43,232 nt of DNA from an uncultured Gammaproteobacteria bacterium (GTDB taxonomy: Bacteria; Pseudomonadota; Gammaproteobacteria; Pseudomonadales; Pseudohongiellaceae): NCBI GenBank assembly GCA_903853385.1, contig CAINTJ010000064.1, positions 1 through 43,232 of the forward strand. Direction: 5' to 3'. The first letter of the stretch is position 1. Each line of letters opens with the position of its first letter. The notes beneath the pieces were generated by a model, which saw only the letters and a list, made by a program, of their open reading frames with translations, searched no databases and had not been told where the DNA came from. This document shows, piece by piece, positions 1-43,232 of this stretch. The position numbers were made by a program, and so were the translations under genes.

Positions 1-53
1 AGCAGGTAGCATTCTAGCAATCCCATCCACCGAAATCCTTCGTAATAACCACG

Positions 54-644
54 ATGCCAAAAAATCCGAATCCGCAGGGCAAAGGTCTGGTGCCTGTGCT
101 GCAAGTTGTGCAGCAACATGCACAACGTCTGGCGGTACCACCCAAGAGCATTGCACAGATTGAGATGGAGCTGTTCACTTCACTGTTTGTGCTGCAAAGT
201 GAGATCCGTTTCAGCCCGGTGGTGGGGCAGCGTTACTGGTTATATGAGCGGGAAGCCGGTTACCGGCTGTCACTGGTATCCCCGTCTGAATGGCATCGGG
301 CTTTGCCACAGCGCAATATTGGCCTGTGTGTGCTGCAAGCGGATCGCACCTGGACGCTGGAACTGGAACCGGAGCTAGCCAGCGATGACAGTTTCATGGC
401 GCTTATTGAACAGCAGCGTGCAGCCTTGCATGTGGCGCTTGAACAAGCTCAGCGGGTTGAGGATGTGTTGCCGGTGTTTGCGTCCTCGCTGGGTTATCAC
501 GGCCGCGTTCTGGCTTTTATTCTTGGCAAGTCGCTGCGTTGTTCAATGCAGTTGGCCGGCATCGCCGCGTTGCCGTATCAGGAAGCCGCGGGGTTGCTGC
601 GGCATGCAGACGCAGACCGAGCGCTGGCGCAACCACCATTGTAA
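54..644 (+). CDS. DUF2452 domain-containing protein
   Basis: The 196-residue product has no signal peptide or membrane segment, so it is probably cytoplasmic. The N-terminal NPQGKGLVPVL stretch and the following ELFTSLFVLQSEIRFSPVVG and YWLYE segments match my recollection of the DUF2452 family, whose function is unknown. The ATG at 54 is the first in frame and has no strong Shine-Dalgarno sequence in the 53 bases of the window upstream, so the promoter may lie outside the window. The C-terminal third (about residues 120-196) is less family-like. No function can be assigned. The family call rests on remembered motifs, not a search. Confidence 0.6.
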   Translation: MPKNPNPQGKGLVPVLQVVQQHAQRLAVPPKSIAQIEMELFTSLFVLQSEIRFSPVVGQRYWLYEREAGYRLSLVSPSEWHRALPQRNIGLCVLQADRTWTLELEPELASDDSFMALIEQQRAALHVALEQAQRVEDVLPVFASSLGYHGRVLAFILGKSLRCSMQLAGIAALPYQEAAGLLRHADADRALAQPPL

Positions 645-669
645 TTCTACCAAACGAGAGGCGCAGACC

Positions 670-924
670 ATGATCAGAAAGTTATTCATGAATAACCGCT
701 TGTCCATGTTGTTGATATTCGGCATTGGCAGTGCCATGCCGTCGCTGGCGCTATGCCAGGAGGCCTCCTTGCAAGAACAAGTGGGGGCCTTGAAGCAAAA
801 GGGGGCCGATCTGGACACACTGCCGCTCTGCCACAGCTGCCAGCAGGCAGTCTGGCGGGTCGGCGGGACGCAAATTACGGCTGCGTTTGTCGCTGGCCCG
901 CTGGTATACTTGCGCACGTCCTGA
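670..924 (+). CDS. Small putative secreted protein, 84 aa
   Basis: This short reading frame begins with a good signal-peptide pattern: a basic start (MIRKLFMNNR), a hydrophobic core, and an ALC/Q-like processing region near residue 28. The mature part holds a CHSC motif around residues 48-51 but no CXXCH heme site. A weak purine-rich stretch (GAGAGG) precedes the ATG at a long distance. The frame ends at a TGA only 39 bases before the aminotransferase start, and its 3' end overlaps a plausible promoter for that gene. I do not recognise the family. It could be a real small periplasmic protein or a decayed one; coding status is moderately supported by the signal peptide only. Confidence 0.4.
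   Translation: MIRKLFMNNRLSMLLIFGIGSAMPSLALCQEASLQEQVGALKQKGADLDTLPLCHSCQQAVWRVGGTQITAAFVAGPLVYLRTS
902..910 (+). promoter_or_regulatory. Possible extended -10 promoter for the aminotransferase gene
   Basis: TGGTATACT fits an extended -10 element (TGn followed by TATACT) and lies 54 bases before the start codon at 964. A matching -35 is poor. Predicted by eye only. Confidence 0.35.
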
Positions 925-963
925 CCGGGCACTTCCTTTCATTTTCAACTCACGGATACAGCA

Positions 964-2154
964 ATGTTTCAAACAATAGAACGGCGTCCACCGGACCCCA
1001 TTCTGGGGCTTTCTGCGGCTTACAAAAACGACACCAATGCCAACAAGGTTGACCTTGGCGTCGGTGTTTACAAGGATGAGGCCGGCAACTGCCCGGTGAT
1101 GACGGCAGTGAAAACCGCCGAGAACAAGCTGTGGCAGATCGAAGACTCCAAGTCCTACATCGCCCAGGCCGGCCCCGAGCTGTTCCTGAAACATACCCTC
1201 GGCTTGCTGCTGGGCAATGACCATGCCGCCGTAAAAGATCAGCGCGCCGCTACCGTGCTGGCCCCCGGCGGTTCCGGTGCCTTGCGCGTTGCGGCTGAAT
1301 TCGTCGCCCGCAGCTATCCGGGTACCCGCATCTTTGTCAGCGATCCGACCTGGGCCAACCACATCCCGTTGCTGGGCAGTGCCGGCCTCAAGCTGGAACT
1401 GTATCCGTACTACGATTACGCCGCCCATAACATCAAGTTTGATCAGATGATGGACAAGCTCAAACAGGCTGGCAAAGGCGATCTGGTGCTGCTGCACGGC
1501 TGCTGCCACAACCCGTGTGGTGCCGACTTGAACCACGCCATGTGGCAGGCGGTGGCCGAGGCTGCGCTCAAGCAGGGTTTCACGCCCTTCATCGACCTGG
1601 CCTATCAAGGCCTTGGTGATGGCCTGGACGAAGACGTCTATGGACTGCGGCTGTTGGCCAGCAAGTTGCCGGAAGTGATCGTGGCTTCTTCGTATTCGAA
1701 GAACTTTGGTCTGTACCGCGAGCGCACCGGTGCCGTGATGGTGTTGGCGGAAACAGCTGCGGCTGCCGAAGCGTCTGCCAGCCAGGTGATTGGCACTGCA
1801 CGCGAAATGTATTCAGTACCCCCGGCGCATGGCGCTGCGCTGGTCGGCATGATCCTCGATGACGCGGCACTGCGCAGCGAATGGGATGCCGAACTCACGG
1901 AAATGCGCGACCGCATCAACGGCCTGCGCGTCCAATTGGTGGCCAAACTGACAGCCAAAGGAGTGAACCGCGACTTCAGTTTCATCCAGCACGAGAAGGG
2001 CATGTTCTCCTTCCTCGGCCTCACGCCGGAGCAGGTGAAGAAACTGATCGGTGACTACAGCATTTACCTGGTGGGATCGAGCCGTATCAACGTGGCGGGC
2101 ATCAATAAGGCCAACCTCGATTATCTGGTGAATGCGATAGCGGCTGTCTTGTAA
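964..2154 (+). CDS. Aromatic/aspartate aminotransferase, class I (AspC/TyrB type)
   Basis: This is a PLP-dependent fold-type I enzyme transferring amino groups between aspartate or aromatic amino acids and 2-oxoglutarate in the cytoplasm. Its 396 residues equal the usual AspC length. Visible active-site features are the CHNPCG segment with Asn183, Asp211 and Tyr214 in the DLAYQG segment, the Schiff-base lysine Lys246 in SYSKNFGLY, Arg254 in the ERTG motif, and the substrate-carboxylate arginine near residue 374 in GSSRINVAG. The second Cys of HGCCHNPCG and the Cys in NPCG replace the more common SCHNPTG, a small oddity. The gene stands alone, with a possible promoter at its 5' side and a strong hairpin after the stop. 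The choice between aspartate and tyrosine specificity cannot be made from sequence. Confidence 0.9.
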   Translation: MFQTIERRPPDPILGLSAAYKNDTNANKVDLGVGVYKDEAGNCPVMTAVKTAENKLWQIEDSKSYIAQAGPELFLKHTLGLLLGNDHAAVKDQRAATVLAPGGSGALRVAAEFVARSYPGTRIFVSDPTWANHIPLLGSAGLKLELYPYYDYAAHNIKFDQMMDKLKQAGKGDLVLLHGCCHNPCGADLNHAMWQAVAEAALKQGFTPFIDLAYQGLGDGLDEDVYGLRLLASKLPEVIVASSYSKNFGLYRERTGAVMVLAETAAAAEASASQVIGTAREMYSVPPAHGAALVGMILDDAALRSEWDAELTEMRDRINGLRVQLVAKLTAKGVNRDFSFIQHEKGMFSFLGLTPEQVKKLIGDYSIYLVGSSRINVAGINKANLDYLVNAIAAVL

Positions 2155-2162
2155 TTGGAATC

Positions 2163-2195
2163 ACCGCAGACACTGACTGGATCAGTGTCTGCGGT
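2163..2195 (+). terminator. Strong hairpin after the aminotransferase gene
   Basis: Perfect 14-bp stem ACCGCAGACACTGA / TCAGTGTCTGCGGT with a 5-nt loop, starting 9 bases after the stop codon. No T-tract follows, so it is either a weak intrinsic terminator or an RNA-stabilising hairpin. Confidence 0.6.
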
Positions 2196-2231
2196 TGCCA
2201 TTCCAACCTTTCAAATTATCCTGGAGGCACT

Positions 2232-2648
2232 ATGGTGCAAGACACGCTCTATTCACTCGGTGGCTTTCTCGATTTTCTTGTCTACTTCGGGCTCGGCATT
2301 GTGCTGATGGGCATGTTCTGGAAGGTGTACATACTTCTGACGCCGCATGACGAGATGGCACTGGTACGCGAGAACAATGTCGCAGCATCCGTGGCGCTCA
2401 GCGGTGCCTTGATAGGTTTTGCACTGCCGATGGCTAGCGCAATTACCCATTCGCAAACCTTGTTTGATTGTGTCGTGTGGGGCTTGATTGCCTTTGTAAT
2501 GCAAGTACTGACTTTTGTAGTGATGCGCTTCGCGTTACCACACCTGTCGGAACGCATTGCCAAAGGTGAAGTAGCCGCAGCAGTACTGACAGCGGCCCTG
2601 AGCATCAGCGTCGGGCTTATCAATGCCTCGGCGATGACTTACTGGTAA
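2232..2648 (+). CDS. DUF350 family inner-membrane protein (YjfL-like)
   Basis: A 138-residue protein with about four hydrophobic segments (roughly residues 11-37, 52-71, 78-100 and 115-135). It matches the DUF350/YjfL pattern, including the conserved polar ENNVAASVALSGALIGFALP stretch in the middle. A good ribosome site (TGGAGG, 6 bases before ATG) supports the start. It is first of an operon-like run with a DUF1190 lipoprotein, a glutathionylspermidine-synthase-like enzyme and a DUF1761 protein, as in the E. coli yjfL-yjfM-yjfC arrangement. The biochemical role of DUF350 proteins is not established; the repeated pairing suggests a membrane partner of the ATP-grasp enzyme. Confidence 0.8.
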   Translation: MVQDTLYSLGGFLDFLVYFGLGIVLMGMFWKVYILLTPHDEMALVRENNVAASVALSGALIGFALPMASAITHSQTLFDCVVWGLIAFVMQVLTFVVMRFALPHLSERIAKGEVAAAVLTAALSISVGLINASAMTYW

Positions 2649-2682
2649 GCCGCCACCCGCTTTGCAGGAGTAAAGGAAGACC

Positions 2683-3360
2683 ATGACCATGCACCTACGC
2701 AAACGCAGTAATACCGTCGCGCTGGCACTGCTGATGCCGGCCACCGGCCTGCTGATGACAGCTTGTTCCCAGGATCCGCAGACCCCGGCCGTGGTCTATA
2801 GCAGTGTGCAGGAATGCCAGGACAAAAATCCGCAAGGCAAGGAACAATGTCTGACCGATTATCAGCAGGCTGCGGCCCTGCATCCGAAAGTGGCGCCCAA
2901 ATACCAGACAGTGCAGGAATGTGAGGCCGATTTCGGTGCACAGCGCTGCGAAATCTCACCTGAGCGGCAGCAATATGCGTCCAATTCTTCCGGCGGCAGT
3001 TTCTTCATGCCGATGATGATGGGCTACATGGCCAGCCAAATGTTCAATCGCCCGCAAGTGATGCAGCCGGGGTCGTTCTCCTCTGCCGGCGCACAGCCGC
3101 GCGACAATGTCAGACAAGCTGACAACAACCAGAGCAGCGGTTCCACCGGGGGGGCTGCGGCCGCCACCATGCAGCCCCAGCCCTTGTACAAATCGCGTGA
3201 TGATGCCGGCACCTTTCGCACTGCCGACAATTCCGCAGTCGCCAGCAAGAGCGGAGCAGTGAATGTGCCTTCGCAGGCGCTCAGCCCGCGGGTCGGTGGC
3301 CAGCGCCGCATTGGTGGCTTTGGTGCTACTGCCGCCAGTGTCGAAAGTGCCGGCGGCTAG
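2683..3360 (+). CDS. DUF1190 family lipoprotein (YgiB/YjfM-like)
   Basis: A 225-residue protein with an N-terminal signal sequence ending in a lipobox-like LMTAC (Cys at about residue 28), so it is probably lipid-anchored. Two cysteine-containing repeats, VQECQDKNPQGKEQC and VQECEADFGAQRC, are followed by a methionine-rich FFMPMMMGYMASQMF segment and a Ser/Gly/Ala-rich low-complexity tail, all typical of the DUF1190 (YgiB) family. It starts 34 bases after the DUF350 gene behind GGAG and AGGA purine stretches, and the next gene begins 5 bases after its stop. Family function is unknown; in enterobacteria it travels with the same ATP-grasp neighbour. Confidence 0.8.
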   Translation: MTMHLRKRSNTVALALLMPATGLLMTACSQDPQTPAVVYSSVQECQDKNPQGKEQCLTDYQQAAALHPKVAPKYQTVQECEADFGAQRCEISPERQQYASNSSGGSFFMPMMMGYMASQMFNRPQVMQPGSFSSAGAQPRDNVRQADNNQSSGSTGGAAAATMQPQPLYKSRDDAGTFRTADNSAVASKSGAVNVPSQALSPRVGGQRRIGGFGATAASVESAGG

Positions 3361-3365
3361 CCCAG

Positions 3366-4535
3366 GTGCAACGCAAGCCCATCGAGCAGCGCAGTGGCTG
3401 GCGCGAATATGCCGAATCAGTCGGCTTCGACTATCACACCATTGACGGTGAACCTTACTGGGACGAAAGTGCCTATTACCAGTTCAGCTGGCAGCAAATT
3501 GAAGCCGAGCTCGAGCCGGCTACCGAAGAGCTGCATGAGATGGCGCTGTCGCTGGTGCCGGACATCCTCGCCAGCGAACAGCTGCTAAGTCAGCTCGGCA
3601 TTGCAGCTTCGCACTGGGATTACCTTGCCGCCAGCTGGCCCGGCCAACCGCAACTCTACGGCCGCATGGATCTGTGTTACGACGGCCTCACCACGCCGAA
3701 ATTGCTCGAGCTCAATTACGATACCCCCACTTCGGTATTTGAAAGCGGCTTCTTCCAATGGATATGGCTGGAAGAGCAGATTGAGAATGGCTTGTTGCCG
3801 GCAACGGCGGATCAATTCAATTCACTGCAGGAAAAGCTGATCGAGGCGTTCAAGGCACTGGCGCTACCGCAACCGTTTTATTTCAGCAGCGTTGAAGCCA
3901 GCAGCGAGGATCGCGGCAATGTGCGCTATTTGATGGACTGTGCAGTGCAGGCCGGCTTGAGTGCACAATATATCCCGCTGGAAACCCTGGGCCAGCGCGG
4001 CGGCCAGTTTGTGGATGCAGTGGGCACGGCCGTCAACGGCATGTTCAAACTCTATCCATGGGAGTTCATGCTGGCCGAGGAATATGCCTCAGTGCTGCTG
4101 ACTTCCGATACGCGCTTTGTGGAACCGCCGTGGAAGGCGCTGCTATCCAACAAGGGCATCCTGCCGTTGCTGTGGCAAAAATTCCCGGATCATCCCAATT
4201 TACTGCCCAGTTTTTTTGAGGACAGTGCCAACCAGCCACTGCAGAAAGGCTGGGTACGCAAACCGCTGTATTCACGCGAAGGCGCCAATGTCGAGTTGGT
4301 GGATTTCAATGGTGAAGGGCTTGCTGCCAGTGGCCCCTATGGCAGTGAAGGTTACATTCGCCAACAGTTTTGCCCGCTGCCGAAATTCTATGATGAGTCG
4401 CGCCAGAGTGCTGTCTATACTTTGGTGGGTAGTTGGGTAGTGGGCGATCGTGCGGCCGGCATTGCTTTGCGGGAAGATGCTTCACTGATCACCCGCAATA
4501 GCTCACGCTTTTTACCGCATATCATTCTTGACTGA
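3366..4535 (+). CDS. Glutathionylspermidine synthase-like ATP-grasp protein (YgiC/YjfC type)
   Basis: The 389-residue product matches the C-terminal, synthetase-only branch of the glutathionylspermidine synthase family. It shows the R-x-D-LCYDG segment around residue 100, LLELNYDTPTSVFE at about 113-126, NKGILPLLW near 263-271 and the KPLYSREGANV lysine/arginine region near 300-310. The ATP-grasp fold normally joins a carboxylate to an amine with ATP; the substrate of the YgiC/YjfC branch is not known, and the peptidase half of true Gsp is absent. The start is a GTG, 5 bases after the DUF1190 stop, suggesting translational coupling. A DUF1761 gene follows after 17 bases. Confidence 0.85.
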   Translation: MQRKPIEQRSGWREYAESVGFDYHTIDGEPYWDESAYYQFSWQQIEAELEPATEELHEMALSLVPDILASEQLLSQLGIAASHWDYLAASWPGQPQLYGRMDLCYDGLTTPKLLELNYDTPTSVFESGFFQWIWLEEQIENGLLPATADQFNSLQEKLIEAFKALALPQPFYFSSVEASSEDRGNVRYLMDCAVQAGLSAQYIPLETLGQRGGQFVDAVGTAVNGMFKLYPWEFMLAEEYASVLLTSDTRFVEPPWKALLSNKGILPLLWQKFPDHPNLLPSFFEDSANQPLQKGWVRKPLYSREGANVELVDFNGEGLAASGPYGSEGYIRQQFCPLPKFYDESRQSAVYTLVGSWVVGDRAAGIALREDASLITRNSSRFLPHIILD

Positions 4536-4552
4536 GACTGACGGAGGCATCA

Positions 4553-4963
4553 ATGGGTGAAGTTGCAATCAACTGGAAAGCGGTGCTGCTGGCGACGCTG
4601 GTGAGTTTTGTGCTGGGGGCTTTGTGGTATGGGCCCGTGTTCGGCAAACCGTGGATGCGCTCGCTGGGAATTGATCCAGGCGTCGCCCGACAGGCGCCCA
4701 GGATCGGCTTGCGGCGCATGCTCAGCATCAGTTTCATCCTGGAGTGGATCATGGCGATTTGCATGGCCTATTTCATCGGTGACAAAGCCGATGCCATGCA
4801 TGGTGCTCTATACGGCTTGCTTACCGGGCTGCCGTGGGTGGCATCCGCGATCGCGGTAAACTCCTTGTATGAGCAGAAGTCGGTGGCATATATTTTCATC
4901 ACAGGGGGTTATTGGACTGTGGTGTTTACGTTGATGGGGTTGATACTGGGGGCTTGGCATTAG
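4553..4963 (+). CDS. DUF1761 family small membrane protein
   Basis: A 136-residue protein with four hydrophobic segments (about residues 7-27, 52-74, 82-103 and 110-133). The ALWYGPVFGKPWM motif after the first segment is characteristic of DUF1761 proteins, whose function is unknown. A strong ribosome site (ACGGAGG) precedes the ATG. It is the last gene of the DUF350-DUF1190-ATP-grasp run and is followed by a repeat element and an intrinsic terminator. Confidence 0.75.
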   Translation: MGEVAINWKAVLLATLVSFVLGALWYGPVFGKPWMRSLGIDPGVARQAPRIGLRRMLSISFILEWIMAICMAYFIGDKADAMHGALYGLLTGLPWVASAIAVNSLYEQKSVAYIFITGGYWTVVFTLMGLILGAWH

Positions 4964-4992
4964 TCAACACCGCGTCGATTGCTTCAGCGCAA

Positions 4993-5103
4993 AGCCTTGG
5001 GCCGCCAGCTGCTTCTGAAACACGCCGTGAATACGTCCCTGTAGGCTTGCTTCGGCCATCCATGGCCTCAGACAGTTTCACAAGCAGTTGGCGGCCCAAG
5101 GCT
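4993..5103 (+). repeat. 111-bp palindromic repeat element, copy 1
   Basis: Outer arms of 29 nt (from AGCCTTGGGCCGCCAGC at the left to GCGGCCCAAGGCT at the right) pair with 27 Watson-Crick pairs, one G-T wobble and one mismatch. Inside are a small TACG/TGTA hairpin and the inner palindrome GGCCATCCATGGCC. Same length and layout as copies at 7671 and 10726. It sits between the convergent DUF1761 and TonB receptor genes. Confidence 0.9.
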
Positions 5104-5146
5104 CTCCAGTACAGCGCTTAATTCTTGCTAAATACAGCATAAACGC

Positions 5147-5176
5147 AAAAGGCGGCCTTGTGGGCCGCCTTTTTTT
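5147..5176 (+). terminator. Intrinsic terminator between convergent genes
   Basis: GGCGGCC / GGCCGCC stem with a 5-nt loop and a run of seven T on the plus strand; four T follow on the minus strand. It should end rightward transcripts from the DUF1761 side and perhaps also the leftward TonB receptor transcript. Confidence 0.85.
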
Positions 5177-5193
5177 GCTGACATATTAAGTGC

Positions 5194-7272
5194 CTAGAAA
5201 TCCCAATTCACCGTCAACCCGTAACGTCGCGGTTCACCCAACTGGGTGTAACGCTTGGACGTATAGCCGTCACGCGGATCGTTGCCGAAGTAGAAACCAT
5301 GCACGAAGTAGTCCTGGTTGGTCAGGTTGCGACCCCAAACAGTGACTTGCCACTTGTTGATGGTCCAGATCAGGCTGGCATTGAGCAGATCATAGGCGTT
5401 GGAACGTACATTGTGGCTGTCGGAGAAATAATAAGCGTCGCGCCCCTGCAGGTTTACATCCAGGCTCAGATTGTGTTGCAGCTGCAGCGTGCTGCCCACG
5501 CTGTATTGGTAGCGGGGTGCCTGCGCCTGTGCGCGGCCATCCAGATTTTCACCGGCCGAGTTGATGAAGTTCTTGTACTCGCTGTCGAGCAAGCCGAGTG
5601 AGCTGTACAGACGCACGCTGCTGGAGGCTGCAAAGTCCAGGCTCAGTTCCAGGCCGCGGTTGAAGCCGGCGGCGGCATTGCCGGTGAACATAAGGAACTC
5701 GGCGCTGCCGTCGGTGCGCATGCGGGTGGTGGAACTTTGGATCTGCACGTTTTTGCGATCCATGTAAAACACCGCGGCGCGCGTGTTCAGGCGCTGGTTG
5801 AACAAGCTGCCTTTGAAGCCGGCTTCATAGTTCAGCAGAGATTCGCTGCCGTATTCGCGCAAATCTGCATCCAGCGTGCCATCGGTGTTGAAACCGCCAT
5901 TCTTGTAGCCGCGCGAGAGACTGGCATACAACAGCTGGTTTTTGGCCAGTTGGTAGTTGAAGCTCACCTTGCCGCCGTACAAATTTTCACCCGGGGAAAA
6001 TCCGAGCTGGTTGGAATCGGCATATGTTGCCGAGTAGCGCTCGCTACGCACCCCCACATCCAGCGACCACGGCCCAGCCAGCATGGTAGTCGTGTCGGCA
6101 TAAACGGCATTGCGCTGCGTGCTGTGCTCGCTGTGGAATCGTCCTGGCAAATAGGTGTAAATGCGAGTGAGGCCGGCATCGACATGCAAGGTATAAACAC
6201 CCGCTACCCAGGAAGTGCGGCCGTTAAACAGTGCACCCTGGGGTGAGGACAGCAAGCGTAACTCGGCACTCTTGCTTTCATGATCGCGCAGATAGAGATC
6301 GGTAGACGCATAGCCGTCCGGATGAAAGCCGGCATAGGTCCAGTCTTCGTCGTAACCGTAATGCACATGACTGTTGGCATAGCTGGCCAGCGCTTCCACG
6401 GTAAAATCGGTGAAGGCGGTGCTGGTGGCTTGCACGCTGGCATAGCGTGAGCGCTGCATGTCGCGACCGGGCTGGTCGCTCAGGGTGTTGCGGCTGTTGT
6501 CGAGCGCGAAGGCATCATAGCCATTGTCGACATCAATAAAGCCGGCATGTAAATCCAGTTGCAGTGTTGGATCAAGCTGCCACTGCAACGCAGCGCGCAC
6601 GGTTTTTTCATCGCGCTCATTGGTGGGTTTGTGCAGGAAAGTATTCATGCCGAAACCATCACTGCGCACACTCTGCGCCGACAACCGGTAGTTAAGGCCG
6701 TCTTGCAGCGGGCCGGAGACATAGCCGGCCAGGCCGCGGCCCTGGTAGTTTTCGCCTTGCACCTGCATGCCGTATTGCTGGGTGGAGGCGGGCGCCTTGC
6801 TTTGCAGATTGATGAGGCCGGCCAAGGCGTTGGAGCCGTAGCGTGTGCCTTGCGGTCCTTGCAGGATTTCCACTTGCTGCATGTCATACAGCATGGCAGC
6901 AGCGCCGATGCCGGAAAAATCCACGCCGTCGATCAGCATGCCCACAGCTGAATTGAGCGGCTCTACAAATTCTTCGGTGTCGCCGATGCCGCGCAATTGC
7001 ACATAGCGGGCGCGGGAAGCGCCGGAAGTGAAGTTGACATTGGGCGCGTCCGCCAGCACATCTTCCAGATGCAGCGCATTTTTCTGCTGCATCAGTTTGC
7101 TGTCGAGCACGCTGATGCTGGCCGGGATATTGTCGAGCGTGGTCTGGCGAAAGTCGGCAGTGACGACAATTTCTTCGATGGTATTGGCTTTGGTTTGGGC
7201 TTGTGCAGCGCTGGCAGTGATGACTGCCAGTGCGAGCAGGGTGTAGCGAGGCAAGTGACTGTGTCGGTTCAT
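5194..7272 (-). CDS. TonB-dependent outer membrane receptor, predicted thiamine-related
   Basis: The 692-residue protein has a signal peptide ending around AQAQ (residue 26) and a TonB box-like EEIVVTA at residues 33-39. The plug domain runs to about residue 160, with the VEILQGPQGTRYGSNALAG segment. The rest is a 22-strand-type barrel ending in the outer-membrane signature NWDF. It would import a scarce ligand using TonB energy. A TPP riboswitch lies in its leader, so the ligand is probably thiamine, a phosphate ester or a precursor; that is inference from regulation. The start has a good ribosome site (GGAGAAAGG). No inner-membrane thiamine transporter is adjacent, so it would work with genes elsewhere. 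Confidence 0.9.
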   Translation of the reverse strand: MNRHSHLPRYTLLALAVITASAAQAQTKANTIEEIVVTADFRQTTLDNIPASISVLDSKLMQQKNALHLEDVLADAPNVNFTSGASRARYVQLRGIGDTEEFVEPLNSAVGMLIDGVDFSGIGAAAMLYDMQQVEILQGPQGTRYGSNALAGLINLQSKAPASTQQYGMQVQGENYQGRGLAGYVSGPLQDGLNYRLSAQSVRSDGFGMNTFLHKPTNERDEKTVRAALQWQLDPTLQLDLHAGFIDVDNGYDAFALDNSRNTLSDQPGRDMQRSRYASVQATSTAFTDFTVEALASYANSHVHYGYDEDWTYAGFHPDGYASTDLYLRDHESKSAELRLLSSPQGALFNGRTSWVAGVYTLHVDAGLTRIYTYLPGRFHSEHSTQRNAVYADTTTMLAGPWSLDVGVRSERYSATYADSNQLGFSPGENLYGGKVSFNYQLAKNQLLYASLSRGYKNGGFNTDGTLDADLREYGSESLLNYEAGFKGSLFNQRLNTRAAVFYMDRKNVQIQSSTTRMRTDGSAEFLMFTGNAAAGFNRGLELSLDFAASSSVRLYSSLGLLDSEYKNFINSAGENLDGRAQAQAPRYQYSVGSTLQLQHNLSLDVNLQGRDAYYFSDSHNVRSNAYDLLNASLIWTINKWQVTVWGRNLTNQDYFVHGFYFGNDPRDGYTSKRYTQLGEPRRYGLTVNWDF

Positions 7273-7414
7273 ACCTTTCTCCGATAACGACTACTGTTGA
7301 AGGTTGCAACAACACAGTTAGTACGACGGAGAAAACGCGAACCGCGTGCAGTGAAGTTGTGGCACCGGACTGCAAAAAAAACAGCCCGGAACAACAGAAA
7401 ACAGTGCAATCGGC

Positions 7415-7506
7415 AGTGCCTATTCCTACGCCAGTATTAACTGGTTCAGGTTCAAAGGGTTTGATCTCAGGACCTTTGCTTGCGCAAGGGTCCACCCCTT
7501 AGGACG
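7415..7506 (-). ncRNA. TPP riboswitch (THI element)
   Basis: Read on the minus strand, the leader has the THI-box order: AAGGGGTG, a P3-type arm (GGACCCTTGC / GCAAAGGTCC), CTGAGA, ACCCTTTGAACCTGA, the TTAATACTGGCGTAGGAA end, and a closing CCTA/TAGG P1 pair. These are the conserved parts that bind the pyrimidine and pyrophosphate of thiamine pyrophosphate. It lies about 145 bases upstream of the TonB receptor start, in the same orientation, and should lower that gene's expression when TPP is plentiful. The expression platform is not obvious; a hairpin with a T-rich loop lies between at 7365-7389. Confidence 0.92.
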
Positions 7507-7670
7507 GGCGGCACCTTAACAAATCCAGTCTGGACTGGCCATCATTTTTGCGTGGGTTTGATTGCTTCGAGCAATCAGTCTTCGCCATGAAGACGATGGG
7601 GGCACCCACAAGCACATCAGAATTGTGCGCGCGTTCATTACAACTAAATGAATTACGCACTGAACTCGAG

Positions 7671-7781
7671 AGCCTTGGGCCGCTAACTGCTGCTGAAACT
7701 GTCTGAGGCCATGGAGGGCCGAAGCAAGCCTACAGGGATGTATTCACGGCGTGTTTCAGTAGCAGTTAGCGGCCCAAGGCT
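7671..7781 (-). repeat. 111-bp palindromic repeat element, copy 2 (inverted)
   Basis: Same 111-bp element as at 4993 but in the opposite orientation, judged by its internal sequence. The 29-nt arms pair throughout apart from one wobble-type position. In element orientation it has an inner TACA-TCCC-TGTA hairpin, and the second inner palindrome is altered to GGCCCTCCATGGCC. It lies 37 bases downstream of the YjdM-like gene's stop codon. Confidence 0.9.
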
Positions 7782-7818
7782 GAGCACTGAGTACTGAACA
7801 CTGAACAGGAAATAACGC

Positions 7819-8160
7819 TCAAGCCTTTTTGACAAACTCGGATTTGAGTTTCATTGGACCGATGCCGTCGATCTTGCAGTCGATATTGTGATCACCTTCC
7901 ACCAGCCGGATGTTTTTGACGCGGGTGCCGACTTTGACAACGAGCGATGAGCCTTTCACCTTGAGATCCTTGATAACGCTGACGGTGTCACCATCCACCA
8001 GCACATTGCCGACACCGTCGCGCACAACTGCGGCCGCGTCGGCTGCGGGGGCGGCGTCGGTGGCCGACCACTCATGACTGCATTCGGGGCAGATCAGCAG
8101 TGCGTCATCTTCGTAGGTGAACGCGGACTTGCATTTAGGGCAGGCTGGCAAAGTGCTCAT
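7819..8160 (-). CDS. yjdM: PhnA/YjdM-type zinc-ribbon protein
   Basis: A 113-residue cytoplasmic protein. An N-terminal zinc ribbon has CPKC at residues 7-10 and CPEC at about 24-27. The C-terminal PhnA domain has [17 protein letters not shown] and the [20 protein letters not shown] segment. It is a full-length match to the YjdM (formerly PhnA) family. Despite the old name, the family is not a phosphonoacetate hydrolase and its physiological role is unsettled. The gene follows the VIT transporter gene in the same direction after 34 bases and may be cotranscribed with it. Confidence 0.88.
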
Positions 8161-8194
8161 GAGTATTCCTGGTCAGAAAATTTTGTGCAACGCA

Positions 8195-8893
8195 TCACAC
8201 TGCGGTGCCGAACAGTGATCCGATGCCCATGGTGGCGGCCATCGCGACGGCGCCCCACAGCGTAACGCGCAGCGAACCTTTGAGCAGGCCGGCGCCTCCT
8301 GCCTGGGCGGCGAGAGCGCCCAACAGTGCCAGTATCAGCAGGGAGCCGCCAGCCACCAGCCAATCAAGCGCGGCAAGTGGGGTGAAGGCGGCCAGCAGCA
8401 ACGGCAACATCGCGCCAATGGCAAAGGTCACGGCCGATGCCAGTGCCGCTTGCAGGGGACGTGCAGTGTGCAGTTCCGACAAGCCCAGTTCGTCGCGCGC
8501 ATGCGCACCGAGTGCATCGTGATCCATCAGCTGGGTGGCAACTGCGAAGGCGAGCTTTTCATCAAGGCCGCGCTTGATGTAGATGTTGGCAAGTTCGCGG
8601 TGTTCGAATTCGCGGTTCTCTTCCAGTTCGATTTTTTCCCGGTGCAGATCGGCGGCTTCGCTATCGGCCTGGGAGCTGACTGATACATATTCGCCGGCGG
8701 CCATCGACATGGCGCCAGCCACCAGCCCGGCCACACCTGCCAGCAGGATATCGGCACGGGCGGCATGTGCGGCAGCCACGCCCAGCACCAGACTGGCGGT
8801 AGAGACGATGCCATCATTGGCGCCGAGCACCGCAGCGCGCAACCAGCCGCTGCGTTGCGAGAAATGCAGTTCGTTCTTGTGTGCTGTGCCCAT
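8195..8893 (-). CDS. VIT1/CCC1 family Fe/Mn transporter
   Basis: An inner-membrane protein of 232 residues in the vacuolar-iron-transporter family, expected to move Fe2+ or Mn2+. It has the opening GWLRAAVLGANDGIVSTASL motif, the AGAMSMAAGEYVSVSSQ motif, then a cytoplasmic helical stretch rich in Glu (about residues 80-105, EKIELEEN) and a C-terminal group of three hydrophobic helices. I chose the ATG at 8893 because AAAGGA lies 5 bases upstream and the family begins near this point. A longer frame from 8959 adds 22 residues without a clear ribosome site. It is divergent from umuD across a gap of about 150 bases. Confidence 0.88.
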   Translation of the reverse strand: MGTAHKNELHFSQRSGWLRAAVLGANDGIVSTASLVLGVAAAHAARADILLAGVAGLVAGAMSMAAGEYVSVSSQADSEAADLHREKIELEENREFEHRELANIYIKRGLDEKLAFAVATQLMDHDALGAHARDELGLSELHTARPLQAALASAVTFAIGAMLPLLLAAFTPLAALDWLVAGGSLLILALLGALAAQAGGAGLLKGSLRVTLWGAVAMAATMGIGSLFGTAV

Positions 8894-9040
8894 GATGTCC
8901 TTTAAGTTGTTGACCTGCGGCAAGGAGGCCATTGTAAGCGTTTCCCGCGCGCGATCCATGCCTTAAATAGCCGCAAGTTTGCTTGCCTAGGGTCGGCTCC
9001 AAGGCGCAAAATTCCTGCCCCAGCTGCTGTCGTAAATGTC

Positions 9041-9472
9041 ATGAAAATTACCCTGCTTGCCCGCAAGTATCCGCCTCTGGCCCAGGTGCTGCCGCTCTAT
9101 GCTGCGCAGGTGCCGGCCGGTTTTCCCTCGCCGGCCGATGACTACATCGCCGACTGGCTGGATCTCAATGAGCATCTGATCAAACATCCGTCGGCCACGT
9201 TTTTTGCGCGCGCCGCCGGCACCTCGATGCTGGCCGCCGGCATTCTCGACAAGGCGCTCTTGATCGTGGACCGTTCGCTCAAACCCAGACAGGGCGATGT
9301 GGTGATCGCTGCGGTGAACGGCGAACTCACCTGCAAGATTCTCGACAAGCGCAAGCGACTATTGCGCGCGGCCAGTGACGGCTATCCGCCAATTTCGCTC
9401 GACGGTGAGCTGGATCTGCTGGTCCACGGGGTGGTGACGCATGTGGTGAACCAGCTATGTACGCACTCGTAG
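9041..9472 (+). CDS. umuD: UmuD, self-cleaving subunit of DNA polymerase V
   Basis: A 143-residue LexA-like (S24) protein. After RecA-stimulated self-cleavage UmuD' joins UmuC to form the translesion polymerase Pol V. The Ala26-Gly27 cleavage site is in VPAGFPSPADDY, the nucleophile Ser62 is in GTSM, and the general base Lys99 is in ELTCKIL; all match the family in order and spacing. Its 3' end overlaps the umuC start by 16 bases, indicating translational coupling. No canonical CTG-N10-CAG LexA box is visible in the gap to the divergent VIT gene, which is unusual for an SOS operon. Confidence 0.93.
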   Translation: MKITLLARKYPPLAQVLPLYAAQVPAGFPSPADDYIADWLDLNEHLIKHPSATFFARAAGTSMLAAGILDKALLIVDRSLKPRQGDVVIAAVNGELTCKILDKRKRLLRAASDGYPPISLDGELDLLVHGVVTHVVNQLCTHS

Positions 9473-10704
9473 ACTGCAACACCTTTTACGCTTCGTGCGA
9501 GCAGATCTTCCGGCCCGAGCTGGCCGGCCAGCCGGTGGTGGTGCTGTCCAACAATGACGGCTGCATCATTGCGCGCAACGCGGAAGCCAAGGCGCTGGCA
9601 GTGCCCGACCTGGTGCCGTACTTCCAGGTGAAAGCCTTGCTGGAGCGTCATCAGGTGCGGATTTTTTCCAGCAACTATGAGCTCTATGGCGATGTATCGG
9701 CGCGCGTGATGCAGCTGCTGGAACCGTTTGCCAGCGATATGGAAGTCTATTCCATCGACGAAGCATTTCTGCGGGTACACGCGGCTGATCATCATGCGCA
9801 CGCCAAGGCCATCAAGGATGAGCTGTGGCAAAGCGCACGCATGCCGGTGTGTGTGGGTGTCGCACCCACCAAAACGCTGGCCAAGCTGGCCAATCGTGCT
9901 GCCAAGAAGATCAAAAAACTGGGCGGTGTGTGCGTGCTCGACCATGCCGAAAAATGGCGCTGGCTGCTGGCGCGCATGAGTCCCAAGGATATCTGGGGCG
10001 TCGGCAGCCAGCTGACACTGCAGCTGCAGCAGCTCGGCATCCGCACCGCGCTGCAGCTGGCCGACAGCAACCCCAAAATGCTGCGCCACCAGTTCAGTGT
10101 GGTACTGGAGCGCACCATCCGCGAGCTCAATGGCGAAGCCTGTCTCGATCTGGAACTGGAACTGGCGCCACGCAAGGATATCGTTTGCACGCGCGCGTTC
10201 AGTTATAAAGTCAGTGAACTGGCGGAGCTGCAGCAGGCCATCAGCCTCTATGCCGCCAGAGCCTGCGAGAAGTTGCGCAAACAGAACGGCGTGGTGCGCC
10301 AGCTGTGGGTATATCTCGAACGCAACGATGCGCAGCTGGGCCTGGTGCAGCGCCAGCGCTGGATACAGTTGCCGTATTGCAGTGACGACACCCGCTTGAT
10401 TGCCCAGCATGCGGCCGCGGCTTTGCAGCAGTTGTTTGTGAGCGGGCTGCGCTATCGCAAATGCGGCATCGGTCTAGTGGATATCCGCACCCGCAAATTT
10501 GAGCAGCAGGATTTTTTCGCCGCACAGCAATCAGTGCAATCACAAGCGTTGATGCAGGTGCTGGATCGTATCAACCAGCGCTATGGCAAGCACACGCTCA
10601 CACTGGCCAATGCCGGCATCGCGCCACAGTGGGCTATGAAACGTGATTATCTGTCGCCACGCTACACCACGCGCTGGAATGAATTGCCGGTGGTGCGGTG
10701 TTGA
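9457..10704 (+). CDS. umuC: UmuC, catalytic subunit of DNA polymerase V
   Basis: A Y-family translesion DNA polymerase of 415 residues, close to the usual 420. The active site is intact: MYALVDCNTFYASCE with Asp6, and YSIDEAFL with Asp101 and Glu102. The PTKTLAKLANRAAKK and WGVGSQL (helix-hairpin-helix) segments follow, and the C-terminal DUF4113-like tail carries the family's RINQRYGKHTL and SPRYTTRWNELP signatures. It overlaps umuD, forming a standard umuDC operon. It copies past DNA lesions with low fidelity. A 111-bp repeat element lies 21 bases after its stop. Confidence 0.95.
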   Translation: MYALVDCNTFYASCEQIFRPELAGQPVVVLSNNDGCIIARNAEAKALAVPDLVPYFQVKALLERHQVRIFSSNYELYGDVSARVMQLLEPFASDMEVYSIDEAFLRVHAADHHAHAKAIKDELWQSARMPVCVGVAPTKTLAKLANRAAKKIKKLGGVCVLDHAEKWRWLLARMSPKDIWGVGSQLTLQLQQLGIRTALQLADSNPKMLRHQFSVVLERTIRELNGEACLDLELELAPRKDIVCTRAFSYKVSELAELQQAISLYAARACEKLRKQNGVVRQLWVYLERNDAQLGLVQRQRWIQLPYCSDDTRLIAQHAAAALQQLFVSGLRYRKCGIGLVDIRTRKFEQQDFFAAQQSVQSQALMQVLDRINQRYGKHTLTLANAGIAPQWAMKRDYLSPRYTTRWNELPVVRC

Positions 10705-10725
10705 GCTTGCTTTCGATCAGCGTAT

Positions 10726-10836
10726 AGCCTTGGGTCGCTAACTGCTTCGGAAACACGCCGTGAACCCATCCATGGGGGCTCGCTTCGGCCATCCATGGCC
10801 TCAGACGGTTTCCGAAGCAGTTAGCGACCCAAGGCT
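10726..10836 (+). repeat. 111-bp palindromic repeat element, copy 3
   Basis: Same orientation and length as copy 1. Its 29-nt arms (left AGCCTTGGGTCGCTAACTGC to the matching right GCGACCCAAGGCT) are perfectly complementary. Inside are CCCAT-CC-ATGGG and GGCCATCCATGGCC hairpins. It lies between the convergent umuC and ppnP genes. Confidence 0.92.
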
Positions 10837-10877
10837 GTGCACAGATTCACAGCCATCTGAAATAGGCGACAAAAATA

Positions 10878-11189
10878 TTACAAATAAGAACAGCAGTAGT
10901 CAGTCAGCTGGGTGACTTTCAGTTTGAAGCTGGCATTGGCCGGCACTGAAAAGCTCATGCCGCCGCAGAAATGCTGCCAATCGTTGTTGCCGGGCAACAA
11001 TACATCGAGTTCGCCGGCGAGGATTTCCATGATCTCGGGCTGGGCAGTGCCGAATTCGAACTCGCCCGGCTGCATCAAGCCCAGCGTTTTCTTGCTGCCA
11101 TCATTGAACAACACGGTGCGGCTGGCGACTTTGCCGTCGAAGTAAACGTTGGCAGCCTTGATGACGGTGACATTATCGAACTGGGTCAT
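10878..11189 (-). CDS. ppnP: Pyrimidine/purine nucleoside phosphorylase (PpnP/YaiE)
   Basis: A small cupin-fold enzyme (103 residues, usual length about 94-105) that phosphorolyses nucleosides to base plus ribose 1-phosphate in the cytoplasm. The family pattern [20 protein letters not shown], then [24 protein letters not shown] and FSVPANASF is clear (the whole protein matches DUF1255). It sits alone, convergent with umuC across a repeat element and upstream of the antiporter gene in the opposite reading order. The two Cys in the C-terminal DYCCSYL are normal for many family members. Confidence 0.93.
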
Positions 11190-11274
11190 GGGATTCCTTC
11201 AGTGAGTGAGTTGAAACAGGCGCGCAAGATAGCGAGTAGGGCTGGCTTGGGTCAATCCGGGGAGGTGCACTGAC

Positions 11275-12954
11275 TCAAGCGTCATTCAGCATGGCCAGCA
11301 TGCTGTTGGCCACTTCCTGCTCGCCAAGGAACACGGTGCCGGTATTGGCGGAATTGAGCAACTGCATGGATTCTTCGCTGTTGGCCCGCACCAGCACCCG
11401 TACATCCGGATTGAGCATGCGCGCCACCTGCACCATGTATGGCACCTGCAGCGTTTCCGGCAAGGTGATCACCAGCGTGCTGGCGCGCGCCACGTGGGCC
11501 TGGATCAATACCGCCGGCTCGGCCGCATCGCCGGCCACGGCCTTGATGCCCTGGGCGCGCAGACCTTCCACAATCTCGCGGTTTTGCTCGGCCACCACGA
11601 AGGCCACGCCGCGGGCCAGCAGGCCCTTGCCGATGCGGCCACCAACACGGCCATAGCCCACCAGCACCACATGATTGGTGACTTCGGCGGAAGCTACCGT
11701 CATTGGCAGTTCCGCCAGCGGATCTTCCGAACGTTCCAGCAAACGTACCAGCGGAGTGCGGGTGCGAATCCAGCGCTGTAGCGGCTCCACCGCATGAAAC
11801 ACAAAGCTGTTGAGAGAGACGGTGATCAGGGCGCCGGCCAGCACCAGATTCACTGCTTCCGGCGGCAACAATTGCAGTTGCTTGCCGAGAGCCGCCAGGA
11901 TGAAGGAAAACTCGCCGATCTGGCTGAGGCCGGCCGCCACCGTCAGTGCCGTGTTGAGCGGATAACGGTAGGCCAGCACCAGCCCGAACGCTGCCAGCGG
12001 TTTGCACAGCATGATGACCAGCACCACGATCACAACGCGCACAGGTTCGTGCAGCAGGATGGCCGGATCAAACAGCATGCCCACCGACACGAAGAACAAT
12101 ACCGAAAATGCGTCACGCAGCGGCAGCGATTCACTGGCGGCGCGATGACTGAGCGGCGATTCATGCATCACCATACCGGCCAGGAACGCGCCCAGCGCGA
12201 TGGAAACCCCGAACAGTTGCGAGGAACCGAACGCTATGCCGACTGCCACTGCAATCACGGCCAGCGTGAACAATTCGCGCGAGCCGTTGCCGGCGACGTA
12301 GGCGAGCAGCCACGGGAACACGCGCCGGCCGACGATCTGCATCAGTGCCAGGAAGGCAGCGATCTTGACCAGTGTCAACAGCAGTGATTGCCACAGCGGC
12401 ATGCCGTCGCCACTGGCCGTATGGCCGCCCAGCCAGCTGCTCAGAGGCGGCAACAACACCAGCACCACCACCATTGCCATGTCTTCCACGATGAGCCAGC
12501 TCATCGCTATATGGCCATTGACCGATTTCAGCAAACCTTGCTGGTCAAGTGAGCGCATCAATACCACGGTGCTGGCTACCGACAGGCACAGACCAAAGAC
12601 CAGAGCGGTGCCCGCTGGCCAATGCCATAGCCAGGCCAGCGCAGTGCCGATCAGCGTGGCCACGCTGATGCCGGCCAGCGCCCCTGGCACCGCCAGCTTT
12701 CGCAACTGCAACAGATCGCGCAAGGAAAAATGCAGGCCGACGCCAAACATCAACAACATGATGCCGATATCTGCCATCTGCTGTGACAACTCGATATCTA
12801 TTACCAGACCAGGCGTGGCCGGCCCCACCAGAATGCCAGCCAGCAGATAACCCACCAGCGTCGGCAGGCGCAGCCGGTTGGCCAGCAACCCCAGCAACAA
12901 GGCCAAAGCAAAGCTGGCGGCGATGGTTGCAATCAATGACAGGCCAGGTTGCAT
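11275..12954 (-). CDS. ybaL: YbaL-type monovalent cation:proton antiporter with TrkA-N domain
   Basis: A 559-residue CPA2 family antiporter, the same size as E. coli YbaL. Residues 5-390 form about 12 membrane helices, with GYLLAGILVGPATPG, MLLMFGVGLHFSL and the AGLSQIGEFSFILA segment. A cytoplasmic RCK/TrkA-N domain begins near residue 430 with the dinucleotide-binding VLVGYGRVGGRIG. It is expected to exchange K+ or Na+ for H+ under control of a bound nucleotide. I set the start at 12954 because AAGGAG precedes it at a good distance and YbaL begins here; a frame from 13020 would add 22 hydrophilic residues. Confidence 0.9.
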   Translation of the reverse strand: MQPGLSLIATIAASFALALLLGLLANRLRLPTLVGYLLAGILVGPATPGLVIDIELSQQMADIGIMLLMFGVGLHFSLRDLLQLRKLAVPGALAGISVATLIGTALAWLWHWPAGTALVFGLCLSVASTVVLMRSLDQQGLLKSVNGHIAMSWLIVEDMAMVVVLVLLPPLSSWLGGHTASGDGMPLWQSLLLTLVKIAAFLALMQIVGRRVFPWLLAYVAGNGSRELFTLAVIAVAVGIAFGSSQLFGVSIALGAFLAGMVMHESPLSHRAASESLPLRDAFSVLFFVSVGMLFDPAILLHEPVRVVIVVLVIMLCKPLAAFGLVLAYRYPLNTALTVAAGLSQIGEFSFILAALGKQLQLLPPEAVNLVLAGALITVSLNSFVFHAVEPLQRWIRTRTPLVRLLERSEDPLAELPMTVASAEVTNHVVLVGYGRVGGRIGKGLLARGVAFVVAEQNREIVEGLRAQGIKAVAGDAAEPAVLIQAHVARASTLVITLPETLQVPYMVQVARMLNPDVRVLVRANSEESMQLLNSANTGTVFLGEQEVANSMLAMLNDA

Positions 12955-13250
12955 CCGTGAATCTCCTTGCGTGCACTTTAGCAAGCAATAATGTACCAAT
13001 GAATCTCTCAAACGTAGCAAATACCATGAGCCTTGGTGTCAGTCCTCAGATTTGTTACAGCGCGATGCTGACGGCCAATATTCTTGTAAGTTGCGCGGAT
13101 CTCATCTGCGTGATCCATGAGCGTAAGCGTTAACAATTGGAAAGTTATGTGCTTTTAGTCTAATGTTTCCAGTATAGAACAAATATTTTTGCTCTTGTGT
13201 TCGACTGTAGAAAGTAGCATAGCAATCAGTATTCTTTGTCTGGAGTCAAT
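12955..13250. other. Divergent intergenic region
   Basis: About 296 bases between the leftward antiporter gene and the rightward oxygenase gene. It is AT-richer than its neighbours and must hold both promoters, but no pair of -35 and -10 boxes is convincing by eye. No repeat or hairpin of note. Confidence 0.4.
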
Positions 13251-14288
13251 TTGACCGAAATCGCACACGCTGCGGAGTTGGATGCCAACGGTGATCACTC
13301 GGCAGCCATAGCCATGCTGGTAAAGTCGGTAAACAAAGGCAGCGTTGCTGCGACTTTGCATTTGGCAGCGCGCTATTTGTTTGCAGACCGCGCTCCGTAC
13401 AGCCCGGTTGATGCACTGCAACTGTTTGAGCGGGCTTGTGCGCTTGGCAGCCCAGAGGCTCCTGCACTTCAAAGCATTCTGCTGGCGCTGGGTTACCAGT
13501 GTCCACAGGACTGGCGACGTGCCCTCGATAAAATGATGCTGGCAGCCCAGCGTGGTTTTCTGCTGGCCCAAGAACAGTTATTGCTGCTGAGCGGAAATCG
13601 CAAAATAGTGTCCCGGCGCAGTGACAGTGCCGGCTATTGGAGTGAGGTGGCCAACAGCATCAATTTGCAGGCTTGGCTGGCAGCTCCCCCTTATCGTGAC
13701 TTGTCTGTTGACCCGGTGGTCCGCTTGTTTCCGGGATTTGCCAGCAAGGAAGTGTGCCAGTGGCTGATAAAGCGGTCGCGTCCACGCCTGCAGCGGGCGC
13801 AAGTCTATGATGCCGTGCATCAGCAAATCACCACTAATAGAACCCGCACCAACAGTTCTGTCAGTTTTGCTTTGTTCGATACCGACCTGGTCAACATTCT
13901 TGTGCAGTGGCGCATGGCCAATTGTCTGCACATGCCTGTGGGTAATTTTGAAACAGCAACAGTGCTTCATTACGCGCCCGGCGAGGAAATAACTGAGCAT
14001 TTCGATTTCATAGACCCCAATGCGCCGAATTACCGGGAGCAAATCGCCACAAGGGGGCAGCGTGTCGTGACTTTTCTGGTTTACTTGAACGACAACTATG
14101 CGGGTGGCGAAACTGAGTTCCCACGGCTGGATCTTCGCCACAAGGCGGTGCGTGGTGACGGACTTTTTTTCGTTAATGTCAGTGCTGATGGCAGTCCCAA
14201 TCTGCGTACGATTCACGCGGGCCGTCCGCCAGTGGATAAGGAGAAGTGGATCATGTCGCAGTTTGTCCGGCAAAATCAGGTCTTTTGA
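13251..14288 (+). CDS. Prolyl 4-hydroxylase-like 2-oxoglutarate/Fe(II) oxygenase with helical repeat N-terminus
   Basis: The 345-residue protein joins an N-terminal Sel1-like helical repeat region (about residues 1-115, with AAIAMLVKSVNKGSV, ALQLFERACALGSPEA and ALDKMMLAAQRG units) to a C-terminal P4H-type oxygenase domain (about 155-345). The iron ligands are His250 and Asp252 in EHFDF and His322 in TIHAG; the 2-oxoglutarate lysine is Lys332. FLVYLNDNYAGGETEFP is the usual strand before them. It would hydroxylate a protein or peptide, possibly recognised by the repeats. The start is a TTG at 13251 behind GGAG; another TTG at 13236 lacks a ribosome site. A secreted-protein gene follows on the same strand. 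Confidence 0.85.
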   Translation: MTEIAHAAELDANGDHSAAIAMLVKSVNKGSVAATLHLAARYLFADRAPYSPVDALQLFERACALGSPEAPALQSILLALGYQCPQDWRRALDKMMLAAQRGFLLAQEQLLLLSGNRKIVSRRSDSAGYWSEVANSINLQAWLAAPPYRDLSVDPVVRLFPGFASKEVCQWLIKRSRPRLQRAQVYDAVHQQITTNRTRTNSSVSFALFDTDLVNILVQWRMANCLHMPVGNFETATVLHYAPGEEITEHFDFIDPNAPNYREQIATRGQRVVTFLVYLNDNYAGGETEFPRLDLRHKAVRGDGLFFVNVSADGSPNLRTIHAGRPPVDKEKWIMSQFVRQNQVF

Positions 14289-14300
14289 GCGCCGATCTTG

Positions 14301-14317
14301 CTCAAGTGTCGCTTGAG
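14301..14317 (+). other. Small hairpin after the oxygenase gene
   Basis: CTCAAG-TGTCG-CTTGAG, 12 bases after the stop. No T-tract follows, so its role as a terminator is doubtful. Confidence 0.3.
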
Positions 14318-14397
14318 GCCGGTTAAAGCCATGCTTGCATCGGGTACAGGGTACGTTGCTGAATACGATGAAAGCGTTCATTGAGAGAGGATTATGT

Positions 14398-14961
14398 ATG
14401 AGGAAAATTCTGAATGTTTCTTTTCCCTGGTTTGTGGTGTTCGCTCTGCCTGTGATGTCAGTGTGTGCGCAAGCCCAGTCAGCCATTCCTGTGATGAAGG
14501 ACATCTCCAGCTGCATGCAGCTTGCTGCTGAAGCTGGAAAGTATGCGTGCTATCTAAAGCTGGAAGCAGAAGCGCGCAGGCCGCCGGTCAAGGCTGAAAA
14601 CCAGGCACAGTCGGCACCTGTGGCCGATAACAACCAAGCTGGCTCCGCAGCAGTCGGTAATCGCGAGAATGCCGGATTGGGAAGACAGGTTCCGGTGACA
14701 GAAAATACGGATATTCGTCCTGCATCCAGCCCGACAATCGAGGTGCATGACTTGATCGCCGAGGTAAAGGAGCGAGAGCCCAAACGCTGGCTGATCACTC
14801 TCGCCAACGGACAAGTCTGGTATCAGAGCAACAGCCAGGACATTCATCTGCGCAAAGGCATGGCTGTGCACATCTATCCCTCACCCTTGCACGGTTCCTA
14901 CCGACTGGCACGTGATGATGGTACGCAAGCCGGTTTCATACAGGTAGAACGAGTCAAATAG
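14398..14961 (+). CDS. Secreted protein of unknown function
   Basis: A 187-residue protein with a clear signal peptide (MRKILNVSFPWFVVFALP core, cleavage near AQAQS, residue 27). Two cysteines at about residues 38 and 50 could form a disulfide. A Pro/Asn/Ala-rich linker (about 58-105) leads to a C-terminal beta-rich domain with WLITLANGQVWYQSN and VHIYPSPLHGSYRL, a pattern seen in many uncharacterised periplasmic proteins of Proteobacteria. The ATG at 14398 was chosen because AGAGAGGA lies just upstream and the signal peptide starts there; longer frames from 14335 or 14368 would bury the signal. It follows the oxygenase gene after 109 bases. Function unknown. Confidence 0.75.
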   Translation: MRKILNVSFPWFVVFALPVMSVCAQAQSAIPVMKDISSCMQLAAEAGKYACYLKLEAEARRPPVKAENQAQSAPVADNNQAGSAAVGNRENAGLGRQVPVTENTDIRPASSPTIEVHDLIAEVKEREPKRWLITLANGQVWYQSNSQDIHLRKGMAVHIYPSPLHGSYRLARDDGTQAGFIQVERVK

Positions 14962-14962
14962 C

Positions 14963-14994
14963 CAAAAAAAACGGGGGCATCCTGCCCCCGTTTC
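14963..14994 (-). terminator. Bidirectional intrinsic terminator
   Basis: ACGGGGGCA / TGCCCCCGT stem (14971-14991) with a 3-nt loop. Eight A precede it on the plus strand, giving an eight-T tract for the leftward transcript of the TonB receptor gene. The plus side has only three T, so it works best leftward. Confidence 0.88.
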
Positions 14995-15021
14995 TGACTT
15001 GCTTATGTTTACATCCGACTA

Positions 15022-18000
15022 TCAGAAGCTGGCTGTCATCCCCAGATAGAAGCGACGACCAAGTGGATCGTAGAAGCCAGGCAAAGTGGTGCCTGCGCCC
15101 GAGGTCGGACGGTTACCACCAAAATTGCTCTGCCCGCCGGTAATCACGGCCTCTTTGTCGAACAGGTTGTCGATACCCAAACGGAAGTTGTAGGTATTTT
15201 TCAGCGCATAGCCGATCGAGAGATCAAAGATGTCATAGGACTTCTCGGCTCCCAGGAAAGGACTGCCAGCGGCGCCGGCGACAACAGCCTGTGCGGCTTT
15301 GGCTGTAGGTAAATGACGCCATCCCAGTGTGTATTTCCAGGCATCCATTACGTAGCTCAAGTTGCTGGTGTAACGCCACTTGAACGCACCCTGGTTCAGC
15401 GAGGTTTCCGGACCAGGTCCCAATGAACCGCTCCAGTCATAGACAGGAGAGGTCGGAGTGGCTTGGGTCTGGACGGTTGGCGAATAGTTGAAGTTCATAC
15501 TGAGGTTCAATGCACCCGGCAGTTTGAATCCAAGGTCTGACAATTCGCCTTTCCAGTTCAAGCCCCAGTCAACGCCGTTGATCTTGGTGAAACCGGTATT
15601 GGTATAGGACACGTCAGCTGCCTGCATGCCGCCAGTGGTCGGATCGCGGGTGATCCTGGTACAGGCAGCAGTTGTGGCGACACCAGAGGGATTGGCGACT
15701 TTGTCCAAGCATGCCATGTACACGCTGATGCCACCCTCAACTGCGATCATGTCTTTGATCTTGATCGAGTACCAATCCAAAGTTGAGGATAAGCCTCCCA
15801 GCCATTTGTTGTCGCTGTGTGGCTGGTAAACGAGACCTGCAGTCAGGGTTGTGGCAGTTTCCGGCTTCACATTCGGGTTGCCCACGGCGTTGACAAACCA
15901 GGTAGCGCTTGAGCCACTGGGCTGTATGTTGGCCGGATCGTAGAAGGCTTGTGAACCTGCTGTGCCCATCAACGCGGTGCAGATGGACCTGGTGCGTGCT
16001 GCATCCGGGTTGGAGGCAGGGTTGGCGCCAATCTTCAAGATGGATTTGAGACCGCAAGGATCGCCAACGTTGACGCCCCAGGTCTGGCTGCGAGCCTGGT
16101 ACAACTCGGCAATGTTTGGCGCGCGTGTGGCTAACTGATAGCCGCCGCGGAAACGCACTTCTTTGTTGATACCCCAATCGAACAGGGCTTTATAGGTAGC
16201 TATGCCGCCTTGCAGCTCGTAGTCGGAATAGCGATAGCCCAATTCCAGGTTCAGATGCTCAATGCCTGCAATGCCGCTCAACAATGGCAATGACATCTCG
16301 CCGTAGACTTCCTTGACGGAAGTTCTGCCTTCGGTGTTGTCTGCCGGGAAAGTGCCAAGACTGAGATCAAGGAATGAGTTTTGCGTCGTCAATGTGTCAA
16401 ATTTGTAGAAATACTTGTTGCGACGCCAGTCAGCACCTACAGCAAAGCGTGCTTCGCCGGCAGGCAGGTTGATCAGATGACCCTGGATGTTGGATTCGAC
16501 GTAGTCCTGTCGCATTTCAGAGTTATTCTGGAGATCAACCATGAAGGCTTTGAGGCAGTCATCAGTAACCTGATCGTGTGGACGGAAAATCGGCAGACCG
16601 CTGGTACAACTAGCTATACCACCGGCAAAGCCGCCGCCAGCGACGTTGCCATGCGCGAAGAAGCCTTTGCCGTAGTTAGGCGATTGGACAACAGCGCGAT
16701 ACCGTTCAAGTCCGGCATATCCCTCCAGATTCAACACGTTTATCGAACGGCCGGAAGAGCCAACGAAGTCCCAGGTACCGTCGATAGTGGGCAACTTGCC
16801 TTCGACACCCATTTGCAGCTGCCAGGTATTCTGGGTGGTATTGATTTGGCGAGGATCCCCTTTGCCAAACAATGCATAGTCAAAGTAGTGGTTAAGGCTC
16901 CAGGGTTTATTGGGATTTGGGCGGGAGTCCAGCAGTGCATTCATTTCGGGCGGTGTGGGGTATGCTTGTGAGTTGGTACACCCTCCGTCCGGTCCGCACG
17001 TCAAGCCGTGGGAACCACCGGCCATGTAAGCCGGGTTGGTCTTGCCATTGGCCAGCAATGAGTCAGGGTAGATGGCACTGCCATGGGGAATCATCGAATT
17101 CCAACCGCCAACGGCAGGGGACCATTGCCACATCTGACGGACTTGTGATTCGACTGCATTGGTTTGCACGAATACATCAAGCTTGTCATTGAGTTCAAAA
17201 TGCGCGCGACCAAACATCGAGGTGCGTTCCAGCGGCACTGTGGCGCTGTGGCCAATGATGTTTTCTTCAAGCTGACCTTGGCCGCCAATCTTGCGATAAG
17301 GAAAGCCATTGACATCCAAGGGGCCTGCATAACGATACATGCCGTTGAGGGAGCCAGGGCCTTGAGGATTTGGATTGCCAAAGCCGGATGCGCCTGTGAA
17401 TAAGGTGTTCAAGCCGGCATCTTCGTTCCAAGAAGCCTTTCCGATCACTGCCCCAGAGATATTACGCAATACAGTGCCTGGGGTGGCTTTGTTGAATATC
17501 GAGTCGATCACTGAGCCATTTGGAGGGTTCGCACCATCGATGTTGAAAAAGTCAGCTGAAGTAAAGCTTTGCGTTCCAGGCACAGTAGGATCACGCAAGC
17601 CCTTCAGGTAGAAATCAACGTTCTGGCGATCAACCGCTTTGCGGTCGGCATACTCGAAGCCCATCATGACGTTGCCGCGGCCATCAGCAAAGTTGGCGCC
17701 AAAAAGGCCGGACAAACTTGCTTCGCCAGCGCCGCCATTCTGCATGGCGCCATACTGCATATTGAATGTGGCACCTTCGAAGTTCTTCTTCAGGATGAAG
17801 TTGACCACGCCGGCTACGGCGTCAGCGCCGTACACTGAAGATGCGCCACCGGTGATCACTTCAACCCGCTGAATGGCTGCAGCAGGAATAGAGTTGATAT
17901 CCACAGCCATGGTCGCGTTGACCGGCATGGCTCTACGGCCATCTATCAAGACCAGGTTGCGGTTGGGAGCCAGGCCGCGCAAGCTCAGGGTTGCGGCGCC

Positions 18001-18324
18001 AGCGGTCAACGTTGCGCCGGTATTAATCAGTTCTCCGTCTGCAATGTTGGTGTACTGGGTTGCCGCAGGCACGAACTGTGGCAGCTTGTTCAGCGTATTC
18101 TCAACTGCGATGGCGCTATTGTCCTTGAACGCTTCCGAGTCAACGGTTTGAATTGGACTGTTGGCTTCAAAATCGCGGCGGACAATGCGCGAACCGGTAA
18201 CGGTTATTTCTTCCAATTTTGGCTTTGTATCCTGGGCATTAGTTTGGCCGGTCAGGCCAACGGCCAAGGCTGCGGCAACTGACGTGGCCAGCAGACTGTG
18301 ACGTCTCCTTTGATTTGTAAACAT
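15022..18324 (-). CDS. Large TonB-dependent outer membrane receptor, 1100 aa
   Basis: The protein begins with a signal peptide (cleavage near TNA/QD, residue 30), followed by LEEITVTGSRI (TonB box region). The plug domain spans about residues 50-180, with LSLRGLAPNRNLVLIDGRR and VEVITGGASSVYGADAVAGV. The long barrel ends in GMTASF. At 1100 residues it is larger than siderophore receptors and fits the group that takes up peptides, glycans or other large substrates. Several close cysteine pairs (CGPDGGC, and pairs near 575-590, 790-820 and 900-920) suggest disulfide-closed surface loops. A good ribosome site (AGGGGAA) precedes the start. The AraC-type gene upstream in the same direction may regulate it. 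Substrate unknown. Confidence 0.92.
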   Translation of the reverse strand: MFTNQRRRHSLLATSVAAALAVGLTGQTNAQDTKPKLEEITVTGSRIVRRDFEANSPIQTVDSEAFKDNSAIAVENTLNKLPQFVPAATQYTNIADGELINTGATLTAGAATLSLRGLAPNRNLVLIDGRRAMPVNATMAVDINSIPAAAIQRVEVITGGASSVYGADAVAGVVNFILKKNFEGATFNMQYGAMQNGGAGEASLSGLFGANFADGRGNVMMGFEYADRKAVDRQNVDFYLKGLRDPTVPGTQSFTSADFFNIDGANPPNGSVIDSIFNKATPGTVLRNISGAVIGKASWNEDAGLNTLFTGASGFGNPNPQGPGSLNGMYRYAGPLDVNGFPYRKIGGQGQLEENIIGHSATVPLERTSMFGRAHFELNDKLDVFVQTNAVESQVRQMWQWSPAVGGWNSMIPHGSAIYPDSLLANGKTNPAYMAGGSHGLTCGPDGGCTNSQAYPTPPEMNALLDSRPNPNKPWSLNHYFDYALFGKGDPRQINTTQNTWQLQMGVEGKLPTIDGTWDFVGSSGRSINVLNLEGYAGLERYRAVVQSPNYGKGFFAHGNVAGGGFAGGIASCTSGLPIFRPHDQVTDDCLKAFMVDLQNNSEMRQDYVESNIQGHLINLPAGEARFAVGADWRRNKYFYKFDTLTTQNSFLDLSLGTFPADNTEGRTSVKEVYGEMSLPLLSGIAGIEHLNLELGYRYSDYELQGGIATYKALFDWGINKEVRFRGGYQLATRAPNIAELYQARSQTWGVNVGDPCGLKSILKIGANPASNPDAARTRSICTALMGTAGSQAFYDPANIQPSGSSATWFVNAVGNPNVKPETATTLTAGLVYQPHSDNKWLGGLSSTLDWYSIKIKDMIAVEGGISVYMACLDKVANPSGVATTAACTRITRDPTTGGMQAADVSYTNTGFTKINGVDWGLNWKGELSDLGFKLPGALNLSMNFNYSPTVQTQATPTSPVYDWSGSLGPGPETSLNQGAFKWRYTSNLSYVMDAWKYTLGWRHLPTAKAAQAVVAGAAGSPFLGAEKSYDIFDLSIGYALKNTYNFRLGIDNLFDKEAVITGGQSNFGGNRPTSGAGTTLPGFYDPLGRRFYLGMTASF

Positions 18325-18593
18325 TAAATTCCCCTGAAATGTAAGGTTTTATAATTTTGAGATGACTTCAAATAATTCAAGTCTTGGGGAAGGTATCACG
18401 TTGCTAGCAGTGAGGGATAGGACAGTTCGCGTAGCTTTGCCTAGTGCTTGGCGATCAATTTGTGCAGAAATTAAGAGGAGAAGTAATCTCCCTTTGTGAG
18501 CTTTGGCCGTGGACTTGGTTTGCCAGGTCACGACGGAATTAACCTTGCTGCGATGGATGGAGCAGTGCCTGGCCGTTTGGAATTGTCAGGTTT
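18325..18593. other. Leader region of the large TonB receptor gene
   Basis: 269 bases between the AraC-type gene and the receptor gene. Read leftward it contains TTGAA repeated with a 4-base gap (18366-18380) and a TATAAA-like stretch close to the start; these could be a regulator site and a -10, but the spacing is not standard. No terminator or riboswitch was seen. Confidence 0.35.
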
Positions 18594-19565
18594 TCAGGAA
18601 AAAGCCCTGGAAAATTTAGTGTCGCGATGCGTTTCCTTGGGGTGTTCGCCAAAATGTTCCTGATACTCCCGGATCAAGCGGCTTGTATTGCTAAAGCTAT
18701 GCCTGGTAACCAGCTCTGTGAAATTGGGCTTGGTGATGGCTTCGACAAGTTCGTTTCGTAGTAGATTGATCCGGAAAACTTTTGCGTAGCGCATCGGTGT
18801 TATGCCAAGAATGGAAGTGAAGGCACATTGAATGGCGCGTTTGCTGGCATGTATTTCTTTCGATATTTTCTCAAGTGAGAAATTACCAGCGCTATTCGAT
18901 TCCATAAGCCGGATGGTTCGCTCCAGGATTTTTTCGTGACTGCTTCGCCTAGCTTTCAGGGGTTTGGTGTGGCTGATCAAGAAGTCAAACAAAAGGCCAA
19001 TTATGCTGTGACATATGCCAAGCATGCTTTCTTGTGTCAGGGGAGTTGCTGAGCCAAGTATGAATTCAAAGATATCAAGCAGTTTCTTGGTAAGTATGCG
19101 CTTGCGATTCTCGTCAACTTTTGTGTGTGCAATTGCCCTGATCTGGGTTTGGAAGATATGCGCTTCGGCGGGATCGAGATATTGTGAAAGCGATTTTTCG
19201 GGTATTGATATTATAAGCTGGTCGCAGCGCTCAGGGATGATGGCATAACTTTCAGCGCAAGGAGTCGTCACAATTTGTCGGTGGCCGTTCATTAAGGAGC
19301 CATTGTAGAAGATGCCGTCATTTTTTAGTGGAAACACAAAGTTGATTTTGCCATCAAAACAGCCGGTCATTAAATACTTGGCAATCGAAGTGCGACGTAT
19401 TAATGCAAAGTCTTGCAGCTTGATGATGCCGGTGAGGCCCTTGAAACTACCTTTGGACAGTTGCACGATGTGCAAACCAAAGCCTTTCAGGCAGTCGGCA
19501 TACTGCTCAATGTTCTGCTCGGTATAACTGGTGATATAGTCCTGCTTAGATTGCTGTATCTCCAT
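18594..19565 (-). CDS. AraC family transcriptional regulator
   Basis: A 323-residue protein. The C-terminal part (about 215-310) is an AraC-type double helix-turn-helix, with LEKISKEIHASKRAIQCAFT as the first and FSNTSRLIREYQEHFGEHP as the second recognition region. The N-terminal 200 residues are a sensing domain without a clear cupin motif. The linker region holds basic residues (KPLKARRSSHEKILERT). It lies upstream of the 1100-aa TonB receptor gene on the same strand, so control of the receptor is a reasonable inference. The gene is visibly more AT-rich, with codon use unlike its neighbours (many AAA, ATA-like and TTT codons), a possible sign of transfer. Confidence 0.88.
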   Translation of the reverse strand: MEIQQSKQDYITSYTEQNIEQYADCLKGFGLHIVQLSKGSFKGLTGIIKLQDFALIRRTSIAKYLMTGCFDGKINFVFPLKNDGIFYNGSLMNGHRQIVTTPCAESYAIIPERCDQLIISIPEKSLSQYLDPAEAHIFQTQIRAIAHTKVDENRKRILTKKLLDIFEFILGSATPLTQESMLGICHSIIGLLFDFLISHTKPLKARRSSHEKILERTIRLMESNSAGNFSLEKISKEIHASKRAIQCAFTSILGITPMRYAKVFRINLLRNELVEAITKPNFTELVTRHSFSNTSRLIREYQEHFGEHPKETHRDTKFSRAFS

Positions 19566-20056
19566 CGATGCATCCTCAATAAAGTCATGATACTTCTTGA
19601 ATCAGGTAGTGCTGAGTTAGTGTTCTATTCCTTTAAAGGTTTGGCCAATAACAATGTCAATTTGCAAGTTTTGCTCAGGACTTATTACACAGCATGTTAG
19701 CGAAGGTAAACTGCTGATATCGCTTATCTCAACTTATGATCGTTTCTCCACCTAGTTTGCATGGTGTTTGCTATTTCTGGCTGCAATCCCGCCATGGATG
19801 TCAGTCTGGCACTTCTGGATGCATAGTTGTCGACGACTATCATTAGCAGCGAATGGCAGAGTGTTTGCCTTACACACAGTACTTGGCCAGACCCCACAAG
19901 GCTGCTAATTGCACACCCGAGTGACTTGAGGCCTGTTGCGGCCAAATTATGGAAAACTGATGCGTTATGGTTTCCAATAATCTCTGCGGAGACTTGGGTT
20001 ATTTAAAGCCCTGTCTCTATAATCAGTGCTGACTTTCCCCATGGCGAATTGACGAT
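19566..20056. other. Intergenic region, 491 bases
   Basis: Divergent gap between the AraC-type gene and the gene at 20057. A frame at 19724-19945 on the minus strand has no ribosome site or recognisable motif. Apart from the promoter at its right end I see nothing with clear structure. Confidence 0.5.
19994..20023 (+). promoter_or_regulatory. Predicted sigma-70 type promoter
   Basis: TTGGGT, an 18-base spacer and a consensus TATAAT, 33 bases before the start codon at 20057. The -10 is perfect and the -35 is weak. Confidence 0.6.
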
Positions 20057-21343
20057 ATGAAGTACCTGCTGGCGTTGGTGGGCGGATTGCTGGTGACCGC
20101 AGCAGGCCTGGTGCTTGTGACTGGTTGGCTGCTGTTGAGTCCGGCTCCCACTGTTGGTGATACAGCGCCGTTGACCCCGGCTGATCTGGCCGCTGTCAGA
20201 TCCTTGCTGCAACAGGCGCTGTTGCGCGAGCAGGACAGTGGCAACCTCAAACAATTGACACTGCGTGCGCGTGAAATCGAACAGGTCCTGAATTTTCTGC
20301 TGGATGCCAGGCTCAACGGTAATGCCCGCGTCACTATTGATAGTGGCGAGGTGAAAATTGCGGTCAGCGTGCCGGTGCCCGCCATCCCGTTCAGCCTCTG
20401 GGTGAATGCGGAAGCAACTTTGGCAAAGGCCGACGATCTGCGCTTGCATCTGCAGCAGTTGCATGTAGGTTCGCTCAGTGTGCCCGCTGCGATAGCCGAC
20501 CGAGTGCTGATGCAGTTGCATGCGCAGTTGCTGGTGCAGGAAGCAGAATATGCGAGGCTGGTAACAGCCATCACCGGCTTTGCCATCGAAACGGATCAAG
20601 TGACGGTGTCATATCGCTGGCAGCGTGAGCTGCGCGATCAACTCGCAGCCAGTGGCCGCAGCTTGATGCTTGATCCGGAACATAAGGCGCGTCTGACTGC
20701 CTATGCCAGAGAACTGGCACAACTGACAGCAGCGGCGGCCTTGCCGGATAAAATTTCAGTGACCAGCTTGCTGACACCGATGTTTGCCATGGCCCAGGCG
20801 CGTGGCGGCAGTGCGGTGGCAGAAAATCGGGCCGCACTGCAAGTGCTTGCCATGTATGCACTCGATGTCGATCCCACGCTGTTGCTGGGTGAAAGCCCGG
20901 GCCTGGGCCTGCCGCAACATCATGATTTGCGCCTGTCGGCTCGCCATGATTTTGCTCTGCATTTGCTGATCTCGGCCGGCGTTGAAGTCAGCAGTGATGG
21001 CAATATGGCTGCCCAGATCGGCCAGCTCAAGGAGCAACTGGATACCAGGGATGGCGGCACCGGTTTCAGTTTCACGGACCTGGCCATCGATCGTACCGGT
21101 GCCCGTCTGGGTGCACTGGCCATTGCCAACGAGGCCTCAGCCCGGCGTGTTCAGCACAGGTTGTCTGCAGCGAATTTGCAAGAGGCACAGTTCACGCCCT
21201 CAGTGCAGGACTTGCCGGAGTTTCTGCAACAAATTGATTTCATCAAGCGCTTTGTTACGATTGGTTCGCCTGCGTACAATGACGTGCTTATAGACATCGA
21301 AGCCCGTATCGACCGGCTGTCGCTGTTTGCACAAGAGCTTTGA
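20057..21343 (+). CDS. Conserved membrane-anchored protein of unknown function
   Basis: A 428-residue protein with one N-terminal hydrophobic segment (residues 3-28) that works as an uncleaved anchor or a signal peptide; the rest should be periplasmic. The middle (about 45-175) is rich in predicted helix and beta strands (IEQVLNFLLDARLNG). The C-terminal half holds a segment I recall from a widespread gammaproteobacterial family: RHDFALHLLISAGVEVSSDG, then GGTGFSFTDLAIDRTGARLG. No catalytic motif can be named. The ATG follows the predicted promoter, and the gene is monocistronic by spacing. The family function is unknown to me. Confidence 0.75.
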   Translation: MKYLLALVGGLLVTAAGLVLVTGWLLLSPAPTVGDTAPLTPADLAAVRSLLQQALLREQDSGNLKQLTLRAREIEQVLNFLLDARLNGNARVTIDSGEVKIAVSVPVPAIPFSLWVNAEATLAKADDLRLHLQQLHVGSLSVPAAIADRVLMQLHAQLLVQEAEYARLVTAITGFAIETDQVTVSYRWQRELRDQLAASGRSLMLDPEHKARLTAYARELAQLTAAAALPDKISVTSLLTPMFAMAQARGGSAVAENRAALQVLAMYALDVDPTLLLGESPGLGLPQHHDLRLSARHDFALHLLISAGVEVSSDGNMAAQIGQLKEQLDTRDGGTGFSFTDLAIDRTGARLGALAIANEASARRVQHRLSAANLQEAQFTPSVQDLPEFLQQIDFIKRFVTIGSPAYNDVLIDIEARIDRLSLFAQEL

Positions 21344-21361
21344 TAGCACCTCTGTAGTTTT

Positions 21362-21502
21362 AATCCCGAATTGACCGAAGTCGATTTGCAGACTTTCGGG
21401 CGTTTGCCTGTTTCAGCTGAAGCCTGGCAAGGCCTATGCAAGTTGATCGATCTGAGAGAAACCTTGCGCGTGATCGCCGCCGTCCAACTGGACTTGCAGT
21501 AG
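21362..21502 (+). pseudogene. Possible coding remnant, about 46 codons
   Basis: An open stretch in the same frame as the preceding gene but after its TGA-TAG double stop. It encodes TEVDLQTFGRLPVSAEAW and then a leucine-rich helix-like end, closing with TAG at 21500. It has no ATG or GTG start and no ribosome site (only a TTG at 21371). It looks protein-like by composition, so it may be the tail of a decayed gene, but chance is not excluded. Confidence 0.25.
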
Positions 21503-21504
21503 TG

Positions 21505-22035
21505 CTATTGGCAATCCAGCCAGCCGCAATATTCCATCAGCACCCCGATCAGCGGAAATTCCACCAGCACGTGGAATTGGTAGTTGCCATCAGCATTGAC
21601 ACTTTCGCGCACCAGCACATCCGGGCCAAAACTGTCCGGCATCGGAATGCCGGCGAAATTCCAGCCCACCAGCTGCCAATGGATGCCGCCCTCACGCACA
21701 CTGAGGCTGTAATGGAAGCGCAGCATGCCGAAGTCTTCGCTCAATACATTCTGCCGGTTGATGCGGGTCAGCGTGGAGGAGAACTGGGTGCCGCCGAAAT
21801 TGCGCAGCCAGCGTTCCTGTACTTCGCTGCGAATCACTTTCACGGTGAGGGCGGTTTCTGCGGCAGGAGCGGGGAAGCCGGCCAGTTTGCGCAGCATGCG
21901 CGCCAATAGGCCATTGGCACCTTTCACCTCGGCCTTGCCGGTGAACTGACCTATACGCACTTCATGAAAGTGCTGCACGGCTGGCTGCAGGTTGCGATAG
22001 GGTTCGCGCAGAATGAGCTGGAAAAGATTGTTCAT
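21505..22035 (-). CDS. DUF4166 domain-containing protein
   Basis: A 176-residue cytoplasmic protein. The opening (LREPYRNLQPAVQHFHE), the GANGLLARMLRKLAGFP segment and the ERWLRNFGGTQFSS motif followed by VLSEDFGMLRFHYSL are typical of DUF4166, which in other proteins follows NAD-binding domains. Here it is free-standing. Function unknown; family members have been linked to lipid or saccharopine-type dehydrogenase partners only by fusion. It lies 35 bases after the NadR-like kinase gene in the same direction and ends just before the possible remnant on the other strand. Confidence 0.75.
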   Translation of the reverse strand: MNNLFQLILREPYRNLQPAVQHFHEVRIGQFTGKAEVKGANGLLARMLRKLAGFPAPAAETALTVKVIRSEVQERWLRNFGGTQFSSTLTRINRQNVLSEDFGMLRFHYSLSVREGGIHWQLVGWNFAGIPMPDSFGPDVLVRESVNADGNYQFHVLVEFPLIGVLMEYCGWLDCQ

Positions 22036-22070
22036 GCATCGGCATCCATGTGCTGGTTAGGTAGGCATTA

Positions 22071-22631
22071 TCAGGGTAAATGTCGCAGAGCAGAAATTCC
22101 TTCCAGCCACGCCACACTCGCTGCCAGCCGCTCAGGCTGCGTTCCGCTCACAGTCAGGCTTGTACAGCCTAGGTCATGCAAAGTGTCACGGTAACGTGCG
22201 GCCAGCACATGACGATCATGCGGATTTTCGCGCAATGGATCGTATTGCCAGGGAATGTTGTGGTCGCACAGCAAATAGTGGCGTTGTGTGCTCTGCAAGC
22301 TGGCTTTGAAGGTTGCAATGATCCACGGATCCACGTGTCCGTATTTCACCTGGCTCCAGATGATGATCACCAGCAAATCCGTATCGCACACCAGCAGCGC
22401 CGGGTTGGCCGCAAGCATTTGCTGTTCGGCGGCATGTTGCTGTTGGGCAATTTGCAACAAGTCAGCAGGCTGATACTGGTAATCCGGCTGTTTTTGATAA
22501 CGGGCGTTGAGGTAATCTCGTGACATTTCGCTCACGAGCGGCGCATGCAGTGCAGAGCTCAGAGCACTGGCGAGTGTGGTCTTGCCAGAGGATTCCGGGC
22601 CGGTAGTGATGAAAATTGTGGGCGAGGTCAT
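22071..22631 (-). CDS. NadR-like AAA/P-loop kinase
   Basis: A 186-residue P-loop protein like the ribosylnicotinamide-kinase domain of NadR. It has a Walker A GPESSGKTTLA at residues 11-21, SRDYL near 37, the Walker B-like LLVCDTDLLVI near 82-92 and a lid region with LCDHNIPWQYDPLRENP near 120-138. The usual NadR nucleotidyltransferase and HTH domains are absent. It may phosphorylate nicotinamide riboside, but other nucleosides are possible. I set the start at the ATG at 22631, because the frame continuing to 22706 would overlap the dehydrogenase gene and adds unlike sequence. It follows that gene by 23 bases. Confidence 0.8.
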   Translation of the reverse strand: MTSPTIFITTGPESSGKTTLASALSSALHAPLVSEMSRDYLNARYQKQPDYQYQPADLLQIAQQQHAAEQQMLAANPALLVCDTDLLVIIIWSQVKYGHVDPWIIATFKASLQSTQRHYLLCDHNIPWQYDPLRENPHDRHVLAARYRDTLHDLGCTSLTVSGTQPERLAASVAWLEGISALRHLP

Positions 22632-22654
22632 GTTTGCCTGCTCAATGGCGGGAA

Positions 22655-24769
22655 CTAAGGTGCCTTGGTGCCAGCTTCCACACCAGTGCTGCTGTTGAGT
22701 CCCCAATCTTCATTGGCCCGTGCAATCAGATAATGATGAATTGCTTCTGCCTCGTCTTTTTTCAGCACATCCGCAAAACTGGCCATGCCTTTTTGTGTGC
22801 GGGTACCCCCCAGCACAATGTTGAGATAGTCCGCGTGCACTTCAGTAGTCATGAAGCGCAAGTCCTTCAGACCGCCCACTGCACTGACGCCGTGGCACTG
22901 CTGGCAGGTCTGGCTGTACAGTTCGCCGCCTCTGGTCACTACGTCTTCAGCGGCAGTCAGCCCCGGTGGTTGCGCTGGTAATGTAGTGACTTGCGCCAGG
23001 GGCGGCAGCTGAGCCTTGCCGCCCAGTTTGAATACCAGCATGCGTGCCGGTGAGACCTGTGGGTTGAAGCCGTTGCCGCGGCCGATGATGGCGCGGCCGC
23101 CGCCCCAGCCGGCGTTGACAGCGATATATTGCTCACCATCCACCATGTAGGAGATGGGGCCTGCCAACGCAATATTCTGCACTGGCAGACTCCACAGCTT
23201 CTTGCCCTTGTCGGCGCTGTAGGCGACGAACTCACGTTCGACACTGCCTTGCATTACCAGATTGCCCGCTGTGGCCAGGGTACCGCCGCTGCCGATGTTG
23301 CTTTGTTCAACTCGCCATACTTCTTGTTGTTTCACAGGATCCCACGCAGTCAGCCAGGCATGGCGCCGATCATTCATCGCCTTGGTGTTGGCGGCACGTT
23401 TTTTCGCATCAGACTCAAAGCCCCAGCCAGCATTGGAACGGAACGGCTTCGGTTGCCACTCGGGGCCGGCGACAGAATAAGTAAGCCAGTCTTCCTGCAC
23501 CGGGAAGTAGACCAGGCCGGTGAGCGGGCTGTATGACATTGGCTCCCAGTTGTGGCCGCCGCCGGCCGCCGGCGATACCAGTACGGTGTCCTTGCCGAAG
23601 TCGGCTTGCGGATTCATTACCGGGCGACCCGTGTGCAGGTCAATGTGACTGGCCCAGAAATTCGGCACGAATTCACGCGCTGACAGCAGTTCGCCCGTGG
23701 CACGATCCAGCACATAGAAGAAACCGTTCTTGGGTGCTTGCATGATGACCTTGCGCAGTTTGCCGTCGAGCTTGAGATCAGCCAGCATCATGGGCTGCAC
23801 GGCAGTGAAGTCCCACTTCTCGCCGGGTACTTCCTGGTAGTGCCACACGTATTTGCCGGTATCGGCATTTACCGCCACGATCGAGGCGAGAAACAGATTG
23901 TCGCCTTTACCGTCGCTGCGATGCAGATGCGAAAGCGGCGAGCCGTTGCCGACTCCGAGATAGACCAGATTCAACTCAGGATCGTACACAATCGAATCCC
24001 ATACCGTGCCGCCGCCACCGAGCTTCCACCATTCGCCGAACCAGGTAGTGGCCGCCATTTTCATCGCGTCATTTTCAAAACCCAGCGCCGGATTGCCGGG
24101 CACGGTCCAGAAGCGCCATAACTCTTTGCCGGTATTTGCGTCAAAGGCGGCGGCAAAGCCGCGCACGCCAAGGTCGGCACCGCCATTGCCGATCAGCACC
24201 TTGCCGTTGAACACCCGCGGTGCGCCGGTAATGGTATAGGGATAATTCTTGTCGAAGGTCTGCACCGTCCATATTGGTGTGCCGGTGCGGGCATCCAGTG
24301 CGATCAGACGGCCATCGAGCGTGCCGATGAAAACCTTGCCTTCCCATACCGCCAATCCGCGACTGACTACGTCACAACAGGCATAACGACCCCAGGCCCG
24401 CGGCACTTCCGGATCGTATTGCCACAGTTGCTTGCCGGTCTTGGCATCAAGTGCGTAGGTAAGATTCCATGCGCTCGAGGTATACATGACGCCATCGACC
24501 ACCACCGGCGTGCCTTCCACGCCGCGAAAGGTATCCAGATCGTAGAACCAGGCGAGGCCGAGCTGATTGATGTTCTTGTCATTGATCTGGGTGAGCGGAC
24601 TGAAGCGCTGCTCGGAGTAGGTGCGTCCCCAGCTCATCCAGTTGCCGGCATCCTGGTCGGCTTTCAGCATGCGGGCCTGGTTGACGTTGGCAGTTTGCGC
24701 CTGTGCAGTAGCGCTGAGGGCGCTGAACAGGCCGACGGCAAGCAGGGAAATGAGCGTTATCCGTTTCAT
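22655..24769 (-). CDS. PQQ-dependent quinohemoprotein alcohol dehydrogenase
   Basis: A periplasmic type II alcohol dehydrogenase of 704 residues with a signal peptide (cleavage near AQAQ, residue 25), an eight-bladed PQQ propeller (about 40-585) and a C-terminal cytochrome c domain (about 605-685). The adjacent-cysteine pair Cys131-Cys132, the catalytic base Asp290 in KGDN and Asn275 of GNGSP are present. The heme site is Cys622-Cys625-His626 and a likely axial Met is Met662. The calcium ligand usually found as Glu in GAE-x-GVRG is Asp199 here. It would oxidise primary or short-chain alcohols and pass electrons to an external cytochrome or azurin. No PQQ biosynthesis genes are nearby. Confidence 0.92.
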   Translation of the reverse strand: MKRITLISLLAVGLFSALSATAQAQTANVNQARMLKADQDAGNWMSWGRTYSEQRFSPLTQINDKNINQLGLAWFYDLDTFRGVEGTPVVVDGVMYTSSAWNLTYALDAKTGKQLWQYDPEVPRAWGRYACCDVVSRGLAVWEGKVFIGTLDGRLIALDARTGTPIWTVQTFDKNYPYTITGAPRVFNGKVLIGNGGADLGVRGFAAAFDANTGKELWRFWTVPGNPALGFENDAMKMAATTWFGEWWKLGGGGTVWDSIVYDPELNLVYLGVGNGSPLSHLHRSDGKGDNLFLASIVAVNADTGKYVWHYQEVPGEKWDFTAVQPMMLADLKLDGKLRKVIMQAPKNGFFYVLDRATGELLSAREFVPNFWASHIDLHTGRPVMNPQADFGKDTVLVSPAAGGGHNWEPMSYSPLTGLVYFPVQEDWLTYSVAGPEWQPKPFRSNAGWGFESDAKKRAANTKAMNDRRHAWLTAWDPVKQQEVWRVEQSNIGSGGTLATAGNLVMQGSVEREFVAYSADKGKKLWSLPVQNIALAGPISYMVDGEQYIAVNAGWGGGRAIIGRGNGFNPQVSPARMLVFKLGGKAQLPPLAQVTTLPAQPPGLTAAEDVVTRGGELYSQTCQQCHGVSAVGGLKDLRFMTTEVHADYLNIVLGGTRTQKGMASFADVLKKDEAEAIHHYLIARANEDWGLNSSTGVEAGTKAP

Positions 24770-24958
24770 GGTTATTGTTCAGTAAGCAGAGGTTGGAGAA
24801 TTGCATGGCGGCTGAACCGGCGCAATTGAAGGTCAGCTGAATCAATTGAAGTATACCCATGCCGCCTGTGCAGGAATACTTCCTGTAATGGTTTGAATCG
24901 TGCATTTTCTGCCAACAGCATGCTTTGCGGCGGCAGCTTCAGAGTAGAATTCGTGCCG

Positions 24959-26395
24959 ATGAATAACTATTCCCTATTTCCTGGCAACTCTGCATGGAGC
25001 CGCCATTGGCCGGGCCTTGCGGTATTGACGACGCTGCTGCTCATGTCGGTTTCCTGGCGAACAGTGGCTGCTCCGCTTACGGTTGCGTTGTGTCCTGAAA
25101 ATGCTGACTTAACCACTGCGTTGTTCAGTCAGCTTTTCTATGCTGCAGACGGCCAGCCCCGGCAGTTGCTGGTACTGGGTGGCCAGCCTGCACTGCCAGA
25201 TTGCGAGATAAAAGTGGTGGAGGCCGGCGCTGCCAGCGTGAGCTGGGCCGCCATGTTGCCGGCCGATCTGGGTGCGAGTCATTTGCGCTATCTGGCGCTG
25301 CAGGGAAAATTTTCACCGGCTCCAGTCACTATCAACGAAATCATCGGCAGCAATGACAGTGAACAAGTTGCTGCACCCAACCCCTCCGGGTTGAATCTGC
25401 CCACCAAGCCGGTCGCCCTGGCACCTGGGCGGCCACTTGGCTTTGCCAGTAACAATCCTGACCGCACGGCCTGGCTGTGGTCGCCCGCGCTTTGGCAAGA
25501 CACACCCGAACTGATCTGGCAATTGCAAACGCATCAGCATCTGGCCGCAATTTATGTGACCGTACCGGTGAGCGGTGAGGGTGAGGTGGAAAATCCGGAA
25601 GCACTGGCCATGTTCATCAGCGCAGCCAGTCAAAGAAATCTGAAAGTCTGGGCCGTTATTGGTGATCACCGCGATGTACTGGCTGAAAGCCGGGCAGCAC
25701 TGCAGACCCGGCTGGAGGCCTACCTGCTCTATAACCAGAGTGCGGCGCCACAGGAGCGACTGCAAGGGGTGCAACTCGATATAGAACCGTACTTGCTGCC
25801 AGGCTTCGGTCTGGCCCAGCAGCATTGGCGCGACCGCTATCTTGCCGTGGTTGCATTCACACAACAGCTGCTGGGCAAGGCACTGGCACTTGATCTGGTG
25901 ATGCCGCTATGGTGGAGCACACATCCCGACTGGAGTGCACAACTGTTCGACCAACTGGCCTTGCCCGGTTTGAGCATTACCGTGATGAATTATCAAACTG
26001 ATCCTGCACTTTTACTGCATGCGGCCGAACCCTTTCTGGCCTTTGGCCAGCGAGCCGGCATTCCGGTGCGCATGGCGCTGGAAAGCGGGCGGCTGCCTGA
26101 CGAAACCAGGCGTTACTATGCAGGCAATGTAAAAACCGGTGAATTATGGTTGCTGGATGTGCAGCACAACCCCGTGCTGCTGTTGTTGGCAGCACCGGTG
26201 GCCGGCTTGCCCGGACAACTGTTCAGCTTTACCGAGCAAAAACCAGTGTCCGCCAGCACTACCACTTTTGCCGGTGATCTGCTGCGGCTGGGTGCAGTGG
26301 CAGATGAAGTGGCGTCACAGTGGTCTGGCTGGTCATCATTTGCCGGCATCGCGTTGCACGGCCTGGAAGAAACCCTCACGGCGGAGCCGCAGTAA
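24959..26395 (+). CDS. Putative secreted TIM-barrel glycoside hydrolase-like protein
   Basis: A 478-residue protein with a signal peptide (hydrophobic stretch 18-33, cleavage near TVAA). The N-terminal part (40-175) is unassigned. From about 180 it resembles a TIM barrel: strands LAAIYVTVP, LKVWAVIGDH, the acidic GVQLDIEPYLLPG (Asp274, Glu276), LALDLVMPLWW, LSITVMNYQTD and a late MALESG (Glu375). Such a D-x-E pair after strand 4 and a late Glu suggest glycosidase-type chemistry, but I cannot name a family. The ATG at 24959 was preferred over a TTG at 24893. Its stop overlaps the start of the deacetylase gene (TAATG), so the two are coupled. Confidence 0.65.
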   Translation: MNNYSLFPGNSAWSRHWPGLAVLTTLLLMSVSWRTVAAPLTVALCPENADLTTALFSQLFYAADGQPRQLLVLGGQPALPDCEIKVVEAGAASVSWAAMLPADLGASHLRYLALQGKFSPAPVTINEIIGSNDSEQVAAPNPSGLNLPTKPVALAPGRPLGFASNNPDRTAWLWSPALWQDTPELIWQLQTHQHLAAIYVTVPVSGEGEVENPEALAMFISAASQRNLKVWAVIGDHRDVLAESRAALQTRLEAYLLYNQSAAPQERLQGVQLDIEPYLLPGFGLAQQHWRDRYLAVVAFTQQLLGKALALDLVMPLWWSTHPDWSAQLFDQLALPGLSITVMNYQTDPALLLHAAEPFLAFGQRAGIPVRMALESGRLPDETRRYYAGNVKTGELWLLDVQHNPVLLLLAAPVAGLPGQLFSFTEQKPVSASTTTFAGDLLRLGAVADEVASQWSGWSSFAGIALHGLEETLTAEPQ

Positions 26396-28263
26396 TGGGC
26401 CAAACCCGCATCCGTGGCATTATTGTTGGAGCGCTGGTTGCGCTGGCAGCGTATGGAGTTTATGTCGCGTTGCCGGTGCGACCTGAGTTTCCAGAGCTTG
26501 CGGGCCCGCTGCCAATCACGCCGCAACCAATGCCACCTGCGGCCACTGATCCGGCGCAGTACAGCGCCGGCAACAACAACGCCATCGCCATTGTATTGAA
26601 GGAGCGGGATAGTTCGTGGCTGGGACTGGTACATGGTTTCAAAAGCATCGGCATTCCTTTTCAGATAGTCAGCACCGTTGCTGAAGCTGTGCAGCATAAA
26701 GTGGTGCTGGTCTATCCGACTTTGACCGGCGGCAATACTGCCGCCGAAGATTTGCAGAAACTGGCAGCGCATGTGCACAGTGGTGGCACACTGATCGGAT
26801 TTTCCGTGATCGGGGGTGGCATGCCGGAAGTGTTCGGCTTTGGCAGTTCGGAAGAAGTTCTGCTGCGCAAAAATGTGCAGTTGCAGTCGTCGCCCCTGAC
26901 GGCTGGCCTGATTGATGAAGAAGTGGCTGCAACCATAAAACTGGGTGCGGCCGAAGACAAGCAGGATGGCATGCCGGTGACCACTTACCAGCTGCCGAAA
27001 TGGCCGGCGTTGGCGCTGTTTGATGATGGCAGTGCTGCCATTACCGGCAATAGTTACCAGTCAGGGAAAGTGACCGGCCATGCTTATGCTTTCGGTCTCG
27101 ATCTTGGTCACTTTATTCTGCGCGCGGAAAACGGACGTTTTACTGGTGTGGCAGCCACTTATGTCAATGAGTACCAGCCGCAGGTTGATACCTTCCTGCG
27201 CCTGCTGGTGGCAATCTACCGCCAGGGCGAACCCGATGCCATCGTGTTGTCACCGACCCCGCACAACCGCGAGTTTAGCGGACTCATAACACATGACATC
27301 GACTTTACCCGGTCCATGACCAATATCCCTGCCTACATGGAAATGGAAACTGCCAACCATGTGAAAGCAACCTATTTTGTGCAGACCAAGTATGTGAAGG
27401 ACTACAGTGATGATGTGTTTCTGACCCGCGCCAATGTTTCCATCCTCAAGGCCATGCAAGCGCAGCAAATGGAAATTGCCAGCCATACCGTGGCGCATGC
27501 AAAAATGTTCAGCACGATGCCGCCAGGCAGCGGTGAGGAGCAGTATCCAGCTTACCAGCCGTTTGTGAAAAATTACGACACTGTGAAAGACGGCTCCATC
27601 ATGGGCGAATTGCGGGTCAGCAAGTTTTTGCTGGAGTCCTTGACGCCCACTCAAATTGTGTCGTTCCGTCCTGGTCACTTGTCATTGCCGAAGTCGCTGC
27701 CGCAAATGCTGGTAGCCAATGGTTATCACTACAGTTCCAGCATTACTGCCAACCAGGCACTCACGCATTTGCCGTATCGGTTGATGGACGATCGTGCCTA
27801 TGGCAGCGAGGTGAATGCATGGGAATTTCCAGTCACCATCGAGGATGAAGCCGGCAGGCTGGGGGATCGTTTTGCGGCGGCGGTTGCCGTGACTGAACAC
27901 ATTGCCCGTTATCGGGGACTGGTAAACATACTGATTCATACTGATATGCTCGATCACAAGCTCGAGTTCGAACGCCGCTATCTGGAACTGTTCAGCAAAC
28001 GCGCGTGGTTTGATACGGTGCAAGGTTACGGCCAATGGTGGGAAGCGCGCGATTCAGTGCAAACCGCCGTCAATGCGGTTGCGGCCGGCAGTCGTCGGGT
28101 TACGCTGACACTGAAGGGTACGATTGACGGACTCACCTTGCAGATTCCGGCGGGCTGGCATTATCAGTCAGGTCTGGATGGCACTACGCAACAGGATGCG
28201 AGTGTCATCCTGGGAATATTTACTGACAAGGCAGAGTTGATGTTTACCCTCGATGCTCCCTGA
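26395..28263 (+). CDS. Membrane-anchored polysaccharide deacetylase-like protein
   Basis: A 622-residue protein with an N-terminal membrane anchor (residues 7-27), a Rossmann-like region (about 60-280, with VVLVYPTLTGGNTAAEDL and GGTLIGFSVIGGG, similar to glutamine-amidotransferase-like folds) and a C-terminal NodB-type deacetylase domain (about 285-560). The metal site fits carbohydrate esterase family 4: H-D-I-D at 300-303 and SHTVAH with His364 and His368; VSFRPGHLSLP is a likely MT3 arginine motif. It probably removes acetyl groups from a periplasmic polysaccharide. It is coupled to the TIM-barrel gene, an arrangement that recalls the hydrolase-deacetylase pairing in PelA and PgaB. Confidence 0.8.
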   Translation: MGQTRIRGIIVGALVALAAYGVYVALPVRPEFPELAGPLPITPQPMPPAATDPAQYSAGNNNAIAIVLKERDSSWLGLVHGFKSIGIPFQIVSTVAEAVQHKVVLVYPTLTGGNTAAEDLQKLAAHVHSGGTLIGFSVIGGGMPEVFGFGSSEEVLLRKNVQLQSSPLTAGLIDEEVAATIKLGAAEDKQDGMPVTTYQLPKWPALALFDDGSAAITGNSYQSGKVTGHAYAFGLDLGHFILRAENGRFTGVAATYVNEYQPQVDTFLRLLVAIYRQGEPDAIVLSPTPHNREFSGLITHDIDFTRSMTNIPAYMEMETANHVKATYFVQTKYVKDYSDDVFLTRANVSILKAMQAQQMEIASHTVAHAKMFSTMPPGSGEEQYPAYQPFVKNYDTVKDGSIMGELRVSKFLLESLTPTQIVSFRPGHLSLPKSLPQMLVANGYHYSSSITANQALTHLPYRLMDDRAYGSEVNAWEFPVTIEDEAGRLGDRFAAAVAVTEHIARYRGLVNILIHTDMLDHKLEFERRYLELFSKRAWFDTVQGYGQWWEARDSVQTAVNAVAAGSRRVTLTLKGTIDGLTLQIPAGWHYQSGLDGTTQQDASVILGIFTDKAELMFTLDAP

Positions 28264-28267
28264 ACAT

Positions 28268-28310
28268 GCAGGCAGCTTCTGGTTCTTGATCAGAAATTCA
28301 AACTGCCTGC
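28268..28310. terminator. Hairpin between convergent genes
   Basis: Outer stem GCAGGCAG / CTGCCTGC (28268-28275 with 28303-28310) around an inner TTCTG / CAGAA hairpin. It lies between the convergent deacetylase and ankyrin genes and could end transcripts from both sides, although no T-tract follows. Confidence 0.5.
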
Positions 28311-28330
28311 CACCTTCATGGCGTGCGCAC

Positions 28331-30019
28331 TCAGGGCGTTTTGGCTGGCGCCGGTTTGGATGTTGGCGTCAGTGATTCCAGCAACGCCACCGTGGCAGCA
28401 CGATCGGCCGCTCCGCCCAATACCGTTGGGCCTCGGCCGCTGGCTGGCGCCGTTGCCGAGGCAGGTCCGCCCGGGGGAGTGCGAGCGTAGTCGAGCGCGG
28501 TAAGGCCGGCTGCGTCCTTGATGGTTGGATCGGCGCCACGTTCAATCATGTGCTTGACGACTTTGTCCCAGCCCGCTTCAGCTGCCGAAAAAAGTGCAGT
28601 CTTGCCTTCATTGTCACGCCCGGCCACATAGGCCACCAGTTTGGCGGTATGCGTGCGGCTGTTGGTAATACGGGCATTGATGTTGGCGCCGGCATCCAGT
28701 AACAAATCCAGGGTTTTCATCACGCGCACCTGTGGATCGCCGCCACCGGGAACCGCACCATTGCCGCGACCAGTGCCACTCATGTTGGCGACAGCCATCA
28801 ACGGTGTAATCTCGAACACGTTGGGCAGATCCACTTCGGCACCGCTTTTCAACAACACCTTGATGGCTTCATCGTCATAACTCATTGCCGCCACCATGAG
28901 CGGGCCAGTGCCGCCGCGCAAGTTGTAGTCGGCAAAGCGGCCGCGGCCGGGGCCATTGGGACGCATGCGGGTGAGTTCATGATTGATATCAACGCCCATG
29001 CTGATCAGGCGGTTGACGACATCCATCGCTTTGACAGTGCTTTGGCCGCGAGTGGCCGCTTGGGTACCCAAGGCACTGCCGCCGACGCTGCTGAAGCTGA
29101 CGCCGGCACCACCGCCGCCGCCAAAGCCGCCAGCGGCACGGAACGAGTTCATGTCGACGGCTATATAAAGCGGTGTGCGACCATTCATGTCCCAGGTATC
29201 GACTTTGGCACCTTTGTCGATCAGGAACATGGCAATGTCGAAGGCGCGGTTATCGAGCGCATTGATCAGTGGTGTGATGCCATCGGGGTTGGGCTGGTTG
29301 ATGTCAGCACCGGCGTTGACGATGGCAACGGCGCAGCGGTAACAGCTGGCGCGGGTCGCGTAGAGCAGCGCAGTGAGGCCGCCGGTATTGCGGAACTGGG
29401 CGCGTGGTTCTGAAGTCATCTGGCGCTCCCAGTCATCACTCTTGGCACGCGGCTTCACCTCGGCGCCATGGGCAATCAACAGGTCCACCACCTCAGCATG
29501 ATTGTTGGCCGCTGCCCACATCAGCGCGGTCTGGCCACGGAAAGTTTCCACGGTATTGACGTTGGCTTCGCGGCTGATCAGCAGCTTGGCAATTTCCAGT
29601 GAGCCCAGCGAGGAGGCCAGCATCAGCGGGGTTTGATTGTCCTGGTTGGGCGTGTTGGGATTGGCGCCGGCGTCGAGCAGCGGACGCACGAGCTCGATAT
29701 CGTCGAGTTTTACTGCCTCGCTGAGCGGGCTTGAACCGTAGTGGTTTATCACATTGGCTTTGGCTCCGGCCTTCAGCAGCGCGCGCACCAGGTCATGATC
29801 GACTGCGTAGGTTGCCCACAGCAGTGCAGTGGAACCGTCGCTTGCCTCGGCATTGACGTTGACCTCAGGTGAGGTAATCGCCGCCAGCACAGCCTCGCGA
29901 TTGCCGGCCCGCACCAGATCGACCAGCGACTCCGGTTTGGACGCTGCATTGGCGTAAGCAATCGCGCCGAGCGACAGCAAGATGATTGCAGCAAGTGTGT
30001 TTCTGTTGGCGTTAAACAA
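28331..30019 (-). CDS. Secreted ankyrin repeat protein
   Basis: A 562-residue protein with a signal peptide (cleavage after ANA, near residue 26) and about nine ankyrin repeats with typical GSTALLWA, GSSPLSEA, NQTPLMLAS and GKTALFSAA turns, ending in a Pro/Ala/Ser-rich tail. A glycine-rich insert (about 300-320, FGGGGGAG) interrupts the array. The likely start is a TTG at 30019: GGAGG lies 5 bases before it, inside the MBL gene, whose TAA it overlaps by 8 bases. ATG starts further upstream (to 30091) would read through the MBL coding region. It is last in the leftward block and probably binds a partner in the periplasm. Confidence 0.85.
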   Translation of the reverse strand: MFNANRNTLAAIILLSLGAIAYANAASKPESLVDLVRAGNREAVLAAITSPEVNVNAEASDGSTALLWATYAVDHDLVRALLKAGAKANVINHYGSSPLSEAVKLDDIELVRPLLDAGANPNTPNQDNQTPLMLASSLGSLEIAKLLISREANVNTVETFRGQTALMWAAANNHAEVVDLLIAHGAEVKPRAKSDDWERQMTSEPRAQFRNTGGLTALLYATRASCYRCAVAIVNAGADINQPNPDGITPLINALDNRAFDIAMFLIDKGAKVDTWDMNGRTPLYIAVDMNSFRAAGGFGGGGGAGVSFSSVGGSALGTQAATRGQSTVKAMDVVNRLISMGVDINHELTRMRPNGPGRGRFADYNLRGGTGPLMVAAMSYDDEAIKVLLKSGAEVDLPNVFEITPLMAVANMSGTGRGNGAVPGGGDPQVRVMKTLDLLLDAGANINARITNSRTHTAKLVAYVAGRDNEGKTALFSAAEAGWDKVVKHMIERGADPTIKDAAGLTALDYARTPPGGPASATAPASGRGPTVLGGAADRAATVALLESLTPTSKPAPAKTP

Positions 30020-30926
30020 TGTTGCCTCCGAAATTCGTGTAGTGGGCCCAATGGCCTTTGCAGACGTCATAGAGGAAACGATAAGGATCATCGAATTTTC
30101 GCTTCACCTCGTTGAGCACGCCAGCGTCGAGTATGTCTTTCGCGCTGCGACCTTTGTCGGTCAGGTCGGTGGTGCGGTCATAGAGCAGCGCCATCATGTC
30201 GCGCTCTTCTTTCAATTGCGCTCGTGTCATCACCGGGCCGTAAGCAGGCACGATCTGCGTCTTGTCATTGGCGAGTGCCAGCAGTTCATCCATTGCATCA
30301 ACCCGGCCGCCGAGCCAACCGCCGGCAAACCAGTCGTGCACCGGGTCGCGCAGCGGCGAGGCTACATCGCCAACAGCCAATACGTTGGCGTCGCGGAAGA
30401 ATACGTAAATGTCGCCGCGGGTGTGGGCTTCGAGCAGATAACCATATTCAATGCGTTCGGTGCCTGCCTTCATCTCGCCTTTGTCACGAAAACTGACTGT
30501 GGGGCGGGCAGCTTTGGGAAGTGCCTGCACCCAGCGGTCTTCAGCCGGCAGGAAATAGTCCGCTGACAACCATTGTTTGGTGATCACATGCGCGTGAATG
30601 GTGGCCCCGTCGTTGGCAAACAGTTCATTGCCGCCGCTTTGATCAGTGTGATAGTGCGTGTTGAACAGTATTTTTACCTTGGCGCTGCCGAGACTGGCTT
30701 TGACAGCGGCGGCCATGGCTGAGGAACCACTGTCCACCAGCACAATGCCGGAACTGTCGGTCAGTGCTACCACGTTGCCGGGCGCGCCCGTAATAAGGCT
30801 GGCTTTGCCCGCCAGCTTTTGCGCTGACACCTTGGCTGCTTCAGCGCCAAACAACGGTGCGGCTATCAGGCCTGCCATGGTGCCCAGGCCAGCCTTGAGA
30901 ATACTTCTGCGATCAATCATTTTCAT
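30012..30926 (-). CDS. Tat-exported MBL-fold protein with partial metal site
   Basis: A 304-residue metallo-beta-lactamase-fold protein. The twin-arginine signal MIDRRSILKAGLGTMAG is at residues 3-19. The metal-binding motif is HYHTD (His91, His93, Asp95), with His168 in AHTRGD and the bridging Asp187 in VGDV. The usual His after Asp is Gln96, and the final His of the PGHGP loop is Tyr229 in PAYGPV, so only one metal site looks complete. It might be a mononuclear zinc or altered-function hydrolase. It is 6 bases after the DUF1552 gene, with GAGGA as ribosome site. Substrate unknown. Confidence 0.85.
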   Translation of the reverse strand: MKMIDRRSILKAGLGTMAGLIAAPLFGAEAAKVSAQKLAGKASLITGAPGNVVALTDSSGIVLVDSGSSAMAAAVKASLGSAKVKILFNTHYHTDQSGGNELFANDGATIHAHVITKQWLSADYFLPAEDRWVQALPKAARPTVSFRDKGEMKAGTERIEYGYLLEAHTRGDIYVFFRDANVLAVGDVASPLRDPVHDWFAGGWLGGRVDAMDELLALANDKTQIVPAYGPVMTRAQLKEERDMMALLYDRTTDLTDKGRSAKDILDAGVLNEVKRKFDDPYRFLYDVCKGHWAHYTNFGGNIV

Positions 30927-30932
30927 GTTTCC

Positions 30933-32276
30933 TCAAACTTCAGCCAGCACGCCGGTGCTGTTGCCGAAGCTCTTCTGCTCAATGCCGAGCTTGTCGAGTA
31001 TCGTCAAATGCAGATTGGCCAGCGGGGTACGTTCGGCGAGCGTGAGGTTCTTGCCGCCGACATGCTTGCCGTTGGCGCCGCCGACCAATACCGCCGGCAG
31101 CGGATAGTTGTCGTGTGCGTTGCTGTTGCCCATGTTGGAGCCATAGAGGAACAGCGAATGGTCGAGCACGCTGCCGTCACCATCCGGCGTATTGGCCAAC
31201 TTCTTCGCGAAATCGGCAAAGCGTTCCATATGATATTTCTGAATGAGGGACAGCTTGCGAATACGGTCGCGGTCATTGCTGTGGTGGCTGACCGGATGGA
31301 AAGAATCCGGCACACCAATATGGTTATAGGTACGATTGGTACCTTCGGCGACCATCACATAGGAAGCGACCCGGGTCAGATCGGCCTGGTAGGCCAAAGC
31401 CAACAGATCGAACATCAGGCGCACCTGTTTGTCGAAGTCTTCCAGTTCACCAACCGGAGCATCGGGCACGGTGATGCCTTTGAGATCACGTGAGCCCGCC
31501 ATTGCCACGCGGCGTTCGATCTCGCGCACAGAGTCGAGATAGTCCGACAGTGCGGCCTGGTCGCCTGCACCGAGAGTTTTGCGCAGCGTGTTGGTGCGCT
31601 CGGCAATCATGTCAAGGATGCTGGCATTCTTGCGAATCAACGCATCCCGTTCGGCCGCGGTGTCGCCTTCACCCATCAGCTGGATGAACACTTTGCGCGG
31701 GTTGTATTCCATCGGCAGCGGCGAGTTGGGGCTCGAATAGGAAGTCGTCACTGCGTAGAAACCACCGTTGCCGGCTGCCACCTGGATGGTGGTCTCGGAG
31801 GCCAGCTCCAGTGAAGGCAGTGCGGTTTTCTGGCCCAGTTTCTGCGCAATCACCTGGTCCAGCGTAATCGACATGCTGGCACCTTTGGCAGCGGTATCAG
31901 GACGCACGCACGACAACCACGTGGCCGGGTTGAGCGTGTGCACGGAACCACCGGCGGCAGTGTTCTCGAGATTTTCAAAGGTGGTGACGTATTTCTTCAG
32001 CGGGTCGAGTGAGGCCAGGGTCTGGCCGAGCTTGAAGCTGTCGCCCTTGCCGCTGGAGGTCCAGACATCCACTTCCTTGCCGAACGGCGTGTTGTTCGCG
32101 ATCGCGCCATGCGGAATATAGAAGAAGCCTGCGCGGGTTTTCGGTGCCGCTGCCGTCTGCGCCAAGGCGGTATGCGCAGGCACCATCGCGTCGAGGAACG
32201 GCAGCGCCAATGCCACGCCGCTGCCGCGTATGAAGGTGCGGCGGGACAGGTACTTCTTGGTCAGGAAATTTGCCAT
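30933..32276 (-). CDS. DUF1552 domain-containing Tat-exported protein
   Basis: A 447-residue protein with a Tat signal (LSRRTFIRGSGVALALPFL, residues 10-28). The body fits DUF1552, with AGFFYIPHGAIANN, ATWLSCVRPD, MEYNPRKVF and the SLFLYGSNMGNSNAHDN motif near the C-terminus, and HXXSH-like segments (PVSHHSND). DUF1552 proteins are almost always encoded beside DUF1592/DUF1588 cytochrome proteins, as here (14-base gap). Function is unknown; a metal-dependent sulfatase or phosphatase-like fold has been suggested for the wider DUF1501/1552 group. A good ribosome site (GGGAG) precedes the ATG. Confidence 0.88.
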   Translation of the reverse strand: MANFLTKKYLSRRTFIRGSGVALALPFLDAMVPAHTALAQTAAAPKTRAGFFYIPHGAIANNTPFGKEVDVWTSSGKGDSFKLGQTLASLDPLKKYVTTFENLENTAAGGSVHTLNPATWLSCVRPDTAAKGASMSITLDQVIAQKLGQKTALPSLELASETTIQVAAGNGGFYAVTTSYSSPNSPLPMEYNPRKVFIQLMGEGDTAAERDALIRKNASILDMIAERTNTLRKTLGAGDQAALSDYLDSVREIERRVAMAGSRDLKGITVPDAPVGELEDFDKQVRLMFDLLALAYQADLTRVASYVMVAEGTNRTYNHIGVPDSFHPVSHHSNDRDRIRKLSLIQKYHMERFADFAKKLANTPDGDGSVLDHSLFLYGSNMGNSNAHDNYPLPAVLVGGANGKHVGGKNLTLAERTPLANLHLTILDKLGIEQKSFGNSTGVLAEV

Positions 32277-32290
32277 CGTCTATCTCCCTA

Positions 32291-34804
32291 TCAAGGTGTT
32301 GCTGCAGTGGCGGCGTTGCTTGCGCTGGACGCTACCTTGGTGTTTTTGGGTGCTTCAGGTCCCTGGCGGCGGAACGCATCGCTGTTGATGACGCCAGTAA
32401 GGATAGAGGCAAAGGTATAGTTGTTGGCTTTGGCTTTGCGCACGATCTCGCGGACCTGCGGCATGTCAAAATATTCCACTTCACGATTGAGCGCATACAT
32501 CATCAAACGCTTGGTTACCGTAGTCGGGAACTGGTCCTGACGACTCATCAGGAAACGGCGCAGATCAGCCGGGCTGTGCAGCTCAAGGCCGCTGGTCATG
32601 ACCGTCGTGGGATCAATCTTCGCTTTGGCGGCGACATCAACATCGCGCCAGCGCCCGGTGACGTCGAAATTCTCCAGCACCAGTCCGGGCGGGTCGATCA
32701 GGCCATGGCAGCCTTTGCAAGTGGGATTGGCGCGATGTTTTTCCAGTCGTGCCCGCACCGTGGTGGGCGCTTCGCCTTCGCGCACTGAAATATCGGTATT
32801 CACATTGGGCGGCGGTGGGGTGGGCGGTGTGCCCATGATGCGGTCGAGCACCCAGGCGCCGCGCAGCACCGGCGAGGTGCGGTCGGCGTAGGAAGTGCGC
32901 AGCAACACGGCGCCTTTGCCCAGCAAACCCCAGCGATTTTCATCCTTGAGTTTTACCTGGCGGAATTGCGGGCCATAGACGCCGGGAATGTCGTACTGGT
33001 TGGCGAGGGCTTCGTTGACGAAGGTCCAGTCAGCGCTGAGCAGATCGAGCACGCTGCGCTTTTGCAGCAGGATGCTCGACAGGAACAGCCGGATCTCGGT
33101 CTCGAAATTGCCGCGCATGCCTGCGTTAAAGCCCCGTTCGGTGGGTTCAATCTGGTAGAGCTCATCCAGGTTCAGCCACGCCAGCGCGAAATTCTCGACC
33201 AGCGATTGCGCACGTGGATCCTTGAGCATGCGTTCCACCTGCTTTTGCAAAACTTTGGCATCAGACAGCTGGCCTTTGGCCGCCAGGTTGAGCAACTCAT
33301 CATCAGGAACCTGGCTCCACATGAAGAAGGACAGGCGCGAGGCCAGTTCCAGATCGTTCAGTTTGCGCGATTCATTGGGTGCCGCAGATGTGGATATGGA
33401 ACGATAGAGAAAGTCGGGACTCGACAATACTGCTGTGACCAGCTCGGTCACGCCATTGTCAAACCCACCGGCTTCGGCACGGCCAATCTGATAGAACTTC
33501 ATCAGCCGGCTCACGTCGGCATCGCTAACGGGTCGGCGGAAGGCCTTGGTAGCCAGATTCCTGGCGATACGCTCGGCGCAGGGCTTTTCTTCAGCATCTT
33601 TTTGCGGCTGGCAAAGAAAAATTTTGGCGCGACTTTCGCTCAGTGACAGCCCGTGCGGCGCGAACGGCCCGACCACCTGCATGCCGCCCTTGACCACGGG
33701 CATGTCGCCGATCCTGCCGCCGCCGGCAGTATCGTTGCTCATGGCCCAGGAGCGTTCGATGTAGGTCGCAGTGACCTGATGCTTGCCAGCCGGAACCTGC
33801 ACAGCGAAGGTCATTTTCTTGACGATGGTTTCGCGGCCTTTTTGTGCTTCGCGGTCGGTAAGGGCGAGATCGTCGGGACCGCCGACATTTCTGCGTGCCA
33901 CTTCGACCCCGTCAACCAGGATGACCATCGTGGCTGCGGTCAGCATACCAAACGGATAGAGGCCGGCATTGAGGTTGTCGGCATCCAGGAAATCAAGACG
34001 GTACTCGCCATCGGCTGGAAATACGTGGGTAAAGCTCATGCCACCACGGGTTCCCAGCGGGAAGCCGTCGCGATGATTGACCTGGTTGGTATTAAAGCCA
34101 GCCCCGCCGCCACCGCCACCATTGGCCGCATAGAAAGTGCTGGCCATTTTGGGTACCGGTTCGCCGACCGCTTTCTGGGCGGCACGTCGCGCAGCTGACA
34201 GATATTGCTCCATGAAAGAAGGTGAAATGCCGAGAGCGCCGGCGACATTGTTGAAACCTTCCACTTCAATATCGTTGGGCAGGGCCTGTTTGGGATCAAG
34301 TTCCACGCCGATCAGTGCTTTCACTGAAACTGCAAACTCGGTGCGGTTCAGACGCTGGATAGGGACATGACCGACATGGGTTTCCTTGGCGGCTGCATCA
34401 ACCGAAGTCTCCAGATAGCCTACCAGGGCGTCAACCTTGTCCTGGCCAGGCTGGGTTTGGCCGGCGGGGGGCATGAGGCGGCCGCGCAACTTGCCAATGG
34501 CTTTCTCCCAGACTTCCGGATGCTGGCCGGGGTGGCTCAGATCCATGGAATCAAAGTCGAGGCTGCCCGCCCAATCCTCGGAATTATGGCATTTCACACA
34601 GTAGGTATTGACCACGTCGGCAAGCGCTGCGCTGGTGGCACCAGTGCTTTTCGACCCCTGACCATAGACGACCTGGGTTGAGAGGGCCAGCCACGCCAAA
34701 GGTGCGCAGGCTGCAACCAAAGCGCTACGCCGCGTCCACACCGGCAAACGGCCGACCACCGCTGGCTTCAGTGCATATTGTGAAAATATTCCGCTGTTGC
34801 GCAT
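32291..34804 (-). CDS. DUF1592/DUF1588-type secreted cytochrome c protein
   Basis: An 837-residue exported protein with an N-terminal signal or anchor (hydrophobic stretch about 27-46). Two CXXCH heme sites are seen: CVKCH at residues 69-73 (planctomycete-type cytochrome domain) and CKGCH near the C-terminal IDPPGLVLENFD segment (DUF1588). Between them, DUF1587 (FAVSVKALIGVELDPKQALP), a carbohydrate-binding-like region (HVFPADGEYRLDFLDAD), DUF1595, DUF1592 and a final DUF1585 (QFPTTVTKRLMMYALNREVEY) follow in the usual order. The start at 34804 has GGAAGG just upstream; a frame to 34903 adds non-family sequence. It probably transfers electrons in a periplasmic oxidation with the DUF1552 partner. 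Confidence 0.9.
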   Translation of the reverse strand: MRNSGIFSQYALKPAVVGRLPVWTRRSALVAACAPLAWLALSTQVVYGQGSKSTGATSAALADVVNTYCVKCHNSEDWAGSLDFDSMDLSHPGQHPEVWEKAIGKLRGRLMPPAGQTQPGQDKVDALVGYLETSVDAAAKETHVGHVPIQRLNRTEFAVSVKALIGVELDPKQALPNDIEVEGFNNVAGALGISPSFMEQYLSAARRAAQKAVGEPVPKMASTFYAANGGGGGGAGFNTNQVNHRDGFPLGTRGGMSFTHVFPADGEYRLDFLDADNLNAGLYPFGMLTAATMVILVDGVEVARRNVGGPDDLALTDREAQKGRETIVKKMTFAVQVPAGKHQVTATYIERSWAMSNDTAGGGRIGDMPVVKGGMQVVGPFAPHGLSLSESRAKIFLCQPQKDAEEKPCAERIARNLATKAFRRPVSDADVSRLMKFYQIGRAEAGGFDNGVTELVTAVLSSPDFLYRSISTSAAPNESRKLNDLELASRLSFFMWSQVPDDELLNLAAKGQLSDAKVLQKQVERMLKDPRAQSLVENFALAWLNLDELYQIEPTERGFNAGMRGNFETEIRLFLSSILLQKRSVLDLLSADWTFVNEALANQYDIPGVYGPQFRQVKLKDENRWGLLGKGAVLLRTSYADRTSPVLRGAWVLDRIMGTPPTPPPPNVNTDISVREGEAPTTVRARLEKHRANPTCKGCHGLIDPPGLVLENFDVTGRWRDVDVAAKAKIDPTTVMTSGLELHSPADLRRFLMSRQDQFPTTVTKRLMMYALNREVEYFDMPQVREIVRKAKANNYTFASILTGVINSDAFRRQGPEAPKNTKVASSASNAATAATP

Positions 34805-34928
34805 GACCTTCCCGTATTTTTGCTGGAACGTAAAAAAATTCTGCAACTCTGCGCGAGTGCAATACCAACGCCAAGAATAAGCGATCGGTCCAGACGCGTC
34901 CACGCTGCAAATGAACCTCTCCCGCCTG

Positions 34929-34969
34929 GGTTACACTTTTTTTCCCCACTTCCAGGGGTGCGGTTACAC
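34929..34969 (-). promoter_or_regulatory. Direct repeat upstream of the DUF1592 gene
   Basis: GGTTACAC occurs at 34929-34936 and 34962-34969, 33 bases apart (about three helical turns), in the 171-base gap between the MetE-like gene and the DUF1592 gene. It could be a pair of regulator half-sites; chance is possible. Confidence 0.25.
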
Positions 34970-34975
34970 CGAGGC

Positions 34976-36127
34976 CTACTTGTTCTTGAAACACCATTCG
35001 GTCGCAATTGCTGCACCTTCTGCCAAGGCTTTTAATTTCAGCCATACCACTTCCGGATCAATCGCCGCCTGGCCCACATGGATGCTGAAGCCACAGTCTG
35101 TCGCTGCCATCACATTTTCACGACCTACCAGATCTGCATAGCGCTTGATGCGCTGCGCAATCAGCTGTGGATGTTCGACATAGTTGCTCTGGCACTCGAT
35201 CACGCCGGGGCAAAGGATTTTGCCTTCCGGCAGCTTGTAGGTTTCAAACAGTGACCATTCATGCGCATGGCGTGGATTGGCCGCTTCAAACAACAGCGTT
35301 GCTGGCTTGGCCTTCATCACGATGTCGATAATGTCGGCAAAATTCATGTCGTGGTGATGCGGGCCGCCGTAATTGCCCCAGCACAGATGCATGCGTAATT
35401 GTTCGGCCGGGATGTTGGCCACTGCGTGATTGAGAGCTTCCACATGCAGCTGGGCGCGTTTACGGAAGTCTTCAAGGGTGACGCCTTTGCTGTTCATGTG
35501 GCGGCCCATGGCGAGGTCAGGGCAGTCGATTTGCAAGGTGGCCCCGCTTGCGGCGATGGCTTCGTATTCGTATTTCATCGCGTCGGCTATCGCGAACACA
35601 TAGGCTTCGTGGGTCGGATAGTACTCATTCTTGAAGAAAATGGAGGTAACGCCCGGCGATGCAGAGCTGAAGAATACGTTCTTCATGCCGTCCTTGCCCA
35701 CGGCATCCTGCATGTTGCGAATGTCGATGTGTACACTTTCCATGTTCTGCACGCTGATGGGGCCTTTGCAGCCGGGGGCATGACGGTGCTGGCGGGAGGG
35801 GTCTTCACCAACCCGTTTGGCCAGATTGGGGAATTCCACCAGATCATCGAACACGTACGAGTTTTCGCTGCCGCCAAAACCGCTGAGGCGATCCTTGATG
35901 TAGGTCGCATAGCTGGGCTTGGAGACTTCGCCATCGTTGACGATATCGATGCCGAGCGATTTCTGTTTTTTGGCGATGTCGGCTACTGCCTGGTGTACAC
36001 AATCGGCCATGGCTTTGGGGTCCACTGGCACGCCATCTTCCTTGGCCCACATCATTTGCATCAGGTCTTTGTTGCGTGGCAGGCTGCCAACGTGGGAAGT
36101 AAGGAAGTGATCAGTGCTGCGTTGCAT
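34976..36127 (-). CDS. MetE-like cobalamin-independent methyltransferase
   Basis: A 383-residue protein matching the C-terminal catalytic half of cobalamin-independent methionine synthase (MetE core family). It starts with LTSHVGSLPRNKDL. The zinc and thiol site is complete: His247 and Cys249 in MHLCWG, Glu281 in LLFEAANPRHAHE and Cys345 in AATDCGF. The N-terminal MetE domain that binds polyglutamyl folate is missing, so the methyl donor may be different; many such proteins act in methylated-compound metabolism or remain unassigned. AGGAG precedes the ATG. It follows the M16 protease gene by 41 bases on the same strand. Confidence 0.85.
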   Translation of the reverse strand: MQRSTDHFLTSHVGSLPRNKDLMQMMWAKEDGVPVDPKAMADCVHQAVADIAKKQKSLGIDIVNDGEVSKPSYATYIKDRLSGFGGSENSYVFDDLVEFPNLAKRVGEDPSRQHRHAPGCKGPISVQNMESVHIDIRNMQDAVGKDGMKNVFFSSASPGVTSIFFKNEYYPTHEAYVFAIADAMKYEYEAIAASGATLQIDCPDLAMGRHMNSKGVTLEDFRKRAQLHVEALNHAVANIPAEQLRMHLCWGNYGGPHHHDMNFADIIDIVMKAKPATLLFEAANPRHAHEWSLFETYKLPEGKILCPGVIECQSNYVEHPQLIAQRIKRYADLVGRENVMAATDCGFSIHVGQAAIDPEVVWLKLKALAEGAAIATEWCFKNK

Positions 36128-36168
36128 GGTGGCTCCTGTAGTTAATGGTTGCGCTTAAGGGTTCACTG

Positions 36169-39045
36169 TTATTTCAGAGGATTGCCTTCAGTGTCGAGCT
36201 CGACAATTTTGTAGCCCAGTTTCACCAGTGAATCGTTGATCGCTTTCTTGTCGCCCACGACCAGCAACTGCATGTTCTCGAAGGGCAGGTGAGTGCGTGC
36301 AAGTTCATTGACATGTTGCTGCGTCAGGCCGGTGATCATTAGCTGCTGGCGTTTCACAAAATCACTCTTGAGATTGAAAGTGGCAATTTGCTGCAACAGC
36401 CCGGCTTTTTGTGCCGGTGTTTCATAATTGAGGGCCTCGCTCTGGCCGATGGAGCTTTTCGTAAACGCCAATTCGTCCGTTGTTATGCCTTTGTCACGAT
36501 AAGCTTTGATTTCGTTGACGAACTGTATGACAGAATCAGCAGTGGTATCGGTGCGCACACTGGCGGCAGCAGTGAAGGGGCCTGGCAATCTGCTGCCTGC
36601 AAACCTGCTGCTGGCGCCATAGGTGTAGCCTTTGTCTTCACGCAAATTGAGATTGATGCGACTGTTGAAGGCGCCACCGAGCACGTAGTTCATCAGATAG
36701 CGTTCGTAATAGAGTCCAGTGGGGTCATAGGCAAGATTCGTGAGATAGCCGATGCGGATTTCTGACTGGGCTGCACCGGGCTTGTCGATGAGATAAAGGG
36801 TATTGCCGGTATATTTCGGTGCAGCTGGCTGCGGGCGGATGGCATTGCCTGCAACCGGCAGTTTTTGCAGAAAGCCGAGTTTGCCGAGGATGACTGCTTT
36901 GTCTATCTCGCCCACAATGATGACTTCAAGGTTCTGGCCAGTGAGGTTGGCCGGTACATATGCCTTGATGTCGTCCAGTTTGAATTTTTCCAAGGTGGCA
37001 ATTTCGCCGGCAGCTGGCGCAGCCAACGCATGGCCCGTGCCATACAACAGTTTCTGCCAGGCATTGCCGGCGATGGAGCTGGGTTCTTTCTGCTCGGCCT
37101 GGATTGATTCAATTGTCTGCTTGCGTAAACGATCGAGGTCTTCCTGGGTAAATTTCGAATGCAGCAGCCGTTCTTCCAGCAGCGCCAGCGTGGGATCAAG
37201 TTTGTCGGTCAGTGTCTGCACGTTGATGGAAGTGGCTTCATTGCCGGCACTGACGCTGATCGAGCTGCCCAGTTTTTGCAATTCCTTCTCAAACTGTTCA
37301 GCGCTGTAATGCTCGGTGCCTTCATCCATCATCTGGGTAGCAAGTGAAGCCAGCCCGAACTGGTTCGGTGTTTCGGCCAGACGACCACCGGCAAATACCA
37401 GTCGCAAGGTAATCAATGGAACTTCTGCCGCATTAGTGCCGATCACTTTGGCGCCATTGGCGAGTTTGTCTTCCCAATATGCCGGCATCGTCACCAGCTG
37501 GCTGGCAGCCGGTACCGGTTTCTTGCTGCGGTCAAAATCGGACTTCACTTCGCGCAATTTGGGATCAGCTTCTTTGGCAGCCTGGCGGGTGAGACGTGCC
37601 GGGATGGGATAGTTGTCAGGCTTGGCCTGGCTGGTGGGAGCGGAGCCTGGCACGATGCTCTGGATAATGGCTGGCTTGTTTTTGATGTAGGTATTGAACA
37701 CGCGGATAATATCGGTCTTGGTCAGCTTGCGCAGATCCTGCAGGTCTTTCTGGATCTGGTTGGGATTGCCGAGAAAGGTCTGGTTGAAGGCCAGCTTGCT
37801 TACCTTGCCGCTGACACTGGTGAGACTGCGCACCAATTGTGCTTCCTGGCCGGCTTTGAAAATTTGCAGGTCTTCATCACTGATGGAATCCGGACCAAAG
37901 CCGGTGATCACCGCCCGCAACTCACTTTCAAACTGGGTCAGTGAAATGCCGGGGAACGGCAGCACGAATAAAGTGAGCGTGCCGCCCAGTTCCTGGTTCG
38001 GGCTGAAACCGCTCGCTTGTATCGCCTTGCGCGGCAACACGAACTGTTTGTAAAGAAACGACTTGCGTCCCACGCCAATGATTTCGGTAAGCGCATCCAG
38101 GGCCACCCGGTCTGGATGGCTCAGCGGTACAGTCGGCCAGGTGAACAGCAAGGCCGGGAACCGGATATTTTCGTCTACATACGACACATAACGATCGGCA
38201 GTGAGTGCCGGCGCCGGGAAGGTGACAGCATTCACGGCCGGGCCAGCCGGAATTGCGCCGAAATATTTTGCTGCCAGCGCTGCCACGTCGTCGCTTTTAA
38301 CATCGCCACCCACTGTCAGCGTGGCATTGTTGGGGCCGTACCAGCGCAGGAAGAAACGCTTGAGATCGTTGACATTGGCGGCATCCAGATCAACCGGATA
38401 GCCGATCACTGGCCACGAATACGGATGTAAGGGCGGGTAAAGCGCCGAATTGTTCACTTCGGTGTAACGGCCATAGGGGCGATTCTCGACATTCTGGCCG
38501 CGTTCATTTTTCACGGTGGCCCGCTGGATTTCGAATTTTTCCTGAGTAACCGACTGCAACAGGAAGCCCATGCGGTCGCTTTCCAGCCACAGCATGCGCT
38601 CAAGCATGTTGCCGGGGACGGTTTCGAAATAATTGGTACGGTCTTCCGTGGTGCTGCCATTGAGCGTGCCACCGGACTCGGTGACAGTCTTGAAATGTTC
38701 CTTGTCGCCCACGTGCTGGGAACCTTCAAACATCATGTGCTCGAAGAAATGGGCAAAGCCCGAGCGCTGGGGTTCTTCTCTTGCGGAGCCCACATGGTAA
38801 GTCACATCGACATGCACAATGGGGTCGCTGTGATCTTCATGCACAATCACGGTCAGACCGTTGTCCAGCTTGTATTTGGTGTAGGGGATTACCAGTTGGG
38901 TCGCGCTGGCTGGCACTGTTTCCAGCAAGCTGTAGCCGGTTTTGTCAGCCGCCTGGGAGGCGCAGGTGCAAACCGCCAGCGCCAGAGCAGCGAACAAAGC
39001 CAGTGCGAATCTGGTGAATGACGCATAGGTCCGTTGTATAGGCAT
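36169..39045 (-). CDS. M16 family zinc protease (two-domain pitrilysin type), exported
   Basis: A 958-residue protein with a signal peptide (hydrophobic 13-28, cleavage near ASQA or a lipobox-like CTCAS). It has the inverted zinc motif HFFEH (His99, Glu102, His103) with the third ligand Glu181 in ERGQNVENRPYG, 78 residues on. The remaining three homologous M16 lobes follow, including the RYLMNYVLGGAFNSRIN and GYTYGASSRF segments of the inactive half. A non-catalytic second half is normal for this family. It would degrade peptides in the periplasm or outside. AAAGGA precedes the ATG. First gene of the leftward block. Confidence 0.93.
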   Translation of the reverse strand: MPIQRTYASFTRFALALFAALALAVCTCASQAADKTGYSLLETVPASATQLVIPYTKYKLDNGLTVIVHEDHSDPIVHVDVTYHVGSAREEPQRSGFAHFFEHMMFEGSQHVGDKEHFKTVTESGGTLNGSTTEDRTNYFETVPGNMLERMLWLESDRMGFLLQSVTQEKFEIQRATVKNERGQNVENRPYGRYTEVNNSALYPPLHPYSWPVIGYPVDLDAANVNDLKRFFLRWYGPNNATLTVGGDVKSDDVAALAAKYFGAIPAGPAVNAVTFPAPALTADRYVSYVDENIRFPALLFTWPTVPLSHPDRVALDALTEIIGVGRKSFLYKQFVLPRKAIQASGFSPNQELGGTLTLFVLPFPGISLTQFESELRAVITGFGPDSISDEDLQIFKAGQEAQLVRSLTSVSGKVSKLAFNQTFLGNPNQIQKDLQDLRKLTKTDIIRVFNTYIKNKPAIIQSIVPGSAPTSQAKPDNYPIPARLTRQAAKEADPKLREVKSDFDRSKKPVPAASQLVTMPAYWEDKLANGAKVIGTNAAEVPLITLRLVFAGGRLAETPNQFGLASLATQMMDEGTEHYSAEQFEKELQKLGSSISVSAGNEATSINVQTLTDKLDPTLALLEERLLHSKFTQEDLDRLRKQTIESIQAEQKEPSSIAGNAWQKLLYGTGHALAAPAAGEIATLEKFKLDDIKAYVPANLTGQNLEVIIVGEIDKAVILGKLGFLQKLPVAGNAIRPQPAAPKYTGNTLYLIDKPGAAQSEIRIGYLTNLAYDPTGLYYERYLMNYVLGGAFNSRINLNLREDKGYTYGASSRFAGSRLPGPFTAAASVRTDTTADSVIQFVNEIKAYRDKGITTDELAFTKSSIGQSEALNYETPAQKAGLLQQIATFNLKSDFVKRQQLMITGLTQQHVNELARTHLPFENMQLLVVGDKKAINDSLVKLGYKIVELDTEGNPLK

Positions 39046-39150
39046 GGTGATGTCCTTTACTCAATGGGAGTCTTCGAATTAAAGCACAAGGGCCCAAGTG
39101 CTGCCATGCAGGCGGTCCGGTGGGTTAATATGAGATTTGCGAGGTAACTA

Positions 39151-39636
39151 ATGTTTGCAACACTCAACGAATCTGCAGCAACCCTGTGGCTGAACTCCCT
39201 GATCTGGGGGTTTCCGGCTGCGGAAGTCCTGCACATATTCATGACTGCCGGTTTTTTTGGTGGTATTGCCATGCTGGACCTGCGTTTATTGGGCATTCAT
39301 CGGCGGGTGGCAGTCAGCATATTGATGCAGCATGTGATTCCGACGCTGTGGTGGCTGTTTGCCGGGGTGGTGGTCAGTGGCGGCCTGCTGTTCCTGTTCA
39401 TGCCGCTGGAGTATTCCGTTAATCCGGCCTTTCTGAGCAAGATGGTGTTGATTCCGCTCGGCGGACTCAATGTGCTGTGGATGCACATCGTACTGCGGCG
39501 AGACCAGCACCGCTGGGACAGCCATGCCGATGTGCCGGGGCTGGTCAAACTGTCGGCCTGGTTGTCGCTGCTGATCTGGATGTCGACACTGGCAGCCGGC
39601 CGCCTGATTGCCTATTTCTACGGGAGCCATGGCTGA
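39151..39636 (+). CDS. Small integral membrane protein, DUF6644-like
   Basis: A 161-residue protein with four or five hydrophobic segments (about 15-40, 52-75, 85-106 and 130-156). The WGFPAAEVLHIFMTAGFFGG segment and following MLDLRLLGI recall the DUF6644 group of small membrane proteins, often near cytochromes; this family link is tentative. GAGGT precedes the ATG. Its TGA overlaps the ATG of the next gene (TGATG), so translation is coupled. Confidence 0.6.
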   Translation: MFATLNESAATLWLNSLIWGFPAAEVLHIFMTAGFFGGIAMLDLRLLGIHRRVAVSILMQHVIPTLWWLFAGVVVSGGLLFLFMPLEYSVNPAFLSKMVLIPLGGLNVLWMHIVLRRDQHRWDSHADVPGLVKLSAWLSLLIWMSTLAAGRLIAYFYGSHG

Positions 39637-40013
39637 TGGCACTGCGCCTGATGAGTTTATGGAATGTCCCGGATGATGAGCTGGAAGACATTCATGGCTT
39701 GCTGGATGCCAACGCCATTGAGTATTACGAAACCGGTGGCAGCCTGTTTGCAATTTCGCCGCCGGCGCTGTGGTTGTGCGATCACAGCCAGTTGGCGCTG
39801 GCCAGAGAGTTGCTGGGACACTATGCAGAGCAACGCTCGATTGAGTCACGTCAGCGCTGGCAGGATGCACATGCCGCCGGGACCAGGCGCACGGCGTTCG
39901 ACATGTTGCGGGAAAAACCGTTGATGTTTTTGTTATGCACACTATTGATTGCCGGCCTGCTCTATGTCTCGCTGGTGTCGGTGTGGCATATCTATGGAGG
40001 TAAACCTTTGTGA
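39636..40013 (+). CDS. DUF6164 family protein
   Basis: A 125-residue protein with an N-terminal soluble domain (SLWNVPDDELEDIHGLLDA, then YYETGGSLFAISPPALWL) and one C-terminal membrane helix (about 97-118). The pattern matches DUF6164, whose function is unknown. The start codon overlaps the previous stop, and its own TGA overlaps the GTG start of the pirin gene by 4 bases; a GGAGG inside its end serves that gene. Confidence 0.7.
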   Translation: MALRLMSLWNVPDDELEDIHGLLDANAIEYYETGGSLFAISPPALWLCDHSQLALARELLGHYAEQRSIESRQRWQDAHAAGTRRTAFDMLREKPLMFLLCTLLIAGLLYVSLVSVWHIYGGKPL

Positions 40014-41020
40014 TTTTTGATATCAAACCGTTGGGTTTCCAATGGCAGACCTATGATCCATTCCTGTTCTGCGCTTATCACCACGATCAGTTTCCGCGTG
40101 GCAATGGCAGCTTCGGGCCGGCCACCTCGCTGGTCGGCCGCAATCTCGGCATGGACTTCGAAATCCGCGACGGCTTCCGCATGTATCATGGCAAGGCAGT
40201 GCCGGGGTTTCCGGCGCATCCGCATCGCGGTTTCGAAACCATTACCATTGTGCAGCAAGGCCTGGTGGATCATGCGGATTCGCTCGGCGCTGCCGGCCGC
40301 TACGGTGACGGGGATGTGCAGTGGCTGACCGCCGGCAAGGGTATCCAGCACAGTGAAATGTTTCCGCTGGTGGATGAGCACAATGCGAACCCGCTGTTGC
40401 TGTTCCAGCTGTGGTTGAATCTGCCTGCCAAAAGCAAGATGGCACCGCCACATTTTCTGATGTACTGGAATGCTGACTTGCCGCGGGTACATGAACAGGA
40501 CCAGCATGGCCGCAAGATCCAGATTGAAATCACTGCCGGCAACTACTGCGGTACCAACGCGTTGCCACCGCCTCCACATTCCTGGGCCAGTGATGCCAGC
40601 AATGAAGTGGCGGCATGGGTTATAGATATTGATCCTGACGCGCAGTGGCAGTTGCCGGCTGCCAGCAGCGGTCTTAACCGGACGCTGTATTTTTTCGAAG
40701 GCAGTGACGCCGGTTTCGATGGCAAGACGGTAAAAGTCATGCACAGTCTGCGTTTGCAATCTGACCGAGCACTGTTGATTCACAATGGCGAAAAACACGC
40801 AAGATTACTGATGTTGCAGGGGCGGCCCATCAATGAGCCGGTCGCCCAGCATGGGCCGTTTGTAATGAATACCCATGAAGAGCTGGTGCAGACCTTCAAT
40901 GATTACCAGCGTGATCAATTCGGTGGCTGGCCATGGCCGCGAGCTGATCAGGTACACGGGCATCGCCAGCGCTTTGCCCGCTACAGTGATGGTTCGGAAA
41001 CCGAACCTCCGCAAGTCTGA
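40010..41020 (+). CDS. Pirin family protein
   Basis: A 336-residue bicupin protein. The N-terminal cupin has the pirin metal signature FPAHPHRGFETITIV (His72 and His74 region) and QWLTAGKGIQHSEMF, giving the His-His-His-Glu site that binds Fe or another metal. The C-terminal cupin begins near residue 240. Bacterial pirins vary: some are quercetinases and some regulate pyruvate dehydrogenase; specificity cannot be read here. The GTG start at 40010 is preceded by GGAGG at about 9 bases and overlaps the DUF6164 stop. Fourth-codon context and length are normal. Confidence 0.88.
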   Translation: MIFDIKPLGFQWQTYDPFLFCAYHHDQFPRGNGSFGPATSLVGRNLGMDFEIRDGFRMYHGKAVPGFPAHPHRGFETITIVQQGLVDHADSLGAAGRYGDGDVQWLTAGKGIQHSEMFPLVDEHNANPLLLFQLWLNLPAKSKMAPPHFLMYWNADLPRVHEQDQHGRKIQIEITAGNYCGTNALPPPPHSWASDASNEVAAWVIDIDPDAQWQLPAASSGLNRTLYFFEGSDAGFDGKTVKVMHSLRLQSDRALLIHNGEKHARLLMLQGRPINEPVAQHGPFVMNTHEELVQTFNDYQRDQFGGWPWPRADQVHGHRQRFARYSDGSETEPPQV

Positions 41021-41054
41021 TCCAAACCCGTCTTGACAAGTTAAAGGTTGCCCA

Positions 41055-41885
41055 ATGGAACAACAGCTCGCGGAATTCCAGAGTATTTACCACCAGATTG
41101 AAAAGTTTCTGGTGGATTACAGCTTCGATCTTTTGGGGGCGGTCATCATCCTGCTGCTGGGCATGGTGCTGTCCCGCAAGCTGGGCAATATGGCCGAAGA
41201 GTTCATGGTCAAGCACAACATCGATGTCACGCTGAGCCGCTTCACTGCCAGTGCGGCCAAGGTGCTGGTGATGACGATGGTGGCAGTGATTGCGCTGGGC
41301 AAACTCGGTGTCAGCGTAGCGCCGTTTGTTGCGGCCATTGGTGCGGTTTCACTGGGCGCAGGTTTGGCGATGCAGCGCATGCTGTCGAACTATGCAGCGG
41401 GTGTGACGATAGTGGTAACCCGACCCTTTGTAGTGGGGGATACTATCACCGTTAAAGGAGTGAGCGGAGTCGTCAGGCAAGTGCGGCTTGGCAATACCAT
41501 TCTGGCTAATGAAGATGACGTACATATCACGATTCCCAATCATCATATTGTGGGCGAAATAATCCATAATTCTGCCAGCGAAAGCATTGTGGAAATGACT
41601 TTTGACATCGCCTATGACAGCGATCCGCTCAAGGCGGTGGACCTGATCCGAGCGGCGATTGCGGCACAGGCGGGAGTCAGCAAGACCCGTGCTCCCCAGG
41701 TTGGCATCCAGGATTTTGGCGCCAATGGTTACACTTTGGGGCTGCGCTACTGGACTGCAACTGAACACTTGTTTCACACACGTTTCCAGACTAATGCTGC
41801 CATCCATGCCACGCTGCAACAAAACTCCATTGTGATCCCGGTACCTCAGCGCGATGTGCGCCTGATGCATGCGAGGGAGCAGTAA
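41055..41885 (+). CDS. MscS family small-conductance mechanosensitive channel
   Basis: A 276-residue inner-membrane channel with three N-terminal helices (about 24-40, 63-85 and 90-115). The pore-lining helix holds VSLGAGLAMQRMLSNYAAGV, and the beta domain follows with RPFVVGDTITVKGVSGVV and IPNHHIVGEIIHN. The length is near that of E. coli MscS (286). It opens under membrane tension after osmotic downshock. The Gly/Ala pattern of the pore helix is preserved. The next gene, mobA, starts immediately after its stop, so the two are likely cotranscribed. Confidence 0.93.
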   Translation: MEQQLAEFQSIYHQIEKFLVDYSFDLLGAVIILLLGMVLSRKLGNMAEEFMVKHNIDVTLSRFTASAAKVLVMTMVAVIALGKLGVSVAPFVAAIGAVSLGAGLAMQRMLSNYAAGVTIVVTRPFVVGDTITVKGVSGVVRQVRLGNTILANEDDVHITIPNHHIVGEIIHNSASESIVEMTFDIAYDSDPLKAVDLIRAAIAAQAGVSKTRAPQVGIQDFGANGYTLGLRYWTATEHLFHTRFQTNAAIHATLQQNSIVIPVPQRDVRLMHAREQ

Positions 41886-42464
41886 ATGCACAGGGCTGCG
41901 GTACTGGCCGGCGGCAAATCCAGCCGTATGGGGCAGGACAAAGCGCTATTGCAGGTAGAAGGCGCGAGCTTGCTGCAGCGGGCGGTGACACTGTTGCAGG
42001 CAACGGGTGCCGAGCAGGTATTTGTGAGTGGTCGCCCGCAGCATCCTCTGGGGGTGGCAGATCGGTTGCCCTACTGTGGGCCGCCGGGAGCAGTGCTGTC
42101 ACTGCTGGGCTGGTTAGATGAGCATGCGCAGCTTGACGGGATGCCATTATTGCTGATCCCGGTCGATATGCCGCTATTGACGCTGATGACCTTGCGGCAA
42201 CTGTTGGCGCATGCTGTGCCGGGGCGGGGCGCCCGCTTCCGGAACCAGATTTTTCCCTGCATACTGCCTGCCAGCGAGAGTCTTTACCTGCATCTGCAGC
42301 AGCTTTTCAGGGATGAGCGACATCTGGGCGGCCAGCGCTCACTACGGGCTTTGCTGGAATTTGCACAGGCTGAGCTGGTCGATGATGCAGCGATCTCCTT
42401 GCAGGAATTTCGTAATTTCAATACCCCAGCACAATGGGAAGAGCTTGATGGGGCCAGGTCCTGA
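41886..42464 (+). CDS. mobA: Molybdenum cofactor guanylyltransferase
   Basis: A 192-residue cytoplasmic enzyme that adds GMP from GTP to Mo-molybdopterin, giving the bis-MGD precursor. The nucleotide-binding LAGGKSSRMGQDKALL is at residues 8-23, and the metal-binding Asp of the IPVDMPLL motif is near 94. Its C-terminal FNTPAQWEEL matches the family's usual FxNINTPEDL ending. The ATG directly follows the mscS stop. Other Mo-cofactor genes are not in the window. Confidence 0.88.
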   Translation: MHRAAVLAGGKSSRMGQDKALLQVEGASLLQRAVTLLQATGAEQVFVSGRPQHPLGVADRLPYCGPPGAVLSLLGWLDEHAQLDGMPLLLIPVDMPLLTLMTLRQLLAHAVPGRGARFRNQIFPCILPASESLYLHLQQLFRDERHLGGQRSLRALLEFAQAELVDDAAISLQEFRNFNTPAQWEELDGARS

Positions 42465-42577
42465 ATTTGCTGCAGCAGTCAGGTTCAGACAATGGTTGTG
42501 CCAGGAAAATAACAAACCTGCGCAGGTAAGCATTAGCAGGAGGATTTCGGAAAATTTTGTAGAAAGGACGTTGCAAG

Positions 42578-43232
42578 ATGGTGAATCGGAATTTTGAATT
42601 GAGCCAGGAACCGTTGTGGGCTATACCCCATGCGGTACAGGAGCGGATGGAAGTCGGTGTTGATGCCAGCGACTACCGCAATTTCCTGTTGAGTGGCCTC
42701 TACTCTGCTTTGGCAATTTTCATGCTGCTGTTGTTTGGTTTCTACTCAATCACCGTGGGTGAAGATGTCAATGCTGCCATGTTGTTCTCCATTGCCGGCC
42801 TTACCATATTTGGCTACGCCATAAGCTGGGCTGGCAGCTGGTTCTGGCTGGCGAAATACGTCATTTCTGTGTTGATGGGTATCTTGGCGCTGTTTTTGTT
42901 CTATACCGGTGGTCTGCAAAATACCGGGCCACTGTTCTATTTCATCTTTCCTTCAGTTGCACTGGTTTTGCATGGCCGACTGCGTGGAATTATCTGGATC
43001 ATCGTTTTACTGATATTTACCATATTCATCTGGCATGGCGTGTTTGCATTCGATGTGAACCGGTACAGCAATGTGTTTGTTAGCCGTGTGATAGGTATTA
43101 CGCTGGTCATATCCTTGATGGCCTGTATTCCGGAATATTTTCGGATCAAGGCCGAACGCAATCTTTTATTGAGTATCAGTGATCTTGAAGCCCTGGCCTA
43201 TGGCGACGTGAAAACCAGGCTGGCAAACCGGG
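42578..43232 (+). CDS. Membrane protein, probable GGDEF diguanylate cyclase (3' end outside window)
   Basis: The reading frame is open from the ATG at 42578 to the window end (218 codons) and is cut there. AAAGGA lies 9 bases before the ATG. About 33 soluble residues lead into six hydrophobic segments (near residues 37-58, 67-87, 90-113, 118-135, 137-158 and 168-188). The visible end, LEALAYGDVKTRLANR, matches the entry to a GGDEF domain (compare AxxDxLTGLxNR), which would make c-di-GMP. The catalytic GG(D/E)EF motif itself is beyond the window, so the enzyme call is inference. The membrane part looks like a sensory domain of MASE type, but I do not recognise which one. Confidence 0.75.
   Translation, partial: MVNRNFELSQEPLWAIPHAVQERMEVGVDASDYRNFLLSGLYSALAIFMLLLFGFYSITVGEDVNAAMLFSIAGLTIFGYAISWAGSWFWLAKYVISVLMGILALFLFYTGGLQNTGPLFYFIFPSVALVLHGRLRGIIWIIVLLIFTIFIWHGVFAFDVNRYSNVFVSRVIGITLVISLMACIPEYFRIKAERNLLLSISDLEALAYGDVKTRLANR

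Follow-up and report, generated by a model that had tools for sequence, protein, structure and literature searches.

Structured repeats of a Pseudohongiellaceae contig belong to a dispersed TwoAYGGAY RNA family with a candidate CsrA-binding strand

The window analysed here is a 43,232-nucleotide stretch of a contig from an uncultured member of the Pseudohongiellaceae (Gammaproteobacteria), in which three copies of a structured repeat lie at 4993-5103 (copy 1), 7671-7781 (copy 2) and 10726-10836 (copy 3). Each is exactly 111 bp long, as described in an initial annotation of the same DNA. The strand that carries GGA in its hairpin loops, hereafter the GGA strand, is the reverse strand in copies 1 and 3 and the forward strand in copy 2. 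A covariance model (R1) built from 21 copies of the host genome scores the three at 162.6, 158.8 and 154.6 bits, respectively. Two long outer arms enclose two short hairpins, P1 and P2, which on the GGA strand are UACAGGGACGUA (P1, 5032-5043) and GGCCAUGGAUGGCC (P2, 5054-5067) in copy 1, UACAGGGAUGUA (P1, 7731-7742) and GGCCAUGGAGGGCC (P2, 7707-7720) in copy 2, and CCCAUGGAUGGG (P1, 10765-10776) and again GGCCAUGGAUGGCC (P2, 10787-10800) in copy 3. The compensatory changes first noted between the copies are confirmed, both at arm positions 10, 14 and 24 (C-G/T-A, C-G/T-A and T-A/G-C) and in the first inner hairpin (TACG/TGTA, TACA/TGTA and CCCAT/ATGGG). The second inner palindrome, annotated as kept, is so overall but not identically in copy 2 (GGCCCTCCATGGCC, one mismatch), and pairing in the arms is imperfect at a few positions, such as the C-C at pair 23 of copy 1. 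The element extends past the 111 bp, with TTCAGYGCA directly before and CTCNAGTNCAGTGCGTAATTC directly after it in many copies; around copy 1 we located the motifs TTCAGCGCAA on the left (4983-4992) and CTCCAGTACAGCGCTTAATTC on the right (5104-5124).

Copies 1 and 2, inverted relative to each other, flank a 692-aa ORF (5194-7272, reverse strand) and a TPP riboswitch upstream of it (7406-7509, reverse strand, 67.8 bits). The ORF is matched in the congeners G009, G003, G004 and G008, whereas in G001 just 28 bp separate the matches to the flanking genes; riboswitch and ORF have therefore probably been lost from G001. At 5147-5173, separating copy 1 from the ORF's 3′ end (5194), inspection by eye shows a strong hairpin of the terminator type followed by a T run; the sigma-70 scan did not list it. 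That scan, run over 4900-11000, gave 2 sites against 2.1 expected; one (7516-7545) lies on the GGA strand, 5′ of copy 2.

The host genome (G000, 2.95 Mb in 143 contigs) contains 22 copies in total. Copy 1 as a query returned 27 rows at 21 distinct places, the other 6 being single arms read on the opposite strand, and R1 added one further copy at 66 bits, with 15 of its 37 rows being opposite-strand readings of the same palindromes. In 12 of the 21, BLAST aligns copy 1 over almost the full element; elsewhere the centre is kept between arms of other sequence, mostly still complementary. R1 matches 21 of 37 genomes, the host included.

The window copies fold far beyond shuffled sequences (z -7.9 to -11.3; in all four folds, none of 200 shuffles did as well). 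Across 21 genome copies, 91.9% of cells are paired. Column shuffles reduce this to 73.1%, and sliding the structure along the alignment to 28-48%. Both sides have changed in 28 of the 37 pairs and in 137 cells, and covariation reaches 0.51, compared with 0.16 in shuffles (0 of 500 as high) and 0.05-0.09 in slid versions, a gain over the latter that is partly built in because the structure was derived from copy 1. The long arms vary widely among copies while keeping their complementarity, including copies at one site common to two species.

Nine host copies share their site with a copy in the congeners G001 or G005, eight by both flanks and one (L020) by one flank and the element; the loci compared were mostly fetched for holding an element, so the frequency of site sharing is not estimable from them. 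From ten site pairs tried, L018/L208 was dropped (wrong element) and two pairs with L021 were uncountable (motif missing). The seven orthologous comparisons left contain 196 arm pairs, of which 139 are the same, 25 have switched from one Watson-Crick type to another, 30 have changed on one side (13 of these in the decayed pair L020/L227) and 2 otherwise. The arms thus co-evolve in place.

The mismatches within the arms distinguish the two strands. In the orientation first annotated, 118 copies from named genomes, from a search that took in 99 of 117 loci, show 2831 Watson-Crick, 135 A-C, 24 G-T and 123 other arm pairs; per locus (n = 85), A-C exceeds G-T in 55, is rarer in 4 and ties in 26. 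At arm positions 7-28, 149 copies give 126 A-C against 15 G-T, with 49 of 198 copies left out of this alignment (inner-edge motifs or flank missing). Split by group, the ratios are 15:2, 27:1, 75:10 and, for other relatives, 9:2, although the labels are rough and L261-L289, from several congeners including G001, are counted with the last. By copy, A-C is in excess in 74 and G-T in 7, with 68 ties. The excess is similar for either direction of the upstream gene (71:11 and 37:2) or the downstream gene (50:6 and 56:7), which argues against mutation bias from neighbouring transcription, and it is confined to the stem, since positions 29-60, mostly past it, give 30 A-C against 42 G-T. A-C on the strand first annotated is G-U on the other; therefore the GGA strand is the folded one. 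An unrestricted count over the whole hairpin, whose alignment ran into the core and far flanks, gave 202 A-C against 97 G-T, with a weak excess in other relatives (22 against 18). G-T on the strand first annotated occupies two loop-edge columns (45 and 19 cells), which in the hexaloop reading are the unpaired loop positions A and Y. The GGA strand also folds better in 19 of the 21 host copies and 97 of the 118 others.

Judged from sequence comparison, the fold of the GGA strand is under selection, arm mismatches being G-U there at five to eight times the rate seen on its complement; p-values overstate this, the copies within one genome being related. Selection on a folded strand, suggested at the outset, is thus borne out by both covariation and mismatch asymmetry, but the strand as first written is the wrong one for an RNA, wobble pairs and loop motifs favouring its reverse complement.

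On that reverse complement the element is homologous to Rfam RF01731, TwoAYGGAY, and the initial impression of a sequence different from known elements is not supported. At gathering scores, Rfam returned only the TPP riboswitch in the window and no TwoAYGGAY. An E-value search placed RF01731 on the reverse (GGA) strand of copy 3 at 38.7 bits and on another host copy at 40.5 bits, under the curated cut-off of 43 bits. No host copy reached that cut-off among the 20 of 21 loci searched, the other 18 going unreported at E up to 1; neither copy 1 nor copy 2 is reported. RF01731 exceeds its cut-off nine times, in 7 of the 37 genomes, and in 0 of 14 control genomes. At 19 of 20 RF01731 loci, R1 gives a match at the same position in the reverse orientation, one of these at only 26 bits; two of the 19 also have a weaker same-strand R1 match. 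The homology is firm although the host copies score under the cut-off, because copies in relatives pass it and R1 coincides at 19 of 20 loci. The P2 loop reads AUGGAU in 19 of the 21 host copies and the P1 loop A-N-GGA-Y in 18, with strict AYGGAY in only 6, so the family's two AYGGAY hairpins are present in architecture and only partly to the letter. At E 0.001, RF01731 matches 10 of 37 genomes and R1 21, R1 being favoured by its origin in the host; the comparison suggests that the Rfam model misses copies.

A CsrA role (sequestration) has been proposed for TwoAYGGAY from the family model, according to the excerpted text of PMC4333381. The excerpted texts of several papers naming TwoAYGGAY contain no statement that it is a high-copy dispersed repeat. 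The titles listed in a literature search were unrelated, and those listed for CsrA with repeats comprised one small-RNA review. What is novel here is the dispersal of the TwoAYGGAY RNA in high copy number across many Gammaproteobacteria, its presence varying by species, together with the strand test, the free loop base and the retained spacing; the CsrA idea itself was already published.

GGA is present in both hairpins of all 21 host copies. In the named genomes, the three P2 positions of GGA are kept in 116/116, 116/116 and 115/115 copies, the preceding A in 110/112 and the closing C-G pair in 108/111, while any of the four bases can occupy the loop N (its complement is A in 56, C in 38, T in 7 and G in 2) and the stem pairs below the closing pair include all four Watson-Crick types. 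The genome scan pattern left P2 free but partly fixed P1, so the invariance of P1 in these genomes is partly forced. In three host copies (L007, L011 and L018), P1 keeps GGA without matching CANGGAYG. The two GGA starts lie 23 nt apart, with 20 nt between the triplets, in 15 of the 21 host copies, or 16 with L020 read at its P1. Two CANGGAYG words occur in 83 of 118 other copies, 72 of these at 23 nt, against 0.06 copies expected from mononucleotide shuffles. In many copies ACCGTCTGA adjoins P2 on the GGA strand; within it, CCGTCTGA also occurs in the Neisseria DNA uptake sequence, probably by chance.

The CsrA/RsmA site is an ANGGAN hexaloop with the SELEX consensus RUACARGGAUGU, and one CsrA dimer can span two sites separated by 10-63 nt, best at more than 18 nt, in the excerpted text of PMC7652899; that of PMC4353343 gives the site as A/U-CANGGANG-U/A. 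The element has ANGGAN hairpin loops and two sites within this 10-63 nt range (PMC7652899). P1 of copy 2 contains the ACARGGAUGU of that consensus, found exactly in 2 of the 21 host copies and 18 of the 118 others. Against the fit, P2 can form more than four contiguous pairs, as only a minority of SELEX winners did (excerpt of PMC7652899). A single motif is not rare, WCANGGANGW occurring 8 times in the window, 2 of them inside copies, against 3.8 expected. By its sequence, the GGA strand of most copies fits the published site, with two A-N-GGA-Y loops closed by C-G and 20 nt apart. csrA itself is found in 35 of the 37 genomes, the host included, and in 30 of 30 good ones; the copy-rich G006 and G008, 88% and 81% complete, show none. 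Since csrA is equally present in genomes lacking the element, co-occurrence cannot discriminate.

In a draw of 184 genomes from the class, R1 matches 27, belonging to 26 of 165 genera; the filters here were stricter, and no more than 16 candidates were scored in any genome. Carriers among the matches listed from the pattern scan include Halopseudomonas, Stenotrophomonas, Amnimonas, Cellvibrio, Methylomonas, Ectothiorhodospira, Halioglobus and others. The Yersinia ruckeri match is weak (26.5 bits), and two contigs labelled as a Klebsiella pneumoniae MAG may, at a guess, be mis-binned. A Saccharophagus MAG (L087, 3079-3769) carries four tandem direct copies at a spacing of about 178 bp, unlike the inverted pairs found elsewhere.

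Such pairs are common in G001, where R1 gave 99 rows (no fewer than 12 of which read the second strand) and 8 contigs begin inside a copy, with a match from base 1 or 2. Many G001 copies form an inverted pair, A(+)B(-), linked by a palindromic joint, about 305 bp long and ending in TTCAGTGCA and TGCACTGAA. With one pair as BLAST query against selected G001 loci, 10 of 14 alignments reaching the B half span at least 280 bp, the query itself counted; the 13 non-query alignments are 76-93% identical with differing flanks. In the window, 7617-7665 aligns over 49 columns with the joint of the G001 locus L208, and 7571-7605 aligns over 35 columns as an outer-arm relic of a second (B) element, with 0 of 2000 shuffles scoring as high. 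To judge from these alignments, copy 2 retains the joint and one arm of a lost B element. G001 also carries an A-B pair of about 305 bp at a site where the window has only 16 bp (11258-11273), with the end motif GTGCACTGA. At the G001 loci L079, L205, L218 and L219, B elements have different, longer arms (e.g., AAGAGGGCTTCTCCCTGAAGATGGAGGGGAC), some lying inside another arm around GCGCCAGAGGC; subfamilies seem likely to have exchanged arms.

Presence of the element at a given site differs between congeners. Junctions matching the copy 1 site in G001, G009, G003 and G005 hold no R1 copy. In G005 an R1 match of 72.8 bits (L295, 3136-3288) lies next to the counterpart of copy 3's right flank, oriented the other way, which would speak against copy 3 being purely private. 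The empty-site comparison thus reveals presence and absence, but exact ends and duplications are unreadable because the junctions are rearranged or diverged. No target duplication was seen in the six pair loci printed, in line with the initial annotation, which had found no consistent one. Measured against classical MITEs, then, the pairs have inverted ends (TTCAGTGCA), show no duplication in these six loci, and occupy sites too diverged for exact ends to be read. Plasmid and phage collections gave no match to the element. The Y1 transposase (PF01797) was not found in G000, G001, G005 and G010, the congeners with most copies (draft genomes); it occurs in 21 of the 37 genomes, and the copy-rich G022, G026 and G028, outside the genus, have both. 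Another genome of the same order, G030, has 49 PF01797 matches, with many Y1 transposase fragments, a number of them at contig ends, and no R1 match. The early suggestion of an ERIC-like, possibly mobile structured repeat stands as to dispersal (22 copies; 21 of 37 genomes) and structure, and the element is still possibly mobile.

Simple ORF calls place 56 copies between convergent, 24 between divergent and 91 between tandem genes, among 171 copies with a gene on both sides; 25 of 198 were left out for short flanks and 2 more had no gene on one side. In the host, 16 of 21 copies follow a gene pointing at them, 12 of the 16 within 30 nt of its stop, with open-ended ORFs affecting the rows of negative distance. 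Within 150 nt, the upstream gene reads the non-GGA strand in 15 of 19 host copies, 24 of 38 in G001, 12 of 19 in other relatives and 41 of 72 in the named genomes. The orientation bias is clear only in this genus and is opposite to the RNA strand; read-through from the upstream gene would therefore usually give AUCCAU loops there rather than GGA. Gene context thus argues against a simple 3′-UTR role for the GGA strand. Of the RNA-level 3′ end element first suggested, the preference for gene 3′ ends stands, and the opposite orientation leaves the suggestion weak.

On balance, we consider that the repeats are probably dispersed copies of TwoAYGGAY (RF01731) whose GGA strand is selected, whose RNA is predicted to bind one CsrA dimer, and which have spread in a mobile-like manner. 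On the GGA strand, a long variable stem of about 29 pairs supports two short hairpins. Transcription of a copy on that strand could come by read-through or from a putative promoter, the stem would then present both hairpins, and one CsrA/RsmA dimer may bridge them. The 22 copies (44 sites) of this genome, and several times more in a congener, would form a dispersed CsrA-binding load, its copies either titrating CsrA as RNAs or offering it docking sites in the untranslated ends of mRNAs. Spread would proceed as single units or inverted A-B pairs by some putative mobilising process. We extend this only tentatively, as an idea we find doubtful, to a mobile repeat family that has carried an RNA module with two CsrA-binding sites into genomes across the Gammaproteobacteria, where some 20 to 80 evolving copies titrate or rewire the CsrA network in place of one or two CsrB/RsmZ-type RNAs.

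Much of this evidence could also be read as selfish, non-autonomous mobile DNA, in which a folded single-stranded DNA or RNA intermediate is recognised by a transposase or reverse transcriptase and the loops and wobble asymmetry serve mobility instead of CsrA. Many similar copies with different flanks, sites occupied or empty between species, inverted pairs bounded by TTCAGTGCA and TGCACTGAA, the eight G001 contigs that start within a copy and the scant orientation relative to genes in the named genomes would all follow, and G-T pairs are tolerated in folded single-stranded DNA too. We nonetheless rate it unlikely: a transposase site would not be expected to match the CsrA site in both loops while leaving N free and keeping the spacing, and sites common to species are retained with compensating arm changes. 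The six loci lacking duplications and the four copy-rich congeners in which Y1 transposase was not found also weigh against it, the latter tempered by G022, G026 and G028, which have some.

An mRNA 3′-end hairpin of the REP kind, blocking exonucleases or affecting translation, with arms kept for stem stability only, would account for the copies behind genes in the host and for the surplus of convergent over divergent settings. The sense strand there, however, is the A-C mismatch strand, wrong for an RNA stem; the orientation in the named genomes is only 41 against 31; and the conserved loops are left unexplained, which makes this account improbable. Still further down the scale, and in our view highly improbable, is complementarity maintained solely by templated palindrome correction at replication, without selection. 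It fits the commonness of double changes beside one-sided G-T changes (the 137 cells, and 25 double against 30 single among the orthologous arm pairs), but such a process is strand-blind and is already disfavoured by the stem asymmetry of 126 A-C to 15 G-T, and the inner loops, far from the arms, are conserved.

If CsrA does bind the element, mobile repeats would supply CsrA sites and bring variation into a global regulon. For the orphan motif RF01731, these results add strand-specific sequence support for CsrA as a candidate partner, together with an outer stem under selection and a dispersed repeat in place of a single-locus RNA. Like TwoAYGGAY as described, the element has an outer stem and two inner hairpins with AYGGAY-type loops on the same strand; it differs in that the host copies fall below the gathering score, loop position 2 is any base and P1 is often AGGGAY, and in being high-copy and dispersed, often as inverted pairs in G001. 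ERIC, NEMIS/Correia and similar elements are likewise dispersed, palindromic, intergenic, non-coding and about 100-150 bp long, whereas the present element conserves its core loops and not its ends, and its arms vary freely. REP/BIME sequences with RAYT resemble it as scattered hairpins that lie close to the 3′ ends of genes, alone or as inverted pairs, but their unit is about three times shorter, and no Y1 (RAYT) transposase accompanies the element in the draft genomes of the four congeners richest in copies. Searches with RF00166 and RF00195 gave no match over cut-off in the 37 genomes and matches below it in 2 and 6 genomes, respectively. With the CsrA antagonist RNAs of the CsrB/RsmY/RsmZ type the element shares GGA hairpin loops that fit the CsrA site; it differs from them in having only two sites per RNA, many dispersed copies and a long outer stem.
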